64,000 bases of DNA from an uncultured Spirochaetales bacterium (GTDB taxonomy: Bacteria; Spirochaetota; Spirochaetia; Sphaerochaetales; Sphaerochaetaceae): NCBI GenBank assembly GCA_944388965.1, contig CALXKL010000003.1, forward strand, positions 124,001-188,000, written 5' to 3'. The notes below the pieces were generated by a model. The model saw only the letters and a list, made by a program, of their open reading frames with translations, did not search any database and was not told where the DNA came from. The translations under genes were made by a program, and so were the position numbers. Within the stretch, counting starts at the first letter, position 1, and every line of letters begins with the position of its first letter. Positions 1 to 64,000 of this stretch are shown here, piece after piece.

Positions 1-1
1 G

Positions 2-592
2 GACATCTTCATGTTCCACTACGCCGGACACGGAGCGGACAGCAGCGGTGACGACGACAGGCATCTGAACGGGGCGCTGGTGGTCGGAGACATCGTCTTT
101 CCTGAAATAGGATCATGGCAGAAGGAGGAGGCAAACCAGTCCAGTCTAATCACGATTGCAGAGCTGAAGATGCGCCTTGCATACATCGACGCTCCCCGGG
201 TGGTGATGCTCGACTCGTGCTACTCCGGCTCCCTGATAGGCCAGAGCGTCGGCATCGACAGGGTCGGCGACATACTCTCGTCCATCAGGTCGATGATGTA
301 CAGGGGAAGCGGTGGAAACGGACGGTACTATCTCTTCAGCGCCTGCAGGGACGACGAGGTCAGCTACGAGGATTCCGACAGGGGCCAGAGGCACGGCTTC
401 TTCTCCGCGGCGCTGCTGGAGGCTCTGGGCTACCGGTTCTACGACGACGGAATCGAAGGCCCTGGACTTCCCGACGACCCCACGATCACGACGAGCATGC
501 TCTACGAGAGGATGAGGGACGAAGGGCTTTGGGAATACCAGTCGCCGCAGATGAACCCGTACCACGTGGACCTGGTGCTGTTCACTCTGTGA
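2..592 (+). CDS. Caspase-like (peptidase C14/metacaspase) protein, 5' truncated
   Basis: This is the C-terminal part of a protein that begins before the window; the frame is open from base 2. The visible 196 residues carry both halves of a clan CD catalytic dyad: a His in HYAGHG about 7 residues in, and a Cys in DSCYSG about 60 residues later, each after a hydrophobic strand. This is the arrangement of caspase/metacaspase p20 domains. The rest (FSAC, then HGFFSAALLEAL) matches the end of the same fold. The substrate is unknown; such proteins can be free-standing proteases or effectors fused to sensor domains, and the missing N-terminus would decide which. Its last 11 bases overlap the convergent uvrB stop. 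Confidence 0.85.
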   Translation, partial: DIFMFHYAGHGADSSGDDDRHLNGALVVGDIVFPEIGSWQKEEANQSSLITIAELKMRLAYIDAPRVVMLDSCYSGSLIGQSVGIDRVGDILSSIRSMMYRGSGGNGRYYLFSACRDDEVSYEDSDRGQRHGFFSAALLEALGYRFYDDGIEGPGLPDDPTITTSMLYERMRDEGLWEYQSPQMNPYHVDLVLFTL

Positions 593-2654
593 TGAAGCGG
601 CCGGCCTTCACGCGCTCGATCTCGTCGCGGATCGTCGCGGCCTTCTCGAACTCGAGACGGTCGGCGCATTCGCGCATCTCCTTCTCCAGCGACCGGATGT
701 ATTTCCTGCGGTCCTTCTCGAGCAGGAGGTTGTAGCTGGAGCGCTGAATCCTCAGCTCCTCCTTCTGGATGTCCTCGGCGTCCTTCATCTGTCGCTCGAG
801 GATGTCCTCCACGGCCTTCCTGATCGTCTTTGGCGTTATGCCATGCTCCTTGTTGTAAGCCATCTGGACGGCGCGCCGGTGCTCGGTCTCGTTTATCGCC
901 TCCTTCATGGCATCGCTCATCTGGTCCGCATACATTATCACGCGGCCATCGGCGTTCCTCGCCGCGCGGCCGATCGTCTGGATCAGGGACGTGGCGGAGC
1001 GCAGGAAGCCGATCTTGTCGGCATCAAGTATCGCGACCAGGGCGACCTCAGGCAGGTCCAGTCCCTCCCTGAGAAGGTTTATTCCGACCAGAACGTCGAA
1101 GACCCCCTTTCTGAGGTCGGTGAGGATCTCCACCCTCTCGATGGTCTCCACCTCGCTGTGGAGATAGCGGACACGCAGACCAAGCGACGACATGTACGAG
1201 CTCAGGTCCTCGGCCATCTTCTTGGTGAGGGTCGTGACCAGGACCCTCTCACCCTTGGCTATCGTCTTGCGTATCTCCCCGTAGAGGTCCTCCATCTGTC
1301 CTTCGGTGGGACGGACCTCGACCGACGGGTCGAGCAGTCCGGTCGGTCTGATCAGCTGCTCGACGACCCTTGTGCTCTCCTTGAGCTCCGTCTTTCCGGG
1401 CGTCGCGCTGACGTAGATCCTCTGTCCGACCTTCTGATCGAACTCCTCGTATTTCAGCGGTCTGTTGTCGAGCGCCGAAGGGAGGCGGAAGCCGTAGTTG
1501 ACCAGGTTGAGCTTCCTGGAGCGGTCGCCTTCGTACATCGCGCCAATCTGCGGAAGCGTGACGTGGGACTCGTCTATGAACACGACGAAGTCGTCCGGGA
1601 AGTAGTCGAGGAGGACCGCAGGTCTCTCCCCCGGAGCCCGCCCTGCAAGCGGTCTGGAATAGTTCTCTATGCCGGAGCAGTAGCCCACCTCACGGAGCAT
1701 CTCGATGTCGTATTCCACACGGCTCTTCAGCCTCTCCTTCTCCACAAGCTTGCCCTGACTGTCGAAGTACTCGAGCTGGTCGGCCAGCTCGTTCTCGATG
1801 CGCCCGATTGCACTGTCCAGCGCCTCGCGCGGCATGACGAACTGCTTGGCCGGATAAAGAGTGAAGCTGTCCAGCCTGTCCAGCTTCTCCAGTGTGACGG
1901 GGTCGAACACGTCGATGGAGACGATCTCGTCCCAGTCCAGGGTTATCCTGACCGCGGACTCGAGGTAGGCGGGATAGATCTCTATGACATCCCCCCTGAC
2001 GCGGAACGTGCCTCGGGTCAGCACCATGTCGTTACGCTCGTACAGCATCCTGACAAGCTGCTCGAGCTCCACCTTGTGGTCGAAGACCTGTCCGACGCTG
2101 TAGGAGTGGATCATGTCCTTGATGGATACCGGATTGCCCAGACCGTATATGCAGCTGACGGTCGAGATCACTATCACGTCCCGCCTCTCCATCAGGGAGA
2201 ACGATGCGCTTAGCCTGAGGCGGTCGATCTCGTCGTTGATGTCCGCCTCCTTCTCTATGTACAGGTCCTTGCCCGGAACATACGCCTCCGGCTGGTAGTA
2301 GTCGTATGTCGACACGAAATACTCTACGGCGTTCTCCGGGAAGAACGACTTGAACTCCCTGTACAGCTGGGCTGCAAGCGTCTTGTTGTGCGACAGCACC
2401 AGTGTGGGACGGTTGATCCGCTCTATTATCTTGGCCATGGTGAAGGTCTTTCCGGAACCGGTGACGCCCTTGAGGGTCTGTGCACGGTCTCCGGCCTCGA
2501 TGCCCCTGGACAGCGCATCGATTGCCTGGCCCTGGTCTCCGGACACGTCGAACGGTGCGACCACCTTGAATGACCTGTTCTTCAGCACCGCGCCCTGGTG
2601 GACGTTGACCACGTCCTCCCCCGCCCAGGCGAATCCTCCCCTGTTCTCGCTCAT
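582..2654 (-). CDS. uvrB: Excinuclease ABC subunit B
   Basis: UvrB is the DNA damage-verification helicase of nucleotide excision repair; it is loaded by UvrA and recruits UvrC. With the chosen start it has 690 residues, close to the family norm. Walker A (GVTGSGKT) is at about residues 63-70. The beta-hairpin region YDYYQPEAYVP, the FIDESH helicase motif, the RxGRAAR-type motif VI (QTIGRAARN) and the C-terminal UvrC-binding UVR coiled coil (LEKEMRECADRLEFEKAA) are all present. A GTG 12 bases upstream is possible. The ATG at 2654 is preferred because it overlaps the htrA stop as ATGA and has GAGGTGG about 8 bases upstream, which suggests translational coupling to htrA. Confidence 0.97.
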   Translation of the reverse strand: MSENRGGFAWAGEDVVNVHQGAVLKNRSFKVVAPFDVSGDQGQAIDALSRGIEAGDRAQTLKGVTGSGKTFTMAKIIERINRPTLVLSHNKTLAAQLYREFKSFFPENAVEYFVSTYDYYQPEAYVPGKDLYIEKEADINDEIDRLRLSASFSLMERRDVIVISTVSCIYGLGNPVSIKDMIHSYSVGQVFDHKVELEQLVRMLYERNDMVLTRGTFRVRGDVIEIYPAYLESAVRITLDWDEIVSIDVFDPVTLEKLDRLDSFTLYPAKQFVMPREALDSAIGRIENELADQLEYFDSQGKLVEKERLKSRVEYDIEMLREVGYCSGIENYSRPLAGRAPGERPAVLLDYFPDDFVVFIDESHVTLPQIGAMYEGDRSRKLNLVNYGFRLPSALDNRPLKYEEFDQKVGQRIYVSATPGKTELKESTRVVEQLIRPTGLLDPSVEVRPTEGQMEDLYGEIRKTIAKGERVLVTTLTKKMAEDLSSYMSSLGLRVRYLHSEVETIERVEILTDLRKGVFDVLVGINLLREGLDLPEVALVAILDADKIGFLRSATSLIQTIGRAARNADGRVIMYADQMSDAMKEAINETEHRRAVQMAYNKEHGITPKTIRKAVEDILERQMKDAEDIQKEELRIQRSSYNLLLEKDRRKYIRSLEKEMRECADRLEFEKAATIRDEIERVKAGRFITE

Positions 2655-3901
2655 CTGATCAGCCACCTCATGTTCTCGACGGTCTGCTCGACCAGAGGGA
2701 CGTTCCTGATCGTCATGGTCTGTCCATCACGCACCACCGTCACATCCACCTTGTCGGTGCTGGAGGTGTCGGCCATGAATGCGTAGTAGTCGCTGTACCC
2801 TGATATCGGCACACCGTCAAGCGCCGTGATTATGTCTCCCCCGATGTATATCACGCTGGAGCCGTATGCGGTACGTCTGGTGCCGCCCCTCAGTCCGGCC
2901 TTGTCGGCCTGCCCCGCAGGAACAACCTGGCTCACGAGGATGCCTTCATCCACAGGAAGCCGGGCGTAGTCCACGATCATCGGGTTGAGCTCGACGGACA
3001 GGATGTCCAGAGTGCCACGGCTGACGGAGCCGTCCCTGATGATCCGGCTGGCGATGTCGACGACTGTATCCACCGGGATGGCGAAGCTTATGCCCTGCGC
3101 ACTTCCGCTGGTCGAATAGATCGCGGTCACCAGACCGACCATGCGGCCCTTGGCATCGAGCAGAGGACCTCCGCTGTTTCCGGGGTTTATGAGGGCATCG
3201 GTCTGGATGAGTCCAGACAGGGACACGCCGTCGCCGCTTGTGACGGTCCTGTCCAGGGCGGCGACCGTACCTACGCTCTGCGACCAGGAATAGCCGTACG
3301 GAGAACCGATTGCAATGACCTTCTGCCCGACGACCAGCTCTTCGGCGGACATGAACGAAAGAGGCGCCAGGCCTTCGCCATCCACCTTGATCACGGCGAT
3401 GTCCGTTATCGGGTCGCTGCCCACGAGCCTGGCATCACGCTGGTCCCCGTCCATGAATCTCACCGTGAGATCGCCTCCCTGCGAGACCACATGAGTGTTC
3501 GTCACGATGTAGCCGTCCGACGTGATGACGACACCGCAGCCCATTGCGGCGGACAGCTCACTTGATACGTAGATCTCGACCACCGACGCAGCACAGCGTT
3601 CGAACACCTTGATGTTCTGCATCTCGTCCGCCGAGTATCGCCAGCTCTGGCCTCCCTCCTCGAACAGCAGCAGTCCCTCGTCCGAGTAGAAGATGTCATC
3701 CACCTCGTAGCCGCCCAGGGCGAGCAGAGCCCTTTCGCCGCCTTCACGGCCGACACGCTCCAGCTCCCGTCTCAGGTCCTCGCTGCGCTTCTCCTGGGAT
3801 ATCCCGATGGTCCACAGCGAGAGCAGTACCAGCACCGCCACGGTCACGACGGCAAGGCAGGCGGCAAGGATGATGCGGGAAAGCGGAGGCCTCTTGTCCA
3901 T
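2651..3901 (-). CDS. HtrA/DegP-type trypsin-like serine protease with PDZ domain
   Basis: Envelope protease of 416 residues. An N-terminal transmembrane anchor lies at about residues 9-33, with the protease domain outside the cytoplasm. The catalytic triad is visible as His137 (TNTHVV), Asp167 (DITDIAV) and Ser243 (NPGNSGGP). A PDZ domain follows at about residues 300-400 (GILVSQVVPAGQADKAGL, then GGDIITALDG). The family degrades or refolds damaged envelope proteins. The start at 3901 (MDKRPP) is used because the 17 residues upstream are not hydrophobic and do not resemble the family. It is the first gene of a two-gene unit with uvrB, an unusual partner. Confidence 0.93.
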   Translation of the reverse strand: MDKRPPLSRIILAACLAVVTVAVLVLLSLWTIGISQEKRSEDLRRELERVGREGGERALLALGGYEVDDIFYSDEGLLLFEEGGQSWRYSADEMQNIKVFERCAASVVEIYVSSELSAAMGCGVVITSDGYIVTNTHVVSQGGDLTVRFMDGDQRDARLVGSDPITDIAVIKVDGEGLAPLSFMSAEELVVGQKVIAIGSPYGYSWSQSVGTVAALDRTVTSGDGVSLSGLIQTDALINPGNSGGPLLDAKGRMVGLVTAIYSTSGSAQGISFAIPVDTVVDIASRIIRDGSVSRGTLDILSVELNPMIVDYARLPVDEGILVSQVVPAGQADKAGLRGGTRRTAYGSSVIYIGGDIITALDGVPISGYSDYYAFMADTSSTDKVDVTVVRDGQTMTIRNVPLVEQTVENMRWLIR

Positions 3902-3984
3902 AATCCGTAAGCTAGCACTATGGGAGGCGACCGTCAATGAAGAGGAATGCACAACAGCGACGGCGTGGATTATAATCAGGAGCC

Positions 3985-4767
3985 ATGGACAATCATCGCA
4001 TGCTCAACGAGAGGGCCTGGGACCTTGAGGTCGAGAAGGGCAACCACTGGACCCGGCCGGTCTCGAGCCGGAGCATAGACAAGGCGCGAGGCGGATGCAT
4101 CGAGATGACGCTGACGCCGAACCGCCTCGTTCCCGCCTCATGGTGCGAAAGACTCGGCCGGGACGTGCTGGCACTTGCCTCGGGAGGAGGTCAGCAGGGT
4201 CCGCTGATCGCCGCATCCGGAAGGAACGTCACGGTCCTGGACCTGTCCAGTCGTCAGCTGGAGCAGGACGAGAGGACGGCGGAAGCCAACGGCCTTTCCC
4301 TCAGGACGGTGAAGGCCGACATGGCGGACCTTTCGGCCTTCGGCGACGGTTCGTTCGACAGCGTCGTCAATCCCGTATCGCTCAACTTCCATCCGGACAT
4401 AGACAAGGTGTACTCGCAGGTCCATCGTGTACTGCGTCCATCCGGCCTCTTCATGTTCGCCGTCGCAAATCCGATCATGTACATGTTCGATGTAGGAAAG
4501 CTCGAGAAGGGTCGCATGAAGATACGCTATACCCTTCCCTTCTCCAGCCAGGGGTCGCTTTCGCCGGCGCAGTGCAGGAGGATGGCGAGACGTGGCGACA
4601 CCTTCGAGTACAGCCATACTCTGGAGACGATCATAGGACATCTGTGCAGGACGGGATTCTCGATCATCGACTTCTACAGCGACACGAGCGACTTCGAACC
4701 TGTGGACAGCTACGTCCAGGACTGCTACATCGCCATGCTATGCATCAAGACGGACGATCCGGCCTGA
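3985..4767 (+). CDS. Class I SAM-dependent methyltransferase
   Basis: A 260-residue protein with a Methyltransf_11-type fold. Motif I appears as VLALASGGGQQGPLIAASG at about residues 61-79, followed by the acidic end of strand 2 (VTVLDLSSRQLEQ) and a motif-IV-like SFDSVVNPVSLNF. Start MDNHRM follows AGGAGCC. The substrate cannot be told from sequence; related proteins methylate small molecules, quinones or unknown acceptors. It is divergent from htrA and its 3' end overlaps the apbE 3' end by 30 bases. Confidence 0.85.
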   Translation: MDNHRMLNERAWDLEVEKGNHWTRPVSSRSIDKARGGCIEMTLTPNRLVPASWCERLGRDVLALASGGGQQGPLIAASGRNVTVLDLSSRQLEQDERTAEANGLSLRTVKADMADLSAFGDGSFDSVVNPVSLNFHPDIDKVYSQVHRVLRPSGLFMFAVANPIMYMFDVGKLEKGRMKIRYTLPFSSQGSLSPAQCRRMARRGDTFEYSHTLETIIGHLCRTGFSIIDFYSDTSDFEPVDSYVQDCYIAMLCIKTDDPA

Positions 4768-5703
4768 TGTCGTGAGCGCGAGCATTCCGACACCCATGCT
4801 ACGGCACAGCCGTCCGGCCTCCTGCGTCCCGAGCACGAAGCATGCAGTGGACAGCGCATCGGCCAATGCCCCGTCATCGCTGACTATCGACACGCTGACG
4901 ATGTCGCTGTCGGCAGGCCACCCGGTCCTGGGATCCAGTATGTGGTGGTACTCGACGCCGTCGACCTCGAAGCGTCTCTGATACGAACCCGAGGTGACGA
5001 CCGCGGCGTCAGAGCAGAGCACCGTGGCGAAATAGCCGCCTGTGGGCGCCTCGGGATTCTGGATTCCCACGACCCAGTCCTCGTCCGGGCCCTTCGACCC
5101 GAGACAGTACACGTTCCCCCCGAGATTGACTATCGCACGCTCCACGCCGCATGAGGCCAGATGCTCTGCAGCCACCTGGCTGGCGTAGCCCTTGGCGATG
5201 GCGCCCAGGTCCAGCTGGACAGCCGGATCGCTGATATACACGCTCATGTCCTCCTCGTCCAGGACCAGGCATCCAATGTCGACATGGGACACGAGGTCGG
5301 CTATCTGCGAAGCGTCCGGGACCTCATGCTCCGGGCTGCCGAAGGCCCACAGCGAGGAGAGCGCCCCAAGCAGCGGATTGAAGGCCCCTGAGGTCAGGAT
5401 CGACAGCTCCTTCGCCCTTGCCACCAGAGAGTATGTCATACCGTCGACCTGCACGGGGCATATGCCTGCGCTGCGGTTGATCCTGGCGATCTGGCTGTCC
5501 TGCGAATGACGGTCCAGTCTCCTGTCCATCTCGCGCATCAGGGCGAACGTCTGGTCGATATAGGCCTCGTCCCCTGCATCGTATACGGTGATCGAGCACT
5601 GCGTGTCCATCAGGAACTCGTATCGCGTGACCGGCTCGTCGCTGCACGAGACCGAGAGAATCAGGAGGAGCATCGCTGTAATGACAAGGGCAGGACGGAT
5701 CAT
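4738..5703 (-). CDS. apbE: FAD:protein FMN transferase (ApbE), lipoprotein
   Basis: ApbE attaches FMN to Thr/Ser of flavoproteins such as Rnf/Nqr subunits outside the cytoplasm. The start at 5703 (MIRPALV) gives a 321-residue lipoprotein precursor with lipobox SVSC around residue 20. Family features are FLMDTQCSITVYD near the N-terminus, DLGAIAKGYA (flavin/Mg binding) and the C-terminal HHILDPRTGWPA. The upstream in-frame extension contains Cys/His residues before the signal peptide and is probably not translated. The 3' overlap of 30 bases with the methyltransferase is larger than most here. Confidence 0.94.
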   Translation of the reverse strand: MIRPALVITAMLLLILSVSCSDEPVTRYEFLMDTQCSITVYDAGDEAYIDQTFALMREMDRRLDRHSQDSQIARINRSAGICPVQVDGMTYSLVARAKELSILTSGAFNPLLGALSSLWAFGSPEHEVPDASQIADLVSHVDIGCLVLDEEDMSVYISDPAVQLDLGAIAKGYASQVAAEHLASCGVERAIVNLGGNVYCLGSKGPDEDWVVGIQNPEAPTGGYFATVLCSDAAVVTSGSYQRRFEVDGVEYHHILDPRTGWPADSDIVSVSIVSDDGALADALSTACFVLGTQEAGRLCRSMGVGMLALTTSGRIVRLDA

Positions 5704-5825
5704 ATGCGGCCTCAAGGATATGACTTCGGCTGGGACAATGCAACAGTGGGGGGCATGCAAGTGTTGCACATCACGGGTTTTGGACCTAAGCTTTCCACAT
5801 GCCGCAGGAAAGCAGGTTCATCTCC

Positions 5826-7475
5826 ATGCGCACACTGCACGTCACGCTGGTCGTGATGGCCATCGTCACGCTCTCTGCCGCGCTCGCGATGCACCTGTCC
5901 ATCACCTCGCCCTCCCTGTTCACGGACGGGGCGTACAGGGCACCCTCGTCGATGGACCTGTATGTCAACGGAATCCTCGTCGAAAAGGACGTGGACCTTC
6001 CCATGACGATATCGATGGAGGAAGGGGACGTGGTCAGACTGGAAGGCCACCTGGACGACTTCGATGCAGGGCGGCGCGCCTTCATGCTGACCACGGATGC
6101 CAGCATCTTCAGGATATACGCCGACGGCCGCCTCGTCGCATCGGACGGATACGGCGACGACCTGACCGACTTCTTCCGGATGCATCATGGCTCACCACAG
6201 ATGAACATCGGCTTCTTCCCGCAGGACATGGACGTCGACGAGATAGCCATAGAGTTCGAATGCATCGCGCTTGCCAGGGGCAGACAGATTGACATAGATT
6301 CGCTGGTCCTGGGTTCTTCATGGGACATCATATCCCTGTTCAGGAACACCATACGTCTGTTCGCATGCCTGCTCGTCATCCATGCAACAATATTCGTGGC
6401 CATCCTGGCGATCGTGTCCACACACTGGAAGACGGCCTCGCCGGGAATCCTGCTGATACTTGCATTCGAGGCCCTCATGATCGCGCAGACGGTCATAGGA
6501 ATCGGAGTGCGTGACCTCTTCCACTCCAACGAACTGCTTTGGCAGATACTCGAACAGGTGGCCGCATCGCCCTACCCGATCCTCTTTCTGGCCATGACGA
6601 GGAGGATCGACCACGTCGCCTGTCTGTCCTCGACGCGCCACAGGCTGATGTCGCTGCTGCCAATGGCGATGCTCTCGCTCTCCGCCCTGTCCTATCCTGT
6701 CAGTGCGCAGGCTTCACATTTCCTGTTCCATCTCACCAAGGGTGCGAACCTCGTCGTGTGCCTGGCATACACCATCGCGATGGCCCTGGAGAAGGAGGAG
6801 GCATCCAGACATCTGATCTCGTTCTCCCTGATGATGGATGCGGCTTTCATGCTGGAACTGGTCAATGTCCCCAGCTTCTCCACGTTCAACGCGCTTCACT
6901 GTCTGAGCAACGTCATCAGGCTCGTCGCCGTAATGACATACATCACGTTCACCATCTCGCACTACCTGACCAGCGAGAAGATCGTCATCGGGCAGCTAGG
7001 TCTGGACGACATGCTCTACAGGGACAGTCTCACGGGCTGCTATACCAGGCGAAACCTGGACGAGTTCATCCATGACGACGAAGCGATCAGAGGAAGACGC
7101 CTCCACATCCTCTTCTACGACCTCGACGGTCTCAAGCCGATAAACGACAGCTTCGGACACGCGGAGGGGGACCGTCTGTTCGTCCATCTGGGAGACGTGA
7201 TCCATGACACCTTCACGGAGGACATGCCGTCCTACAGGTTCGGAGGAGACGAGTTCGTCACGATAGTCCCATGCGATGCGCACATAAGCGACGTGGAGGA
7301 CCTCGCGCTCTCCTTCGCCTGGGCATTCAGCAAGGATGCCCCGTATTCGGCGAGCCTTTCGATAGGCTGGTCGACGTACGAAGGCGGCGGCATCGAGGAG
7401 TTCGACAGATGTCTCCAGGAGGCCGACCAAAGGATGTACAGGATGAAGAGGGAGCACAGGAGGGATCCCAGATGA
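5826..7475 (+). CDS. Membrane sensor diguanylate cyclase-like protein (7TM + GGDEF), copy 1
   Basis: About 549 residues: an N-terminal signal anchor, an extracytoplasmic beta-rich domain of about 150 residues (MDLYVNGILVEKDV, then FRIYADGRLVASDG), about seven transmembrane segments (residues ~175-385), and a C-terminal GGDEF domain. The GGDEF motif is intact at residues 473-477, with the Mg/GTP residues in FYDLDGLKPIND, so cyclic di-GMP synthesis is plausible. The RxxD inhibitory site expected just before the motif is absent. The layout matches 7TMR-DISM sensor cyclases. Start MRTLHV is preferred over an upstream ATG because GCAGG precedes it. Its stop overlaps the next start as ATGA. Confidence 0.9.
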   Translation: MRTLHVTLVVMAIVTLSAALAMHLSITSPSLFTDGAYRAPSSMDLYVNGILVEKDVDLPMTISMEEGDVVRLEGHLDDFDAGRRAFMLTTDASIFRIYADGRLVASDGYGDDLTDFFRMHHGSPQMNIGFFPQDMDVDEIAIEFECIALARGRQIDIDSLVLGSSWDIISLFRNTIRLFACLLVIHATIFVAILAIVSTHWKTASPGILLILAFEALMIAQTVIGIGVRDLFHSNELLWQILEQVAASPYPILFLAMTRRIDHVACLSSTRHRLMSLLPMAMLSLSALSYPVSAQASHFLFHLTKGANLVVCLAYTIAMALEKEEASRHLISFSLMMDAAFMLELVNVPSFSTFNALHCLSNVIRLVAVMTYITFTISHYLTSEKIVIGQLGLDDMLYRDSLTGCYTRRNLDEFIHDDEAIRGRRLHILFYDLDGLKPINDSFGHAEGDRLFVHLGDVIHDTFTEDMPSYRFGGDEFVTIVPCDAHISDVEDLALSFAWAFSKDAPYSASLSIGWSTYEGGGIEEFDRCLQEADQRMYRMKREHRRDPR

Positions 7476-9181
7476 GCATGTCGCGTGGCATCACCATCCT
7501 GACGATTGTGCTTTCCATCATCGCCATTGTCTTCTCCGCAGGCATGGCGGTGCACTCTGCAGGCTACGGCAGGACGGTCTCGGGAATATACGGCGACCCC
7601 ATATACGTCGTGGAAGGCATGGACGTCACCATGAACGGAGAGCCGGTCGCACAGGACATTCCGGCCGGCCAGTGGCTGTACGAGGGACCATACGCCTTCA
7701 GCGACACGTTCACATTCACCGTGGATCTGTCGACCTTCCCGCACTATATCGACCCCACCCTCTGCTTCCGTTCCCGTTCGGCCGGCGTGCATGTCTACCA
7801 GGGAGGAAACCTGGTGTATTCCATCGAAAGCCATGGCGGGCAGAATCCGCCTTCGTTCGACGGCGGACGATACAACCTGGTCACCCTGGACGGCACGGCA
7901 ATGGAAGGGCCTCTGTCCATAGTCTTCGAGACGACATACATGGACAGCAGTCCGCTGTTCGACCCGGTCTTCTTCGGCAACAGGACGAGCCTCGTCATCC
8001 GGATCGTCGCCCGCAATGTCCCTTCTCTCATAATCGGCATGTCCATGGTCGCCGCATCGTTGCTGATCGCCTTCCTGAGCCTGACGCTCCAGAACAGGCA
8101 GGCCAGAGCGAACCTGATGTCGGCCGTCTTCCTCATCGCGATCACCGGCACCTGGATACTGACGCAGAACTGGAGCCGGCAGTTCTTCTTCTCCAACGTC
8201 ACGATGGCGCTGGACGTGTCGTACCTGATGATGGCTCTTCTTCCGCTATCGATGCTGCACTACATCAGGATGAACTACGACATAGGCATGCACAGGTCGT
8301 TCAGGCTCTTCGAGCACTTCTCCTACCTCATGATTCTCATGTATGTCGTGATGTATGTCCCGTACCTGCTGTTCGCCCGTCCATACGGCGACATCCTGAT
8401 CGTCATGGCGGCTCTGCTGGCATTCTATTTCCTCTCCCTTGTCGCAGTGTGCCTGCACCATTATGTGAAGAGGAGATTCCCGGGCGGACTATGGCTGGTG
8501 ACCGGCCTTGCCTCATACCTGTCCGCGATCGTGATCGAGCAGGTGCTCCTGACGCGGGAGAGCATACTGAGGGTCCAGATCTCGATCTATCTTCCGTATT
8601 ACATCGCGCTGTTCATCTTCCTCTTCCGTGCGGCGGCGGAGACGATGCGCAACTCGCGTTCGGCGACGGAGAAGCGGAGGATACTGGAGATGGCCTACAT
8701 GGACACGCTCACCGGAGTGCTGAACAGGAACGCCCTGGACGACAGGCTCGACAGGATATCCAGGGAGAACAGGAGGAACATCTACATTTTCATGTTCGAC
8801 ATCGACGGCATGAAGCGCTACAACGACACCTTCGGCCACAAGGCCGGCGACATGCTGGTCAGATCGATGGCCGAAAGCCTGAAGGAGGCCACCCTCGACA
8901 TGAACCGATACATCTTCCGATATGGAGGCGACGAGTTCCTGCTGATGGTCGAGGACGAGGACGAACTCGACACGGCTAGGATCGTCGAGGATGTCAGGAA
9001 CGGCTTCAGGAGGCTTGCGGGGTCCGCCCGTCTCGACTTCTCCGTCGGCGTCGTGCGTTATGACAGGAACATCCACAAGGACATCGTCGCAAGACTCGGA
9101 GAGGCCGATGCGATGATGTACTACGACAAGCAGGACGGCTCGAGGAAGTCCACCCCCCCCCGCAGGAGGAAAGGCCGGTGA
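7472..9181 (+). CDS. Membrane sensor diguanylate cyclase-like protein (7TM + GGDEF), copy 2
   Basis: A 569-residue paralogue of the preceding gene, translated from an ATGA overlap. It has a signal anchor, an extracytoplasmic beta-rich domain (DVTMNGEPVAQDI; GVHVYQGGNLVYS), seven transmembrane segments at about residues 185-390 and a GGDEF domain with intact motif at residues 485-489 (RYGGDEF). The Mg site is in FMFDIDGMKRYND. No RxxD I-site is present. The extreme C-terminus is encoded by a run of nine C (9153-9161) after which only six residues follow. The ligand is unknown; the sensor domains of the two copies differ, so they may read different signals into one output. Confidence 0.9.
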   Translation: MSMSRGITILTIVLSIIAIVFSAGMAVHSAGYGRTVSGIYGDPIYVVEGMDVTMNGEPVAQDIPAGQWLYEGPYAFSDTFTFTVDLSTFPHYIDPTLCFRSRSAGVHVYQGGNLVYSIESHGGQNPPSFDGGRYNLVTLDGTAMEGPLSIVFETTYMDSSPLFDPVFFGNRTSLVIRIVARNVPSLIIGMSMVAASLLIAFLSLTLQNRQARANLMSAVFLIAITGTWILTQNWSRQFFFSNVTMALDVSYLMMALLPLSMLHYIRMNYDIGMHRSFRLFEHFSYLMILMYVVMYVPYLLFARPYGDILIVMAALLAFYFLSLVAVCLHHYVKRRFPGGLWLVTGLASYLSAIVIEQVLLTRESILRVQISIYLPYYIALFIFLFRAAAETMRNSRSATEKRRILEMAYMDTLTGVLNRNALDDRLDRISRENRRNIYIFMFDIDGMKRYNDTFGHKAGDMLVRSMAESLKEATLDMNRYIFRYGGDEFLLMVEDEDELDTARIVEDVRNGFRRLAGSARLDFSVGVVRYDRNIHKDIVARLGEADAMMYYDKQDGSRKSTPPRRRKGR

Positions 9182-9213
9182 GCAGGGGTGATCCGGACAC
9201 CGGATGCCGCTGA

Positions 9214-9930
9214 TCAGCCCATCCGGCTGCACAGCTGTCTGTAGATGTCCAGCCTGTCCCCATCCTGTGTCGACACGTGTCGACCGTCCTTCCATCTGCT
9301 CAGGCTGCCTCCCTGGACCATGAACACCTCCGGTGCGAGGGTCTTGACGTCCTCATTGTCGAACAGATGCATGTCGTCCTGCCCGAGTATGAGCACGTCG
9401 GCGTATGAGAGGGCCTGACGTATCTGGCGCGAGAGGCGCACGTCATCCGGATGGTCATAGGTGGACGATGCGACGTCGATCACGAGCATGGGTCTGGGCG
9501 TGTGGAATGTCGTAGCATCCAGAATCGAAGAGAAGAGCGGCTGATGATAGAGGGCGCCGGCACACATCACGACGATGTCGACGTCGCTGTTCTCGTCCAG
9601 CGATCTCGTCAGCTCCTGGCTGGAGGCGCTCGTCGAGCATGTGAAGCTGGAGTAGCAGCTGGTACGGCCCTGCATGTCCTCCACCACGAGGAAGCTTGGC
9701 TGGTCGCCGCATACGAGGTCGGGGTCGAAGACTATCCTGTCATGGACGAGCGACTCCAGGATGATGCGTCCGGGACCGTCGTTGCCCAGCCTTGCCAGTA
9801 TCCCCACGCGGGAATCGACATTCCGTCTGACCGCCCTGGCCGTTTCGTAAAGATATCCGCCGGCCTTCAGTTCACTCTTTTCGCCGTCGATCGTCAGATG
9901 GGCCTCCACCACTCCGGAGAAAAAGATCAC
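9214..9930 (-). CDS. Shortened PfkB/ribokinase-family protein
   Basis: This 238-residue protein resembles the first two thirds of PfkB sugar/nucleoside kinases: GGYLYETARAVRR, a Gly-rich VGILARLGNDGPG segment and the strand-helix alternation of the fold are visible. The C-terminal GAGD anion hole with the catalytic base is missing, and the family norm is about 300 residues. It therefore probably lacks ordinary kinase activity, or is a decayed gene. Translation starts at GTG (9928-9930) with AAGGAGGG just upstream. It is divergent from the gene at 9985. Confidence 0.6.
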   Translation of the reverse strand: MIFFSGVVEAHLTIDGEKSELKAGGYLYETARAVRRNVDSRVGILARLGNDGPGRIILESLVHDRIVFDPDLVCGDQPSFLVVEDMQGRTSCYSSFTCSTSASSQELTRSLDENSDVDIVVMCAGALYHQPLFSSILDATTFHTPRPMLVIDVASSTYDHPDDVRLSRQIRQALSYADVLILGQDDMHLFDNEDVKTLAPEVFMVQGGSLSRWKDGRHVSTQDGDRLDIYRQLCSRMG

Positions 9931-9984
9931 ATCACCCTCCTTCCCGCTTCACAAAGACAGGCTTTTCATAGGATTATTCCACTC

Positions 9985-10425
9985 ATGTTGAAGATAAGGA
10001 AATGCCAGTGGATTTGCAAGCCGGACAGGCTTCGCATCCTGTCGTCCAGGTCACTGACCTTCATGAGCACGGGCGAACACCATTTCGTGTGGACCACGGA
10101 CGAGGACGACAGGATCGTCTTCGGATGCGAAGGCGACGTGCAATGCGGCATCGCCCTGGTCTTCAGCATCGACCATGGACTTTCCATCGTGAACGACCAC
10201 GGACATGTCTCGCTGGATATGGACATGCTCGGGCTACGCACCCACCAGGAGTGGTACGGCTGCGACGAGGACTGTTCGCTTACAGTCGAGAGGAGAGGCG
10301 ACAGCGTGCTGTTCCTGTCTGCCGGCAGACAGCTGTATTCCTTCACCTTCCCATCCATAGCCTCCAGCGTCTCGATATCGTTCTTCTGTCGGGGATGCGG
10401 TCAGGTGACGTTCTCCTTTTCATGA
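9985..10425 (+). CDS. Hypothetical protein, 146 residues
   Basis: I do not recognise this gene. It encodes a soluble protein of alternating beta strands (FVWTTDEDDRIVFGCEGD; GIALVFSIDHGLSIVNDHGH; SLTVERRGDSVLFL) with five Cys residues outside the first ten positions and no signal peptide. It reads like a beta-sandwich or carbohydrate-binding-like fold, but that is only an impression. Codon third positions are GC-rich, as in its neighbours. The start has only a weak AGGATT upstream. It is divergent from the PfkB-like gene, with 54 bases between them. Confidence 0.6.
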   Translation: MLKIRKCQWICKPDRLRILSSRSLTFMSTGEHHFVWTTDEDDRIVFGCEGDVQCGIALVFSIDHGLSIVNDHGHVSLDMDMLGLRTHQEWYGCDEDCSLTVERRGDSVLFLSAGRQLYSFTFPSIASSVSISFFCRGCGQVTFSFS

Positions 10426-10497
10426 GTGCCGCTTTGGTGCTAACATTCGGGAAAATCACCAAGCGCCCCTCTGGAAGGGCGGTAGGAGGACATAATC

Positions 10498-12189
10498 ATG
10501 CCAGAAGTCTCTGAAAGACCTCTCAACTTCATCGAGAAGATCATCGAGGACGACCTGAAGAACGGAAGGGTGCCCGAGGGCGGGATCGTGACCCGCTTCC
10601 CTCCGGAGCCCAACGGCTATCTGCACATCGGACACATCAAGAGCATCTGCCTCAACTTCTCCCTGGCCGAGAAGTACCACGGCCGCTGTCATCTGCGTCT
10701 TGACGACACGAACCCCGCCAAGGAGGAGAACGAATACATCGACGCGATCAAGGACGACATCCGCTGGCTGGGCTTCGACTGGGGCGAGCACGAGTACTAC
10801 GCCTCGGACTACTACGATCAGCTGTATGAGATCGCAGTGCGCCTCATAAGGGAGGGCAAGGCCTATGTGGACTCGCTGTCCGCAGAGCAGATGAAGGAAT
10901 ACAGGGGCACTCTGACCGAACCCGGCCGCAACAGTCCCGACCGCGACAGGAGCATCGAGGAGAATCTGCGCCTCTTCGAAGAGATGAGGCAGGGTCTGCA
11001 TCCCGAAGGCAGCTACACCCTCAGGGCCAAGATCGACATGGCCAGTCCGAACATGAATCTTCGCGACCCGGCACTGTACAGGATAAAGTTCGCCACCCAT
11101 CCGCGCACGGGCGACAAGTGGTGCATCTACCCGATGTACGACTTCACGCACCCGATCAGCGACGCCATAGAGGGCATCACCCACTCGATCTGCACTCTCG
11201 AGTTCGAGGACCATCGTCCCGCCTACGACTGGGCGACCAGCATCGACGGCATCGAGCACACCCCGCACCAGTACGAGTTCGCAAGACTCAACATCACCTA
11301 TTGTCTGATGAGCAAGCGCAAGCTGCTCTACCTCGTGAACAACGGTCTTGTCAGCGGCTGGGACGACCCCAGGATGCCGACAGTCGCAGGCATCAGGAGA
11401 AGAGGCTACTCGCCACAGGCCATGAAGGACTTCGTCTCACGCGTGGGAGTTGCCAAGGTGGAAGGCGTCTTGGACTTCTCGCTGATGGAGTTCTGCGTCA
11501 GGGAAGACCTCAACAGGAGGGCCAGGAGGCTTATGGCCGTCCTGGATCCGGTGGAGGTCGTCATCGACAACTATCCCGAGGGCCAGGTCGAGTACTTCGA
11601 GGCCGAGAACAACCCCGAGGACGCGGATGCGGGCACCCGCAAGGTGGCCTTCTCGAAGCACATCCTCATCGAACGAGAGGACTTCATGGAGGTCCCAGTC
11701 AAGGGCTACCATCGCCTGTACATCGGCAACGAGGTCAGGCTGAAGTACGCCTACTACATCACGGCCACGGGCATCGAGAAGGACGACGATGGGAACATCA
11801 CGCTGATCCATGCCACATACGATCCGCTCTCGCGTGGCGGTCAGACACCCGACGGGCGCAAGGTGCGCGGCACCAGCCACTGGGTGTCGAAGGACCACTG
11901 CATCAAGGCCGAGGTCAGGCAGTACGACAAGCTCTTCAGCAGCGAGAACCCGGGCCAGGCCACAGGGAACTACCTTGACGACCTCAACCCCGACTCCCTT
12001 GTCGTCATAAACGGCGCCTGCATCGAGCAGGAGGCGGCGAACGCCAAGGTCGGAGACTACCTGCAGTTCATCCGCAACGGATACTACTGCGTCGACAGCA
12101 GGGACAGCAGGCCCGACAGGATGGTCTTCAACAGGACGGTCACGCTCAAGGACTCATGGGCCAAGCAGAAGGCGCGCATGGGCCTGTGA
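10498..12189 (+). CDS. glnS: Glutaminyl-tRNA synthetase
   Basis: Charges tRNA-Gln directly. The 563-residue class I synthetase has the HIGH signature at residues 43-46 (YLHIGHIKS), an MSK segment at 271-273 (LMSKRKL) in place of KMSKS, and the PRMPTVAGIRRRGY region typical of GlnRS. The anticodon-binding beta barrels complete the C-terminus. GGAGG lies 8 bases upstream of ATG, and the leader holds a small inverted repeat (CGCCC/GGGCG). Having GlnRS suggests that Gln-tRNA is made at least partly by direct charging rather than only by GatCAB. Confidence 0.97.
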   Translation: MPEVSERPLNFIEKIIEDDLKNGRVPEGGIVTRFPPEPNGYLHIGHIKSICLNFSLAEKYHGRCHLRLDDTNPAKEENEYIDAIKDDIRWLGFDWGEHEYYASDYYDQLYEIAVRLIREGKAYVDSLSAEQMKEYRGTLTEPGRNSPDRDRSIEENLRLFEEMRQGLHPEGSYTLRAKIDMASPNMNLRDPALYRIKFATHPRTGDKWCIYPMYDFTHPISDAIEGITHSICTLEFEDHRPAYDWATSIDGIEHTPHQYEFARLNITYCLMSKRKLLYLVNNGLVSGWDDPRMPTVAGIRRRGYSPQAMKDFVSRVGVAKVEGVLDFSLMEFCVREDLNRRARRLMAVLDPVEVVIDNYPEGQVEYFEAENNPEDADAGTRKVAFSKHILIEREDFMEVPVKGYHRLYIGNEVRLKYAYYITATGIEKDDDGNITLIHATYDPLSRGGQTPDGRKVRGTSHWVSKDHCIKAEVRQYDKLFSSENPGQATGNYLDDLNPDSLVVINGACIEQEAANAKVGDYLQFIRNGYYCVDSRDSRPDRMVFNRTVTLKDSWAKQKARMGL

Positions 12190-12261
12190 CGGGCGATGGG
12201 GAGGATGGGCACCAGCCCTCCTCCCTTCTCTTTTGTCCTCTGTTGCTTTAGTCTTCGATTT

Positions 12262-13590
12262 ATGGACGTCTTCTTCGACACCCACATCCATTTGATGACA
12301 CTCGAGGAGCCGGACTTCGCGGCCTTCCTCTCTCCTCTCGTCACATCCCCGGTCTCGTTCTTCTCCGGCGGACTGACGAAGGACTACATCCCTCTTGCAA
12401 GGCAGAGGACCGCCAACGACATAGAGAACACCCTTGTCACGTTTACGCAGACGATCGTCGACACGATGACGATGATGGAGGATGACCTCAGGGGTCTGTA
12501 CAGGTCGCCTTCCAACAGGGCCTCCTACCCTGACCTGCCGTACATAAGGGACGGGATGATACATTTCCGCAATCGCACATACGGCACTCTCGTGCTGTGC
12601 CCCCTCGTCATGGACTTCACCCATCCCGAGGACGACGGAGGAAGGACGTACTACCCTCTGACATGCCGTGACAAGCTCACGCCGTATCTTGAGAAGACGC
12701 TGGATGCGATCGCTTCGTTCGCAAGGCTCAGACCCACCTCCCCGATACGGTTCATGCCCTTTTCCGGCATAAGCCCGCACGCCCACAGCCAGGCGTTCCT
12801 GGAGGATTATCTCTCGCGTTGGCTGGACCTGACGCATCGCCCGGATGGTTCGAAGCCCTTCTTCGGCGTCAAGCTGTATCCGCCTCTCGGCTGCGACCCA
12901 TGGCCGTCCGACCAGGCGGAGCTGAAGAAGATGAGGACGCTGTACTCGTTCTGCTCACGCCACCGCATCCCCATCATCACGCACTGCGACGACCAGGGCT
13001 TCAGAGGGATAGACGCCCGTCTTGCCTGGAAGTACACGGACCCCGCGAGCTGGAGGACAGTCCTTGAGAACTATCCTGACCTGGTGATCGACTTCGCCCA
13101 TGTCGGACGCCAGTACGGTCTGCTGAACGCTGGAGGGAACATCCTGGACAGCTTGGCGGCGAAGCTGAAGGGACAGCCGACCGACGAATGGTTCTATTCC
13201 CTCATGGGTCTCATCCAGGACTTCGACAACGTCTACAGCGACATTTCGTTCACGGGCGCCTACAGGGACTTCTACGTGACGCTGGGCAACTACATGAAGT
13301 CGCTTGACGACGGCAGAAGGGAGAAGCTGCAGGACAGGCTCATGTTCGGAAGCGACTTCTCGATCAACCTGCTGAGAGTGGAATCGTACTCCGCCTGGTG
13401 GCGCATCGTGGAGACCAGCGTCATGTCCGACGATCTGGTCCACAGGATGGTCAGCGTCAATCCTGCACGATTCCTGGGTCTGGAGGCCGATGCACTGTGC
13501 GATGATGCATCCACACCCAGGCGACGTCTTCCGGCCTTCAGACGAAGCGCGAGCGGTATTCGCTCGGACTCGTCGCATACATCCTCCTGA
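12262..13590 (+). CDS. Amidohydrolase-family protein (TIM barrel)
   Basis: A 442-residue protein with amidohydrolase metal-ligand motifs: HxH at residues 8-10 (DTHIH), a later His in PIITHCDD, and the terminal Asp in MFGSDFSINL. The layout resembles Amidohydro_2 (decarboxylase/hydrolase) enzymes, but several inserts make the substrate unpredictable. The ATG at 12262 follows the pattern of the family, where HxH comes within ten residues of the start. The last 53 bases run antisense into araC, giving a Ser/Arg-rich tail of about 25 residues that is unlikely to be part of the fold. Confidence 0.8.
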   Translation: MDVFFDTHIHLMTLEEPDFAAFLSPLVTSPVSFFSGGLTKDYIPLARQRTANDIENTLVTFTQTIVDTMTMMEDDLRGLYRSPSNRASYPDLPYIRDGMIHFRNRTYGTLVLCPLVMDFTHPEDDGGRTYYPLTCRDKLTPYLEKTLDAIASFARLRPTSPIRFMPFSGISPHAHSQAFLEDYLSRWLDLTHRPDGSKPFFGVKLYPPLGCDPWPSDQAELKKMRTLYSFCSRHRIPIITHCDDQGFRGIDARLAWKYTDPASWRTVLENYPDLVIDFAHVGRQYGLLNAGGNILDSLAAKLKGQPTDEWFYSLMGLIQDFDNVYSDISFTGAYRDFYVTLGNYMKSLDDGRREKLQDRLMFGSDFSINLLRVESYSAWWRIVETSVMSDDLVHRMVSVNPARFLGLEADALCDDASTPRRRLPAFRRSASGIRSDSSHTSS

Positions 13591-14350
13591 ATGCCGAGGA
13601 GAAGTGGCTCAAGGATTCGAAGCCCGTCATGGCGCACACCTCGCCTATGCTCTTCGTCCCGTCCTCAAGAAGTCTCCTGGCCGTCTCCAGTCTCATCGAC
13701 ATCAGATGACGCATCGGAGAGGTGTCCAGCGCCCTGGAGAAGATCCTGGAGGCCTCGCGCTGCGACACGAAGCCGGCCCTGGCTATGCATTCGAGGGTGA
13801 GATGCTCGTCCATATGGCTGTCCATGAACTCGAGCATCCTCGCAAGACGCGGGTCCATCGCCCCGTCACCGGCCTCTAGGATGTCCTGCTTCTCATAGAC
13901 TATGTCGGCAAGCACGTCGAAGAGTCCCGACAGGAAGGCCAGCTCATGGCCGAACCGGGCCTCCTCGAATGCCTCCAGCGCCCTCGAAAGCGCATCGACG
14001 GCCCGGTGCGTCAGCACGACGAAGTCGATTCGGCTCGCAAGCAGCGGCCTTATGTAGCGCTCCTCGATATAGGCCGAAGAGAACAGCATGGGTGAAAAGT
14101 CGATGACGACGAGCGACGAGTCCCGGTTCGAGCGCAGGGTGCACCTTCTGGAAGCGTTGATGAAAAGCGCAGAATGCGTCAGGAGAGGCACGTCCATCTG
14201 GGGAAACGAAATGGTCACATCCCCCTGCTCCACCAGGATGAGGGTCGGCCTCCTCGATGCGGCCAGATCCGTCCTCTCGCCCGTTGAAAGAGAGCATCTG
14301 GAGATGGCCAGAGGAAAGGTCGCGCTGTCGAAGAGAGATGTCGTGTGCAT
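13538..14350 (-). CDS. AraC-family transcriptional regulator
   Basis: The N-terminal ~150 residues form a cupin-like ligand domain (PTLILVEQGDVTISFP), and the C-terminal ~100 residues form the double helix-turn-helix of AraC/XylS (LTLECIARAGFVSQREASRIF and IGEVCAMTGFESLSHFSSAFRRMY). The start at 14350 (MHTTSL) is chosen; an in-frame ATG at 14413 adds 21 residues and cannot be excluded. It is divergent from the MFS gene 122 bases away, the usual arrangement when an AraC regulator controls an adjacent transporter. Confidence 0.88.
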   Translation of the reverse strand: MHTTSLFDSATFPLAISRCSLSTGERTDLAASRRPTLILVEQGDVTISFPQMDVPLLTHSALFINASRRCTLRSNRDSSLVVIDFSPMLFSSAYIEERYIRPLLASRIDFVVLTHRAVDALSRALEAFEEARFGHELAFLSGLFDVLADIVYEKQDILEAGDGAMDPRLARMLEFMDSHMDEHLTLECIARAGFVSQREASRIFSRALDTSPMRHLMSMRLETARRLLEDGTKSIGEVCAMTGFESLSHFSSAFRRMYATSPSEYRSRFV

Positions 14351-14471
14351 GCTGATGAGCTTGCCCCATACTCGAGGGGAAGTCAACAGCATGATGATGT
14401 CCGCTACAGACAAGAGGCGTGCGTTTTCCTTATAGAAGAGTAAACGCCATGGATGCTATCCTTGCCTGCGT

Positions 14472-15644
14472 ATGGCCACTGTACTGCTGATCATAATCTA
14501 TATCGCATTCATCTCGCTCGGTCTGCCGGACTCCGTACTTGGCACCGCCTGGCCGATGATGCATCTGGACCTGGGAGTGCCCGTATCCATGGCGGGGATC
14601 GTGAACGTCTTCATCTCGCTGTGCACCATCGTGGCCTCGATGATGAGCCAGCACGTCATACGCCGCTTCGGGACATACAAGGTCACGATCTTCTCCATAG
14701 CCCTCACCTGCAGCGGACTATACTTCATATCCACAAGCAGGCACATTCTGCTCCTGATGCTCTTCTGCATTCCGCTCGGCCTGGGCGGCGGAGCGATAGA
14801 CACCGCGCTCAACAACTACGTCGCGAACCACTACAGCGCGATGCAGATGAACTTCCTACACGCGTTCTGGGGCATCGGGACCATGGTGGCCCCGTCCCTT
14901 CTTTCCGTGTTCTTCGACACGGGGCGCACCTGGAGGGACGGCTACATCGTCCTCGCCCTGATCCAGTCGGTCATATTCCTGGTGGTCCTCTCGTCCAGGG
15001 GGCTGTGGAAGGTGCATGAGGAGAAAGGACAGGACATAAAACGGCTCCTCGACGAGGACAGGAAGGTGTACTCCAACGCACAGCTGCTGAGGGTGCGTGG
15101 TGCACTGCCCTCCTGCCTTGCCTTCACCTTCTACTGCTTCGAGAGCGTCACGATCCTGTGGCTCGCAAGCTATCTCGTATACGGCAAAAGGCTGGATGCG
15201 GCCACGGCCGCGGGCCTGAGCTCGATGACGTACCTGGGAATAACAAGCGGAAGGATCGCCACCGCATTCATAGCCGACAGGATACCGTCCAAGAGGATGA
15301 TACAGGCCAGCCAGGTCATGATAGCCCTGGCGAGCCTGGCGCTGATCCCGGTGCACAGCATACCTGTGCTGTACGTGGTCATCTTCGTCATGGGCTTCAG
15401 CTTCGGTCCGATCTTCCCGACCATGGTCCATCAGACGGTGTCCTACTTCCACCCATCCTGCAGCGTCGGGATAATCGGCCTTCAGATGAGCTTTGCCTAC
15501 ATCGGAAACACGCTTCTCGTCCCGCTGTACGGCGTCATCGCCGCCATGCTGGGCACACAGGCGCTGTTCCCGTTCTACGTCCTCGTCCTCCTGATGCTCC
15601 AGACGCTGTCCACCACGCTGAAGAACCGCGGGTGTGGAAAGTAA
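14472..15644 (+). CDS. Major facilitator superfamily transporter
   Basis: A 390-residue polytopic membrane protein with about twelve hydrophobic segments. It has the MFS-like N-half (GLPDSVLGTAWPMM; QHVIRRFGTYK between TM2 and TM3) and a Gly-rich fifth segment (GLGGGAIDTALNNYVANHY) as in fucose/FHS-type permeases. The substrate is not evident. The divergent AraC regulator is its probable controller, and the downstream alpha/beta hydrolase may act on the imported compound. Confidence 0.85.
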   Translation: MATVLLIIIYIAFISLGLPDSVLGTAWPMMHLDLGVPVSMAGIVNVFISLCTIVASMMSQHVIRRFGTYKVTIFSIALTCSGLYFISTSRHILLLMLFCIPLGLGGGAIDTALNNYVANHYSAMQMNFLHAFWGIGTMVAPSLLSVFFDTGRTWRDGYIVLALIQSVIFLVVLSSRGLWKVHEEKGQDIKRLLDEDRKVYSNAQLLRVRGALPSCLAFTFYCFESVTILWLASYLVYGKRLDAATAAGLSSMTYLGITSGRIATAFIADRIPSKRMIQASQVMIALASLALIPVHSIPVLYVVIFVMGFSFGPIFPTMVHQTVSYFHPSCSVGIIGLQMSFAYIGNTLLVPLYGVIAAMLGTQALFPFYVLVLLMLQTLSTTLKNRGCGK

Positions 15645-15669
15645 AGCGGCATGTGGTAGCATTGTCTTC

Positions 15670-16593
15670 ATGATCGCTGTTCTCGTCACCCTTGCGGCAG
15701 TCATGGCCGCCCTGGCTTCATGCTGCGAATACTTCCTGCGCTTCGCCCTGCGCTCAGGGGCAAGGCCCCTGGTCCCAGGGGACGGCAGCCCCTTCTCGAG
15801 CGAACAGTACAGGCATGAAAGAGAGCTGTCCCGCGGTTTTCTGGAAAAGGAGTGCACTCACGTGTACGTGACCAGCCGCGACGGGCTGACCCTGCACGGC
15901 TATCTGCATGAGAAGGCGGGCTGCCATGACTATCTGGTCACGGTACATGGCTACAGGGGTTGTGCACTGGACAACGGTGCACTGTACAGATACATGGCAA
16001 GCGAGGGATTCTCGACGCTAGTGGTCGATGTGCGCGGCCATGGGGAAAGCGGAGGGCGATGGCTCAGCATGGGGCTTTGGGAGGCCGACGACCTTGCACT
16101 GTGGGTCGACTTCATCGTCTCGAAGGATCCTGCTGCCAGAATCGCATTGCACGGAGTCTCGATGGGAGGTGCCACGGTGATGATGCTCTCGGGAAGGAAC
16201 CCCGCTCACGTGAAGGCGATCGTCGAGGACTGTGGCTATTCGTCGACCTATGACGAGTTCGCATGCCAGATGAAGGCGATGTTCCACCTGCCGGCGCATC
16301 CGTTGCTCGACATCATCAGCCTGTGGTGCCGCATCCGTCTGGGCTTCTCGTTCAAGGACGTCACACCGTACAGACAGGTCGCGAAGACGACGATCCCCAT
16401 GATGTTCATCCATGGTAATGCGGACACGTTCGTCCCATTCCCCATGGTATATGAAAACAGAGACGCCCACCGTGGGGAGCATGAGCTCTGGGTCGCGGAG
16501 GGCGTCGTCCATGGCGCCGGCATGATCGTCCTGGAAGACGAATACAGCCGACGTGTCACAGCGTTCATCAGGAAGTACATTCCCAGGAGCTGA
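15670..16593 (+). CDS. Alpha/beta hydrolase, membrane-anchored
   Basis: A 307-residue hydrolase with one N-terminal transmembrane segment (residues ~2-20). Visible are the oxyanion region VHGYRG, the nucleophile elbow HGVSMGGA (Ser164), an acid in FIHGNADTFVP and a His in GVVHGAGM. It resembles the YqkD-like group of membrane-associated serine hydrolases of unknown substrate. The 15634 alternative start would overlap the MFS gene; 15670 gives a clean signal anchor. Confidence 0.85.
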   Translation: MIAVLVTLAAVMAALASCCEYFLRFALRSGARPLVPGDGSPFSSEQYRHERELSRGFLEKECTHVYVTSRDGLTLHGYLHEKAGCHDYLVTVHGYRGCALDNGALYRYMASEGFSTLVVDVRGHGESGGRWLSMGLWEADDLALWVDFIVSKDPAARIALHGVSMGGATVMMLSGRNPAHVKAIVEDCGYSSTYDEFACQMKAMFHLPAHPLLDIISLWCRIRLGFSFKDVTPYRQVAKTTIPMMFIHGNADTFVPFPMVYENRDAHRGEHELWVAEGVVHGAGMIVLEDEYSRRVTAFIRKYIPRS

Positions 16594-18303
16594 TCACTCC
16601 TGGTCTCCGTCCTCCCTGTTCCTGCTGCTTCTTATGCTGTCATAGCCGTAGGGCCTGATGGACTTCCTGGCACGGCGTGCCTTGTCGTAGGAATGGCTCT
16701 GGGCACGGCTCCTGCCATCCCTGTCCTGATATGGTCTCCTGTCATCTCCTGAAGACCTGTCGCGATACGAGGGGCGGCCATCGTCGCGGGACCAGGAGGA
16801 ACGTCCCTCACCGGCTCCATAAGGTCTCCGGCCTTCGTCGCGCCCTCTCCTGACATCCCTGTCGCCGGACCACCCGCGCCTGTCTCCCCTGTAGGAGGAT
16901 CCGCCCTCGTCCCTTCTCTCGTCGCGCCCACGCCAGGAAGGTCGTCTGTCGTCCCTGTATGAAGGACGGCCTTCATCACGGCCTCTCCTGTCGTCGCTCC
17001 TGTAGGAGGAACGCCTGTCGCCTCTGTCATAGGGTCTTCTGTCCTCGTCGCGTCCTCTTCTGACATCCCTGTCGCCGGACCACCCGCGTCTGTCTCCCCT
17101 GTAGGAGGAGGATCCGCCATCGTCCCTTCTCTCGACGCGTCCGCGCCAGGAAGGTCGTCTGTCATCCCTGTATGAGGGACGGCCTTCACTGCGTCCTCTC
17201 CTGTCGTCGCGTCTGGAGGGTCTGTCTCCTCCGGCCTGTGCCTCCTCGCTGTCGATGGACGAGACGAGGTGTTCGAAATCCTGATCGTCGACTGTCTTCA
17301 CCTTGGACCTGCCTGTTCCGTATTCTCTTGAATGATCCTCTCTCCACTCGAAGAGGTCGAGCTTCTCCATGAGCCAGGTACGGCTCATGCCACCCTTGGA
17401 CCTGGAGAACCCTACAGGAGCCATCTGCTCCGTGATCCCGGTTATTCTGAACGAGCGCTTCAGGGTGGATTTGTCAAGCGCGAAAGTACTTGAATTGCAT
17501 GAAAAAATCAAGATGGCATGGTCGCTCATGATGCGGCTGAGCTTCGACATCCAGGCAAGATAGTCCTTCTTCACGTCGAAGGGACGGGCCATCCTGTGCG
17601 AATTGGAGAAGCTCGGCGGATCGAAGACCACCAGGTCGTACTGCGCACCCTCCGCCACAGCCTTGTCGATGAAGGCCAGTGCATCGGATACGACCACCGG
17701 GAAGCGGGATTTGTCGATGAAGCCGTTGGCCGCCAGATTGCGCTCTGCAATGGCGCAGTACGTGTTGGACATGTCCACGCTGGTCACGGATTCCGCCTTG
17801 CCCGCCGCGGCATACACGGAGAAGCTTCCCGTATACGAGAAGAGGTTGAGGACCCTCAGCCCCTCGCTGATGCTCCTGACGTATTCGCGCGTGATGGCAT
17901 GGTCCAGGAAGAGACCGGTGTCGATATGGCTGGTGAGGTCCACCAGGAACTCCAGCCCATGCTCCTTGACGACGAGCTCCACCTTCTCGTCGCTCATGAG
18001 GGTGTGCTGCTCCAGCCCTTCCCTCTTGCGTCTGACCTGGTAGATGATGCGTCCGAGTTCGACATACGCCATCCTGTTGACCAGGTCGATGACCTGGGCC
18101 TTCGTGGATTCGTCCAGGGCTCCTGGTGCGTAGTCGACGATCTTGGCGTACTTGCCGTACAGGTCGACGGTCACCGGCACGCCCTCGAGGTTGCGGTCGT
18201 ATATCCTCACGGCCTCGCTGTCCGTGCTGCGCATCCAGCGACGGCCCTCGAGGGCCCCTCTCTTCAGGAGTTTTGCAAAATCCTTTCTTTCATAATCAAG
18301 CAT
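16594..18303 (-). CDS. RlmK-like 23S rRNA methyltransferase with Arg-rich repeat tail
   Basis: Residues 1 to about 330 match the RlmK half of RlmL/RlmK, which makes m7G in 23S rRNA: DTGLFLDH, LNLFSYTGSFSVYAA (SAM site) and the catalytic-loop motif FDPPSFSNSHRM. The RlmL half and THUMP domain are absent. The remaining ~215 residues are a disordered tail built almost only from R, D, G, S, Y and P (RRDDRRGRSEGRPSYRDD-type units), with one 71-residue block present twice in tandem (213-base offset). Such RG/RS-rich tails typically bind RNA. No good ribosome-binding site precedes the ATG at 18303. Confidence 0.88.
   Translation of the reverse strand: MLDYERKDFAKLLKRGALEGRRWMRSTDSEAVRIYDRNLEGVPVTVDLYGKYAKIVDYAPGALDESTKAQVIDLVNRMAYVELGRIIYQVRRKREGLEQHTLMSDEKVELVVKEHGLEFLVDLTSHIDTGLFLDHAITREYVRSISEGLRVLNLFSYTGSFSVYAAAGKAESVTSVDMSNTYCAIAERNLAANGFIDKSRFPVVVSDALAFIDKAVAEGAQYDLVVFDPPSFSNSHRMARPFDVKKDYLAWMSKLSRIMSDHAILIFSCNSSTFALDKSTLKRSFRITGITEQMAPVGFSRSKGGMSRTWLMEKLDLFEWREDHSREYGTGRSKVKTVDDQDFEHLVSSIDSEEAQAGGDRPSRRDDRRGRSEGRPSYRDDRRPSWRGRVERRDDGGSSSYRGDRRGWSGDRDVRRGRDEDRRPYDRGDRRSSYRSDDRRGRDEGRPSYRDDRRPSWRGRDERRDEGGSSYRGDRRGWSGDRDVRRGRDEGRRPYGAGEGRSSWSRDDGRPSYRDRSSGDDRRPYQDRDGRSRAQSHSYDKARRARKSIRPYGYDSIRSSRNREDGDQE
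16790..17215 (-). repeat. Two tandem 213-bp repeats in the RlmK tail
   Basis: Equivalent landmarks recur exactly 213 bases apart (for example the SYRDD-encoding stretch at about 16951 and again at about 17164). This gives two near-identical 71-codon blocks that differ by a few substitutions and one Ser codon. They stay in frame, so the block number can change without breaking the gene. Confidence 0.85.
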
Positions 18304-18347
18304 GGTCTGCTAATATTAGAGGAAATCGCTGTTTTAGGATAGAAGCA

Positions 18348-18818
18348 TTGGAAAGCAGGGAAGCAAGGCAGTTCATAGACCAGCTCGAGGCGGAGCTCGG
18401 AGCCCATATCGGATGGCGCACTTTCGCCACATGGTTCGCCTCCAACGACGGGACCATACGTGAATACGGCGTCTTCCTGAGCATATTGGATGACGGGACG
18501 ATGTACTTCGAGGACTTCGACAGGAAGCCGCAGATACTCGGCTTCACCATCAGGCCGAAGAACCCGGTCGAGTACGTCAAGTACAGCCGGAGGGTCTCCC
18601 TGGACGACATCAGATCGGTCACGAGGGTGCGCAAGAGCCACGCGGTGAGCACATGCTCCTCGGCCTCCGGCGTGCCGCTGTGCGAGGCTTCAAGAATCGT
18701 GCAGGCCCTGTTCCCGGTCGTCACGCAGGTGGAGCTTGCAGACGGCAGGTGCTTCTATTTCGAACTCATATCGCACAAGGACTTCGCAGGTGCGCTTTCT
18801 ACTTTCCAGGGGGAATGA
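18348..18818 (+). CDS. Hypothetical protein, 156 residues
   Basis: Unrecognised soluble protein. The reading frame is open much further upstream but is Arg/Pro-rich shadow sequence there. The TTG at 18348, with AGGAT 8 bases upstream, is the first sensible start (LESREARQFIDQLEAELG). The protein has a helical N-terminus, then beta-rich sequence (EYGVFLSILDDGTMYFEDFD). It ends four bases before the phosphomannomutase start, so the two are probably one transcript. An AT-rich TAATATTA stretch lies between it and the divergent rlmK-like gene and may hold both promoters. Confidence 0.6.
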   Translation: MESREARQFIDQLEAELGAHIGWRTFATWFASNDGTIREYGVFLSILDDGTMYFEDFDRKPQILGFTIRPKNPVEYVKYSRRVSLDDIRSVTRVRKSHAVSTCSSASGVPLCEASRIVQALFPVVTQVELADGRCFYFELISHKDFAGALSTFQGE

Positions 18819-18822
18819 CGAC

Positions 18823-20172
18823 ATGACGGCTTTCAAGGCATATGACATCAGAGGTGTCTACGGCAAGGACTTCGACAGGGACACGGTATACAGGATCGGG
18901 TTCTTCATCCCGCGCCTGCTGAACACGGACCACGTGCTCGTGGGGCGCGATGTCAGGCTCTCCAGCCCCGAGATCCACGAATACCTGGTCAGGGGCATCA
19001 CCGACAGCGGTGCGGACGTATGGGATCTCGGATTGTGCACAACCCCGATGGTCTACTACGCCACCAGGCTGTACAAGGCGGATGCGTCCGTCCAGATAAC
19101 CGCCAGCCACAACCCGCCGCAGTACAACGGGCTGAAGATAAGCCGCACCGACGCCCTTCCGGTCGGAGGAGACACGGGGCTCAAGGACCTTGAGAGGATG
19201 GTCGTGGAGGAACCGGTATCGCCGGCGGACAGGAAAGGGTCCGTCAAGGACTGTTCATCGTTCGTCGACCGGTACATCGAGTTCCAGAAGACCTTCGTGC
19301 CCGATCTGTCGGACCTGAAGATCACGATCGACACCTCCAACGGCATGGCGAACGTCGTGATCAAGGACATCCTGGAGGACAAAGCCGGCATCAGATACAT
19401 CAACGACGTGCTCGACGGTTCGTTCCCGGCCCACGAGCCGAATCCGCTCGAGGTCGCCAACTGCGCCCAGATCATCCAGGCGGTCAAGGACGACGGAAGC
19501 GATGTGGGCGTGATCTACGACGGCGATGCGGACCGCGTCATGTTCATAGACGAGCGAGGACGCTTCATCCAGCCCGACTACATCACCGCGCTGATCGGCT
19601 ACTACTACTGGAGGAAGGGTGAGGTCGGAGCCGCCCTGCAGGACATCAGGACTAGCAGGTCGACGACGGAATACCTGGAGAAGCTCGGCTTCAACGTGAC
19701 CACCTGGAAGGTCGGCCATGCGTTCGCCAAGCTCAAGATCAGGGAAATCCACGGCATATTCGGAGGGGAGCTGGCCGGCCACTACTACTTCCGCGACTTC
19801 GGCAACTGCGACTCCGGCGTGCTCGCGTCTCTCATAGTGCTGTCCGTCGTCGCCGACCTGAAGAGGGAGGGACGCACTCTCGGCTCCTTCATCGACGAGA
19901 TCGTCACATACGCCAACAGCGGAGAGGTCAACTTCCGTCTGGAGAACAAGGACGGAGCCATCGAGGCGCTGTGCAGCCGGTTCATAGACCACGACAGTCC
20001 GGACAAGGTCCTCGACTTCGACGGAAGGCGCATCGAGTTCCCCACCTGGTGGTTCAATGTCAGGAAAAGCAACACCGAGCCCTATCTCAGGATAGTCTGC
20101 GAGGCCCGTGATGGTGTAGAATTGAAGAAGCGGCTTGACGAGATAAGCTCGATCATCCACAAGTTCGACTGA
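18823..20172 (+). CDS. Phosphomannomutase/phosphoglucomutase
   Basis: A 449-residue alpha-D-phosphohexomutase. The phosphoserine loop is TASHNPP (Ser95), the metal loop YDGDADRVMF, the sugar-specificity loop GGELAGHYYF, and the phosphate-binding loop RKSNTEPYLRIV. It interconverts mannose/glucose 6- and 1-phosphates to supply nucleotide sugars, in keeping with galE directly downstream. The start has GGGGG upstream and lies 4 bases after the hypothetical gene. Confidence 0.95.
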   Translation: MTAFKAYDIRGVYGKDFDRDTVYRIGFFIPRLLNTDHVLVGRDVRLSSPEIHEYLVRGITDSGADVWDLGLCTTPMVYYATRLYKADASVQITASHNPPQYNGLKISRTDALPVGGDTGLKDLERMVVEEPVSPADRKGSVKDCSSFVDRYIEFQKTFVPDLSDLKITIDTSNGMANVVIKDILEDKAGIRYINDVLDGSFPAHEPNPLEVANCAQIIQAVKDDGSDVGVIYDGDADRVMFIDERGRFIQPDYITALIGYYYWRKGEVGAALQDIRTSRSTTEYLEKLGFNVTTWKVGHAFAKLKIREIHGIFGGELAGHYYFRDFGNCDSGVLASLIVLSVVADLKREGRTLGSFIDEIVTYANSGEVNFRLENKDGAIEALCSRFIDHDSPDKVLDFDGRRIEFPTWWFNVRKSNTEPYLRIVCEARDGVELKKRLDEISSIIHKFD

Positions 20173-20185
20173 AGGAGAAAGATAT

Positions 20186-21178
20186 ATGAGAGTACTTCTG
20201 TTTGGCGGTGCCGGCTACATCGGCACACATGTCGCGATGGCCTTCCTCGACAGAGGGGACAAGGTCGGAATCTTCGACAACCTGTCTTCAGGACTGAGGA
20301 GCAACGTGTCCCCGGATGCCGAGTTCTACGAGGGTGACATCCTCGACAGGGAGCGTGTACGCGAAGTGCTCTCCAAAGGCTGGGACTGCGCGGTCTTCCT
20401 CGCCGCCTTCAAGGCTGCCGGCGAGAGCATGATCAAGCCCGAGAAGTACAGCGAGAACAACATAACCGGCGCCCTGATCGTCATCACGGAGTGCGTCGCT
20501 GCAGGATGCATGAACTTCATCCTCTCCTCCTCGGCGGCCACCTTCGGCGAGCCGCAGTACCTGCCCATCGACGAAAAGCACCCGACCAATCCGGAGAACT
20601 ACTACGGATACACGAAGCTGTGCATCGAGGAGAATCTCAAGTGGTACTCCAAGCTGAAGAACCTACGCTTCGCCGCCCTGCGCTACTTCAACGCGGCAGG
20701 CTATGATGTCGAAGGCAGGATGCTCGGTCTCGAGAGGAACCCCGCCAACCTGATTCCGGTCGTCATGGAGGCCGCATGCGGCATCAGACCGAACGTGCTG
20801 GTCTTCGGAGACGACTACGACACGATCGACGGAACCGGCGTCAGGGACTACGTCCATGTCACGGACCTTGCCGATGCCCATGTCAAGGCCGCGGACTACA
20901 TCTCCAGCCAGAACAAGGACCTCATCGTCGGCCTCGGCTCGGAGACGGGGCTTTCCGTCATGCAGATCATCGAGGCCGCAAGGAGGATCACAGGCAAGCC
21001 GATCCCCTCGCAGATTGTGGCACGCCGTCCCGGAGACCCGGCCAAGCTCGTCGCAAGCAGCAAAATGGCGCATGAGGTCCTCGGCTGGAAGGCCAGATAC
21101 TCCGACCTCGACACGATCATCTCCTCGACATGGAACGTCTACAAGGCCAACATGAAGGAACAGGGGAAGGAAGTCTAA
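20186..21178 (+). CDS. galE: UDP-glucose 4-epimerase
   Basis: A 330-residue extended short-chain dehydrogenase. The NAD-binding GGAGYIG is at residues 7-13, the catalytic Ser-Tyr-x3-Lys appears as SSSAATFG followed by YYGYTK, and the GalE marks RYFNAAG and GTGVRDYVHV are intact. It interconverts UDP-glucose and UDP-galactose. A GGAG precedes the ATG. It is the last gene of the unit with the hexomutase and ends at the terminator at 21217. Confidence 0.96.
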   Translation: MRVLLFGGAGYIGTHVAMAFLDRGDKVGIFDNLSSGLRSNVSPDAEFYEGDILDRERVREVLSKGWDCAVFLAAFKAAGESMIKPEKYSENNITGALIVITECVAAGCMNFILSSSAATFGEPQYLPIDEKHPTNPENYYGYTKLCIEENLKWYSKLKNLRFAALRYFNAAGYDVEGRMLGLERNPANLIPVVMEAACGIRPNVLVFGDDYDTIDGTGVRDYVHVTDLADAHVKAADYISSQNKDLIVGLGSETGLSVMQIIEAARRITGKPIPSQIVARRPGDPAKLVASSKMAHEVLGWKARYSDLDTIISSTWNVYKANMKEQGKEV

Positions 21179-21216
21179 GAGCCGACAACGGGCAATGAGC
21201 GCAATGACAAAGTGAT

Positions 21217-21250
21217 GACAGGTCTCCGCAAGGGGACCTGTCCCGTCTTC
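21217..21250 (+). terminator. Rho-independent terminator after galE
   Basis: An 11-bp stem with a GCAA tetraloop (arms 21217-21227 and 21232-21242) is followed by a short pyrimidine tract. The T run is weak, but the hairpin is strong and lies between convergent genes. Confidence 0.75.
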
Positions 21251-21550
21251 TCACTCATTCCAAAGGAATCTCTTCATATCCACCAGGCCGTTGTCCAGGA
21301 AGCCGACGCCCTCCTCTTCCAGCAACGCCCGCTGGGCGTTCCATCCGGGGGCGCACCGACCGGCGTGGTTCACCACACGGTGGCAGGGGTGGTCACCGTA
21401 AAGAGAAGAGAACGAGAGGATCCGTCCGACAAGACGTGATGATGACGGCATGCCTGTCAGGCGTGCTATCTGGCCGTAAGTGGCCACTTTGCCCAAAGGG
21501 ATCTCGTCGACGATCGACAGCACCTCCCATGCCTTCCTGTCGTCCATCAT
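21251..21550 (-). CDS. MGMT C-terminal-domain protein (alkyltransferase-like, active-site Cys kept)
   Basis: Only 99 residues, the DNA-binding domain of O6-alkylguanine-DNA alkyltransferase with no N-terminal domain. It keeps PCHRV with Cys56, the methyl acceptor in true MGMTs; alkyltransferase-like proteins of the ATL type have Trp there. The helix-turn-helix (TYGQIARLTGMPSSSRLVGRIL) and the C-terminal LLEEEGV are typical. Its ATG overlaps the stop of the purine permease as ATGA (a second ATG follows directly), so it is translated with a transporter gene, an odd pairing. Confidence 0.88.
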   Translation of the reverse strand: MMDDRKAWEVLSIVDEIPLGKVATYGQIARLTGMPSSSRLVGRILSFSSLYGDHPCHRVVNHAGRCAPGWNAQRALLEEEGVGFLDNGLVDMKRFLWNE

Positions 21551-22851
21551 TCGTCATCCTTCGGGAGGATCAGGTTGAGAACCACCGCGACGAGCGTCGC
21601 GACGACGACAGGGGATGATGCGAAGACCATCGTCACCCACTGCGGGAACTGCGCAAGCGACTCGCTCACAAGGCTGACTCCCATTCCAAGAGCCGCGGAC
21701 AGTCCGACTATCGAGGTGTTGCGGTAGCCCATGTGCTCGCGTGAGACGAGCTTCATGCCCGTCATCGCGATGGATGCGAACACCGACACCGTCGCTCCGC
21801 CGAGCACGCACTGCGGAATCGTGGTGAGGAGAGCGGAGAACTTCGGGACCAGACCTGCGGCCAGGAGCATCAGGGCCGTAAGGCCCAGCACCCTGCGGTT
21901 GACGACCTTCGTCGACGAGACGATGCCCACGTTCTGGGAATAGGTGGCGTTCGGCAGCCCGCCCAGAAGCGACGAGAAGAGGTTCGAAACTCCGAAGCCT
22001 ATTATTCCGCCCCTTAGCTCGTCGCTCGTCGGCTCCCTGTCCATGCCGCCGATGGTCGTGGCGCTCATGTCCCCTATCGCCTGTATGGCGTTTATCGCGA
22101 AGAGGATCGATATCGCCAGGATCGACGAGAACTCGAAGCGTATGCCGAATGGTGCCGGCCTCACCAGGGAGAACATACCCGCCTCCCCCACCGCAGAAAG
22201 GTCTATCATGCCGAAGGGGATGGAGAAGATGTACCCGGCGGCTATGCCGAGCAGAATCGAGGCAAGCTTGACCATGCCCTTTGCAAAGTGGTTCAGACTC
22301 GTCACGCACACCAGGGTGAAGATGGCCACAAGCCAGTTCTGCCAGCTTCCGAAGTCGGGATTCCCGCTTCCTCCCGCCATGTACGTTATCGCGGTGGGAT
22401 ACAGCGACAGTCCTATCGTAAAGACGACCGTGCCCGTGATCAGAGGCGGGAACAGATGCTGGATGCGCTTTGCGAATATGCCGATGACGATGGCGACCAG
22501 GGAGCCCACCAGCTGTGCGCCGAATATCTCGGCGATGGAGAATGTCGTTGCTATGCTCTGCATCGTCGCCAGATAGGCGAAGCTCACGCCCATGATCACC
22601 GGCAGCCTGGCCCCGCACATCCGCGTGACGCCGAACAGCTGCAGCAGCGTCGAGAGCGCGGCGCATACGAGAGACGACTGTATCAGAAGAATCCGCTGGG
22701 CGCTGTCCAGTCCGGCCACCGACGAGATGATTATCGCCGGCGTGACACAGCCCACGATCATCGCGACCAGGTGCTGCAAGGCAAGCGGAAGCGAACATGC
22801 CAGAGGGGGAAGCCTTCCGTCCATGTCGAATAGCAGTCTCTTGTCATCCAT
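21547..22851 (-). CDS. NCS2-family purine (xanthine/urate-type) permease
   Basis: A 434-residue nucleobase:cation symporter with about 12-14 membrane segments. The signature segment ATYSQNVGIVSSTKVVNRR has Gln-Asn-x-Gly as in xanthine/urate carriers rather than the Glu-Asn of uracil carriers. IGDMSATTIGGMDREP is the TM8 region with substrate-binding acid. The start at 22851 (MDDKRLL) is preferred; the longer frame adds a poor leader. It is divergent from diaminopropionate ammonia-lyase. DpaL/YgeX homologues belong to the anaerobic urate-degradation gene set, so a purine substrate fits. Confidence 0.9.
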   Translation of the reverse strand: MDDKRLLFDMDGRLPPLACSLPLALQHLVAMIVGCVTPAIIISSVAGLDSAQRILLIQSSLVCAALSTLLQLFGVTRMCGARLPVIMGVSFAYLATMQSIATTFSIAEIFGAQLVGSLVAIVIGIFAKRIQHLFPPLITGTVVFTIGLSLYPTAITYMAGGSGNPDFGSWQNWLVAIFTLVCVTSLNHFAKGMVKLASILLGIAAGYIFSIPFGMIDLSAVGEAGMFSLVRPAPFGIRFEFSSILAISILFAINAIQAIGDMSATTIGGMDREPTSDELRGGIIGFGVSNLFSSLLGGLPNATYSQNVGIVSSTKVVNRRVLGLTALMLLAAGLVPKFSALLTTIPQCVLGGATVSVFASIAMTGMKLVSREHMGYRNTSIVGLSAALGMGVSLVSESLAQFPQWVTMVFASSPVVVATLVAVVLNLILPKDDE

Positions 22852-22890
22852 AAGCCGGATTGTATCATGGAAAACCGTCATGTCTAATGC

Positions 22891-22905
22891 ATTCTGATGC
22901 AGAAT
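22891..22905. promoter_or_regulatory. Inverted repeat in the permease/DpaL divergent region
   Basis: Perfect dyad ATTCTG-ATG-CAGAAT, 40 bases upstream of the permease start and 112 bases upstream of dpaL. A second, weaker TGCAT/ATGCA pair lies at 22954-22978. The position suggests a shared operator; no regulator gene is adjacent. Confidence 0.45.
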
Positions 22906-23016
22906 CATCAAAAATGGACAACATTACTGAAGTTTTCCACAATATGCCGTACCTGCATGTATGAAATATTGCAATGCACCTTGCAGACATATATCATGAG
23001 GCCAGGAGTCGAGAAC

Positions 23017-24264
23017 ATGCCGAACTATACCAAAGCCGATTTTTCCTGGATACTCCGCAACCCCAGCCACGAGACCTGGGAGGCGGACAACCTGTTCAAC
23101 GTCGAGACTGCCCGCAGGGCACGCCACTTCCATCGTCAGCTGCCTTCATTCAGACAGACACCGCTTGTGAGCCTGGGACATCTGGCCCAGATGATGGGTG
23201 TGGAGGGAATATACGTGAAGGACGAGTCCCAGCGCCTCGAGCTGAACAGCTTCAAGGTCATGGGCGGCTCGTTCGCCATCTTCCGCTTCCTGCAGAAGAA
23301 GCTCGGACTTCCCGATGAGAAGATGACCTACAAGTTCCTCATCAGCAAGGAATGCCACGACATGACGGGCACCCTCACCTTCGCCAGCGCGACCGACGGC
23401 AACCACGGCAAGGGGATCGCATGGGCCAGCAGGATGCTTGGCCACAAGTGCAACATCTACGTCCACAGGGACACCAGCCAGGCCAGAATCGACGCGATCA
23501 GGATGTTCGGGGCCAACGTGACAGTCGTGGACGGCAACTACGACGATGCGGTGCGCCAGGTCGCGATCGACGCCCGCGACAACGGCTGGGAGATAATCTC
23601 AGACACGTCATGGCCGGGCTACACCGAGGTGCCGACCTGGATCATGCAGGGCTACACGACGATGCTGCTCGAGGCGCAGGAGCAGTTCGCAGGCATGGGC
23701 ATCGAGCGCCCCACCCACATCTTCGTCCAGGCTGGAGTCGGAGCGCTGGCCGCATCGGTGATCGGCTTCTACGCTTCGCTTTTCAAGGATAATCTTCCCA
23801 AGTTCATAGTCGTCGAGCCTGAAAACGCCGCCTGCCTCTTCCTCAGTGCGAAGGTCGCCGACGGAAAGCCGCATGCCGTCACGGGGGATCTGGACACCAT
23901 CATGGCCGGTCTTGCCTGCGGCGAGCCGTCAGAGATCGCATGGAACGTGCTCTGGCCTCTGGTTGACGCCTTCCTGTCCGTTCCCGACTACGTCGCAGCC
24001 CGTGGCATGAGGATACTCGCCACTCCGCTCAAGGACGATCCGTTCGTGATCAGCGGGGAATCGGGTGCCGTGCCCCTTGGCGCATTCTACTCCATGATGT
24101 GCGAAAAGGATGTGACCAAGGAGCTCATCGACCATCTCGGAATCGATTCCAACAGCAGGCTGCTGTTCATCAACACCGAGGGCAACACGGATCCCACCCA
24201 CTTCCGCCAGATCATCTGGGACGGCTGCGATCCCGTGCCGAAGGAGTACTGGACTACAAGATAG
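23017..24264 (+). CDS. dpaL: Diaminopropionate ammonia-lyase (YgeX-type)
   Basis: PLP fold-type II enzyme that cleaves 2,3-diaminopropionate to pyruvate and ammonia. The 415-residue protein has the PLP lysine in NSFKVMGG (Lys80), the substrate loop SATDGNHGKG and the cofactor phosphate region AGVGALAASVIG. The ATG at 23017 has AGGAG 8 bases upstream; longer in-frame starts lack one. In enterobacteria this enzyme is encoded with ygeW, selenium-hydroxylase and purine genes; ygeW and selD are also in this window, near its right end. Confidence 0.94.
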   Translation: MPNYTKADFSWILRNPSHETWEADNLFNVETARRARHFHRQLPSFRQTPLVSLGHLAQMMGVEGIYVKDESQRLELNSFKVMGGSFAIFRFLQKKLGLPDEKMTYKFLISKECHDMTGTLTFASATDGNHGKGIAWASRMLGHKCNIYVHRDTSQARIDAIRMFGANVTVVDGNYDDAVRQVAIDARDNGWEIISDTSWPGYTEVPTWIMQGYTTMLLEAQEQFAGMGIERPTHIFVQAGVGALAASVIGFYASLFKDNLPKFIVVEPENAACLFLSAKVADGKPHAVTGDLDTIMAGLACGEPSEIAWNVLWPLVDAFLSVPDYVAARGMRILATPLKDDPFVISGESGAVPLGAFYSMMCEKDVTKELIDHLGIDSNSRLLFINTEGNTDPTHFRQIIWDGCDPVPKEYWTTR

Positions 24265-24358
24265 GATTCTGACAGAGGCGCATCGAATGGTGCTCCGGCG
24301 TGTCTTCGATTCGTGAAGGTATGCTGGAGCATCATCCTTTTCCTGACATCTCCATCTA

Positions 24359-24865
24359 TCAGAGCAGCATCATGTGCCCGAACGACAGGATCTTCGGATT
24401 GTCGAGAGGATATGAGCGGATCGAGACCCCCATGATCCCAGGAAGTGACGAAGCGTCTATGAACTCCAGACAATCGCCTTCTACGGCCAGGACGATTCCG
24501 ATGTGGGACGGCTCTCCGTCCGTACCATCGCCCATGAACACGAGATCCCCGGCAGCAGGAGCCGAGCATGGAGTCGACCAGCGGGTGAAAATCTCCATGA
24601 CGGTCGAGTCTTCGAATGGCAGAGACCTGTCAACAAGCGCCTCCTTGTAGACGTTGATCACAAAACCGCTGCAGTCGACCGTCGCGCCATCCTCCCACCA
24701 GAAGCTCTGCCCACCCCATTCATATGGAACCCCGATGTATTTCTCCGCAACCCGGACGATCCTCTGACGTTCGGCGTCGGTCAGTTCCCCGGCCTGCCGC
24801 ATGGAGGTCGAGCATGAGAAGCAAAGAAAGCTGAATACCAGGATAAGAAAGACGGACTTCCTCAT
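24359..24865 (-). CDS. NlpC/P60 cell-wall hydrolase, lipoprotein
   Basis: A 168-residue C40 peptidase that would cut peptidoglycan stem peptides. The signal peptide ends in a relaxed lipobox with Cys18, followed by the NlpC/P60 domain: catalytic Cys65 in VDCSGF and His121 in PSHIGI. The domain occupies nearly the whole mature protein, and no SH3 or LysM targeting domain is present. It converges with dpaL, leaving 94 bases that hold no clear terminator. Confidence 0.9.
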   Translation of the reverse strand: MRKSVFLILVFSFLCFSCSTSMRQAGELTDAERQRIVRVAEKYIGVPYEWGGQSFWWEDGATVDCSGFVINVYKEALVDRSLPFEDSTVMEIFTRWSTPCSAPAAGDLVFMGDGTDGEPSHIGIVLAVEGDCLEFIDASSLPGIMGVSIRSYPLDNPKILSFGHMMLL

Positions 24866-24975
24866 GGCCTGATTATGGCTTCACGCCAAAGAGACGGTCA
24901 ATTGCGCATGGAGAGCATTCACACATCTCCTCGACCGGCCATGTGTAAAAAAAGACACATATTTCAGAAAACCCT

Positions 24976-25004
24976 TTGTGCCATCTCCGTAAAGGTTCTA
25001 GAAT
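24976..25004 (+). promoter_or_regulatory. Candidate promoter for the ABC operon
   Basis: TTGTGC (24976-24981), a 17-base spacer and TAGAAT (24999-25004, 5 of 6 consensus) lie about 50 bases before the ATPase start. Confidence 0.45.
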
Positions 25005-25053
25005 GGAAGTGTTGGGCCTGTGCCTGCTCAGATCTTTCTCAGAGGTTAAGAAG

Positions 25054-26139
25054 ATGGACATAAGGTTGGAAGGACTGACGAAGACCTTCACTGGAAAGGA
25101 CAAGGTCGAGACCATAGCGGTCAATGATCTCACGGTCACCATTCCGGGTGGTCATCTCGTCGGTCTCCTGGGACCTTCCGGTTGCGGAAAGAGCACCACG
25201 CTGTTCATGCTCGCCGGTCTGCATGAGCCCACGAGAGGGCGCATCTGGTTCGGAGACGAGGACGTGACGGACCTTCCGCCGGAGAAGAGGGGCATCGGTC
25301 TGGTGTTCCAGAACTACGCCCTCTACCCTCACATGACGGTATACGACAACATCGCATTCCCGCTCCGCAACAGCAGGAGTTTCCGCGAGAAGCACAAGGA
25401 TGGAAAGGAACGGCATGAGGCCATAGACCAGATTGTCCAGCAGACCGCGAAGATCGTTGCGATCGAGGAGCTGCTTGCCCGCAAGCCGAGCCAGCTTTCC
25501 GGCGGCCAGCAGCAGCGTGTCGCCATCGCCAGGGCGATCGCGAAGCAGCCCAGGGTCCTGCTTCTGGACGAGCCTCTGTCGAACCTCGACGCAAGGCTGA
25601 GGATCCAGACCAGGGAGGAGATAAGGCGCATCCAGCAGGCCACCGGCATCACGACCGTGTTCGTCACCCACGACCAGGAGGAGGCGATGAGCATCACCGA
25701 CGAGATCATCGTCATGAAGGACGGCGTCGTGCAGCAGGTCGACCATCCGCAGGAGACGTACATACATCCGGCGAACGTCTTCGTCGCCCGCTTCCTCGGC
25801 AACCCGCCGATAAACATGATCGATGCATCCGTCAAGGACGGTCAGGTGATGATAAACGGCTGTCCGGCCATCGCGGCGGATCTGCCGGATGGACAGTACA
25901 AGGTCGGCATCAGACCGGAGAGCTTCATCCTCTCGGACGACGGTTTCACTGCCGACATACTCACCAAGGCGACGATAGGACGCGACTTCCAGGTGCGCTT
26001 CGACATGAACGGAAGATACAGCGAGGCGCTGATAGAGTCCGACAAGAGCATAGAGGAAGGCGACAAGGTGCACTTCCGTCTGCGAAGAAGCGGCGTCCAC
26101 ATATTCGACCTTGACGAGAAGAGGATCGCGCAATGGTAG
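25054..26139 (+). CDS. Sugar-type ABC transporter ATPase (MsmK/UgpC class)
   Basis: A 361-residue CUT1 ATPase that powers the two permeases encoded next. Walker A GPSGCGKST is at residues 40-48, LSGGQQQR near residue 148, Walker B LLLDEPLSNLD, and the switch His in VTHDQEEAM. The C-terminal ~110 residues form the MalK/UgpC-type regulatory OB domain. The start at 25054 (MDIRLEG) is right for the family; the upstream in-frame codons are Cys/Leu-rich leader. The stop overlaps the next start by 7 bases. Confidence 0.94.
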   Translation: MDIRLEGLTKTFTGKDKVETIAVNDLTVTIPGGHLVGLLGPSGCGKSTTLFMLAGLHEPTRGRIWFGDEDVTDLPPEKRGIGLVFQNYALYPHMTVYDNIAFPLRNSRSFREKHKDGKERHEAIDQIVQQTAKIVAIEELLARKPSQLSGGQQQRVAIARAIAKQPRVLLLDEPLSNLDARLRIQTREEIRRIQQATGITTVFVTHDQEEAMSITDEIIVMKDGVVQQVDHPQETYIHPANVFVARFLGNPPINMIDASVKDGQVMINGCPAIAADLPDGQYKVGIRPESFILSDDGFTADILTKATIGRDFQVRFDMNGRYSEALIESDKSIEEGDKVHFRLRRSGVHIFDLDEKRIAQW

Positions 26140-27020
26140 GACAGAACCAGAGGAAGACGTTCCTGAAGGCGATGCTCTACATGCTTCCGGCGCTCGTGAT
26201 CATCGCACTCTTCGTGGTCTGGCCCATGTTCCACACGCTACGCATGAGCTTCTACGAGGACTTCAACATCTTCAACAAGACCGGCGAGGGCTTCGGCCTG
26301 TCCAGCTACATCTGGGTCCTCCAGGATCCGACGTTCCACAAGGCTCTGCTGAACACGTTCATCTACGCCATAGTGACCGTGCCGGTTTCAATCATGATAG
26401 CCCTCGCGATAGCGATACTGCTGAACAGCGGGATAAGAGGATCCAAGTTCTTCCAGACGGCATACTTCCTGCCATATGTGACGAACGCGATAGCGATCGG
26501 CCTCGCCTTCCGCTTCATATTCCACAGCGAATTCGGCGTCTTCAACAAGTTCCTGGCAATCTTCGGAATCGATGCCATAAACTGGCTCACCGATCCAGAC
26601 TGGGCGATGCCCACGCTGTGCATATTCGGGGTATGGTCCGCACTGGCCTTCAAGATCGTCATATTCCTTGCAGGACTGCAGGGCATCGACCCGCAGCTGT
26701 ATCAGGCGGCAAGGATCGACGAGGCCGGCAAGTGGAAGATGTTCACCAGCATCACGCTGCCGCAGCTGGGTCCCATAATGGCATACCAGTTCGTCATCGC
26801 CACGATAAACGCGTTCAAGGCATACAACGAGGTCGTGGGTCTGTTCGGCGATGACGGGCCGCTTCACAGCGCGATCACGATGGTCTACTACATGTACGAC
26901 AAGTTCTACAACGCGAACAAGTACACCATCGCCGCGGCCAGCGGCGTCATCATGTTCCTGATCATCATGGTCTTCACATTCATCCAGCTGGGGATGAGCA
27001 ACCGCAAGGCGGACCAGTAG
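26133..27020 (+). CDS. Sugar ABC transporter permease (MalF/UgpA-like)
   Basis: A 295-residue inner-membrane subunit with six transmembrane segments and the EAA loop that contacts the ATPase (YQAARIDEAGKWKMFTSITLP). It starts inside the ATPase gene and is followed 11 bases later by the second permease. The ligand probably matches that of the binding protein at 27903. Confidence 0.93.
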   Translation: MVGQNQRKTFLKAMLYMLPALVIIALFVVWPMFHTLRMSFYEDFNIFNKTGEGFGLSSYIWVLQDPTFHKALLNTFIYAIVTVPVSIMIALAIAILLNSGIRGSKFFQTAYFLPYVTNAIAIGLAFRFIFHSEFGVFNKFLAIFGIDAINWLTDPDWAMPTLCIFGVWSALAFKIVIFLAGLQGIDPQLYQAARIDEAGKWKMFTSITLPQLGPIMAYQFVIATINAFKAYNEVVGLFGDDGPLHSAITMVYYMYDKFYNANKYTIAAASGVIMFLIIMVFTFIQLGMSNRKADQ

Positions 27021-27031
27021 GAGGTGGCGGC

Positions 27032-27877
27032 ATGAACGATTCCATGAAAATCGAGAACCGCTGGGCAAGGGCCTTCGTCATACTGCTGCTTACCCTTGGC
27101 GCCATCGCGATGCTCTTTCCGTTCTTCTGGATGATAAGCGGCTCGTTCAAGACAATCAGGGAGATCACCAGCCCCGACATCATCTGGTGGCCCGAGGAGA
27201 TGCAGTGGGACAACTACACCACGGTCCTCACCATGAAGACAAACCCGTTCGGCATCTACTTCAAGAACTCCATCATAGTGGCCGTCGCGAACACCGTCTT
27301 CACTCTGCTAACGACGATTCTTGGAGCATTCGCCTTCTCCAGACTCGAGTTCAAGGGACGGGACAAGCTCTTCAGCATCCTGCTTGCGACGATGATGGTC
27401 CCCAGCCAGATGTACATCGTGACGAACTTCATCACCATAACGAGGATGAACCTCTACGACTCGCTGTGGGCCCAGATACTCCCCTACACCGCCAGCGTCT
27501 TCTACATCTACCTTCTCAGGCAGTTCTTCAACCAGATCCCCGACCAGATATATCTGGCGGCGAAGGTCGACGGCTGCTCGGACTGGAAGTACCTGTGGAA
27601 GATGATGGTGCCCAATGCCAAGAGCTCGCTGGTCACAATAGGCCTGTTCAACTTCATCGCCAGCTGGAACGCCTACCTCTGGCCGCTGATGGTCACCGGC
27701 AGGATCGAGAAGCGCGTGCTGTCGATCGGATTGAAGTATTTCGCAAGCGATTCGGGAACCGACTACCACCTGATGATGGCGGGCGCCACCATCGTCGTGC
27801 TCCCGCTGATCGTGATATACCTCGTCTTCCAGAAGTACATCATACAGGGCATAGCCCGTGGTGGACTCAAGGGATAG
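27032..27877 (+). CDS. Sugar ABC transporter permease (MalG/UgpE-like)
   Basis: A 281-residue second permease subunit. It has the N-terminal membrane segment ending in FPFFWMISGSFK typical of MalG/UgpE, and the EAA loop YLAAKVDGCSDWKYLWKMMVP. GGAGG precedes the start. It forms the transmembrane heterodimer with the product of the preceding gene. Confidence 0.93.
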   Translation: MNDSMKIENRWARAFVILLLTLGAIAMLFPFFWMISGSFKTIREITSPDIIWWPEEMQWDNYTTVLTMKTNPFGIYFKNSIIVAVANTVFTLLTTILGAFAFSRLEFKGRDKLFSILLATMMVPSQMYIVTNFITITRMNLYDSLWAQILPYTASVFYIYLLRQFFNQIPDQIYLAAKVDGCSDWKYLWKMMVPNAKSSLVTIGLFNFIASWNAYLWPLMVTGRIEKRVLSIGLKYFASDSGTDYHLMMAGATIVVLPLIVIYLVFQKYIIQGIARGGLKG

Positions 27878-27902
27878 AAAAAGACTGAAAGGAGAAGAGA
27901 GA

Positions 27903-29222
27903 ATGAAAAGAATTCTTGTGTTCCTGATGGTTGCACTGATCTCGTTCAGCGCATTCGCATCCGGCGCCGCAGAGAGCGCTTCGTCTTCCGTGGCAGCCGA
28001 CGAGATAACCGCAGACGATCTTCGTGCCGCGAACATCACGCTGGAGCTGTGGCATGCACAGACCAACGAGAACGGAATCGCGCTCGACATGGTCGTCGAC
28101 CTCTTCAACGAGACGAACGAGTACGGCATCACGGTCAACGCCACCTGCCAGGGCGGCTACTCCGACTGCCACAACAAGATCGTCAGCGCCCTTGCCGCAG
28201 GCACGGCTCCGAACATCGGGCAGGCCTATAACAACAACATGATGACCTACATGCCCAGCGGCAAGCTGATGGACCTCACAGACTATCTGCAGGACGACTT
28301 CGGAATCACGGCCGAGGAGCTTGCACAGGTCGTTCCCTCCTACCTGGAGGAGAACAGGGCTTTCCCCGACGGCAAGACCTACGCCACAAGCCTTGGAAAG
28401 TCCACCGAGGTCATGTTCTACAACAAGACGTTCTTCGACGAGCACGGACTCGAGGTCCCCACGACCTATGAGGAGCTTGCCGAAGTGGCCAAGCAGATCA
28501 GCCAGATCACGGGCCGCCCGTCCGTCGGATTCGACTCCATGGACAACCTGGGAATCTACGGACCGGTCAACTTCGGAGCAAGATACGCCGACGTCGACGG
28601 GAACCTCTACCTCTTCGACGAGGACAACATCGATGCCACGATGGAGTTCTACCGCTGGTGGCAGAAGGGCATCCAGGAAGGATACTTCCGCACTGCAGGC
28701 GAAGACCAGTACTGCTCCGGACCCTTCAGCAACGGCACGATCATAGCCTACATCGGATCCAGCGCCGGAACGGCATACATCCTTCCCGACGGATTCGAGT
28801 GCGCCGTCACCTACTCTCCTGTCGGAGTCAATCCTGCGGTCATCCAGCAGGGTGGCAACTTCTGCGGCTTCTCGACAGGCGATCCGCTTGTGGACCTTGC
28901 AACCAGCATCTTCCTCGAGTACATGTATGACGCCGAGGCAAGCGGACTGTACGCAGCCAACACCGGTTACGCACCTTCCAGCAAGGCTGGACTCGAGACC
29001 CAGGCTTACAAGGACTCGATCGCAGCCGGCGGAATCGGCCCCGAGGCGAAGGACGTCAGCGCCACCTATCCTGACGGTGTGCTGGCATACGACCCCGTGT
29101 TCGAGAACAGCTACGAGACCCGTCTGGCCCTTTCCGACATCGTCGAGGCCATCGCCCTTGACAAGAATGCGGACATCGAGGCTCTGATCGCCGAAGCCCA
29201 GAGGACCATAGCAGCTCTCTGA
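27903..29222 (+). CDS. Extracellular solute-binding protein (CUT1, UgpB-like)
   Basis: A 439-residue precursor whose signal peptide ends FAFAS-type (AFASG), with no lipobox Cys, so it is probably secreted rather than lipidated. The mature protein has the SBP_bac_1 lobes: ITLELWHAQTNENG, then GTAPNIGQAYNN and the hinge region. The start LWHA and general layout resemble UgpB, which binds sn-glycerol-3-phosphate and its diesters, but sugar binding is equally possible. GGAG lies 8 bases upstream. It closes the operon, whose order is ATPase, permease, permease, binding protein. Confidence 0.9.
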   Translation: MKRILVFLMVALISFSAFASGAAESASSSVAADEITADDLRAANITLELWHAQTNENGIALDMVVDLFNETNEYGITVNATCQGGYSDCHNKIVSALAAGTAPNIGQAYNNNMMTYMPSGKLMDLTDYLQDDFGITAEELAQVVPSYLEENRAFPDGKTYATSLGKSTEVMFYNKTFFDEHGLEVPTTYEELAEVAKQISQITGRPSVGFDSMDNLGIYGPVNFGARYADVDGNLYLFDEDNIDATMEFYRWWQKGIQEGYFRTAGEDQYCSGPFSNGTIIAYIGSSAGTAYILPDGFECAVTYSPVGVNPAVIQQGGNFCGFSTGDPLVDLATSIFLEYMYDAEASGLYAANTGYAPSSKAGLETQAYKDSIAAGGIGPEAKDVSATYPDGVLAYDPVFENSYETRLALSDIVEAIALDKNADIEALIAEAQRTIAAL

Positions 29223-29243
29223 GCGCATAGACGCATCATGACA

Positions 29244-29278
29244 GACAGGCCCGTTTCACACGGGCCTGTCTCTTTTCT
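29244..29278 (+). terminator. Strong rho-independent terminator of the ABC operon
   Basis: A perfect 11-bp GC-rich stem (29244-29254 with 29260-29270), loop TTCAC, then TCTTTTCTGT. Confidence 0.92.
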
Positions 29279-29316
29279 GTTCCCCTGCTCCCCTGTTTGG
29301 AAGTAGAATCTGTGTC

Positions 29317-30243
29317 ATGAACGCATTCGAGATCATTGAAAGGGAGATCGCTCGGCACTCCTCCACAGTAATAATCGGCCACATACAGCCTGACGGAGAC
29401 TGCATGGGCTCCTCGTTCGGCCTCTTTCACCTAATCCGTGACAACTACGGCATAGAACCTATTATAGTCAACCAGCCGATCCAGCGCTTCGACTTTCTGG
29501 GGGAATGGAATGCTCCAGGAAGCGTCGACTACACAGATGCATTCGTCATCCAGGTCGACAACTCGACCAGAGAGCGCAGCGCTGACCCCTCATTCATCTC
29601 CGCTCCGGCGATTCTGAAGATCGACCACCACCTGGTGGTGGACAGCTACGGGAGCTGGAACATCGAGCGCCAGACATCGTCCTGCTGCCAGATCATCGCA
29701 GAGGAGGCGATCGAGGCGGGTCTTGTCATCTCGCCGATGGCGGCACAGGCCCTGTACATGGGCATGGTCACTGATACGGGACGATTCGCCTACTCGGGCG
29801 TCGATGAACGCACTCTCGAGGTCGCCTCGCTCCTGCTTGCCACCGGATTCGACATGCCGGCCCTGATCTCTAGAATCGAGATGAGGAACCTTGACACAGT
29901 ACGCTTCCTGGCCCAGTGCTACAACGACATGCAGATCAGTCCTAAGGGCGTGCTCTGGCTGTATGTGACACAGGAGACCATCGACCGCTTCCATCTGTCG
30001 CCGGACATGGTGTCGCAGGCCCTTTCTGTCATGCGTGACATCGAAGGCCACCCCATATTCGTGCTGTTCGCCGATCTTGATGGCAGGATAAGAGTGGAGT
30101 TCCGTTCAGACAGGATACGCATTGTCGACGTCGCAGTGAAATTCGGCGGTGGTGGTCATCCATGTGCATGTGGAGCTCGTCTGGACTCGCCGGACATGAT
30201 TGCACAGGTCGTAGAGGAACTGGGAAAGTACATGCCTAACTAG
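29317..30243 (+). CDS. nrnA: DHH-family bifunctional oligoribonuclease / pAp phosphatase (NrnA)
   Basis: A 308-residue phosphoesterase that degrades nanoRNA and 3'-phosphoadenosine-5'-phosphate. Motifs are HIQPDGDCMGSS (residues 22-33), DNS as the motif II acid, DHH at 103-105, and the DHHA1 substrate loop GGGGHPCACGAR near the C-terminus. Its stop overlaps the convergent GNAT stop by 4 bases. NrnA also finishes c-di-GMP breakdown by degrading pGpG, which may matter given the two GGDEF proteins. Confidence 0.92.
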   Translation: MNAFEIIEREIARHSSTVIIGHIQPDGDCMGSSFGLFHLIRDNYGIEPIIVNQPIQRFDFLGEWNAPGSVDYTDAFVIQVDNSTRERSADPSFISAPAILKIDHHLVVDSYGSWNIERQTSSCCQIIAEEAIEAGLVISPMAAQALYMGMVTDTGRFAYSGVDERTLEVASLLLATGFDMPALISRIEMRNLDTVRFLAQCYNDMQISPKGVLWLYVTQETIDRFHLSPDMVSQALSVMRDIEGHPIFVLFADLDGRIRVEFRSDRIRIVDVAVKFGGGGHPCACGARLDSPDMIAQVVEELGKYMPN

Positions 30244-30647
30244 GATAGCATCTTCGAGAAGAAATGCTGTCTGCAGTTTCCGAAGCAGGGATCGATGCAC
30301 AGCAGCTCATCGTACCCCATTGCACGGTAAAAGCCCGGCGCCTGGAAGCTGTACGTATTCAGCAGCACCCTTTTCATGCCTTTCCGGCGTGCCTCATCCT
30401 CGACATGGAGGAGAAGCTGTTTCCCAAGTCCTCTGCCGCGATAGGCCTCGTCGACAAACAGGAACGCGACCTCCAGAGTGTCCATGGTGCTTTCAGCAAC
30501 TATTCCTGCAACGATCCGTCCACCATCCTCGATATGGAACGAGAAGTCCATGCTCTCATCCATATATGGCCTGTTGTATTCCTGCAGACGCTGGTGGACG
30601 TATTCGCACTCTTCCTGTGAACTCCTGACAAGTTCAAGATCCGACAT
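30240..30647 (-). CDS. GNAT-family N-acetyltransferase
   Basis: A 135-residue acetyltransferase. The acetyl-CoA loop is RGRGLGKQLL and the C-terminal NTYSFQAPGFYRAMGY is typical. The start at 30647 has AAGGAGGG upstream. The acceptor is unknown. Confidence 0.9.
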   Translation of the reverse strand: MSDLELVRSSQEECEYVHQRLQEYNRPYMDESMDFSFHIEDGGRIVAGIVAESTMDTLEVAFLFVDEAYRGRGLGKQLLLHVEDEARRKGMKRVLLNTYSFQAPGFYRAMGYDELLCIDPCFGNCRQHFFSKMLS

Positions 30648-30799
30648 GTCTGCCCTCCTTGTGCCGTTCCCTGGAGGCCTGCTGGACCAGCCATACATGA
30701 CAATCCAGGTCGTCCGGCTGGTCCAGCTTAGCTACCGTCGCCACCTCGCCAAGAAGACCGAGGCCGCAAGGTCGAAGATGAAGCGGCGGTAGAAAGGGG

Positions 30800-32158
30800 T
30801 CAGTTGCGGAAGGTTACGGTGCACCCAATGGGGAGGCCCCAATCCTTAAGGATGTCGCCTTTTTGGGCAGTATATGCCTCTTTGAGTGATGATGGAAGAC
30901 TGAGTGCCGCAAGGCCGGAATACTCGAAAGCGCCTTTGCCGATGCTGGTGACACTCTCAGGAATCGTGAGGCTGGTCAGACCATGACAACTTTCGAAGGC
31001 ACCTGCTGCGATTTCGGTGACACTGTCTGGTATCGTTATTTCTGTCAGACTTGTACAGCCCTGGAAAGTGTCGGAACTGATAGAAGTCACCCCATCCGGT
31101 ATCGTGATGCTGACCAGGCTTGTGCAGCCAACGAAGGCGCCATAGCCGATTTCTGCGACGCTGTCGGGTATCGTGATGCGCGTCAGGCCTGTGCAGTTCA
31201 TGAAGGCTAAGAGGCTGATCTCGGTGACGCTATCTGGAATCGTGACACTGGTCAGGCTTGTGCAGCCGAAGAAGGCTTGAGCCCCAATGATTGTGACTCC
31301 ATCGGATATCGTGACGCTGGTCAGGCCTGTGCAGCCATAGAAGGCACCACCAAAGGAGGAGACGTTCCCGGGTATCACAACACTGGTCAGGCTGGTGCAG
31401 CTCTTGAAGGCATGACTGCCGATGGTCGAGACGCTGTCGGGTATTTCGATTTCTTTCAGGCTGGAGCAGTTCTCAAAGGCATTCGTCCCTATCTCCGCAA
31501 GACTGCTCGGCAAATTGATGTCGGCAAGGCTGGTGCACTCGAGGAAGGCTCCAATGTCAATCTTGGTGAGCCCGTTTGGCAAGTTGACATTGACAAGGTT
31601 GTTGCATTTTTCGAAGGCGCGGTTTCCAATCGTGGAGACACTGTCCGGAATCTTGATGTCGATCAGGCTGGTACAGTTGTAAAAAGACCAGGTTCCAATG
31701 GAAGAGACGCCGTCAGGTATCTCGATGCGGCTCAGGCTGGTGCAGTTGTAAAAAGCAGAGTTTCCGATAGATGTGACACCATTAGGGATGACGACAGTTT
31801 CCAGATTCGTGCAATTTCCGAAGGCGCCGTGGCCTATTGTGGTGACGCTGTCGGGGATTGTGACACTTGTCAGGTTTGTACATCCCATGAAGGCGTTATC
31901 GCCGATTTTGGTGACACCTTCAGGAATGGTGATGCTTGTCGCGGTGGTGTCGCACTTGGAGACGACGATATCGCCACCGTAATAATCGATGGTCAGCATT
32001 CCGCTCGGATCGTCCGGGATTTCAGGTGTTTCGCCACCACCAGGATTGACAGGGCCTTCCCCCTGTCCCTGGTCAGGCAGGGGCATGTCCCCACCACACG
32101 AAACAGCCATGCACAGTGCAAGCATGGCAACCAACAGCAAAGAAACAATCTTCTTCAT
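30800..32158 (-). CDS. BspA-type leucine-rich-repeat lipoprotein
   Basis: A 452-residue surface lipoprotein. The signal peptide ends in lipobox AVSC; a Pro/Gly-rich linker leads to about sixteen 23-residue LRR_5 (Treponema/BspA-type) repeats of the form TSVTIPDSVTEIGxxAFxxC. Such proteins bind host matrix or other bacteria in oral and gut anaerobes. Repeat units are diverged enough to be stable. Base composition is visibly less GC-rich than in the flanking genes, which with the adjacent phage remnant suggests transfer. AGAGG lies 8 bases before the ATG. Confidence 0.93.
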   Translation of the reverse strand: MKKIVSLLLVAMLALCMAVSCGGDMPLPDQGQGEGPVNPGGGETPEIPDDPSGMLTIDYYGGDIVVSKCDTTATSITIPEGVTKIGDNAFMGCTNLTSVTIPDSVTTIGHGAFGNCTNLETVVIPNGVTSIGNSAFYNCTSLSRIEIPDGVSSIGTWSFYNCTSLIDIKIPDSVSTIGNRAFEKCNNLVNVNLPNGLTKIDIGAFLECTSLADINLPSSLAEIGTNAFENCSSLKEIEIPDSVSTIGSHAFKSCTSLTSVVIPGNVSSFGGAFYGCTGLTSVTISDGVTIIGAQAFFGCTSLTSVTIPDSVTEISLLAFMNCTGLTRITIPDSVAEIGYGAFVGCTSLVSITIPDGVTSISSDTFQGCTSLTEITIPDSVTEIAAGAFESCHGLTSLTIPESVTSIGKGAFEYSGLAALSLPSSLKEAYTAQKGDILKDWGLPIGCTVTFRN

Positions 32159-32191
32159 GTGATTTACCTCTTTTGAAACGAATTACAAGGC

Positions 32192-32209
32192 CATGACAGC
32201 ATTGTCATG
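32192..32209. promoter_or_regulatory. Perfect inverted repeat upstream of the LRR gene
   Basis: CATGACA-GCAT-TGTCATG, arms of 7 bp, 34 bases before the LRR start. It could be an operator or an mRNA-leader hairpin. The rest of 32159-32279 shows nothing else I can name. Confidence 0.5.
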
Positions 32210-32279
32210 ACGTTGGGTTCCAGTCTATCCGTTTCGCCCCCCCGACAAGGGCAAGAGACCCCCTGAAGAAGTTTTTTCC

Positions 32280-32515
32280 ATGGCATCACCAACACAGGCC
32301 AAGATAGTCATCAAGGATCAGAACGACGTCAAAGATGCCGTAAAGGGCATTTCAAGCGACCTCATGGACCTGACACAGATCCTGTAAAAAAGTCGGCAAC
32401 ACCTTAAAATATGCATTCGCAGTCAACACAATCATTGGCGCCGTGAAGCAGCTTGGTACTACCATCGGCACGATGGTCACTGAGGAGGAGCTGAAGTGCG
32501 GAAATCTGCGGAGAG
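32280..32515 (+). pseudogene. Phage tail tape-measure protein remnant (frameshifted)
   Basis: An ATG at 32280 opens a frame of about 35 residues (MASPTQAKIVIKDQND...) that stops at TAA in a run of A (32385). The next frame continues without a gap (KVGNTLKYAFAVNTIIGAVKQLG, then MVTEEEL) to about 32510. Joined, it reads as the N-terminus of a tape-measure/minor tail protein. The frameshift and the missing remaining several hundred residues mark it as decayed. It is AT-richer than the chromosome and ends beside tRNA-Asn, a common integration target. The family assignment is from pattern only. Confidence 0.5.
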
Positions 32516-32516
32516 C

Positions 32517-32557
32517 CCAAAAAAAACAGAAACGGCATCCTGTCTCCAGAATGCCGT
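32517..32557 (-). terminator. Rho-independent terminator of tRNA-Asn
   Basis: On the minus strand an 11-bp stem with a GAGA tetraloop (32532-32557) runs into TTTCTGTTTTTTTT. Confidence 0.9.
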
Positions 32558-32566
32558 CATATCAAG

Positions 32567-32639
32567 CTCCCCCTGCAAGATTTGAACTTGCGACAGGCGG
32601 ATTAACAGTCCGCTGCTCTACCGACTGAGCTAAAGGGGA
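32567..32639 (-). tRNA. tRNA-Asn (GTT)
   Basis: A 73-nt cloverleaf on the minus strand. The acceptor is TCCCCTT paired with AGGGGGA, the D arm GCTC/GAGC, the anticodon loop CTGTTAA (anticodon GTT) and the T arm GCAAG-TTCAAAT-CTTGC. No CCA is encoded. Confidence 0.97.
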
Positions 32640-32660
32640 ATGCTTTTCGCAACGATGTTG

Positions 32661-32689
32661 ATGTTAGACAAAATCCGGCTTTGAGTCAA
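32661..32689 (-). promoter_or_regulatory. Promoter of tRNA-Asn
   Basis: On the minus strand TTGACT, 17 bases, TAACAT; 21 bases separate the -10 from the tRNA 5' end. Confidence 0.65.
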
Positions 32690-32744
32690 TTGCTTTCGAC
32701 CATTTTATCAAATGAATTATCAAGTCGTTGCCATGCAAGGACAT

Positions 32745-32782
32745 AAAAGAGGCTCCTGTCCATTTGCTGGAGCAGGAGCCTC
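32745..32782 (-). terminator. Terminator of the 5'-nucleotidase gene
   Basis: Arms GAGGCTCCTG/CAGGAGCCTC (32749-32758 and 32773-32782) with a partial inner stem; the minus-strand transcript then runs into TTTT. Confidence 0.85.
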
Positions 32783-32804
32783 GTCGATACGGTAGTAGTC
32801 CGAC

Positions 32805-34871
32805 CTACTTCACCGGATAGAGCATCGCCAGATAGTCAGCGAAGACCTCGTTGAGCTGGCGACCTTCCTGAACCACTCTGCCGAACATCGTGTATCCATC
32901 ACCGCCGGCTGCCATGAAGTCGTTCGTGGCGACCGTGTATGTGGCCTCTGGATCGAGCAGGGAGCCGTCGAAGAGTCTGACCCTGGTGATTCTGTGACCG
33001 GGCTCGGCGGATGCATCGTATGCAACTCTCAGATCGCTCTGGCTGAAGGCCGCGTTGGATTCGGGAACCATCGAATAGCCGAACTCGAGAGCCTCGAGAG
33101 CCTGGGCTCCGGTGATCTCGCACACCGTGACGGTGTTTGTGAACGGGAGGACGTTGTTGATGTCGCCAAGGGTCACGTCACCAGCCGCGATCGAAGCCCT
33201 GATTCCACCACCGTTGATGATCGTGAAGTCGGCGCCCGTCTCGTTCGTCATTGCGGCGCAGATGAGTCTGGACAGGTTCGTCACGCGGGTCCTGACATGG
33301 TTCCTTTCTCCATCGAGGTCGACAGGAACCGTAGCGACCACCTGGCTGAACCTCTCCTCAAGGTCGGCGTTAAGCTCATCGATGTAGGCGATCACCTGCG
33401 GATCGTCCGCAACGGATGTGATTCCGAGACCTGCGGCAAGAGTGCTGGAGGACGGGTCGATGACGTCGGCCGCCGGAATCAGCATTGCGCTCTCTCCCTG
33501 TGCGACTCCGTCGACGACCTTGATGTCGACCAGGCCGATGTTGTTCAGGTACTGTCCGGTGGACACGATGAGCGTTCCGTTGACCTCCATGCCGTTCTCG
33601 AGGACCGTATGGCTGTGGCCGTCGACGAACAGGTCGATTCCATCGAGGTTGGAGCAGATCCAGTCGGATGTGATTCCGCTGGAGCCGTCGGCATCCAGGC
33701 CGATGTGGCCGAGCACGATCACGTAGTCTCCGAGCTCGTTGGCCAGGTCTATCGCGCTCTGGGCATAGGATGCATAGGCATCATCCCAGAAGGACAGGCC
33801 TTCGGTGTTCCTCGGGTGGGACTTCGTCTTGGTGTCGGGAGTGGACAGGCCGATGACCACGACGTCGAATCCGTTGAAGTCATAGACCTGGTATGGCTGG
33901 AACACGAGGTTTCCATTCGAGTCGAGGATGTTGGCGGCAAGCACCTTGGGGCCGCCGGCAGCTTCACTCATTTCGGCAAGCTCGACCAGACGGTCTGCAC
34001 CGTAGTTGAAGTCATGGTTGCCGGGAGCGACGGCGTCATAGCCGAGCATCGTGAGCAGGACTCCGATGGACTCGCCTTCGAAGACGTTGGCGAGGTTGGT
34101 TCCATGAAGGACGTCGCCTGCATCCAGCACGAGGATGTTGTCCGTGACGGAGCGGCCCATCTTGAGCAGCGTCGAGAGCTTTGCATAGCCAAGGGAATCG
34201 TCTTCACCCTCGACTATCCTGCCATGGACGTCGTTGGTATGGACGACATACAGGTCGAACGTGTCGTCTCCATCGGCCTTGACGATTTCGCTCACACCAT
34301 ACGGATACTCGACTTCGGGTTCCGCCGCGACAACCGGCTCGTCCTTCACCACGACCACCTGGACCGGCTCGTCGACACCGAGATATTCGTTGACGAATGC
34401 CTCGAGGTCCTTTGCAAGCATGTCCACGACAGCCGTCGCATCGGCTACGGTGACCTCCTCCGGGAACGTCACCACGAGAGAGCCGGGCGTGGACACGTCA
34501 TAATAGACGCCGGCAAGGACGTCGGCATGCCTTGGGAAGGCATATGCGAAGAACGCATCGATGTCCGCCTCGGTTATGATGTCGGGATAGCTGACGAGAG
34601 CGGTTCCCGGAACTGCATCATATGTCAGGGTGTATCCGTAGAACGAGAGGCTGCCTGTCTGCCTTACGATGACAGGAGCCGGAGTCTCCTCCTGTGCGGG
34701 AGCCTCCTCGACGGCCGGAGCCGGTGCAGGGGCCTGTTCGACTGGCGCAGGTGCAGGTACCACGATCTGGGGTACGGCATCGACCGGCTCGCTGCTCTGA
34801 CAGCCTACGAGGGACAATGCGAGCACAAGTGCGACGAGAACTGCGGAAATGAGGGATTTCTGGCGCTTCAC
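32805..34871 (-). CDS. 5'-nucleotidase/UDP-sugar hydrolase lipoprotein with an extra N-terminal domain
   Basis: A 688-residue lipoprotein. The GTG start at 34871 has AAGGAGAT upstream; lipobox LVGC is around residue 24. A Pro/Ala/Glu-rich linker follows, then an unknown ~110-residue domain (GYTLTYDAVPG; ITEADIDAFFAYAF; VTFPEEVTVADATAVVDML), then a complete UshA-type enzyme: metal motifs HTNDVHG, DAGDVLHG, APGNHDF and GHSHT, and C-terminal substrate domain INGGGIRAS and NDFMAAGGDGY. It would hydrolyse extracellular nucleotides for salvage. The same linker plus domain recurs alone in the next gene upstream. Confidence 0.93.
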   Translation of the reverse strand: MKRQKSLISAVLVALVLALSLVGCQSSEPVDAVPQIVVPAPAPVEQAPAPAPAVEEAPAQEETPAPVIVRQTGSLSFYGYTLTYDAVPGTALVSYPDIITEADIDAFFAYAFPRHADVLAGVYYDVSTPGSLVVTFPEEVTVADATAVVDMLAKDLEAFVNEYLGVDEPVQVVVVKDEPVVAAEPEVEYPYGVSEIVKADGDDTFDLYVVHTNDVHGRIVEGEDDSLGYAKLSTLLKMGRSVTDNILVLDAGDVLHGTNLANVFEGESIGVLLTMLGYDAVAPGNHDFNYGADRLVELAEMSEAAGGPKVLAANILDSNGNLVFQPYQVYDFNGFDVVVIGLSTPDTKTKSHPRNTEGLSFWDDAYASYAQSAIDLANELGDYVIVLGHIGLDADGSSGITSDWICSNLDGIDLFVDGHSHTVLENGMEVNGTLIVSTGQYLNNIGLVDIKVVDGVAQGESAMLIPAADVIDPSSSTLAAGLGITSVADDPQVIAYIDELNADLEERFSQVVATVPVDLDGERNHVRTRVTNLSRLICAAMTNETGADFTIINGGGIRASIAAGDVTLGDINNVLPFTNTVTVCEITGAQALEALEFGYSMVPESNAAFSQSDLRVAYDASAEPGHRITRVRLFDGSLLDPEATYTVATNDFMAAGGDGYTMFGRVVQEGRQLNEVFADYLAMLYPVK

Positions 34872-35016
34872 TTGATATCTCCTTTTCTGGTTTTGCAGGG
34901 CCTCTTCATGAGAATCTGCACTTCGTGTCCATTCTATCATGAGTCCTTGCGATCGAGAAACATCTACATACCGATCCCGTTACAGATTTTCCAGACAATT
35001 CTCCGGATTGTCACAG

Positions 35017-35056
35017 AAAAAAAGACGACCGGTCCGCAGAAGTCTGCAGGCCGGCC
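35017..35056 (-). terminator. Terminator after the small lipoprotein gene
   Basis: An imperfect GC-rich hairpin at 35027-35056 is followed on the minus strand by a T7 tract, so the small lipoprotein and the nucleotidase are probably separate transcripts. Confidence 0.75.
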
Positions 35057-35086
35057 GCATCTCGATTGTCCTTGGCGGACAGGATG

Positions 35087-35539
35087 TCATCCGATGAACG
35101 ACTGGAGATCCGCAAGGAGCATGTCCACGACAGCCGTCGCGTCGGCTACGGTGACCTCCTCGGGGAACGTGACGTTCATGACGCCGGGCTCGACGATGTC
35201 ATAGTAGACACCGGCCAGATAGTCGGAATGGCTGACGAAGGCCATGGCGAAGAACGCATCGATCTCCTCATCGGTGATGAAGTCGGGATAGTAGACGGTG
35301 GCGGATCCGGGAACCGCATCATATGTCAGGCTGTAGCCCTCGTATGTGAGAGTGCCGGAAATGGTCTCAGGCTCTGCAGCCTCCTCGACGACGGGGGCCG
35401 GAGCCGGTGCCTGGGCGACAGGAGCGGGAGCCGGAACGACGATTGCGGGTACCGAATCGACGGGCTCGCTGCTCTGGCAGCCGACGAGAAGCAGTGCGAA
35501 AAGCATCGCGATGATCATGACAGGAATAGTATTCTTCAC
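35087..35539 (-). CDS. Small lipoprotein, stand-alone paralogue of the nucleotidase N-terminal domain
   Basis: 150 residues: GTG start at 35539 with AAGGAGG 6 bases upstream, signal peptide with lipobox LVGC, Cys-QSSEPVD, a Pro/Ala-rich linker, and one copy of the domain seen in the 5'-nucleotidase (GYSLTYDAVPG; ITDEEIDAFFAMAF; VTFPEEVTVADATAVVDML). The two proteins are nearly identical over the lipobox and the last third of the domain, which points to a recent duplication. Function unknown; the conserved acidic, aromatic-rich domain suggests binding rather than catalysis. Confidence 0.85.
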   Translation of the reverse strand: MKNTIPVMIIAMLFALLLVGCQSSEPVDSVPAIVVPAPAPVAQAPAPAPVVEEAAEPETISGTLTYEGYSLTYDAVPGSATVYYPDFITDEEIDAFFAMAFVSHSDYLAGVYYDIVEPGVMNVTFPEEVTVADATAVVDMLLADLQSFIG

Positions 35540-35672
35540 TTGAATCCTCCTTGAGAACCTGGACGAGACCTTCTCCCGATCCCAGGCATATGATCATATG
35601 ATAGCACCACACAGGCGCGTATTGTAGAGGGATTTTTGAAGAAAGGAAGGATTTGCACAAGTTGATGAAGAG

Positions 35673-35701
35673 AAAAAAAAAGACGCACATCGCTGTGCGT
35701 C
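35673..35701 (-). terminator. Terminator of the 56-residue gene
   Basis: Perfect 8-bp stem GACGCACA/TGTGCGTC (35682-35701) with tetraloop, then nine T on the minus strand. Confidence 0.92.
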
Positions 35702-35726
35702 CCCTATGCGGATTCATCCGCAGACC

Positions 35727-35897
35727 TTACATCAGGTCCTTTGCCTTGCGGGCGGTGTTGCCGCTCTTCTCGCACACTGCATAGTGGCGGAGCTTGCCGT
35801 TCTCGAAGACACTCTTCATCTTGATGACTCCACCCCATCTGCTCATGAGGACCTTGGCACCCTCACGGTGAGCGTTCTTGGAAACATTACCTGCCAT
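35727..35897 (-). CDS. Small basic orphan protein, 56 residues
   Basis: A real small gene: GGAGG precedes the ATG and a textbook terminator follows. The protein (MAGNVSKNAHREGAKVL..., ending SGNTARKAKDLM) is strongly basic with two Trp/Cys-containing positions and no membrane segment. Size, charge and position behind a tRNA gene suggest a ribosome- or RNA-associated protein, but I do not recognise a ribosomal protein family in it. Confidence 0.75.
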   Translation of the reverse strand: MAGNVSKNAHREGAKVLMSRWGGVIKMKSVFENGKLRHYAVCEKSGNTARKAKDLM

Positions 35898-35926
35898 ATC
35901 TACATTCCTCCAGACATCTCGATATC

Positions 35927-35942
35927 CCGGTAATAATACCGG
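35927..35942. repeat. Perfect inverted repeat between tRNA-Thr and the orphan gene
   Basis: CCGGTA-ATAA-TACCGG. It lies in the probable tRNA-Thr read-through transcript, 30 bases before the orphan gene, and could be an RNA processing hairpin or an operator. Confidence 0.5.
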
Positions 35943-36023
35943 CCAGGACATGAGTGTGTCAACGAATGTCCACAACCAGATCCTGGAAAAACACCGCTGG
36001 AGAACCAGAGCCCCCCAGTCTAG

Positions 36024-36096
36024 AGCCGACTGTCGGATTCGAACCAACGACCGGCTGATTACAAATCAGCTGCTCTGCCAGCTGAGCTAAGTCGGC
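36024..36096 (-). tRNA. tRNA-Thr (TGT)
   Basis: A 73-nt cloverleaf. The acceptor GCCGACT pairs with AGTCGGC, the D arm is GCTC/GAGC, the anticodon loop TTTGTAA (anticodon TGT) and the T arm loop TTCGAAT. No CCA is encoded. The same strand continues into the orphan gene with no terminator in between. Confidence 0.96.
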
Positions 36097-36124
36097 GGCT
36101 GTCGCCTCGCGGACGACGAAGATG

Positions 36125-36153
36125 AACTTACACGATTTCATGACTCTTGACAA
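36125..36153 (-). promoter_or_regulatory. Candidate promoter of tRNA-Thr
   Basis: Minus strand TTGTCA, 17 bases, TAAGTT, 28 bases before the tRNA. The -35 is good and the -10 is weak. Confidence 0.45.
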
Positions 36154-36175
36154 GTGGTGCATAGAGCACCTGCAC

Positions 36176-36544
36176 TCACCTTCCGGCCAGGTCCGGTCTG
36201 AGCGCCGCAGCCCCTCGGAGATAGACCATCGAAGGCTTGTCCACAGGAGGACGTCCCACGACGACCATCATCCTCACCACATGGCCGGGCATCCCGGTTA
36301 TGTCGGCCTCCTGGACGCAGAAGAGCGGTACATCGTCGCACTTTCCGGTACGCCTCAGGCTCGTCGCGGCGTTCTTCGTCCTCAAATCGGGCGTCTGTGA
36401 AAGGATCACGTACGCGATGTCCTCGACCTCCAGTGCATTGCGCTGGAGTATCTGCTCGAATAGTTCGTCGACGGCGGCATCCATCTCCACGGGACTGTCT
36501 ATGGACAGCGTGGTCGCACCACGGATCGCAAAGCAGTTCTTCAT
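36176..36544 (-). CDS. aroH: Chorismate mutase, AroH class
   Basis: A 122-residue monofunctional chorismate mutase, the step from chorismate to prephenate for Phe/Tyr. It aligns along its length with the Bacillus AroH fold: FAIRGATTLSIDS at the N-terminus, LSQTPDLRTKNAATSLRR, CVQEADITGMP and the C-terminal VYLRGAAALRPDL. The active-site Arg and Glu positions appear intact. Its ATG overlaps the stop of the small membrane-protein gene as ATGA. Confidence 0.93.
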   Translation of the reverse strand: MKNCFAIRGATTLSIDSPVEMDAAVDELFEQILQRNALEVEDIAYVILSQTPDLRTKNAATSLRRTGKCDDVPLFCVQEADITGMPGHVVRMMVVVGRPPVDKPSMVYLRGAAALRPDLAGR

Positions 36545-36879
36545 GTCAACACTCCTCCACTGACGACCAGCTGCATCGTGTCCACTATGGTCGCGACGAA
36601 TATCACGACGACTCCGCGCAGCAACGTGAGCAGGACAGGCGCGAACGCGAACACCCTCGAATAGAACAGCTGGTAGACTGATGCAAGGATGATCCATACG
36701 CCCTCGAACACCACGACCCAGGAGATCACCGCCATGCATGCCGACACAAGCGACACGAGGTCCGGAGCCATCGGCGTAAAGAACGAGATGAACATCAGAC
36801 CGGCGAAGAACAGATACAGCACCATGAGGTATGTATGTATCCTGGATGAGAATGCGAGCACGCGTCGGAATTCCAGCAT
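36541..36879 (-). CDS. Small four-helix membrane protein, 112 residues
   Basis: No family recognised. After a short charged N-terminus (MLEFRRVLAFSSR) come four hydrophobic segments that fill the protein (LMVLYLFFAGLMFISFF; LVSACMAVISWVVVF; WIILASVYQLFY; LRGVVVIFVATIVDTM). The frame extends upstream over the thiamine kinase gene as Ser/Thr-rich shadow. The gene lies 4 bases after the thiamine pyrophosphokinase stop and couples into aroH. Confidence 0.7.
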   Translation of the reverse strand: MLEFRRVLAFSSRIHTYLMVLYLFFAGLMFISFFTPMAPDLVSLVSACMAVISWVVVFEGVWIILASVYQLFYSRVFAFAPVLLTLLRGVVVIFVATIVDTMQLVVSGGVLT

Positions 36880-36883
36880 ATCT

Positions 36884-37552
36884 TCAGATGATAATATCTG
36901 TCGGGCCGTTTTCAAAGCACCCGGCATCGATTCTGGCGAAGACGCGTGCGGACGTCCTGACGACGAAGTCCTCCCGGGTGTTCCTGTTCGACAGGCTGAT
37001 GTGCTCGTCATCCAGCACGAAACGGTCCAGGGGCCAGACCATGTCTGGACACTCCACGACGGCCTCTCGGTCAAGTGCGAAGAAGCTGATCGACGTATCC
37101 AGAGGAAGATGGAACCTCCTCATGCCGTCTATCGATACCAGGACATCGCTTCCCGTGAACCAGAACCTGGGCATGCCGTATCTTCTGAACAGCTGCAGGA
37201 TGGAGACCAGATGGTCCACCCGTCCTCCTCCGCCTCCGGCAAGGTCGTATGCACACCCGGCGGGGATCCTCATCAGCCCCAGCTCGGTGTCCGTCTCGTC
37301 CTTGTCATGCGGGCAGGGCACCACGCCACGTGCGATCAGACGTTCACGCAGAGAGCTCGAGTCCAGGTCGCCGACGACGTCATCGACGTCAATCCCCAGG
37401 GAGCATGCCGTATCGTATCCGCTGTCGCATGCGACGATTCTGGAATACCTGAACGGTGGTCTTGTACGAGGCCCCTCGCCGCCGGTGACCACGAGCCATG
37501 GCCCATCGCCGGCCGTGCAGGATGACGATGCCGATGTCCCGGCCTTCTCCAT
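36884..37552 (-). CDS. Thiamine pyrophosphokinase
   Basis: A 222-residue enzyme making thiamine diphosphate. Hallmarks are IVACDSGYDTACSLGIDVDDVVGDLDS, the ATP/Mg site HDKDETDTELG, and the AGGGGGRVDH segment. The C-terminal beta domain is present but diverged. GAGGAGGG precedes the ATG. It is the first gene of a three-gene unit with the membrane protein and aroH. Confidence 0.88.
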   Translation of the reverse strand: MEKAGTSASSSCTAGDGPWLVVTGGEGPRTRPPFRYSRIVACDSGYDTACSLGIDVDDVVGDLDSSSLRERLIARGVVPCPHDKDETDTELGLMRIPAGCAYDLAGGGGGRVDHLVSILQLFRRYGMPRFWFTGSDVLVSIDGMRRFHLPLDTSISFFALDREAVVECPDMVWPLDRFVLDDEHISLSNRNTREDFVVRTSARVFARIDAGCFENGPTDIII

Positions 37553-37588
37553 ATGCCCTCCTCATGCAATGTGGCAAGACGGTTTTCC

Positions 37589-37617
37589 TTGTGGATGCCA
37601 CATATGTGGATTAACAT
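37589..37617 (+). promoter_or_regulatory. Candidate promoter with central 12-bp palindrome
   Basis: TTGTGG, 17 bases, TAACAT ahead of the DUF1015 gene. The spacer contains the perfect palindrome CCACATATGTGG (37598-37609), a good position for a dimeric repressor that could act on both divergent genes. Confidence 0.45.
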
Positions 37618-37654
37618 GGAAGTACAACACAATGCAACACATCAGGAGCCTGAT

Positions 37655-38968
37655 ATGGACAGCACGATCAGAAGCAGAATGAAGAGTCTCGGAGTGGACG
37701 TGAGCGACATACTTCTTCCGAAGAAGGAAATCGACTACGGCAGATGGGCAGTCGTCGCCTGCGACCAGTTCACCAGCCAGAAGGACTACTGGCAGTCCGT
37801 CGAGCTGATGACGGCGGACCACCCTTCCACCTACGACCTGATATTCCCCGAGTGCTATCTCGAGGACGACGACAGGCAGGAGCGCATCGCACACATAGAG
37901 CAGTCGATGAAGGACTACATGGACGCGGGGATCTTCGACACATACAGGGAGTGCACGATACTCGTTGAGCGTTCGACATCGAGCGGCACACGATACGGTC
38001 TCATGCTCGCCCTCGACCTGGAGAAGTACTCCTATGCACCTGACAGCCGTTCGCTTGTCAGGGCCACCGAGGGCACAATCCTCTCCAGGATTCCGCCCCG
38101 CAAGGAGATCAGGCGCAACGCCATGCTCGAGCTGCCGCACATAATGGTCCTCATCAGCGACATGAAGAGACTCGTGATAGAGCCGCTGGTCGCCAGACGG
38201 GCCGAGCTGCGATGCATCTACGACACGGAGCTGATGAAGGGAGGCGGCCATGTGAGGGGCTATCTCGTGGACAGGGACGAGGATCTGGAGCGGATGGTAG
38301 AGGGCCTCGAGGCCCTGTACAGGTCGCTCGACCACTCGAACCCGCTGATGTACGCGATGGGCGACGGCAACCACTCGCTTGCGACGGCCAGAAGCCTGTA
38401 CGAGGACCTGAAGAAGGAGATCGGGACCGAGGCTGCGCTTGAGCATCCCTCGAGATACGCGCTGGTCGAGATCGAGAACATCTTCGATCCGGCCCTGTGC
38501 TTCGAGGCGATACACCGCGTGTTCTTCAACACTCCTGTCCGGCTGTTCGACGAGACGCTTGGAAAGATATGCGACAGCGTCATGGTCGAGACGGTTCCGT
38601 CGTTGGATGAAATGCGTAGGAGAATCGACGATGCAGACGGCTCAATCGCATTCGGCGTCATCGCAGAGGGCAGACATATGGTGTATCATGTGACGAGCCA
38701 CAGGTTCGCCCTCGGCGCCAGCGTGATTCAGTCATGCATAGACACGCTGACGGCGGCTGGCGGCACGAGTGTGGACTACATCCACGGGGCCGATGTCACC
38801 CAGAGGATCGCGAACGAAGGGGAGAACATAGGCATAATCATGTCCGACATCTCCAAGGCGACCTTCTTCGACGACATAATCAGGGACGGGGCGTTCCCAC
38901 GGAAGACATTCTCCATCGGACATGCCGAGGAGAAGCGCTATTACATGGAGGCGAGGAGGATCAGATGA
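37655..38968 (+). CDS. DUF1015-family protein
   Basis: A 437-residue conserved protein of unknown function, common in anaerobes. Family marks are RWAVVACDQFTSQKDYW near the N-terminus, NPLMYAMGDGNHSLATA in the middle and DYIHGADVTQRIA near the C-terminus. The conserved HGAD and GDGNHS segments look catalytic, but no reaction is established. The ATG at 37655 has AGGAG 6 bases upstream. The 3' end overlaps the convergent sua5-like gene by 8 bases. Confidence 0.9.
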   Translation: MDSTIRSRMKSLGVDVSDILLPKKEIDYGRWAVVACDQFTSQKDYWQSVELMTADHPSTYDLIFPECYLEDDDRQERIAHIEQSMKDYMDAGIFDTYRECTILVERSTSSGTRYGLMLALDLEKYSYAPDSRSLVRATEGTILSRIPPRKEIRRNAMLELPHIMVLISDMKRLVIEPLVARRAELRCIYDTELMKGGGHVRGYLVDRDEDLERMVEGLEALYRSLDHSNPLMYAMGDGNHSLATARSLYEDLKKEIGTEAALEHPSRYALVEIENIFDPALCFEAIHRVFFNTPVRLFDETLGKICDSVMVETVPSLDEMRRRIDDADGSIAFGVIAEGRHMVYHVTSHRFALGASVIQSCIDTLTAAGGTSVDYIHGADVTQRIANEGENIGIIMSDISKATFFDDIIRDGAFPRKTFSIGHAEEKRYYMEARRIR

Positions 38969-39518
38969 GACCCTCCACGTCATAGGCCCCCTGTCTGACA
39001 ACACGGAATGGCCGCGAGGTGCAGTCGATCAGCGTCGAAGGAAGACCGGTGAGGTCCTCGTTCCTCCTACGCACGATGAAGTCGACCCTTTCACCGAAGA
39101 CCGGGAGTATCTCGTCATACGTCATGAGGCTCGGTCTGCCGGACAGGTTGCAGCTGGTGGACCAGATCGGACCGGTCCGCTCCACGATGGCCTGTATGAA
39201 CGGGTCTGCAGGGACGCGGACCGCCTGGGTCCTCCCATCAGACGTGTCTCGCACGATTGCAGTCAGAGAACAAGGCCAGTGGTCGAACAGCTCATCAGGC
39301 ACGTCGAGAGTAGATGATCTGAGCCATTCCAGAGACGAGAGCATGATGAAGCTCTTGTTCTCCGGCCTCATCTTGATCTCCAGTATCCTGTGGGCCAGCC
39401 CAGGCTCCGCAAGCGATGATATCCCGTATATCGTATCGGCAGGCACGACACCGACCTTCCTGTCCGCAAGCAGGGACGCCACGGCATCCACGTACGCCTC
39501 GTCGTTGTACAGAATCAT
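38961..39518 (-). CDS. Sua5/YciO/YrdC-family L-threonylcarbamoyladenylate synthase
   Basis: A 185-residue protein. YrdC-domain marks are KVGVVPADTIYGIS, KMRPENKSFIML, TAIV (VTAIVRD), RVPADPFIQAIV and TSCNLSGRPSLMTYDEI. It would make threonylcarbamoyl-AMP for t6A37 in ANN-decoding tRNAs such as the tRNA-Asn and tRNA-Thr in this window. The ATG at 39518 has GAGGAGG upstream and follows the FtsB-like gene by 10 bases. Confidence 0.9.
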   Translation of the reverse strand: MILYNDEAYVDAVASLLADRKVGVVPADTIYGISSLAEPGLAHRILEIKMRPENKSFIMLSSLEWLRSSTLDVPDELFDHWPCSLTAIVRDTSDGRTQAVRVPADPFIQAIVERTGPIWSTSCNLSGRPSLMTYDEILPVFGERVDFIVRRRNEDLTGLPSTLIDCTSRPFRVVRQGAYDVEGLI

Positions 39519-39528
39519 CGTCACCTCC

Positions 39529-40032
39529 TCATGACCAGTCGAACTCGTCCAGTCCCCTTCGCCCGGACTCCGTCCTGCCGGCATCCCCTTCACCACGCGG
39601 GCCATGCCGGAAGGTCTGGACCAGGAACATGACGACAAGCAGGAGGATCCAGAAACCTGCCGCAACGAGCGCCAGTATCCAGGAGTCGACGCCCTCCCAT
39701 ACCTCCACCGGCTCCTCGTCAGACGGAGCCTGGACGGACGAGGTCACCTCCAGAACATCAGGGTCCTCGAAATAGAACACCAGGTCCCCTTCCCTCTCGT
39801 AGCCCAGCGAAAGGGCTACGTCGTCGAAGTACGCCTCGCTCGAGACCTGTCCGCGGCGCTCCTCGAGGGCCTCGATCTCCAGGCGCCTCTCCTGCTCCTG
39901 TCTGGACAGCTCGTCGAGCTTCGCGGCCAGCGACCTGTTCACGAGCACTCCGGAATGTCCGAACACGGACAGCAGGACAATGAACAGCATGAAGGAGGCG
40001 AATGCCGACAGTAGGACTTTTCTTGTTGTCAT
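39529..40032 (-). CDS. FtsB/DivIC-like septum protein with second membrane segment
   Basis: A 167-residue protein: N-terminal membrane anchor (residues ~7-24), a coiled coil (RSLAAKLDELSRQEQERRLEIEALEERR) and the FtsB-type globular piece (YFDDVALSLGYEREGDLVFYFED). It differs from standard FtsB in having a second hydrophobic segment near residues 118-138 and a charged cytoplasmic tail. This would place both ends in the cytoplasm. It is divergent from the repeat-linker membrane gene. Confidence 0.8.
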   Translation of the reverse strand: MTTRKVLLSAFASFMLFIVLLSVFGHSGVLVNRSLAAKLDELSRQEQERRLEIEALEERRGQVSSEAYFDDVALSLGYEREGDLVFYFEDPDVLEVTSSVQAPSDEEPVEVWEGVDSWILALVAAGFWILLLVVMFLVQTFRHGPRGEGDAGRTESGRRGLDEFDWS

Positions 40033-40054
40033 ATGGTTACTTGACTTGTATAAT
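40026..40054 (+). promoter_or_regulatory. Strong sigma-70-type promoter
   Basis: TTGTCA (5 of 6), 17-base spacer, TATAAT (perfect), about 50 bases before the ATG at 40106. The -35 box overlaps the divergent ftsB-like start codon. Confidence 0.8.
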
Positions 40055-40105
40055 ACCCATATGTGTGGCTTAATGTGAATACGTTGAGCCGGAGGTGAAA
40101 TTAAT

Positions 40106-41230
40106 ATGTCTAAGCCAAAGAGTACGGCAAGACTCGTGATTACCAGCGTCGTAATATCATTCGTGGTCATCGCCGTCTTTGCACTTGTGTTCATCAACTT
40201 CATCGTCCCTGCCTATCAGGTGACTGAGGACCAGATCTATTCCGTCCTCATCAAGCTGTTCCCGATTCTGATAGGCCTTATCCTCATCCAGATCGGCGTC
40301 ATGATCGCGAAGAGGAACGAGGACGAGTTCGCTGATCAGGTGGACAGGCTTCCTCCCAACGCATACACCAAGCCCTTCGAGTCATCCCCCAAGGACGACC
40401 CGGCAAACATATCCATCGATGCCAGACAGACCCAGGAACAGGTTCCTCCCAGACCTGTCGCGGAAGGCCCTGTACGGGAGATTGTCAAAGAGGTCCCCGT
40501 CGAGAAGGAGGTCATCAGGGAGGTCCCGGTCGAGAAGATCGTCGTCAAGGAAGTCCCGGTGGAGGTCATCAGGGAGATCGAGAAGGAGGTCCCGGTCATC
40601 CACGAGGTGATCAAGGAGGTTCCCGTCCCCTCTTCGGATGCCTCTCCCGTCGAGATTGTGAAGGAAGTTCCCGTGGAGGTGATCAAGGAGGTCATCAGGG
40701 AGGTCCCGGTCGAGAAGGTCGTCGAGAAGGAAGTCCCCGTGATCAAGGAGGTCATCAAGGAGGTTCCGATCGAGATCGTCAAGGAAGTCCCGGTGGAGGT
40801 TCCTGTCGAGAAGATCGTGGAGAAGATCGTCGAGAAGCCGGTCGAAGTCGAGAAGATTGTGGAGAAGCCCGTAGCCTCAGGCGTTGCAGATGCGCCTGTC
40901 GAGACCAGGATGCTGGACTTCGACGAAGTGCTCGACCAGGAATGCAGAAGCGCGCGTGACGACTCATATGACATAACCCTGGCGCTGTTCAGGAAGAACG
41001 GAACCGTCGACGAGGACAGGCTGGAGAAGGCCTTCAGCGCAAATGCCTTCATCTTCGACAGAGGCGATGACTACGCACTCATCTTCAGCTTCGCAAACGA
41101 GGACGAGGTCACATCCCTCATCCAGAACAGGCAGGCGGAGCTCGGAGACGTATCCTATTCCGTCGCCACCCAGAGCGGCGATGCGATTGATCCTGAAAGG
41201 CTCGTGAAGATGGCTGCGGCCGGCTTCTGA
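40106..41230 (+). CDS. Membrane protein with KEVPVE-repeat linker and degenerate GGDEF-like domain
   Basis: 374 residues: two transmembrane helices (about 10-33 and 46-66), a short acidic stretch, then about 140 residues of (I/V)-(K/R/E)-E-V-P-V-E units (for example REVPVEKIVVKEVPVEVI), and a C-terminal ~105-residue domain. That domain reads like a worn GGDEF or related cyclase fold (DEVLDQECRSARDDSYDITLALF) without GGDEF residues. The linker is an extended, highly charged rod. GGAGG precedes the start. Function unknown; the layout suggests a membrane scaffold or c-di-GMP-related partner. Confidence 0.8.
   Translation: MSKPKSTARLVITSVVISFVVIAVFALVFINFIVPAYQVTEDQIYSVLIKLFPILIGLILIQIGVMIAKRNEDEFADQVDRLPPNAYTKPFESSPKDDPANISIDARQTQEQVPPRPVAEGPVREIVKEVPVEKEVIREVPVEKIVVKEVPVEVIREIEKEVPVIHEVIKEVPVPSSDASPVEIVKEVPVEVIKEVIREVPVEKVVEKEVPVIKEVIKEVPIEIVKEVPVEVPVEKIVEKIVEKPVEVEKIVEKPVASGVADAPVETRMLDFDEVLDQECRSARDDSYDITLALFRKNGTVDEDRLEKAFSANAFIFDRGDDYALIFSFANEDEVTSLIQNRQAELGDVSYSVATQSGDAIDPERLVKMAAAGF
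40483..40875 (+). repeat. Tandem imperfect repeats encoding the KEVPVE linker
   Basis: Short in-frame repeats of roughly 21-30 bases around GAGGTCCCGGTCGAGAAG. Sequence differences between units are mostly synonymous or K/R, E/I swaps. Confidence 0.85.
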
Positions 41231-41254
41231 GACCTGTCGGCGACAACACATGAG

Positions 41255-41286
41255 GGACCGGACTTGAAATCCGGTCCTTCTCTTAG
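41255..41286 (+). terminator. Terminator after the repeat-linker gene
   Basis: Perfect 8-bp stem GGACCGGA/TCCGGTCC (41255-41262 and 41270-41277), then TTCTCTT. Confidence 0.75.
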
Positions 41287-41296
41287 ACCCACCCTG

Positions 41297-41325
41297 TTGC
41301 AAGATTTTCGAAAATGGATTTTAAT
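41297..41325 (+). promoter_or_regulatory. Promoter of tRNA-Ala
   Basis: TTGCAA, 17 bases, TTTAAT, 13 bases before the tRNA 5' end. Confidence 0.7.
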
Positions 41326-41338
41326 ACAGCAAGTGTCT

Positions 41339-41411
41339 GGGGCCGTAGCTCATCTGGTAGAGCGTCAGGTTCGCAATCTGAAAGTGGCGAGTTCGAGTCT
41401 CGTCGGCTCCA
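41339..41411 (+). tRNA. tRNA-Ala (CGC)
   Basis: A 73-nt cloverleaf with acceptor GGGGCCG/CGGCTCC, including the G3-U70 identity pair, and anticodon loop TTCGCAA (anticodon CGC). No CCA is encoded. Confidence 0.96.
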
Positions 41412-41420
41412 AGAGTACAG

Positions 41421-41457
41421 GAAGCATCTGCAAGTAGCAGGTGCTTTCTTCTTTTCA
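41421..41457 (+). terminator. Terminator of tRNA-Ala
   Basis: An 11-bp stem (41421-41431 with 41437-41447) with loop AAGTA, then TTCTTCTTTTC. Confidence 0.88.
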
Positions 41458-41671
41458 ACCTTGTGATCCGGGAAAACAGACTCATGCACAGAGTCGTTGG
41501 TACACCAAGTCGGCTGGAACTCATATCCTGTGTCAGCATGGCCGTGTTCATTGCAGCCATCGCCTCGACAGGACATCAACAGTTTCTCAGGACTTCATGG
41601 CTTATGCATCCGCCTCTTCATATTCTACAAAACACGCTAATCTGATATCCTTCTGCCCAACGGAGGAACAA

Positions 41672-42472
41672 GTGAAGACTGTTTCCATCATAGGATGCGG
41701 GAACATGGGCGGCGCAATCGCCTCCGCCCTCGCCCAGAGCGGTTCATGGTCCCTCACCCTCTACGACATAGACAAGGACAGGGCCTCAGCCCTGGGGCTT
41801 CCCGTCGCCGATCGAATCGAGGATGCCATCAAGGCTTCGGACATAGTCATACTGGCCATCAAGCCGCAGGTCATAGGCGAACTGTACGACACGATCAGCG
41901 AATACAACGAAAAGAGCTACATATCCATTCTTGCCGGTGTACCTCTCGAGGTGCTCGAGTACAAGATCGACAGCGACAACATAGCCCGCTTCATGCCAAA
42001 CATCGCAGCCAGGGCCAGGAAGGCCGTCACTGCCATCGCCTTCTGCGAAAGCGCAGATGAGGACTTCAGGGCGAGCGCCTTCGAGATCGCATCGTCCTTC
42101 GGAAGCGCGTTCATCCTCAGGGAATCGCTCTTCCCGGCATTCATCGGGCTGTCGGGATCGGGCATCGCCTATGTGTTCCAGTTCATCCACGCCCTTGCGA
42201 TGGGCGCCGTCGAACAGGGCATACCCTACCCCAGGGCGGTGGAGATCGCAGCCGACACGATGGAGAGTGCATACGCGCTCGTCAAGGATACGGGAAGGAA
42301 CCCCGTGGAGCTGGCCAGCATGGTATGCTCGGCTGCCGGCACCACGATAAAGGGAATGAACGCTCTTAGCGGAAACGGATTCGACAACGCCGTCGTGAAG
42401 GCGGTCGAGGCCGCGACGCACAGGAGCATAGAACTCGAGAAGACAGCATTGGAGAGAAAGGACAATGATTGA
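41672..42472 (+). CDS. proC: Pyrroline-5-carboxylate reductase
   Basis: Last step of proline synthesis. 266 residues: NAD(P)-binding GCGNMGGAIA at the N-terminus, AIKPQ, and the C-terminal LSGSGIAYVF plus SAAGTTIKGM signature. Translation starts at GTG (41672) with GGAGGA upstream; the open frame before it reads through the tRNA terminator and is not coding. The 214 bases between the tRNA-Ala terminator and this start hold no gene I can support, only a GACTC/GAGTC dyad. It heads proC-serS-pncB-GNAT; proBA lie 5 kb away on the other strand. Confidence 0.95.
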   Translation: MKTVSIIGCGNMGGAIASALAQSGSWSLTLYDIDKDRASALGLPVADRIEDAIKASDIVILAIKPQVIGELYDTISEYNEKSYISILAGVPLEVLEYKIDSDNIARFMPNIAARARKAVTAIAFCESADEDFRASAFEIASSFGSAFILRESLFPAFIGLSGSGIAYVFQFIHALAMGAVEQGIPYPRAVEIAADTMESAYALVKDTGRNPVELASMVCSAAGTTIKGMNALSGNGFDNAVVKAVEAATHRSIELEKTALERKDND

Positions 42473-43745
42473 CATAAGAGAACTGAAAAGCCGCTATGAT
42501 GAAATCAGGAAGAACATCAGCGACCGCTACATGAACGTCGACCTCGACAGGATCATCGCCGACCAGGACGCAAGAAGCGCCCTGCTCCAGGAGGTCGAGG
42601 CACTCAGGGCCAGGCGCAACGAGAACGCGGCGAAGATGAAGGGCAAGCTCGACGGAGAGACCAGACAGGCCCTGATCGCAGAGGGCAAGGCGCTCAAGGA
42701 GGAGCTTGCCGAGAAGGAGGCCCGGTTCAACGAAGTGGATGAGGCCTTCCAGGCAGAGGCCAGGACCATCCCCAACTACGCCCATCCGGATGCACCCGTC
42801 GGAAAGGAGGACAAGGACAGCCTTGCCATCCGCTTCCACCTCGAGCCGAAGAGGTTCCCCTTCAAGCCCAAGGACCATGTACAGCTTGGAGAGGAGCTGG
42901 ATGTGCTCGACTTCGACAGCGGAGCCAAGGTCGCAGGACAGAAGTTCTACTACATCAAGAACCAGCTCGTAATCCTTCAGATGGCCCTCGAGCGCTACGC
43001 CATGGACATCGTGGTCAAACACGGCTTCACTCCGTTCATAACCCCCGACATAGCCAAGGAGGAGATCCTCCAGGGAATCGGGTTCAATCCCCGTGGAGAG
43101 GAATCCAACATCTACACTCTCGAAGGAACGGGCACCTGCCTTGTCGGAACCGCCGAGATAACCCTCGGTGGCTACTATCAGAACACCATTCTCGACAAGG
43201 CTGACCTGCCGATCAGGATGACTGGACTGTCGCACTGCTTCAGACGCGAGGCGGGCGGAGCCGGCCAGTATTCCAAAGGCCTTTACCGCGTGCACCAGTT
43301 CAGCAAGCTCGAGATGTTCATCTACTGTCTGCCCGAGGACAGCGACAGGTATCACCAGGAGATTCTCTCGATCGAGGAGGAGATCTTCAGCGGACTCGGA
43401 CTGGCCTACCGTGTCGTCGACACCGCGACCGGTGACCTTGGAGCCCCTGCCTACCGCAAGTTCGACATCGAGGCATGGATGCCCGGACGTGGGGAAGACG
43501 GCGAGTACGGGGAAGTGACCAGCACGAGCAACTGCACGGACTACCAGGCACGCAGCCTCAACATCCGCTACAGGGACGACGACGGCAAGCTCCGCTTCGT
43601 CCACATGCTCAACGGCACGGCCGTCGCGCTTTCCAGGGCGATTGTCGCCATCATGGAGAACTACCAGAACGAGGATGGCACGATAAGCGTACCGGAGGTC
43701 CTCAGGCCCTATACGGGATTCGACCTCATCTCGAAGAGGAGATAG
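42465..43745 (+). CDS. serS: Seryl-tRNA synthetase
   Basis: A 426-residue class II synthetase. The N-terminal tRNA-binding coiled coil (residues ~25-100, rich in Lys/Glu) precedes the catalytic core with motif 2 (FRREAGGAGQYSKGLYRVHQFSKLE) and motif 3 (GTAVALSRAIVAIMENYQ). It overlaps proC by 8 bases with GGAGAG upstream of its ATG. Confidence 0.97.
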   Translation: MIDIRELKSRYDEIRKNISDRYMNVDLDRIIADQDARSALLQEVEALRARRNENAAKMKGKLDGETRQALIAEGKALKEELAEKEARFNEVDEAFQAEARTIPNYAHPDAPVGKEDKDSLAIRFHLEPKRFPFKPKDHVQLGEELDVLDFDSGAKVAGQKFYYIKNQLVILQMALERYAMDIVVKHGFTPFITPDIAKEEILQGIGFNPRGEESNIYTLEGTGTCLVGTAEITLGGYYQNTILDKADLPIRMTGLSHCFRREAGGAGQYSKGLYRVHQFSKLEMFIYCLPEDSDRYHQEILSIEEEIFSGLGLAYRVVDTATGDLGAPAYRKFDIEAWMPGRGEDGEYGEVTSTSNCTDYQARSLNIRYRDDDGKLRFVHMLNGTAVALSRAIVAIMENYQNEDGTISVPEVLRPYTGFDLISKRR

Positions 43746-43749
43746 CAGC

Positions 43750-45186
43750 ATGACTTCAGCACTGGTCACCGACTTCTACGAGCTGACGATGATGCAGGGA
43801 TACTTCCTGAAGGACCACAACCCGCGCGTCGTCTTCGACATGTTCTACCGCACGAATCCGTTCAGCGGAGGATACACCGTGTTCACCGGACTGGAGGAGG
43901 TGATCGACGCTCTGGAGGACTTCCGCTTCTCCAGCGACGACATCGAGTACCTCAGGAGCCTGAAGTTCTTCGATCCGTCGTTCCTGGACTTTCTTGCACA
44001 CTACCGCTTCAGCGGAGATGTCTATGCATTCGATGAAGGAACGCCCGCCTTCCCCGGCGAGCCTCTCGTGAGAATCGAGTCGTCTCTAATCGACTGCCAG
44101 CTTGTGGAGGCCTTCGTGCTCAATACGCTGAACTTCCAGACGCTGATCGCCACCAAGGCCAACAGGATGGTATACGCCACAAGGGGCAAGGGTGCGATCA
44201 TGGAGTTCGGCCTCAGACGCGCCCAGGGCGAGAACGGAGCCCATGCGGCAAGCCGTGCCGCCTACATCGGCGGGACGAAGGTGACCAGCAACACATATGC
44301 CGGAAAGAAGTACGGCATTCCGGTATCCGGCACCATGGCACATTCCTGGATCATGAGCTTCAACAGCGAGGAGGAGGCGTTCAGGCAGTACGCTTCCATC
44401 TACCCCGACAACGCGGTCCTGCTCATCGACACCTACGACACACTGGGCAGCGGAATCGAGGCGGCGATAAAGATAGGTCTCGAGCAGAAGGCCAAGGGCA
44501 AGAGGATCGGTGTCAGAATCGATTCCGGCGACCTGAACTACCTGCCACGTGTCATCCGCGATCGCCTGGACAAGGCGGGCCTCACCGATGCGACCATCTG
44601 CGTGTCCAACGACCTGACAGAGGAGATCATCCAGACGCTCGTAGCCGATGGAGTGCCCATAGACAGCTGGGGAATCGGAACGCATCTGGTCACAGGAGGC
44701 ACCCAGAGCTCGCTAAACGGTGTATACAAGCTCGCAGCCAAGCAGGAGAACGGAGTCTTCGAACCCACGCTGAAGGTCTCGAACAGCTTCGAGAAGACCA
44801 CCAACCCCGGCATCAAGCAGGTCTACCGCTTCTACGACGAGAACGACAACGCGCTTGCCGACCTGATCACCCTTGACGATGAAGAGGTCAGGGACGACGT
44901 GAACCACACATTCTTTCACCCCTTCTCGATGGGAGACTTCTTCGTCATGCGCAAGGGCTCGTACAAGTACTCCCGTCCCCTCCTCTCCCAGAAGATGAAG
45001 GACGGAAGGAGAATAAGTGAAAAGCGTGAGCTGCACGAGATCCAGGCCTACGCCGCCAGCAGTCTCGAGCATCTCCACAAGAGCTACAAGAGACAGATCA
45101 ATCCCCATATCTACAAGGTCTCCCTGTCAAGAAGGCTCAGGGACCTGAAGATGGACCTGATCCTCAAGGTCCGCGGCGCCGTGTGA
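43750..45186 (+). CDS. pncB: Nicotinate phosphoribosyltransferase
   Basis: Salvages nicotinate to nicotinate mononucleotide for NAD. 478 residues with the N-terminal TDFYELTMMQGYF, FGLRRAQGENGA and GTMAHSWIMSF, which holds the phosphorylated His. The ribosome-binding GGAGA lies inside the end of serS. Confidence 0.95.
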   Translation: MTSALVTDFYELTMMQGYFLKDHNPRVVFDMFYRTNPFSGGYTVFTGLEEVIDALEDFRFSSDDIEYLRSLKFFDPSFLDFLAHYRFSGDVYAFDEGTPAFPGEPLVRIESSLIDCQLVEAFVLNTLNFQTLIATKANRMVYATRGKGAIMEFGLRRAQGENGAHAASRAAYIGGTKVTSNTYAGKKYGIPVSGTMAHSWIMSFNSEEEAFRQYASIYPDNAVLLIDTYDTLGSGIEAAIKIGLEQKAKGKRIGVRIDSGDLNYLPRVIRDRLDKAGLTDATICVSNDLTEEIIQTLVADGVPIDSWGIGTHLVTGGTQSSLNGVYKLAAKQENGVFEPTLKVSNSFEKTTNPGIKQVYRFYDENDNALADLITLDDEEVRDDVNHTFFHPFSMGDFFVMRKGSYKYSRPLLSQKMKDGRRISEKRELHEIQAYAASSLEHLHKSYKRQINPHIYKVSLSRRLRDLKMDLILKVRGAV

Positions 45187-45193
45187 CACGTCG

Positions 45194-46045
45194 ATGACAA
45201 TCCGCACATCAACACTCGAAGGCATCCCGGAAAGCGTTCTTCTCGACTGTTTCCTGGATGCCTTCAGTGATTACGAGGTTGACATCACGATGGATGAAGA
45301 ACGCTTTCACCGTCATCTTGTCCGCAACGGCTACGACCCCACGATCTCGCTTGGGGCCTTCGATGGCGGACGTCTCGTCGGCTTCGCCCTCTTCGGCAGG
45401 AGAATGCATGCCGGCAGGGATACAGCATACGACCTCGGTACAGGGGTCAGGCCTGAAGCGCGCCGGTGCGGCATCGCATCCCTGCTGTTCGATATGGCGG
45501 AGGAAACAGCCCGCTCGACTTCACTCGAGGTCATGCTGCTGGAAGTCATACGGACAAACGTCAAGGCTCTGGAGCTATACAGGGCTAAGGGATTCACGAT
45601 CTCCCGCGGCTTGTCATGCTACGCAATGGAGGATGACCTTCCTCACCATGAAATGCCGGATGGAATCACATGCACCTGCTCACAGGCACGTCTGGAGCTG
45701 TACGACAGGTTCACCGACACTCTCCACAGCTGGCAGAACAGCCGGCAGTCGATCGCCTCGTCAAGGGACGATTTCCTTTCCTTCACTGCTTGCGACCCGG
45801 ATGGAATCGTCGTCGCACATGGCATCCTGTGCCCATCCACAGGGGAGGTCCCTACACTTGCCGTCGAGGCTGAATCGAGAGGAAGAGGAACGGCCTCGGC
45901 ACTCATGTGCGCAATGGCGAAGCGTAGCGAGAGCGGGCGGCTCAGAGTGCTGAACGTCGAGGACGGCTCTTCGATGCAGTTTTTTCTGGACAGCATCGGC
46001 TTCAAGGTATTCGTCAGACAGTACGAGATGTCCAGGCTCCTATAG
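45194..46045 (+). CDS. Double-domain GNAT acetyltransferase
   Basis: A 283-residue protein with two GNAT folds. The N-terminal one has an acetyl-CoA loop in RPEARRCGIASLLF and the C-terminal one in ESRGRGTASALMCAM; only the first is followed by the usual ALELYRAKGF tail. The acceptor is unknown. No clear ribosome-binding site lies before the ATG, which is 8 bases after pncB. It overlaps the convergent amidase by 6 bases. Confidence 0.85.
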   Translation: MTIRTSTLEGIPESVLLDCFLDAFSDYEVDITMDEERFHRHLVRNGYDPTISLGAFDGGRLVGFALFGRRMHAGRDTAYDLGTGVRPEARRCGIASLLFDMAEETARSTSLEVMLLEVIRTNVKALELYRAKGFTISRGLSCYAMEDDLPHHEMPDGITCTCSQARLELYDRFTDTLHSWQNSRQSIASSRDDFLSFTACDPDGIVVAHGILCPSTGEVPTLAVEAESRGRGTASALMCAMAKRSESGRLRVLNVEDGSSMQFFLDSIGFKVFVRQYEMSRLL

Positions 46046-46753
46046 GTCTTCGAGTGCATCGGCGATGGCGGATGCAAGAGTCCTCTGGAAACCGTCGTCA
46101 GCCATGCGCCTCGCCTCGCCTGCATTCGAGATGAACCCCACCTCGACCAGTACCGAAGGCATCCATGTGGCATTCAGGACCCAGAACTCCTCGCTCTTGA
46201 CACCTCTCATGTTCACATCGGGGAAGGCCGAGGCAAAGGCGGAACAGATGTTTTCTGCAAGCTGTGCACTGACCTTCATCTCGTATGAATTGAGCTGCGT
46301 GTTGGTGTAGCTGGAGTACTTCAGCGCAAGCCTGTCGCTGGTGGCTTCGGAGAGCATGGCGATACGCCTGTCCGCCTTTCTGGTATAGACCTCGAATCCG
46401 GAGGCGGACGGACTGGAAGCGGAATTGATGTGTATCGAGATGAAGACGGGATAGCCTGATACGTCGAAATCGGCACCGTTGGCGATGTCGCAACGCTCCT
46501 GCAGTTCAAGGAACGTATCGTCCTCACGTGTCAGCATGGCATCGATGCCACGCTTCTCCAGTTCCTGTTCAAGCGCAAGCGAGATGGACAGTGTGAGGTC
46601 CTTCTCCACGAGCGAGTTGGCCATCGCGCCGGGATCGCTGCCTCCATGTCCTGCATCTATGACAACAAGCGACACGTCTCCCGAATAGGGATTGGCGGCA
46701 AGCGTGGACAGCGATGCGACCAGGATGCATAGGAAGACGAGCAAGCGCTTCAT
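46040..46753 (-). CDS. N-acetylmuramoyl-L-alanine amidase (Amidase_3)
   Basis: A 237-residue secreted zinc amidase. A signal peptide (MKRLLVFLCILVASLSTLA) is followed directly by the catalytic domain: Zn ligands in DAGHGGSDPGA, Glu in SLVEKDL, His in FISIHINSA and catalytic Glu in VLVEVGFISN. There is no separate cell-wall-binding domain. Its ATG shares one base with the upstream glycosyltransferase stop (TGATG). Confidence 0.93.
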   Translation of the reverse strand: MKRLLVFLCILVASLSTLAANPYSGDVSLVVIDAGHGGSDPGAMANSLVEKDLTLSISLALEQELEKRGIDAMLTREDDTFLELQERCDIANGADFDVSGYPVFISIHINSASSPSASGFEVYTRKADRRIAMLSEATSDRLALKYSSYTNTQLNSYEMKVSAQLAENICSAFASAFPDVNMRGVKSEEFWVLNATWMPSVLVEVGFISNAGEARRMADDGFQRTLASAIADALEDL

Positions 46754-47676
46754 CAGCCCTCCTCAGGCATCTTCCACTCCTTGACAAGGGTGAAGAAGTC
46801 GGTCTTCTGGAGTATGATCTGCTTCGTCTTCACCTCGTTCTTCAGGAGGTCCTTGTCGACATACGGCTTCCACTTCTCCACGAGGTTCTTGCCGGCGATC
46901 CGGTGTATCGAAAGCGCCTTGGTATAAGCCCTGTTCATGCCATCGCACTTCGAGCGGTCCTCGACGATCGAGTGCTTTGCGATGAAGCGCAATGCGAAGT
47001 CGCTGCAGGTGTATATCGGGAAGCCGTACAGGTTGCATCTCACGCCGAAGTCGAGCATCTGGTAGAATTCGCCCATGATCTGCTCGTCATAGCCCCTCAG
47101 GCGCTGGAACAGAGCCCTGTCATACAGCCCGAGGCCCATCACGGGATACAGGTTGTCGGTCAGTCTGCCGGGCTCTATGGAGGGCATGAACGAAAGAGGA
47201 TCGATCTCCCGCCCTCTGATGTAGGGAGCCCTGACAGTGGGCATCACCTCCATGTCCTGGTTGAGCATCACCGGAGTGATCATGGCAGGATGATGACGGT
47301 CGGCCATCAGCGAGATCAAGGCAGCGCCGTCGAAGCCCAGCACCTGGATGTCGCTGCGCACCACGAGGAAATACGTGGCATAGCACTCATGGGCGAAGGC
47401 GTTGATCATCTCGCCCATCGTCACAAGGGAACTGAAGCAGACGAAGGTGACATCGGGATACTGCGTCCCCAGATCGCCCTGCTCGAACGTATCCTCGAGC
47501 GTCATGACATGCAGAGTGCAGTTCATGTTGCCGATGAACCAGTCCAGAGTCTGCCTGAGCGTATCGATGCTGGCGACGTCGATGATTCCTATAGACAGCT
47601 GCTGCTGTCTGTAAAGGGAGGATATGCGCATGCCGACATCCTGTCTGCGCTGTATCGTCTTATAATGAGCACTCAT
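46753..47676 (-). CDS. Glycosyltransferase family 2-like protein
   Basis: A 307-residue protein with the GT-A strand/helix order: LSIGIIDVASIDTLRQTL at the start, a donor-site-like VVRSDIQVLGFDG in place of a DxD, and FQRLRGYDEQIMGEFYQMLDFG typical of the ED-containing acceptor region. The true start may be the internal ATG at 47631. It overlaps proB by 17 bases and couples to the amidase, so the unit runs proA-proB-glycosyltransferase-amidase. The product may be an envelope glycan. Confidence 0.7.
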   Translation of the reverse strand: MSAHYKTIQRRQDVGMRISSLYRQQQLSIGIIDVASIDTLRQTLDWFIGNMNCTLHVMTLEDTFEQGDLGTQYPDVTFVCFSSLVTMGEMINAFAHECYATYFLVVRSDIQVLGFDGAALISLMADRHHPAMITPVMLNQDMEVMPTVRAPYIRGREIDPLSFMPSIEPGRLTDNLYPVMGLGLYDRALFQRLRGYDEQIMGEFYQMLDFGVRCNLYGFPIYTCSDFALRFIAKHSIVEDRSKCDGMNRAYTKALSIHRIAGKNLVEKWKPYVDKDLLKNEVKTKQIILQKTDFFTLVKEWKMPEEG

Positions 47677-48787
47677 CCTTCACCACCACGAGATCCTCCG
47701 GACGGAAGATACAATCCTTATGCCCTTTTCCGAGCACACTGTCAATCTCATCCGAACGGCGTCCCATCATGAGACTGATCTGAGTGCTGTCGAAGCTGGT
47801 CACGGCCTTTCCGAACAGCTCGCCGTTCTGGCGCCTCACCTGGACGACGTCACCGGACTCGAACACGCCGGAGACGCCGACCACACCCGAAAACAGCAGA
47901 CTGCGGTGTCTCTCCAGAGCCTGGGCGGCACCGTCGTCCACGACGATCGATCCGCTGTGGCTATTGTTGATGATCCACCTTTGGCGCTGGGTCAGTCTTA
48001 TGCTCGGGTGTATGTACGTACCCTCGTCCTCACCCTTCAGGATGGACACGAGCACTTCTTCATGATAGCCGGAGGCGATGACCGTGGCGCAGTCCGCCAT
48101 CGCGGCGATCCTGGCCGCCATCAGCTTGGTCTTCATGCCTCCGGTGGAGAACGTCGAGCCTGCCCCCTTGGCGAAGCCGACGATCTCGTCGGTGACGGTA
48201 TCGACCTCGTGCAGCAGCACGGCATCCGGGTCCTTCTTCGGGTTTCCCGTATACAGGCCGTCGATGTCGGTGAGCAGGATCAGCAGCTGCGCGTCTATCT
48301 TGGATGCGACCATGGCGCTCATGCGGTCGTTGTCACCGAAGGCGGTTCCGATCTCGGCGATCGAGACCACGTCGTTCTCGTTGAATATCGGCACGACGCC
48401 CATGGACAGCAGCATCGAGACGCTGGAGCGCAGATTGTTGTACGTCTTCCTGTTGTTCAGGTCATTGCGCGTGAGCAGCACCTGGGCGGCGATGATGCCG
48501 AACTCTCTGAAGGCCTCCCTGTAATGGTACATCAGCACCGGCTGTCCTATCGCCGCACATGCCTGGCGCATGGTGACGTACACGACCTTGTTGCGGTGGC
48601 CGAGCTCCTTCGCGCCGAGTCCGACGGCGCCGCTGGAGACCAGGATGACCTGGTAGCCCATGTTCCTCAGCTCAGCTATCTGGCGGCAGATGGAGCGAAC
48701 GCGCTCTTCATCTATGCCCTGTTCGCTCGAAAGCAGATTGGTGCCGACCTTGATCACGATTCTCCTGACGTTTGACAGATCCCTCAT
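47660..48787 (-). CDS. proB: Glutamate 5-kinase
   Basis: First step of proline synthesis. 375 residues: an amino-acid kinase domain (IVIKVGTNLLSSEQG; LVSSGAVGLGAKELG; DIDGLYTGNPKKDPDA) plus a C-terminal PUA domain (residues ~280-370). Start overlaps the proA stop (ATGA), indicating coupling; the usual order in many bacteria is proB then proA, reversed here. Confidence 0.95.
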   Translation of the reverse strand: MRDLSNVRRIVIKVGTNLLSSEQGIDEERVRSICRQIAELRNMGYQVILVSSGAVGLGAKELGHRNKVVYVTMRQACAAIGQPVLMYHYREAFREFGIIAAQVLLTRNDLNNRKTYNNLRSSVSMLLSMGVVPIFNENDVVSIAEIGTAFGDNDRMSAMVASKIDAQLLILLTDIDGLYTGNPKKDPDAVLLHEVDTVTDEIVGFAKGAGSTFSTGGMKTKLMAARIAAMADCATVIASGYHEEVLVSILKGEDEGTYIHPSIRLTQRQRWIINNSHSGSIVVDDGAAQALERHRSLLFSGVVGVSGVFESGDVVQVRRQNGELFGKAVTSFDSTQISLMMGRRSDEIDSVLGKGHKDCIFRPEDLVVVKDECSL

Positions 48788-50079
48788 AGCGGCAGGTCCT
48801 CATGGATGAAACGTCTTGCATCCCTTCCGCTGTAGTCCGCGACTATCTGACCATGGCCTTCCAGAAGCCATTTCGTAGTCGTCAGGCCGTCGAGTCCCAC
48901 AGGTCCTCTGGCATGCATCTTGGAAGTGGAGATGCCCACCTCTGCTCCAAGGCCGAATCGGAAGCCGTCCGCAAAGCGCGTCGAACAGTTGCAGAACACG
49001 TCAGCCGAGTCGACCTCGTCGAAGAACCTTCTTCTGGCCAGGTCGTCGGAGGTGATGATGGCATCGGTATGATGGGAGCCGTGGGATGCGATGTGCTCGA
49101 TGGCCTCGTCCAGCGAGTCGACCACCTTGAGCGCCATCTGGAGAGACAGATACTCGGTATGGAAGTCGTCCTCCACTGCACTGGTCACAAGCGCGTCATC
49201 CGCCATCAGGGCCCGGCTCCTGTCATCTGCATGTATCATGACGCCGTAAGCGTCCAGAGAGCTCTTCAGACGTGGCAGGAGGCGTGCGGCGACCGCCTCG
49301 TGTACGAGCACGGTCTCGACTGCGTTGCATGCCGCAGGGTACTGCACCTTGCTGTCGACGATGACCTTGACCGCCAGGTCGATGTCCGCACTGCGGTCGA
49401 CGTAGATCGAGCATATTCCGTCCGCATGTCCCATCACCGGGATATGGGTGTTGTCCATGACATGACGTACGAAGGCATTGGAGCCGCGCGGGATGATCAG
49501 GTCGACGTCCCCCTCCATCTTCAGCATGGCATCCACATCCTCGTGACTGGACAGGAGCATGAGGAACGGTGCCCCGTCAAGCGTCTCCCTTATGACCTCG
49601 ACGAGAGCCGCATTGGTCCTGTGGGCCTCCCTGCCGCCTTTGAGGATGATCCCGTTCGCGCTCTTGATCGCAAGCGAGACGATCTGGATCAACGCGTCCG
49701 GACGTGCCTCGAAGATCATTCCGATCACGCCGATCGGATAGGACACCTTCTCGAGCACCAGACCTTCGTCCAGCAGCCGTCTTTCCCTGACTCTTCCCAC
49801 AGGACAGGGAAGTCCTGCAACCGCCTTCACCCCTTCGATGGCTCCGGCAAGCTTCGCCTCGTCGAGCTTCAGCCTGTGCAACAGTGCATCCTGGACGCCG
49901 GAGTGCGCGGCGGCCTCCATGTCCTCCACGTTCGCCTTGATGATCCTCGAACTGTTCAGCTCGAAGGCGCGGGCCATGTCGAGAAGCATCGCAGAGCGCA
50001 CGTCATCCGTAAGAAGGGACAGCTTCGTCGCGGCCTTCCTGACCGCCTTGAAGTCCCTGGTCCTGTCATTTTCATCCAT
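48784..50079 (-). CDS. proA: Glutamate-5-semialdehyde dehydrogenase
   Basis: A 431-residue NADP-dependent reductase of glutamyl-phosphate. Marks are PIGVIGMIFEARPDALIQI, LKGGREAHRTN, and the catalytic Cys in VQYPAACNAVETVL. The start at 50079 (MDENDR) suits the family; an ATG at 50118 would add 13 residues, and neither has a clear ribosome-binding site. Confidence 0.95.
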   Translation of the reverse strand: MDENDRTRDFKAVRKAATKLSLLTDDVRSAMLLDMARAFELNSSRIIKANVEDMEAAAHSGVQDALLHRLKLDEAKLAGAIEGVKAVAGLPCPVGRVRERRLLDEGLVLEKVSYPIGVIGMIFEARPDALIQIVSLAIKSANGIILKGGREAHRTNAALVEVIRETLDGAPFLMLLSSHEDVDAMLKMEGDVDLIIPRGSNAFVRHVMDNTHIPVMGHADGICSIYVDRSADIDLAVKVIVDSKVQYPAACNAVETVLVHEAVAARLLPRLKSSLDAYGVMIHADDRSRALMADDALVTSAVEDDFHTEYLSLQMALKVVDSLDEAIEHIASHGSHHTDAIITSDDLARRRFFDEVDSADVFCNCSTRFADGFRFGLGAEVGISTSKMHARGPVGLDGLTTTKWLLEGHGQIVADYSGRDARRFIHEDLPL

Positions 50080-50131
50080 AGTATCTGGAAGAATATCCCG
50101 TTTGGCTCTCATTCTCAATCCGGTACGTCTG

Positions 50132-51628
50132 TCACATGAACGACGCGAAGAAGGAATCGACGGCCTCGAGCACGCCGCCTGCTATCGCCCTGGCCTTGTC
50201 GGATGGACTCGTGTAGTCGATCCCCTCACCGCGGGGGTCTATGTCCGCGATTTTGAAACCCTCGCACACCTGGAGTCCGTCATGCAGCATTCCCCTGACC
50301 ATCCCGTCGATCATGGTCGTCTGCGGAACATCGCCCACATAGGCGATGACATCGCCGGCCTTGACGATGTCCCCGAAGGTCTTCACGCCTCTGAACACCC
50401 CTGAAGCGCTGCTATGAACGACACGCTCCCTTCCGTAACCCCCGATCACACCCGGCACTCCGGTATTCGCTGCGGCGCTTCCGGCCGTGATGATCCGCCC
50501 AAGATCGTGGCCGCGCTTCGTCTCGATGACGACATCGACGTCGTCTCCGGCCGTGAATCCTGGTCCCAGGGCCACCACAAGGGGAGCCATGTCGCGACGA
50601 GTGCCGAGATTCTTCTTGGCCATGACCGCATCCACGACCACCGTCGGACTCAGGATTCCGATCGACGAAGCCTCCTCGTCCACCAGAACCGGGACCTCAT
50701 GTCTGTCGAATGCATGGAAGCACTCCTGTGGGGAGTCGATGAGTACGGCCTTCATCCCGTCGACGACGTAGCTGCCGTCATACACCGCTTCGGCGAAGCT
50801 CACGTTGCGTCTGACCTGCGTGGGCCGTGCGGTCTCGAGCGCCAGTACATGATACCCGGCGCGGGTCAGCCTGATGATGGTCGCGCTTGCCAGGTCCCCG
50901 GCACCCCGCACAATCACAAGACGTCTCCTGTCGTCACACAGCGGTCTTCCACCTGTGCGGTTGAAGGCCCTCATGATCTCGGCGGCGACGCTGATGGCGA
51001 CCTCCTGCGGAGTCTCGGCTCCGATGTCGAGACCAAGCGGGGCGCTGATCCCCTTGTCCGGGACGATTCTGCTGCGCGAAGAGAGAAGACCGACATAGAA
51101 GGCCTTCGAGAAGTCGACATTGGACAGCAGTTCCCGTCCCCCCTGCACAGTCACGACTATGGCGCTGCACTCGTCCAGGACGAGGCCTTCCAACGCTCCG
51201 CTCCAGCTGTCCGAAACCTTAACGCCTGCCGCGTATGGGCAGTCCACGGGACGGATGTCGTGGACGTATATCGCATAGCCGACGCCATGGAGCGTCTCGG
51301 CCACACACCTTCCGACCTGTCCGAATCCGACGACATGCACCTTCCTCGACCTGTTCACGACATCAATCATCAGCATCATCCTCCCCTTCGGGCAATCGAC
51401 GGCAAGCTGTACGCCCTCGCCTGTGGCAATGGCCCTGACGGCGGCCTCGACGGCCTGGTCCTCGACATGATGGCCGCCTATGGTGCCGACATGGCTTCCA
51501 TCCTCCCTGACCAGCATGCGGCCGCTTGTACGCGGCACGATGCCCTCCACTGCGGTTATCGTCACCATTGCGAAGGCCTGATTGCACCGCTCCATGGCGG
51601 CCGCAGCCTCAAAGACCCGATCCGTCAT
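50132..51628 (-). CDS. XdhC/CoxI - YqeB fusion, selenium-dependent molybdenum hydroxylase maturation
   Basis: 498 residues that join two proteins. Residues 1 to about 240 are XdhC/CoxI-like: TITAVEGIVPRTSGRMLV, GGHHVEDQAV, and a Rossmann segment VHVVGFGQVGRCVAE. Residues ~245-498 are YqeB-like: LVIVRGAGDLASATIIRL, LETARPTQVRR and GPGFTAGDDVDVVIETKRGH. XdhC inserts sulfurated molybdenum cofactor; YqeB is associated with hydroxylases carrying labile selenium. The ATG at 51628 has GGGAGGA upstream. It overlaps yqeC by 20 bases. The hydroxylase itself is not in this window. Confidence 0.88.
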   Translation of the reverse strand: MTDRVFEAAAAMERCNQAFAMVTITAVEGIVPRTSGRMLVREDGSHVGTIGGHHVEDQAVEAAVRAIATGEGVQLAVDCPKGRMMLMIDVVNRSRKVHVVGFGQVGRCVAETLHGVGYAIYVHDIRPVDCPYAAGVKVSDSWSGALEGLVLDECSAIVVTVQGGRELLSNVDFSKAFYVGLLSSRSRIVPDKGISAPLGLDIGAETPQEVAISVAAEIMRAFNRTGGRPLCDDRRRLVIVRGAGDLASATIIRLTRAGYHVLALETARPTQVRRNVSFAEAVYDGSYVVDGMKAVLIDSPQECFHAFDRHEVPVLVDEEASSIGILSPTVVVDAVMAKKNLGTRRDMAPLVVALGPGFTAGDDVDVVIETKRGHDLGRIITAGSAAANTGVPGVIGGYGRERVVHSSASGVFRGVKTFGDIVKAGDVIAYVGDVPQTTMIDGMVRGMLHDGLQVCEGFKIADIDPRGEGIDYTSPSDKARAIAGGVLEAVDSFFASFM

Positions 51629-52307
51629 ACATTCTGTCCTCCCTGATTGAACCGAGGACCACAGGCACCGGCGAATGCAGTTCATGTATCGGCACGATGC
51701 ATTCATCCGCCTGGTTGACCAGTATGACAGTGCGTCCCTTTGCCCCTTTCAGCACACCTTGCCCATCGCGGATGAGGAAGTCGAGGAACGCGGTATCGAC
51801 CAGGGCGTCGCTCTCGAAGCCGAAGCATGTGTCGTCGACTCTGCAGCCGAACGCGGAGGCTCCGATCACCGCGAGGGTGGCGTCCGTACTGTCGATGACT
51901 ACGGGATCGCGCTCCTGATGGTACTTGAGAGGAAGCGTCCTGGCACCGTCCGCCTCGATGATCGTCACGTCGTATCGTGCGACAAGTACGTCCAGGACCT
52001 CACGGCGTGGCGAGACCAGCTTCTTCGGATCCATCAGGGCCCTCTGCGCATACAGGACGCTCTGTGCGTGGACAGGTTCGTGGGAGAGAGCATCCGATTC
52101 CTCCACGAACACATGGTCCACGTCGTAGTCGAAATGTCTCGGCCCCTGTATCTTCGTGGTGGTGGTCAGCAGGACGCTCCTGCCCATTGCCCTGAAACGA
52201 CCGGCCAGGGCCTTCATGGTGCTGGTCTTCCCGCCTGCTCCCGTAATGCTGATGACGCCTCGCCCCTCGGGAAGAAGAAGACCGGCAAGCATCTGTGTCA
52301 GTTCCAT
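51609..52307 (-). CDS. yqeC: YqeC, putative selenium-dependent hydroxylase accessory protein
   Basis: A 232-residue P-loop protein (ISITGAGGKTSTMKALA near residue 20; TTTTKIQGP; IIEADGARTLPLK). This is the YqeC family found beside yqeB and selenium-dependent molybdenum hydroxylase genes. Its biochemical role is not established. No clear ribosome-binding site precedes the ATG. It is first in the two-gene unit with the XdhC-YqeB fusion and divergent from the LacI-family gene. Confidence 0.88.
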   Translation of the reverse strand: MELTQMLAGLLLPEGRGVISITGAGGKTSTMKALAGRFRAMGRSVLLTTTTKIQGPRHFDYDVDHVFVEESDALSHEPVHAQSVLYAQRALMDPKKLVSPRREVLDVLVARYDVTIIEADGARTLPLKYHQERDPVVIDSTDATLAVIGASAFGCRVDDTCFGFESDALVDTAFLDFLIRDGQGVLKGAKGRTVILVNQADECIVPIHELHSPVPVVLGSIREDRMYDGSGL

Positions 52308-52335
52308 GGAGTGAATGATAGCACAGTGCAGACGG

Positions 52336-52396
52336 GTTTTACAGGTTCAAATCAATCCAAAAAATTGGTCACAAAAATCGTTTTACAGCTTCAAAT
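52336..52396. repeat. 17-bp direct repeats in the yqeC/lacI intergenic region
   Basis: GTTTTACAGGTTCAAAT (52336-52352) and GTTTTACAGCTTCAAAT (52380-52396) match at 16 of 17 positions, 44 bases (about four helical turns) apart. The spacing puts both on the same face of the DNA. Confidence 0.75.
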
Positions 52397-52410
52397 ACTG
52401 GTGTTATCCT
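52382..52410 (+). promoter_or_regulatory. Candidate promoter of the LacI-TIM-LarA operon
   Basis: TTTACA (52382-52387), 17 bases, TATCCT (52405-52410). The -35 lies inside the second direct repeat, so a protein bound there would block transcription. Confidence 0.5.
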
Positions 52411-52444
52411 GTTCATGAAAGGAAAAACCGAGGAAAATATTTGC

Positions 52445-53461
52445 ATGGCAGGCAGGGTTCTTCTCTCAGACATAGCCAGAAGCTGTTCGACGAGCATCTC
52501 GACGGCCTCGAGAGTGCTGTCGGGAGATTCGTCCCGAAGAATAGCCGAATCCACACGTGACAGGATAATCGCCGCAGCGCGCGAGATGGGATACTTCGAC
52601 GCCAAACTGAAGACCATAGGACGCTCAAACGCTCTGTCGGTGGCAGTGCTCTTCCTGTCCGACCACGAAAGCATACTCTCCCCTTTCTTCTCCCAGGTCG
52701 TCGAGGGGATCAAGGCAGAGTGCGAGGCGACGGCTTCGCACTGCATCGACCTAAGAGTCCTCAGCCTATACGACGACGGCTTCTTCAACGAGCTCGAATC
52801 CGGCTCTTTCGACTTCGCCATAATACTTGGAAGGGTTCGCAAGGACATCCTGGACAGGGTACGCCGCTCCGGATCCAGACTGATCTACGCAGGTCTGAAT
52901 GCGATAGGCGGCATGGACGAGGTGCTCTGCGATGCCAGACAGGGGATAAGCCATGCCGTCGAATACCTGCATTCGCTCGGCCACGAGAGGATAGCCTTCC
53001 TCGGACCGTGCGACCAGCATCAGGTGGAGAACGAGTTCCGCTTCGAAGGATACATGGATGGCCTTGCAAGATGCGGCATCGAATTCGACGAGTCGCTTGC
53101 ATGCGATTCCTATCTCACAAGCGATGACGGATACGCGAGAATCCGGGACCTCGTCCCGTCGGCGCATCCCAGCGCCGTCATCTGCGCCAACGACAATCTC
53201 GCGCTGGGCGCCATCAAGGGCCTTGCCGACATCGGGCTGTCGGTACCTGACGACATTTCGGTCACAGGCTACGACAACATCGACGCCGCGGCCTATCTCA
53301 ATCCGCCCCTGACCACTTTCGACGTACCCAAGAGGGAGCTGGGCCGCTTCGCCCTGCGCCTGGCGGTCGAACGTCATGAAAGCGGAAGACAATACGATGT
53401 AAGACTCAGCCTTCCCTTCACTCTCGTGGAGAGGAAGTCGACAAAGGAGGTTTCAAAGTGA
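52445..53461 (+). CDS. LacI-family transcriptional regulator
   Basis: A 338-residue regulator. The N-terminal helix-turn-helix (VLLSDIARSCSTSISTASRVLSG) and hinge are followed by a periplasmic-binding-like domain (AVLFLSDHESILSPFFSQVVEGI; HERIAFLGPCD; AVICANDNLALGAIKGL; VTGYDNIDAAAYLNPPLTT). The start at 52445 (MAGRVL) has GAGGA upstream; an ATG at 52415 adds ten residues unlike the family. The stop overlaps the next start as GTGA. It probably controls its own operon through the upstream repeats. Confidence 0.92.
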   Translation: MAGRVLLSDIARSCSTSISTASRVLSGDSSRRIAESTRDRIIAAAREMGYFDAKLKTIGRSNALSVAVLFLSDHESILSPFFSQVVEGIKAECEATASHCIDLRVLSLYDDGFFNELESGSFDFAIILGRVRKDILDRVRRSGSRLIYAGLNAIGGMDEVLCDARQGISHAVEYLHSLGHERIAFLGPCDQHQVENEFRFEGYMDGLARCGIEFDESLACDSYLTSDDGYARIRDLVPSAHPSAVICANDNLALGAIKGLADIGLSVPDDISVTGYDNIDAAAYLNPPLTTFDVPKRELGRFALRLAVERHESGRQYDVRLSLPFTLVERKSTKEVSK

Positions 53462-54309
53462 AGAGACAGCACATCTTCGTCAACTTCAAGCGATTCGACG
53501 TACCCTCGGCGATGGGCGGTGTCAACCGCACCGGCGTCCGCCACTGGGCAGGAGACATCGTCAGGCAGACGCTGCCGACACTGGAGACATACGGGCGCGA
53601 CGAGACCAGATTCGCCATGTACTTCCCCGAAGGGCAGATCTTCGATGCCGTGGACGCGCTGGGCGACGGCGACGCCCTCGAGATCGGCTGTCAGGGAGTG
53701 TACAGGAAGGATGTCGCCCCGGGCGGCAACTTCGGTGCCTTCACGACCCTCCGTCCGGCGGCTGCAGCCAGGGCCATGGGATGCACCAGCGTCATCATCG
53801 GACACTGCGAGGAGAGAAACGAGAAGAGGGACCTGCTCTCGAGTGCAGGCGTCGAGGACTTCTCATGCGTGAACCGCGTCCTCAACGAGGAGATCCTGGC
53901 CGCCCAGGCGAGAGGTCTTTCCGTGCTCTATTGCATCGGAGAGCGGGACGACGAGGTCGAGCGCTGGGACGAGGTCATCAGGACGCAGCTGACACAGGGG
54001 CTGAAGGATGTCGACCTTGCCTCAGTTGTCATCGCATACGAGCCAGTATGGTCCATCGGCCCGGGCAAGACACCTGCCGGCAAGGACTACATCACGAAAG
54101 TGGCCCGGCTGGTGAAGGACACCATCGGCGACGTTCCGGTGGTCTATGGCGGCGGACTCAAGGAGGAGAACGCCGAGATGCTCGCCTCGATCGAGGAGAT
54201 CGACGGCGGCCTCATCGCCCTCACCCGCTTCTCGGGCGAGATCGGATTCTACAGCGACGAATACCTGAACATCGTCAGGCTTTATCTCAACAGGAAGAAG
54301 GAGAACTGA
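53458..54309 (+). CDS. Triosephosphate isomerase homologue
   Basis: A 283-residue TIM-family enzyme, longer than housekeeping TIM (~250). The catalytic Glu is in AYEPVWSIGPGKTP and the electrophilic His in IIGHCEERNE; the N-terminal Asn-x-Lys appears as NFKRFD. The N-terminal 60 residues differ from true TpiA (extra NRTGVRHWAGD, TLETYGRDETRF). It starts at GTG with AAGGAGG. Lying between a LacI regulator and a LarA homologue, it may isomerise another phosphorylated keto/aldose (tetrulose-phosphate isomerases of erythritol-type pathways are TIM homologues) rather than serve glycolysis. Confidence 0.85.
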   Translation: MKRQHIFVNFKRFDVPSAMGGVNRTGVRHWAGDIVRQTLPTLETYGRDETRFAMYFPEGQIFDAVDALGDGDALEIGCQGVYRKDVAPGGNFGAFTTLRPAAAARAMGCTSVIIGHCEERNEKRDLLSSAGVEDFSCVNRVLNEEILAAQARGLSVLYCIGERDDEVERWDEVIRTQLTQGLKDVDLASVVIAYEPVWSIGPGKTPAGKDYITKVARLVKDTIGDVPVVYGGGLKEENAEMLASIEEIDGGLIALTRFSGEIGFYSDEYLNIVRLYLNRKKEN

Positions 54310-54313
54310 AGAA

Positions 54314-55759
54314 ATGAAACTGGACTTCGAATACGGACAGGGCACAGTAAGCGCACAGCTTCCGGACTACACGGACGTCTTCATCCCCGGCGTCACCGTC
54401 CCCGATCCCCCATGCATCCCGGAGGACAGGCTTGAGGAGGAGACTCTCAGAAGCCTGCGCAACCCGATCGGCATGCCGCCCCTCACCGAACTGGCGAAGA
54501 AGGGCAGCAAGGTGACGATCGTCTTCCCCGACCGCGTCAAGGGCGGCGAACAGAAGACCAGCCACAGGAAGATATCCATCAAGCTCATCCTCAAGGAGCT
54601 TTACAGCGTGGGAGTCGAGAAGAAGGACATCCTCCTGATCTGCTCCAACGGACTGCACCGCAAGAACACGGTCAAGGAGATAAGGAACGTGCTCGGCGAC
54701 GAGCTGTTCGACGAGTTCTGGCCGACACACCAGATCATCAACCACGACAGCGAGGACTGGGACCATCTGGTCGACCTGGGACGCACCGACGAAGGCGACC
54801 CGGTCATCATGAACAAGTACGTCTACGACAGCGATGTCGCTATCCTCATCGGCCATGTCCAGGGCAACCCCTACGGCGGCTATTCGGGTGGATACAAGCA
54901 CTGTGCGACTGGAATCACGCACTGGAGGAGCATCGCGAGCCACCACGTGCCATCCGTCATGCACCGCAGCGACTTCACCCCCGTCAACGGGACCTCACTG
55001 ATGAGGCAGAAGTTCAACCAGATCGGCATGCACATGGAGAAGTGCATGGGCAAGAAGTTCTTCTGCTGCGACGCCGTCCTCGATTCCAAGAGCAGGCAGA
55101 TCAGCATCTACAGCGGCTACGCAAAGGAGATGATGCCCATCTCGTGGATCGATGCCGACAAGAGGACATACGTCCACTGGGCCGAGAAGAAGTATGACAT
55201 CCTGGTGTTCGGAATGCCGCAGTTCTTCCACTATGGTGACGGCATGGGAACCAACCCGATCATGCTGATGCAGGCGCTCTCTGCGCAGGTCATCCGCCTC
55301 AAGAGGGTCATGAGCGACAAGTGCGTCATCATCTGCCAGAGCCTCTGCGACGGCTTCTTCAATGATGCGCTGTGGCCCTACACGAGGGAGATGTTCGAGC
55401 AGTTCAAGCATGACGAGATGAACATCCTGCCCGACATGGACAGGCTGGGAGAGTACTACGCAACCAACGAGGAGTACATCCGCAAGTACCGCTTCACCAA
55501 CGCCTTCCATCCCTTCCATGGCTTCAGCATGATCAGCTGCGGACACATCGCCGAGATGAACACCAGCGCCATCTACATCACCGGTGCAAAGGAACCCGGA
55601 TACGCCAGGGCGATGGGACTCAAGACCAGGGCCACCATCGAGGAGGCGCTTGAGGACGCGATGAAGAAGTACACGGGGGACAGGCCCAACATTCTTGCCC
55701 TCCCACTCACCTTCAAGACTGCAAGCGTCCACCTGTGCATGAAGGACGACAAGTCCTGA
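54314..55759 (+). CDS. LarA-family nickel-pincer racemase/epimerase
   Basis: A 481-residue member of the LarA (DUF2088) family, which uses a covalently bound nickel-pincer nucleotide to interconvert 2-hydroxy acids by hydride transfer. Visible are GLHRKNT (cofactor-side His of LarA) and GYSGGYKHCATGI with the Lys that carries the cofactor. The usual N-terminal DHTRP is altered to PDRVKGG, so substrate contacts differ from lactate racemase. It starts 5 bases after the TIM homologue with AAGGAG upstream. Cofactor-making larB/larC/larE are not in the window. Confidence 0.85.
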   Translation: MKLDFEYGQGTVSAQLPDYTDVFIPGVTVPDPPCIPEDRLEEETLRSLRNPIGMPPLTELAKKGSKVTIVFPDRVKGGEQKTSHRKISIKLILKELYSVGVEKKDILLICSNGLHRKNTVKEIRNVLGDELFDEFWPTHQIINHDSEDWDHLVDLGRTDEGDPVIMNKYVYDSDVAILIGHVQGNPYGGYSGGYKHCATGITHWRSIASHHVPSVMHRSDFTPVNGTSLMRQKFNQIGMHMEKCMGKKFFCCDAVLDSKSRQISIYSGYAKEMMPISWIDADKRTYVHWAEKKYDILVFGMPQFFHYGDGMGTNPIMLMQALSAQVIRLKRVMSDKCVIICQSLCDGFFNDALWPYTREMFEQFKHDEMNILPDMDRLGEYYATNEEYIRKYRFTNAFHPFHGFSMISCGHIAEMNTSAIYITGAKEPGYARAMGLKTRATIEEALEDAMKKYTGDRPNILALPLTFKTASVHLCMKDDKS

Positions 55760-55776
55760 TGGCAGTCTCTTTGTAG

Positions 55777-55815
55777 TCACGACACCCGGTCGTCGTCACG
55801 GCCGGGTGTTGTCTT
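55777..55815 (+). terminator. Hairpin after larA-like gene
   Basis: ACGACACCCGG pairs with CCGGGTGTTGT across a 12-base loop, followed by CTTGT. The T run is weak. Confidence 0.6.
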
Positions 55816-55859
55816 GTATCAAGGGTGTTGTTAGCTTTTGATGAAGGAGGAGCAATGTC

Positions 55860-56414
55860 ATGGCCGACTTCACGCGCAAGGCGATAATCGAGACATACAT
55901 CTCGATGATCGAGAGAATGCCTGCAAGCCAGGTGACCGTCAGCGCCCTGGTCAAGGAGTGCGGGATAAACAGGAACACGTTCTACTATCATTTCAGAGAC
56001 ATCCCGGATCTTCTCGAGACCATTGCAGAGACCGATGCGGACAGCATCATCTCCTCTTCAGATCCAGCGGACACGCTGGAGGACTGTCTCGAGCGTGCCA
56101 TAGACTTCGCCCTGCTCAGACGCAAGGCGGTGATGAACATCTATTCATCGTCTTCACGGAACATCTTCGAGGTGTCGCTGTGGAGAGTCGTCGAGAGTGT
56201 CGTCAGACGCTATCTTGAGAGACGATACGGCGATGACATCCCATCCGACAGGCGCGAAGCGGTCGTGAGATATCTCAAGTGTGTGCTCTTCGGACTGGTA
56301 TCCGGCTGGCTTGAAAGCGGCATGGACAAGGATATACTCGGCCAGCTGAAAAGCATAGCGAACCTGAAGCACGGCAGTCTTGACGACATGATGCAGACAG
56401 CGTTCGACAGATGA
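55860..56414 (+). CDS. TetR-family transcriptional regulator
   Basis: A 184-residue regulator with N-terminal helix-turn-helix (QVTVSALVKECGINRNTFYYHF) and an all-helical ligand domain ending in an FGLVSGWLESGMD segment common in DhaS-like regulators. AGGAGG is upstream. It lies 93 bases before oleate hydratase in the same direction and is the likely regulator of it. Confidence 0.9.
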   Translation: MADFTRKAIIETYISMIERMPASQVTVSALVKECGINRNTFYYHFRDIPDLLETIAETDADSIISSSDPADTLEDCLERAIDFALLRRKAVMNIYSSSSRNIFEVSLWRVVESVVRRYLERRYGDDIPSDRREAVVRYLKCVLFGLVSGWLESGMDKDILGQLKSIANLKHGSLDDMMQTAFDR

Positions 56415-56423
56415 CCGGATTCC

Positions 56424-56435
56424 AGACAACTGTCT
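56424..56435. promoter_or_regulatory. Candidate TetR operator ahead of oleate hydratase
   Basis: Perfect dyad AGACA-AC-TGTCT just upstream of a TTGACC -35-like box at 56440. Confidence 0.4.
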
Positions 56436-56507
56436 ACCGTTGACCATATTCCCCTGCACTATCCTGACATTAGTCTTTGCTCATCAGAAACGATGGAGGA
56501 AAGACGA

Positions 56508-58283
56508 ATGTACTACTCAAGCGGAAACTATGAAGCCTTCGCACATCCTCGGAAACCCGAAGGCATCGAATCGAAGAGCGCCCATATCGTGGGCACGGGT
56601 CTGGCTGCACTGACTGCGGCGTGCTATCTGGTCAGGGACGGCCAGATGGCCGGAGACAGGATCCACATCTATGAGAAGGATCCCATCCCAGGTGGAGCCT
56701 GCGATGGCTGGGACTACCCTGGTCTGGGCTATGTCATGCGTGGCGGACGGGAGATGGACAACCATTTCGAGGTCATGTGGGACCTGCTGGGAAGCATACC
56801 GTCGATCGAGACGGAGGGCGTCAGCGTACTGGACGAGTACTATTGGCTCAACAAGAGGGACCCGAACTACTCGCTCTGCCGGGCTACGGTGGACAGAGGC
56901 AAGGATGCACATACAGACGGCAGATTCGGACTGTCGGACAAGGGCGCCATGCAGATCATGAGACTCTTCTTCACGCCTGACGAGGAGCTGTACGACAAGA
57001 GGATAACCGACTACTTCGACGACGAGGTGCTCAATTCCAACTTCTGGCTGTACTGGAGGACGATGTTCGCCTTTGAAAACTGGCACAGCGCTTTGGAAAT
57101 GAAACTATATATAAGACGCTTTATCCACCATGTCGGAGGATTGCCGGATTTCAGGGCCCTGCGCTTCACCAGATACAACCAGTACGAGTCCATGATACTG
57201 CCCATAATCGACTACCTCGAGAAGCATGGCGTCCAGTTCCATTACAACACGCAGGTGGTCAACGTCATCTTCGACACCTCCGATGACAGGAAACGGGCCG
57301 TAAGAATCGACCTGCTGGCCGATGGAGAATCGCACAGCGTGCTGCTTGGCGACGACGATCTGGTCTTCATGACCATCGGAGGTTGCGTCGAGAACTCCAC
57401 AATGGGAAGCCAGGAGACGAAGGCCGAATACAGGCCACAGCTGAAGGAAGGAGGCGGCTGGGACATGTGGAGGCGGATAGCGGCACAGGACCCATCGTTC
57501 GGCCATCCCGACAAGTTCTGCACCACGCCTGACGAGACGACATGGATGAGCGCCACCGTCACGACTAAGGACGAGAGAATCATCCCCTACATAAAGGCCA
57601 TCTGCAAGAGGGACCCGTTCTCTGGAGGAGTCGTCACAGGAGGAATAGTGAGCGTGAAGGACTCCGGCTGGCTGATGAGCTGGACGATCAACAGACAGCC
57701 GCAGTTCAGGGCCCAGAAGCCGGAGGAATGCGTCGTATGGGTCTATGGACTCTTCTTCGACCGCCCAGGAGACTTCGTCAAGAAACCGATGAAGGACTGC
57801 ACAGGAAAGGAGATCTGCATGGAGTGGCTGTATCATATCGGAGTGCCTCTGGACCAGATCGAGGAGCTGGCATCCACAAGTGCGAACACTGTTCCAGTCA
57901 TGATGCCCTACATAACCTCCTTCTTCATGCCCCGCTGTGCCGGCGATAGACCGGATGTGGTGCCAAATGGTGCCGTGAACTTCGCCTTTCTAGGCCAGTT
58001 CGCAGAGACTGCCAGGGACACGATCTTCACCACCGAGTATTCCATGCGTACCGGAATGGAGGCCGTCTACACTCTTCTCGACATCGACCGCGGAGTGCCC
58101 GAGGTATGGGGAAGCGTGTTCGACATAAGGGATCTGCTTAACGCGACCGTCCAGCTGAGAGACGGGAGACCGATAACGGACATGGATCTTCCATTCAAGG
58201 AGAAGATGGCTCTCCACATGGCATTGGAGAAGATCCATGGTACCGATATCGAAAAGCTTCTGAAGGAATACAAGGTCATCTGA
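56508..58283 (+). CDS. ohyA: Oleate hydratase (myosin cross-reactive antigen family)
   Basis: A 591-residue FAD enzyme that hydrates oleic and other unsaturated fatty acids to 10-hydroxy acids, detoxifying host or diet lipids. The FAD-binding HIVGTGLAALTAACYLVRDG starts near residue 25, and the following YEKDPIPGGACDGWDYPGLGYVMRGGREM is the family signature. Full length. The start at 56508 (MYYSSGNYEAF) has GGAGG 8 bases upstream. Regulation by the adjacent TetR protein is likely. Confidence 0.95.
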   Translation: MYYSSGNYEAFAHPRKPEGIESKSAHIVGTGLAALTAACYLVRDGQMAGDRIHIYEKDPIPGGACDGWDYPGLGYVMRGGREMDNHFEVMWDLLGSIPSIETEGVSVLDEYYWLNKRDPNYSLCRATVDRGKDAHTDGRFGLSDKGAMQIMRLFFTPDEELYDKRITDYFDDEVLNSNFWLYWRTMFAFENWHSALEMKLYIRRFIHHVGGLPDFRALRFTRYNQYESMILPIIDYLEKHGVQFHYNTQVVNVIFDTSDDRKRAVRIDLLADGESHSVLLGDDDLVFMTIGGCVENSTMGSQETKAEYRPQLKEGGGWDMWRRIAAQDPSFGHPDKFCTTPDETTWMSATVTTKDERIIPYIKAICKRDPFSGGVVTGGIVSVKDSGWLMSWTINRQPQFRAQKPEECVVWVYGLFFDRPGDFVKKPMKDCTGKEICMEWLYHIGVPLDQIEELASTSANTVPVMMPYITSFFMPRCAGDRPDVVPNGAVNFAFLGQFAETARDTIFTTEYSMRTGMEAVYTLLDIDRGVPEVWGSVFDIRDLLNATVQLRDGRPITDMDLPFKEKMALHMALEKIHGTDIEKLLKEYKVI

Positions 58284-58310
58284 TTCTCTCTTTCTCTTTC
58301 TCTTCCTCTT

Positions 58311-58346
58311 CGCCCGTCCTGAACTCCATATCAGGGCGGGCGTCTG
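58311..58346 (+). terminator. Hairpin terminator after oleate hydratase
   Basis: CGCCCGTCCTGA/TCAGGGCGGGCG stem with 8-base loop, then TCTGTT. Confidence 0.7.
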
Positions 58347-58381
58347 TTGCCCAAGCAGGCGGAAGCTGTCACCATGTGCCC

Positions 58382-58948
58382 ATGTTCGACTACTTCGTGT
58401 ACATGCTCGTGATGGCAATCACGCCAGGGCCCAACACCATACTGTCCATGGTCAACGCGGCCCAGGTCGGTCTGAAGAAGGGAATCTGGCTGAATGTGGG
58501 GATGCTTGCAGGCATCACGCTTGTAAGCGCCATATGCCTTGCTGCGGTCGAACTGCTGTATGCGTCCATTCCGCAGGCCGAGATCTACATGAAGGCACTC
58601 GCTTTAATCTACATGCTGTGGCTTGCATGGCGCATGCTCAGGATTGGTATGAAGGAAGTCGATGGAGACGGGACAGGATTCATTCAAGGGCTTCTATTGC
58701 AGCTTGTAAACGTAAAGGTGTACCTTCTTGCCCTTACAGGGATATCGACATACGTCATTCCATACCATGAGGACATTGCATCCGTCATAGCGATGACGGC
58801 TCTGATTCCGCTGATGTGCTTCATCTGCGGATTGGTCTGGGCATTGGGAGGAAGTCTGCTTCGGAACGTTTTCCTGCGTTACAGAAGACCGGTTTCCATC
58901 ATCTTCGCCCTGGCTCTTGTATGGTGTGCAATCAGAATCTGCATTTGA
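58382..58948 (+). CDS. LysE/RhtB-family exporter
   Basis: A 188-residue membrane protein with six hydrophobic segments and the LysE signature AITPGPNTILSMVNAAQVGLKKG near the N-terminus. It probably exports an amino acid or related metabolite. A GTG two codons upstream is an alternative start. The stop codon overlaps the tRNA-Arg -35 box. Confidence 0.88.
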   Translation: MFDYFVYMLVMAITPGPNTILSMVNAAQVGLKKGIWLNVGMLAGITLVSAICLAAVELLYASIPQAEIYMKALALIYMLWLAWRMLRIGMKEVDGDGTGFIQGLLLQLVNVKVYLLALTGISTYVIPYHEDIASVIAMTALIPLMCFICGLVWALGGSLLRNVFLRYRRPVSIIFALALVWCAIRICI

Positions 58949-58973
58949 CCAAACACGAGCATACTGGTAGATT
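58945..58973 (+). promoter_or_regulatory. Promoter of tRNA-Arg
   Basis: TTGACC (5 of 6), 17 bases, TAGATT, 34 bases before the tRNA. Confidence 0.6.
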
Positions 58974-59007
58974 ACGAACTATCAGTCCGGAAACGGCTGA
59001 TCATATT

Positions 59008-59079
59008 GCCCGCATAGCATAATGGATAGTGCGCGCCCCTCCGGAGGGTGATATGGCGGTTCGATTCCGCCTGCGGGTA
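59008..59079 (+). tRNA. tRNA-Arg (CCG)
   Basis: A 72-nt cloverleaf: acceptor GCCCGCA/TGCGGGT, D arm GCAT/GTGC, anticodon loop CTCCGGA (anticodon CCG), T arm GGCGG-TTCGATT-CCGCC. No CCA is encoded. It reads CGG codons. Confidence 0.95.
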
Positions 59080-59178
59080 GTCAGCATGTTGCATTCCTCT
59101 TGATTGCATTGATTGCCTACTTGCAAAATGAACATGCCTTCCTTGATTCTACCCATACATTTCTGTAACGTGTGAGCC

Positions 59179-59472
59179 ATGGGAAAAGCAGTCAGGAAAC
59201 TGTTCCTCTTACCCGTATACATCTACAAGTACTGTCTCTCCCCGATGCTTGGACCGGGCAAGTGCCGTTACACTCCTTCGTGCTCTTCGTATTTCGAGAC
59301 CGCAGTCCTCAGATTCGGAATCATCAAAGGCTCGATAATGGGGTTCGCAAGGCTCTTCAGATGTTCGAGATTCTTCCTCGGCGGAGTCGACGAAGTGCCT
59401 GAAAACTGGAGCTGGCAAGCGGTGAAGAACGGCTACACCATATACCGCAAGCACCATGATAAGGACACCTGA
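59179..59472 (+). CDS. yidD: YidD, membrane protein insertion efficiency factor
   Basis: A 97-residue protein with the family core YKYCLSPMLGPGKCRYTPSCSSYF (two Cys) and an amphipathic N-terminus that sits on the inner membrane. It assists YidC-dependent insertion. It is not next to rnpA/yidC as in many genomes. Confidence 0.92.
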   Translation: MGKAVRKLFLLPVYIYKYCLSPMLGPGKCRYTPSCSSYFETAVLRFGIIKGSIMGFARLFRCSRFFLGGVDEVPENWSWQAVKNGYTIYRKHHDKDT

Positions 59473-59486
59473 CTTATCTTCCCCAC

Positions 59487-59520
59487 TAAAAAAATACAGG
59501 CAGGAACATCTCCTGCCTGT
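59487..59520 (-). terminator. Bidirectional-type terminator between yidD and udk
   Basis: Perfect 10-bp stem ACAGGCAGGA/TCCTGCCTGT (59496-59505 with 59511-59520). The minus-strand transcript of galM-udk ends in TATTTTTTT. Confidence 0.9.
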
Positions 59521-59551
59521 ACAGATACTTACATTTAGTTTGTAGAGCTTA

Positions 59552-60166
59552 TCAAAGCGGTTTTGCTATTGTCTGGACATACCGTATCAGGACATCGAGC
59601 GCATTCTCGTTGTAACCGCCCTCCGGGATGACGAGATCTGCGAATTCCTTGCAGGGCTCGACGAAATTCATGTGTCCAGGACGCACGACGTTCACATACT
59701 GCTCGACAACGGATTCGACGGTCCTACCCCTTTCGTTTATATCCCTGACAAGACGCCTTACGAATCTGATGTCGGCAGGAGTGTCGACATACAGCTTCAG
59801 GTCAAGAAGATCCCTTATACGCCTGTCGTACAGCACCATGAGGCCGTCTACGATTATTATGCTCTTCGGCTCGACATGCAGCGTCTCGTCCCTTCTCCGG
59901 TGATGGACGAAGTCATACTGGGGCATCTCGATCGCCCGCCCCGCCTTCAGGTCCTCGAGGTTCGCCATCATCAGATCCATGTCAAAGGCATCTGGATGAT
60001 CGAAGTTGTATGCGGTTATGTTGTCGTTGCTGACGAACGTGGCACTCTTGTAGTAGTTGTCCTGCTCGATGCACACGCTGTCCCTGTTGGCCTCGTGTAT
60101 CTTTCGTACGACGGTGCTCTTGCCAGAGCCCGAACCTCCGGTGATTCCGATAAGCTTCACATCCAT
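59552..60166 (-). CDS. udk: Uridine kinase
   Basis: A 204-residue P-loop kinase for uridine/cytidine salvage. It has GITGGSGSGKSTVVRKI at the N-terminus, YYKSATF, NFDHPDAFD and RRLVRDINERGRT. It lies 4 bases after galM on the same strand. Confidence 0.94.
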   Translation of the reverse strand: MDVKLIGITGGSGSGKSTVVRKIHEANRDSVCIEQDNYYKSATFVSNDNITAYNFDHPDAFDMDLMMANLEDLKAGRAIEMPQYDFVHHRRRDETLHVEPKSIIIVDGLMVLYDRRIRDLLDLKLYVDTPADIRFVRRLVRDINERGRTVESVVEQYVNVVRPGHMNFVEPCKEFADLVIPEGGYNENALDVLIRYVQTIAKPL

Positions 60167-60170
60167 GGTC

Positions 60171-61154
60171 CTACATCTCCTCTACGGTATAGCTCGTCCT
60201 GCTCTTGAAGACCTGACCCGGCTCCAGTACGACACAAGGGAAGTCCTTCCTGTTTACGGCATCGGGGTACTCGCTGGTCTCGAGGGCAAGTGCGCAGAAC
60301 GGGCCGCTCTTCTCCCATAGGCAGTTGCACTGTGGATTGAACTGCCCCGTGTACAGCTGCATCGCCGGCCTGTCCGTATCAACGACGAGTCTGAGCCCGG
60401 CCGCCTCGACCTTCGCCTTCTTCACGCTTGCGAAAACGAAGCAGTGGTCATACATTCCATCCCTTCTATCTCCGACTGTATGTGGAGAGGTGAAGTCGAA
60501 ATCGGTTCCTGCAACAGATGCAACTTCGGTAGGGATGAGCGTATCATCTACCAGAACGACCTTGTCCGCCATGATCTGGACGGCATGATCCAGAATCGGT
60601 GATCCGTCACCCTTGAGATTGAAATAGCTGTGGTTGGTCGGATTCACAACACACTTTCGGTCACTGACCATTGTATAGGAGATCGTGAGTCGGTTCTTCT
60701 CCAGAAGGTAGGCAACCGTCACACTGATGTTGCCGGGGAAGCCACCTTCACCATCCCTGTGCTCGGCATTGAGGACGACGGAGTTCTCCGTCTGGAAGAT
60801 GACATTCCAGTTCTTCTGCCCCAGGTTCGCACTACCGCTGTGAAGATTGTTCGGACCGTTGTTCACTTCCAGGACGTACTCCATGCCATCCAAGGTAAAA
60901 CGGCCCTTTGCAATCCTGTTTGCATACGGAGCTACGATCTGTCCCTTGCAGGACGAATCTCCGATGTAGTCTTCCAGACTTGGAGAGGCGAACACGATGT
61001 TCCTTCTTTCGTCACCAACCGGGACCATGAAACTCTGAATTATCGCACCATACGTGAGAATGGAGACGGAGAACCCCTCCTCGTCCCCAATCGTGATTCT
61101 CTTGACCTCCTCCCCATCTGGAAGGACACCGAAAACAGACGTCTGAATAGCCAT
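60171..61154 (-). CDS. galM: Aldose 1-epimerase (mutarotase)
   Basis: A 327-residue GalM-type enzyme converting alpha- and beta-aldoses. Catalytic residues are seen in NPTNHSYFNL (His) and FCALALETSEYPDAVN (Glu), with NRIAKGRF in the substrate pocket. There is no ribosome-binding site: a TATAAT box ends 6 bases before the ATG, so the message may be leaderless. It heads a unit with udk. Confidence 0.94.
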   Translation of the reverse strand: MAIQTSVFGVLPDGEEVKRITIGDEEGFSVSILTYGAIIQSFMVPVGDERRNIVFASPSLEDYIGDSSCKGQIVAPYANRIAKGRFTLDGMEYVLEVNNGPNNLHSGSANLGQKNWNVIFQTENSVVLNAEHRDGEGGFPGNISVTVAYLLEKNRLTISYTMVSDRKCVVNPTNHSYFNLKGDGSPILDHAVQIMADKVVLVDDTLIPTEVASVAGTDFDFTSPHTVGDRRDGMYDHCFVFASVKKAKVEAAGLRLVVDTDRPAMQLYTGQFNPQCNCLWEKSGPFCALALETSEYPDAVNRKDFPCVVLEPGQVFKSRTSYTVEEM

Positions 61155-61160
61155 GAGTGG

Positions 61161-61189
61161 ATTATAACCCTAAACGATGGTGTTTTACA
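61161..61189 (-). promoter_or_regulatory. Promoter at the galM start codon
   Basis: Minus strand TGTAAA, 17 bases, TATAAT, with the -10 box only 6 bases from the ATG. Transcription would begin at or next to the start codon. Confidence 0.55.
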
Positions 61190-61449
61190 GAGATTCCATT
61201 CACTTCGATTCGGAATAATACGATTTCTCGTTGTTTATTAATATCAATATAATCATTCCTTTTAAGGAATATAAGTTCTTTATTATATTCTTTGAATCAA
61301 ATCGATCATGAGCAAAAGCGGGCAAACAAATCATCAGGACCTGGGGCCTGGATCTATCCGCTGGCAAATCCAATCAGCGAAACCCTTCTGCTGAATTCTT
61401 CAAGATGAGATGATCCGGAAGCAATATCGATGTAAAGCTCGGACAACAA
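61190..61449. other. AT-rich spacer between galM and ygeW
   Basis: No gene is supported here. It is the most AT-rich stretch of the window (61200-61320) and includes a perfect ATTCCTT-TT-AAGGAAT dyad at 61255-61270. The rest shows no open frame with a start signal. Confidence 0.6.
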
Positions 61450-61482
61450 GACTGCCAGATGCATGAGGGGCACCTGGCAGTC
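61450..61482 (-). terminator. Hairpin after ygeW
   Basis: Perfect 9-bp inverted repeat GACTGCCAG/CTGGCAGTC (61450-61458 and 61474-61482) with a 15-base loop, then CTTGTTG on the minus strand. Confidence 0.55.
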
Positions 61483-61509
61483 CGATGGGATTCAGGATTT
61501 TTCCAGAAG

Positions 61510-62709
61510 CTACTTGATTCTTGGTCTTGCCTCGGCAAGAAGCTGATCGAGCTTTGCGGAAGGATCCTTGAACTTGGCAAGGAAGATCATCGCTGCGATG
61601 ATGTACGGCTTGTAGCTCGCCTCCTTGTAGAGAGGAACCAGATAGCGGTCGAACACGGACTGCTCGACTTCGCCTTCCTTGCAGGAGAGGCCGGAGATGT
61701 CGGCAGGCAGACAGTGCATGTACAGCGCCTTGCCGTCCTTCGTCGTCTTCATCAGCTCCTCGGTGCAGGTCCAGTCCTTGAACTTTGCATTGTTCTCGAG
61801 GCATCTCTTCTCCAGATCCTTGAGATCGTCGAATCTTCCCTGCTCGACGAGCTTTGTCCTCTCCTCCATGACCGCAAACGGAGCCCAGGACTTCGGATAG
61901 ACGATGTCTGCATCTTTGAACGCCTCCTCCATGGTGTTGACCTTTCTGTAGGAACCGCCGGAAGCCTTGGCGTTCTTTGCTGCGATCTCCTCGACGTCGC
62001 TCATGATCTCATAGCCTTCCGGATGAGCCAGGACGACCTCCATGCCGAAGCGGCTGAACAGTCCGATGATTCCCTGCGGAACCGAGAGCGGCTTGCCGTA
62101 GGACGGGGAATAGGCCCAGGTCATGGCGATCTTCTTGCCCTTGAGGTTCTCGACTCCGCCGAAATGGTTGATGACATGAAGCATGTCGGCCATGGACTGT
62201 GTCGGGTGGTCGATGTCACACTGCAGGTTGACCAGAGTCGGTCTCTGCTCGAGCACTCCGTCCCTGTATCCCTCCTCGACACTATCTGCGACGGTCTTCA
62301 TGTATGTATGGCCCTTTCCGATGTACATGTCATCCCTGATTCCGATGACATCAGCCATGAAGGAGACCATGTTGGCCGTCTCCCTGACTGTCTCGCCATG
62401 GGCGATCTGGGAGACCTTCTCATCAAGGTCCTGTACCTCGAGGCCGAGCAGATTGCAGGCGCTTGCGAAGCTGAAGCGCGTCCTGGTCGAGTTGTCTCTG
62501 AAGACCGAGATTCCAAGTCCGGAGTCGAAGACCTTCGTGGAGATGTTGTTCTCCCTCATCGCACGCAGGATCTCGGCGACCTGGAAGACCGCATGGATCT
62601 CGTCATCGCTCTCCTTCCAGGTATGGAAGAAGTCGTTGAGGTACATTCTGCCTGTATCGAGTTTCTTCAGGACCTCGATCATGGCCTTCATTTCAGCATT
62701 GCTCTTCAT
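61510..62709 (-). CDS. ygeW: YgeW-type knotted carbamoyltransferase
   Basis: A 399-residue transcarbamylase homologue. The carbamoyl-phosphate loop is DNSTRTRFSF, the His loop DIDHPTQSMADML and the second-substrate loop MHCLPADISG. This form, with long inserts, is the YgeW group; its natural substrate is not settled. In enterobacteria it sits with ygeX (dpaL), ssnA, xdhD and yqe genes. Here selD and a DUF3343 gene are directly upstream on the same strand. AGGAGAGG precedes the ATG. Confidence 0.93.
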   Translation of the reverse strand: MKSNAEMKAMIEVLKKLDTGRMYLNDFFHTWKESDDEIHAVFQVAEILRAMRENNISTKVFDSGLGISVFRDNSTRTRFSFASACNLLGLEVQDLDEKVSQIAHGETVRETANMVSFMADVIGIRDDMYIGKGHTYMKTVADSVEEGYRDGVLEQRPTLVNLQCDIDHPTQSMADMLHVINHFGGVENLKGKKIAMTWAYSPSYGKPLSVPQGIIGLFSRFGMEVVLAHPEGYEIMSDVEEIAAKNAKASGGSYRKVNTMEEAFKDADIVYPKSWAPFAVMEERTKLVEQGRFDDLKDLEKRCLENNAKFKDWTCTEELMKTTKDGKALYMHCLPADISGLSCKEGEVEQSVFDRYLVPLYKEASYKPYIIAAMIFLAKFKDPSAKLDQLLAEARPRIK

Positions 62710-62802
62710 AAGCCTCTCCTTGTCTAGTGGGTGAACCGTCTACGGTTCAACTCTACCATGGGACCACCGATAAGGCAAGAAGATGTTGCACTTTGTTGCA
62801 GG

Positions 62803-63822
62803 TCAGAGGACGCTTATCGCCACGTCCTTCCTGGCCGTGAAATGGCCGATCACGGCAGCGGGTTGGCCGAAGAGCTCGACGAAGCGGACGGCGTCCTCGT
62901 CGCTCATCGCAAGGGCCAGAGGACCGGATGTCTGCGGATCGAAGAACACGTCCTGCATTTCGCGCGTAACAGAGGATGCGAACGCCACCTTGTCCTCAAG
63001 ATAATCCCGGTTGTTGTACATCCCCTGCGGATTCATTCCGAAGCGTGCACCTTCGATGGCCTCCTCGAAGACGGGAACCGCAGCCGAATCGATCTCGACC
63101 GAAAGGCCGGCACCTTCGGCCATCTCGTTCAGATGCCCCATGAGAGAGAAGCCGGTTATGTCGGTCGCGGCATGGACGGTGAATGAGCATGCAGTCTCGA
63201 ATGCCCGCCTGTTGAGCATCTTCATGCTGTCCAGCGACTTCCTGACGACGGATTCATCCGCCATCCCGGCCTTTATCATGGTGTTGAGAATTCCGACACC
63301 GAGCCTCTTGGTGATCACGAGCGCATCGCCTTCATGGGCGCCTCTGTTGGTCCACAGCCTGTCTCGCGTGGTGAATCCGGTCACAGCCAGGCCATACTTG
63401 ATCGTGGAGTCGGCGATGGTGTGGCCACCCGCGATCACGGCACCGGCCTCGCGCACCTTGTCCTGTGCACCGAGGAGAATCGACCTCATGATCTCGAGCT
63501 CCATGCAGGATGGGAAGCACATCACGTTCATCGCGACCGCAGGCTCGGCCCCCATGGCATACAGGTCGGAAAGCGCGTTCGCGGCAGCGACCTGCCCGAA
63601 GTCGTACGGGTCGTCGGCGACCGGAGGGAAGAAGTCAACGGACTGGACCATTACACGACCGTCTCCGAGGTCGTAAGCAAGCGCATCGTCGCTCGTCTCG
63701 ACTCCGACGAGCAACCTGTCGTCCTTCATGAGAGGAATCGATGACAGTATCCTGGCAAGATCCGCCACCGGAAGCTTCGATGCACATCCGGATGTCTTCA
63801 CCGTATGAGTAAGTCCGACCAT
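62803..63822 (-). CDS. selD: Selenide, water dikinase
   Basis: Makes selenophosphate from selenide and ATP. 339 residues; the active-site motif is SGCASKLP, keeping the Cys (not selenocysteine) and Lys equivalent to E. coli Cys17 and Lys20. Further marks are VQSVDFFPPVADDPYDFGQVAAANALSDLYAMG and GGHTIADSTIKYGLAVTG. GGAGGGG lies just before the ATG, inside the 3' end of the upstream gene. Selenophosphate could serve Sec-tRNA, selenouridine or labile-selenium hydroxylases; the neighbours favour the last. Confidence 0.95.
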   Translation of the reverse strand: MVGLTHTVKTSGCASKLPVADLARILSSIPLMKDDRLLVGVETSDDALAYDLGDGRVMVQSVDFFPPVADDPYDFGQVAAANALSDLYAMGAEPAVAMNVMCFPSCMELEIMRSILLGAQDKVREAGAVIAGGHTIADSTIKYGLAVTGFTTRDRLWTNRGAHEGDALVITKRLGVGILNTMIKAGMADESVVRKSLDSMKMLNRRAFETACSFTVHAATDITGFSLMGHLNEMAEGAGLSVEIDSAAVPVFEEAIEGARFGMNPQGMYNNRDYLEDKVAFASSVTREMQDVFFDPQTSGPLALAMSDEDAVRFVELFGQPAAVIGHFTARKDVAISVL

Positions 63823-64000
63823 TTCCCCTCCATGTTTTCGTATGCCCCTTCGACACCGTCGATGAGCAGGCTGTCAGAATAGTCCTCCGCATCAAGCATG
63901 AGCGCGGTCCCGCAGCTTGAAGAAAGAGCGCGCGGCACCGGTATCAGGGCACAGGAGATGCCATGCTGTGAAAGGCGTCTCTTCTGCCTTGTCGCATCAT
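63798..64000 (-). CDS. DUF3343 putative Se/S carrier-like protein, 5' truncated
   Basis: The last 66 codons of a gene that begins beyond the window's right edge. The sequence runs SQHGISCALIPVPRALSSSCGTALMLDAEDY and then DGVEGAYENMEGKWSDLLIR. The IPVPR...SSSCG signature is that of DUF3343, a small protein family with a conserved Cys linked to selenium trafficking. It overlaps selD by 25 bases, so the two are coupled. Confidence 0.8.
   Translation of the reverse strand, partial: DATRQKRRLSQHGISCALIPVPRALSSSCGTALMLDAEDYSDSLLIDGVEGAYENMEGKWSDLLIR

What the first reader, a model, noticed from the sequence alone, without database searches (positions are those of the whole stretch)
16594..17235. 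rRNA methyltransferase with duplicated Arg/Asp/Gly/Ser tail
An RlmK-like enzyme carries ~215 disordered residues with a 71-residue block repeated in tandem. Bacterial rRNA methyltransferases rarely have such RG-rich tails; it could mediate RNA binding, condensation or association with assembling ribosomes. The 213-bp repeats allow length change by recombination.
Basis: partly seen in the sequence, partly recalled or inferred. Interest (0 to 1): 0.55.

Follow-up and report, generated by a model that had tools for sequence, protein, structure and literature searches.

The report
Arginine-rich tail on ribosomal RNA methyltransferase
In one family of spirochaete bacteria, an enzyme that resembles ribosomal-RNA methyltransferases carries a long, floppy, arginine-rich tail whose length and repeats change from species to species but whose last twenty or so residues stay the same, which suggests that the tail is a working part rather than junk.

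Summary
The tail is not RG/RGG-rich. It is arginine/aspartate mixed-charge with aromatic residues. It is not peculiar to this strain. In the window's family (139 genomes), 126 have the gene. Of 108 whose reading frame ends inside the contig, 102 end in a conserved peptide, [K/R]PYG[Y/F]DxFxx[S/T][R/K]xR. A profile of that peptide hits 117 of 139 family genomes. In a phylum sample it hits 11 of 296, all in the family. Repeat units differ between species, yet arginine is preferred over lysine in 100 of 100 arginine-rich blocks. Tail dN/dS is 0.09-0.33 in 13 of 13 pairs. The core tree puts the tail's gain at the base of the family, with one clear loss. A separate fused RlmKL without a tail is also encoded. 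Best reading: a lineage-specific RNA-binding, possibly condensing tail with a terminal docking peptide on a stand-alone RlmK paralogue. Substrate, partner and condensation are untested.

The parts
16594..18303 (-). whole gene: stand-alone RlmK-like methyltransferase with C-terminal disordered tail, 569 aa
   Evidence: ORF list; family hits; structure model
17362..18303 (-). methyltransferase core, residues 1-314
   Evidence: PF10672 and PF03602; residues 6-312 match the RlmK half of NF008748; PDB 3v8v/3v97
17236..17286 (-). residues 340-356, acidic/hydrophobic linker motif, weakly predicted helix
   Evidence: AlphaFold helix 340-356 with pLDDT about 35-48; similar acidic/hydrophobic patches seen by eye in other members
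16657..17250 (-). arginine/aspartate mixed-charge disordered block, about residues 352-549
   Evidence: about 30% R, 22% D+E, 5% aliphatic in this protein; pLDDT about 33
16990..17202 (-). repeat unit 1, residues 368-438
16777..16989 (-). repeat unit 2, residues 439-509
16615..16656 (-). conserved C-terminal peptide, residues 550-563 (RPYGYDSIRSSRNR)
   Evidence: 102 of 108 complete reading frames; profile found only in this gene

Best explanation
It is a stand-alone RlmK-type RNA methyltransferase that gained, once at the base of this spirochaete family, a disordered tail made of two functional parts: (1) an arginine/aspartate/aromatic block that binds RNA through many weak contacts and probably raises the enzyme's local concentration on structured 23S rRNA or assembling 50S particles, possibly as condensates; (2) a conserved C-terminal peptide, [K/R]PYG[Y/F]DxFxx[S/T][R/K]xR, that docks on one conserved partner. 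Unequal recombination between repeats keeps rewriting length and repeat sequence while selection holds the composition and the end peptide. Shown by computation: core homology, disorder, family-wide conservation of the end peptide, selection for Arg over Lys, purifying selection on the tail, a single gain. Inferred: RNA binding, condensation, 50S targeting, docking.
For: Core is RlmK-like. Tail is disordered. 126 of 139 family genomes have the gene. 102 of 108 complete frames end in the peptide. Of the six others, four have the peptide downstream in another reading frame, one is interrupted by unknown bases, and only G021 truly lacks a tail. The peptide profile hits 117 of 139 family genomes and, in a phylum sample, 11 of 296, all 11 in the family. 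R/(R+K) in the R-rich block exceeds that of the core in 100 of 100; median R 30%, D+E 26%, Y/F/W 11%, VLIMAC 2%. It holds at low GC: G032, core GC3 0.15, core R/(R+K) 0.40 against block 0.96. Tail dN/dS is 0.09-0.33 in 13 of 13 pairs. The tailed clade has 100/99 support. In E. coli, RlmKL unwinds helix 74 and stimulates 50S assembly (PMC11194073, passages read), a function for which RNA-binding appendages would be useful.
Against: No experiment. Methylation target unknown; a fused RlmKL with both DPP motifs intact is also encoded, so the stand-alone enzyme may not make m7G2069. Two genomes, G065 and G099, keep the peptide and core but have lost the R-rich block (9-11% R, 113-residue tails), so the block is not indispensable. 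G021 has lost the whole tail. The model gives the end peptide very low confidence and no sign of order there (shallow alignment of 9). Net charge of the block is only slightly positive (median +0.07 per residue, minimum -0.07), which is weak for simple electrostatic RNA binding.
Confidence: 0.5

Rival explanations
1. The R-rich block is mainly a soluble, length-tolerant tether; the business end is the C-terminal peptide, which recruits the methyltransferase to a partner or the partner to rRNA. This works like the microdomains in the disordered half of RNase E.
For: The end peptide is far better conserved than the block. G065 and G099 keep the peptide after losing the R-rich block. Lengths from 113 to 656 are tolerated.
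Against: A plain tether does not explain why arginine is preferred over lysine in 100 of 100 blocks, nor the steady 6-14% aromatic content.
Confidence: 0.25
2. The enzyme with its tail acts mainly on something other than 23S rRNA, for example as an mRNA or tRNA methyltransferase or a scaffold of an RNA-processing complex; the fused RlmKL makes the rRNA marks.
For: Fused RlmKL is present with intact motifs and forms a clade apart from the stand-alone enzymes.
Against: Stand-alone relatives without a tail occur widely in the class, and the literature places separate RlmK and RlmL in other bacteria (PMC11194073).
Confidence: 0.15
3. The tail is a neutral or selfish repeat expansion without function.
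For: Repeat units and lengths differ between species (the most frequent 6-mer has 89 different sequences in 102 tails); frameshifts occur in 4 of 108 frames.
Against: Purifying selection in 13 of 13 pairs; end peptide in 102 of 108; one clear loss in the family tree.
Confidence: 0.05
4. The repeat region is shaped by an overlapping gene in another frame.
For: A 185-aa open frame overlaps it (16632-17189 minus).
Against: The +1 frame is open because of the amino-acid make-up: 221 codons observed against a mean of 215 with synonymous codons shuffled, 93 of 200 shuffles at least as long; no +1 excess in 8 of 8 species tested. The +2 frame is unusually long in 2 of 8 (G008, G001), not in the window.
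Confidence: 0.01

Closest known systems
E. coli RlmKL (RlmK half; PDB 3v8v, 3v97)
   Same: Same fold and the DPPxFSNS and LNLFxYTG motifs; 32% identity over the core
   Different: E. coli RlmK is fused to RlmL and has no disordered tail; here the enzyme stands alone, next to a separate fused RlmKL
Eukaryotic fibrillarin (methyltransferase plus glycine-arginine-rich GAR domain)
   Same: An rRNA methyltransferase fold carrying an arginine-rich disordered extension (abstracts PMC11599257 and PMC7194090 in the listing)
   Different: Unrelated methyltransferase, extension at the N terminus and RGG-based (partly recalled); here R/D mixed-charge at the C terminus with a docking-like end peptide. Analogy only
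Arginine-enriched mixed-charge domains (nuclear speckle proteins)
   Same: High Arg balanced by acidic residues, low complexity. Title seen in the references of PMC13269538; the paper itself was not held
   Different: Eukaryotic, nuclear; here bacterial, with 6-14% aromatics and attached to an enzyme
RNase E C-terminal region (RNA degradosome, BR-bodies)
   Same: Catalytic domain plus disordered noncatalytic region with microdomains that bind partners (abstracts PMC4435900 and PMC10412687 in the listing)
   Different: Different enzyme; partners known there and unknown here
Bacteroides Rho disordered region
   Same: Bacterial RNA enzyme whose charged disordered region with conserved short motifs controls RNA-dependent condensation (PMC13269538, passages)
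   Different: Lysine/glutamate-rich, inside Rho; here arginine/aspartate-rich on a methyltransferase

Membership tests
RlmK / PF10672-type class I RNA methyltransferases | Sequence and fold match over the whole RlmK domain | tested here: met
   PF10672 85.1 bits against cut-off 27; PDB 3v8v 9e-50; Foldseek 3v97 3e-25
RlmK / PF10672-type class I RNA methyltransferases | SAM motif and catalytic DPPxFSNS motif present | tested here: met
   LNLFSYTG and DPPSFSNS in the alignment; motif meaning partly recalled
RlmK (23S m7G2069) as an orthologue | Reaches the NCBIfam equivalog cut-off for RlmKL | tested here: not met
   253 bits against 466; the model spans the fused 704-residue protein, so a half cannot be expected to reach it
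RlmK (23S m7G2069) as an orthologue | Methylates G2069 of 23S rRNA | not testable with these tools
   A fused RlmKL paralogue is present, so the target is open
RGG/GAR-domain proteins (fibrillarin-like) | RGG repeats | tested here: not met
   0 RGG in this tail; 0 in 22 of the 27 tails counted
Arginine-enriched mixed-charge domains | Low-complexity Arg balanced by Asp/Glu, near-neutral net charge | tested here: met
   Median R 0.30, D+E 0.26, net +0.07 per residue in 100 blocks; the definition itself is recalled
Arginine-enriched mixed-charge domains | Drives condensation | not testable with these tools
   Needs protein and microscopy

The most novel reading that the evidence does not exclude
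A whole bacterial family has evolved a nucleolus-like device: an rRNA methyltransferase whose arginine/aspartate/aromatic tail condenses with precursor rRNA and whose end peptide recruits a fixed assembly partner (helicase or assembly GTPase), giving spirochaetes a ribosome-assembly condensate convergent with fibrillarin's.
Probability: 0.12. Interest if true: 0.85.

Novelty: new variant of a known kind. Interest (0 to 1): 0.5.

Why it matters
Arginine-rich disordered appendages on rRNA methyltransferases are best known from the eukaryotic nucleolus (fibrillarin). Here a bacterial family carries an independently built version on an unrelated methyltransferase, with more than a hundred natural variants that keep composition and end peptide while rewriting sequence and length. 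That is a ready-made series for asking which properties of a disordered tail evolution holds fixed and whether condensation serves ribosome assembly in bacteria. The end peptide gives a concrete bait for finding its partner.

Tried and rejected
RGG/GAR membership: rejected, no RGG in this tail. Overlapping gene: rejected. Neutral expansion: rejected on dN/dS and conservation. A second protein sharing the end peptide: the weak extra hits were examined; those that resolved (G000, G005, G008, G009, G030) belong to one ATPase-like protein (name by eye, no family search) with an internal FFWLDD-type stretch in the G000 copy, judged chance; the G019:C52 extra hit was not resolved to it, and the second G081 hit (a 42-codon frame, E 0.006) was not examined. 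The whole-tail search of the own genome found only this gene, and the motif pattern search gave one further hit in a frame broken by stops. Recent duplication of the repeat in this strain alone: rejected, the sister species G002 has both units, and unit 2 is as close to its counterpart there (87%) as to unit 1 here (83%). A fold-back of the end peptide on the core: no sign of it, but the model is weak there. Literature: the searches listed no paper describing such a tail on a bacterial rRNA methyltransferase; listings only, open-licence papers only.

Full report
Observation. The quoted stretch is the C-terminal part of a 569-aa reading frame on the minus strand, 16594-18303. Two tandem 71-residue units lie at 16990-17202 and 16777-16989; over 70 aligned columns they are 83% identical as protein and 82% as DNA. 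The best ungapped 71-residue self-match (42) exceeds all 500 residue shuffles (maximum 27). The sister species G002 (core 86% identical) has both units, so the duplication is older than this species.

What the core is. Residues 6-312 match the RlmK half of the RlmKL model (253 bits; cut-off 466 for the fused protein). PF10672 scores 85.1 bits against a cut-off of 27. The nearest solved structures are E. coli RlmKL by sequence and by fold. SAM and DPP motifs are intact. The same genome also has a fused RlmKL without this tail; the four fused copies I read (G000, G002, G036, G017) all lack it, and the own genome's has DPPYG and DPPTFSNS. In the tree of 72 cores the fused copies form a clade of their own. 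So the window gene is an old stand-alone paralogue and its target base is not known. Separate RlmK and RlmL enzymes are known in other bacteria (PMC11194073, passages).

What the tail is. AlphaFold gives the core good confidence and the tail about 33, apart from a weak helix at 340-356 (alignment of nine). Composition is Arg/Asp with Ser, Gly and Tyr, not RGG. Of the 139 family genomes searched, 126 have the core at E <= 1e-48. I fetched all 126: 18 frames run off a contig and 108 end properly. Of these 108, 102 carry [PAL][YF]G[YFM][DGE] within the last 75 residues, followed by largely conserved F/I (97 of 102), R/K (97 of 102) and R (91 of 102) at positions +6, +10 and +12, which the search pattern did not fix. 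The six others: G154, G140, G141 and G125 have the peptide in another frame, G128 has unknown bases, G021 has no tail (320 aa). A profile of the peptide (rows verified) hits 117 of 139 family genomes at E <= 0.01. It also finds the peptide in four genomes that had no core hit (G013, G066, G085, G158), and on a separate contig in ten of the 18 whose frame ran off (compare the lists). In a phylum sample it hits 11 of 296 genomes, all 11 in the family.

Selection. Tail lengths run from 113 to 656 (median 258.5). Neighbouring species differ: G143 and G144, cores 96% identical, have tails of 656 and 554. The repeat sequence is species-specific (89 different most-frequent 6-mers in 102 tails). Yet 100 of 102 have an R-rich block of at least 60 residues, with median 30% R, 26% D+E, 11% Y/F/W and 2% VLIMAC. 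R/(R+K) is higher than in the core in 100 of 100, including AT-rich genomes; D/(D+E) is higher in 79 of 100. Nei-Gojobori dN/dS of the tail is 0.09-0.33 in 13 of 13 pairs, against 0.01-0.13 for the core. Alignment of repeat arrays makes the tail values rough. The tail is therefore less constrained than the core but clearly not neutral.

Origin. In the class search 108 of 297 genomes matched. I inspected 21 outside the family: the longest tail was 63 residues and none showed the peptide by eye. Six named relatives from Bacteroidetes, Chlamydiae and Leptospiraceae have none either. The family clade has 100/99 support; its sister G167 has a 58-residue basic tail without the peptide. The simplest account is one gain at the base of the family. 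G021, on a long branch inside the clade (placement unsure), lost the tail. G065 and G099 kept the peptide but lost the R-rich block. The window's nearest named relatives are 'uncultured Spirochaetales'; that the family is Sphaerochaetaceae is my recollection from genome sizes and comes from no call.

Mechanism. Most likely, the block binds RNA by many weak Arg and aromatic contacts and the end peptide docks a partner, holding the enzyme at 23S rRNA or 50S precursors. E. coli RlmKL unwinds helix 74 and helps 50S assembly independently of methylation (passages of PMC11194073; there the L domain suffices for the assembly effect, which weakens the parallel), so a stand-alone RlmK-like enzyme that needs access to structured rRNA could profit from such a tail. 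This step is inference. The retention of the peptide without the block in two genomes says that the two parts can be separated. No exact precedent was found in the searches listed; the nearest analogies are fibrillarin's GAR domain, the RNase E scaffold and Bacteroides Rho.

Verdict. Observation right; interpretation right in direction but wrong on RG and incomplete; a family-wide, selected, lineage-specific disordered tail with an end peptide found in no other protein examined: a new variant of a known kind.

Noticed in passing
18126-18818 (+), real gene probably about 18360-18818: A small protein without any Pfam match is transcribed divergently from the methyltransferase and is found beside it in 11 of 12 loci checked (the twelfth, L093, does not reach that far), with a phosphomannomutase-like gene (name by eye) behind it in the same 11.
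   Followed up: partly
L113 (G000:C1 near 237707): A DEAD-box helicase of the same genome also ends in a disordered-looking Arg/Ser/Asp-rich tail; a possible co-player, not tested.
   Followed up: no
L088 (G140), L181 (G141), L074 (G154), L191 (G125): Frameshifts inside or before the tail, with the end peptide in another frame; G140 is a one-contig genome. Sequencing error or real on/off variation is open.
   Followed up: partly
L083 (G025) and L084 (G061): One genus has a diverged tail richer in Gly/Asn, and G025 has a very long core branch.
   Followed up: no
31094-31345 and 31624-31755: 69-bp tandem repeats, unit count 3.7 and 1.9.
   Followed up: no
40484-40837: 30-bp and 12-bp tandem repeats that look like coding Glu/Val/Lys repeats.
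   Followed up: no
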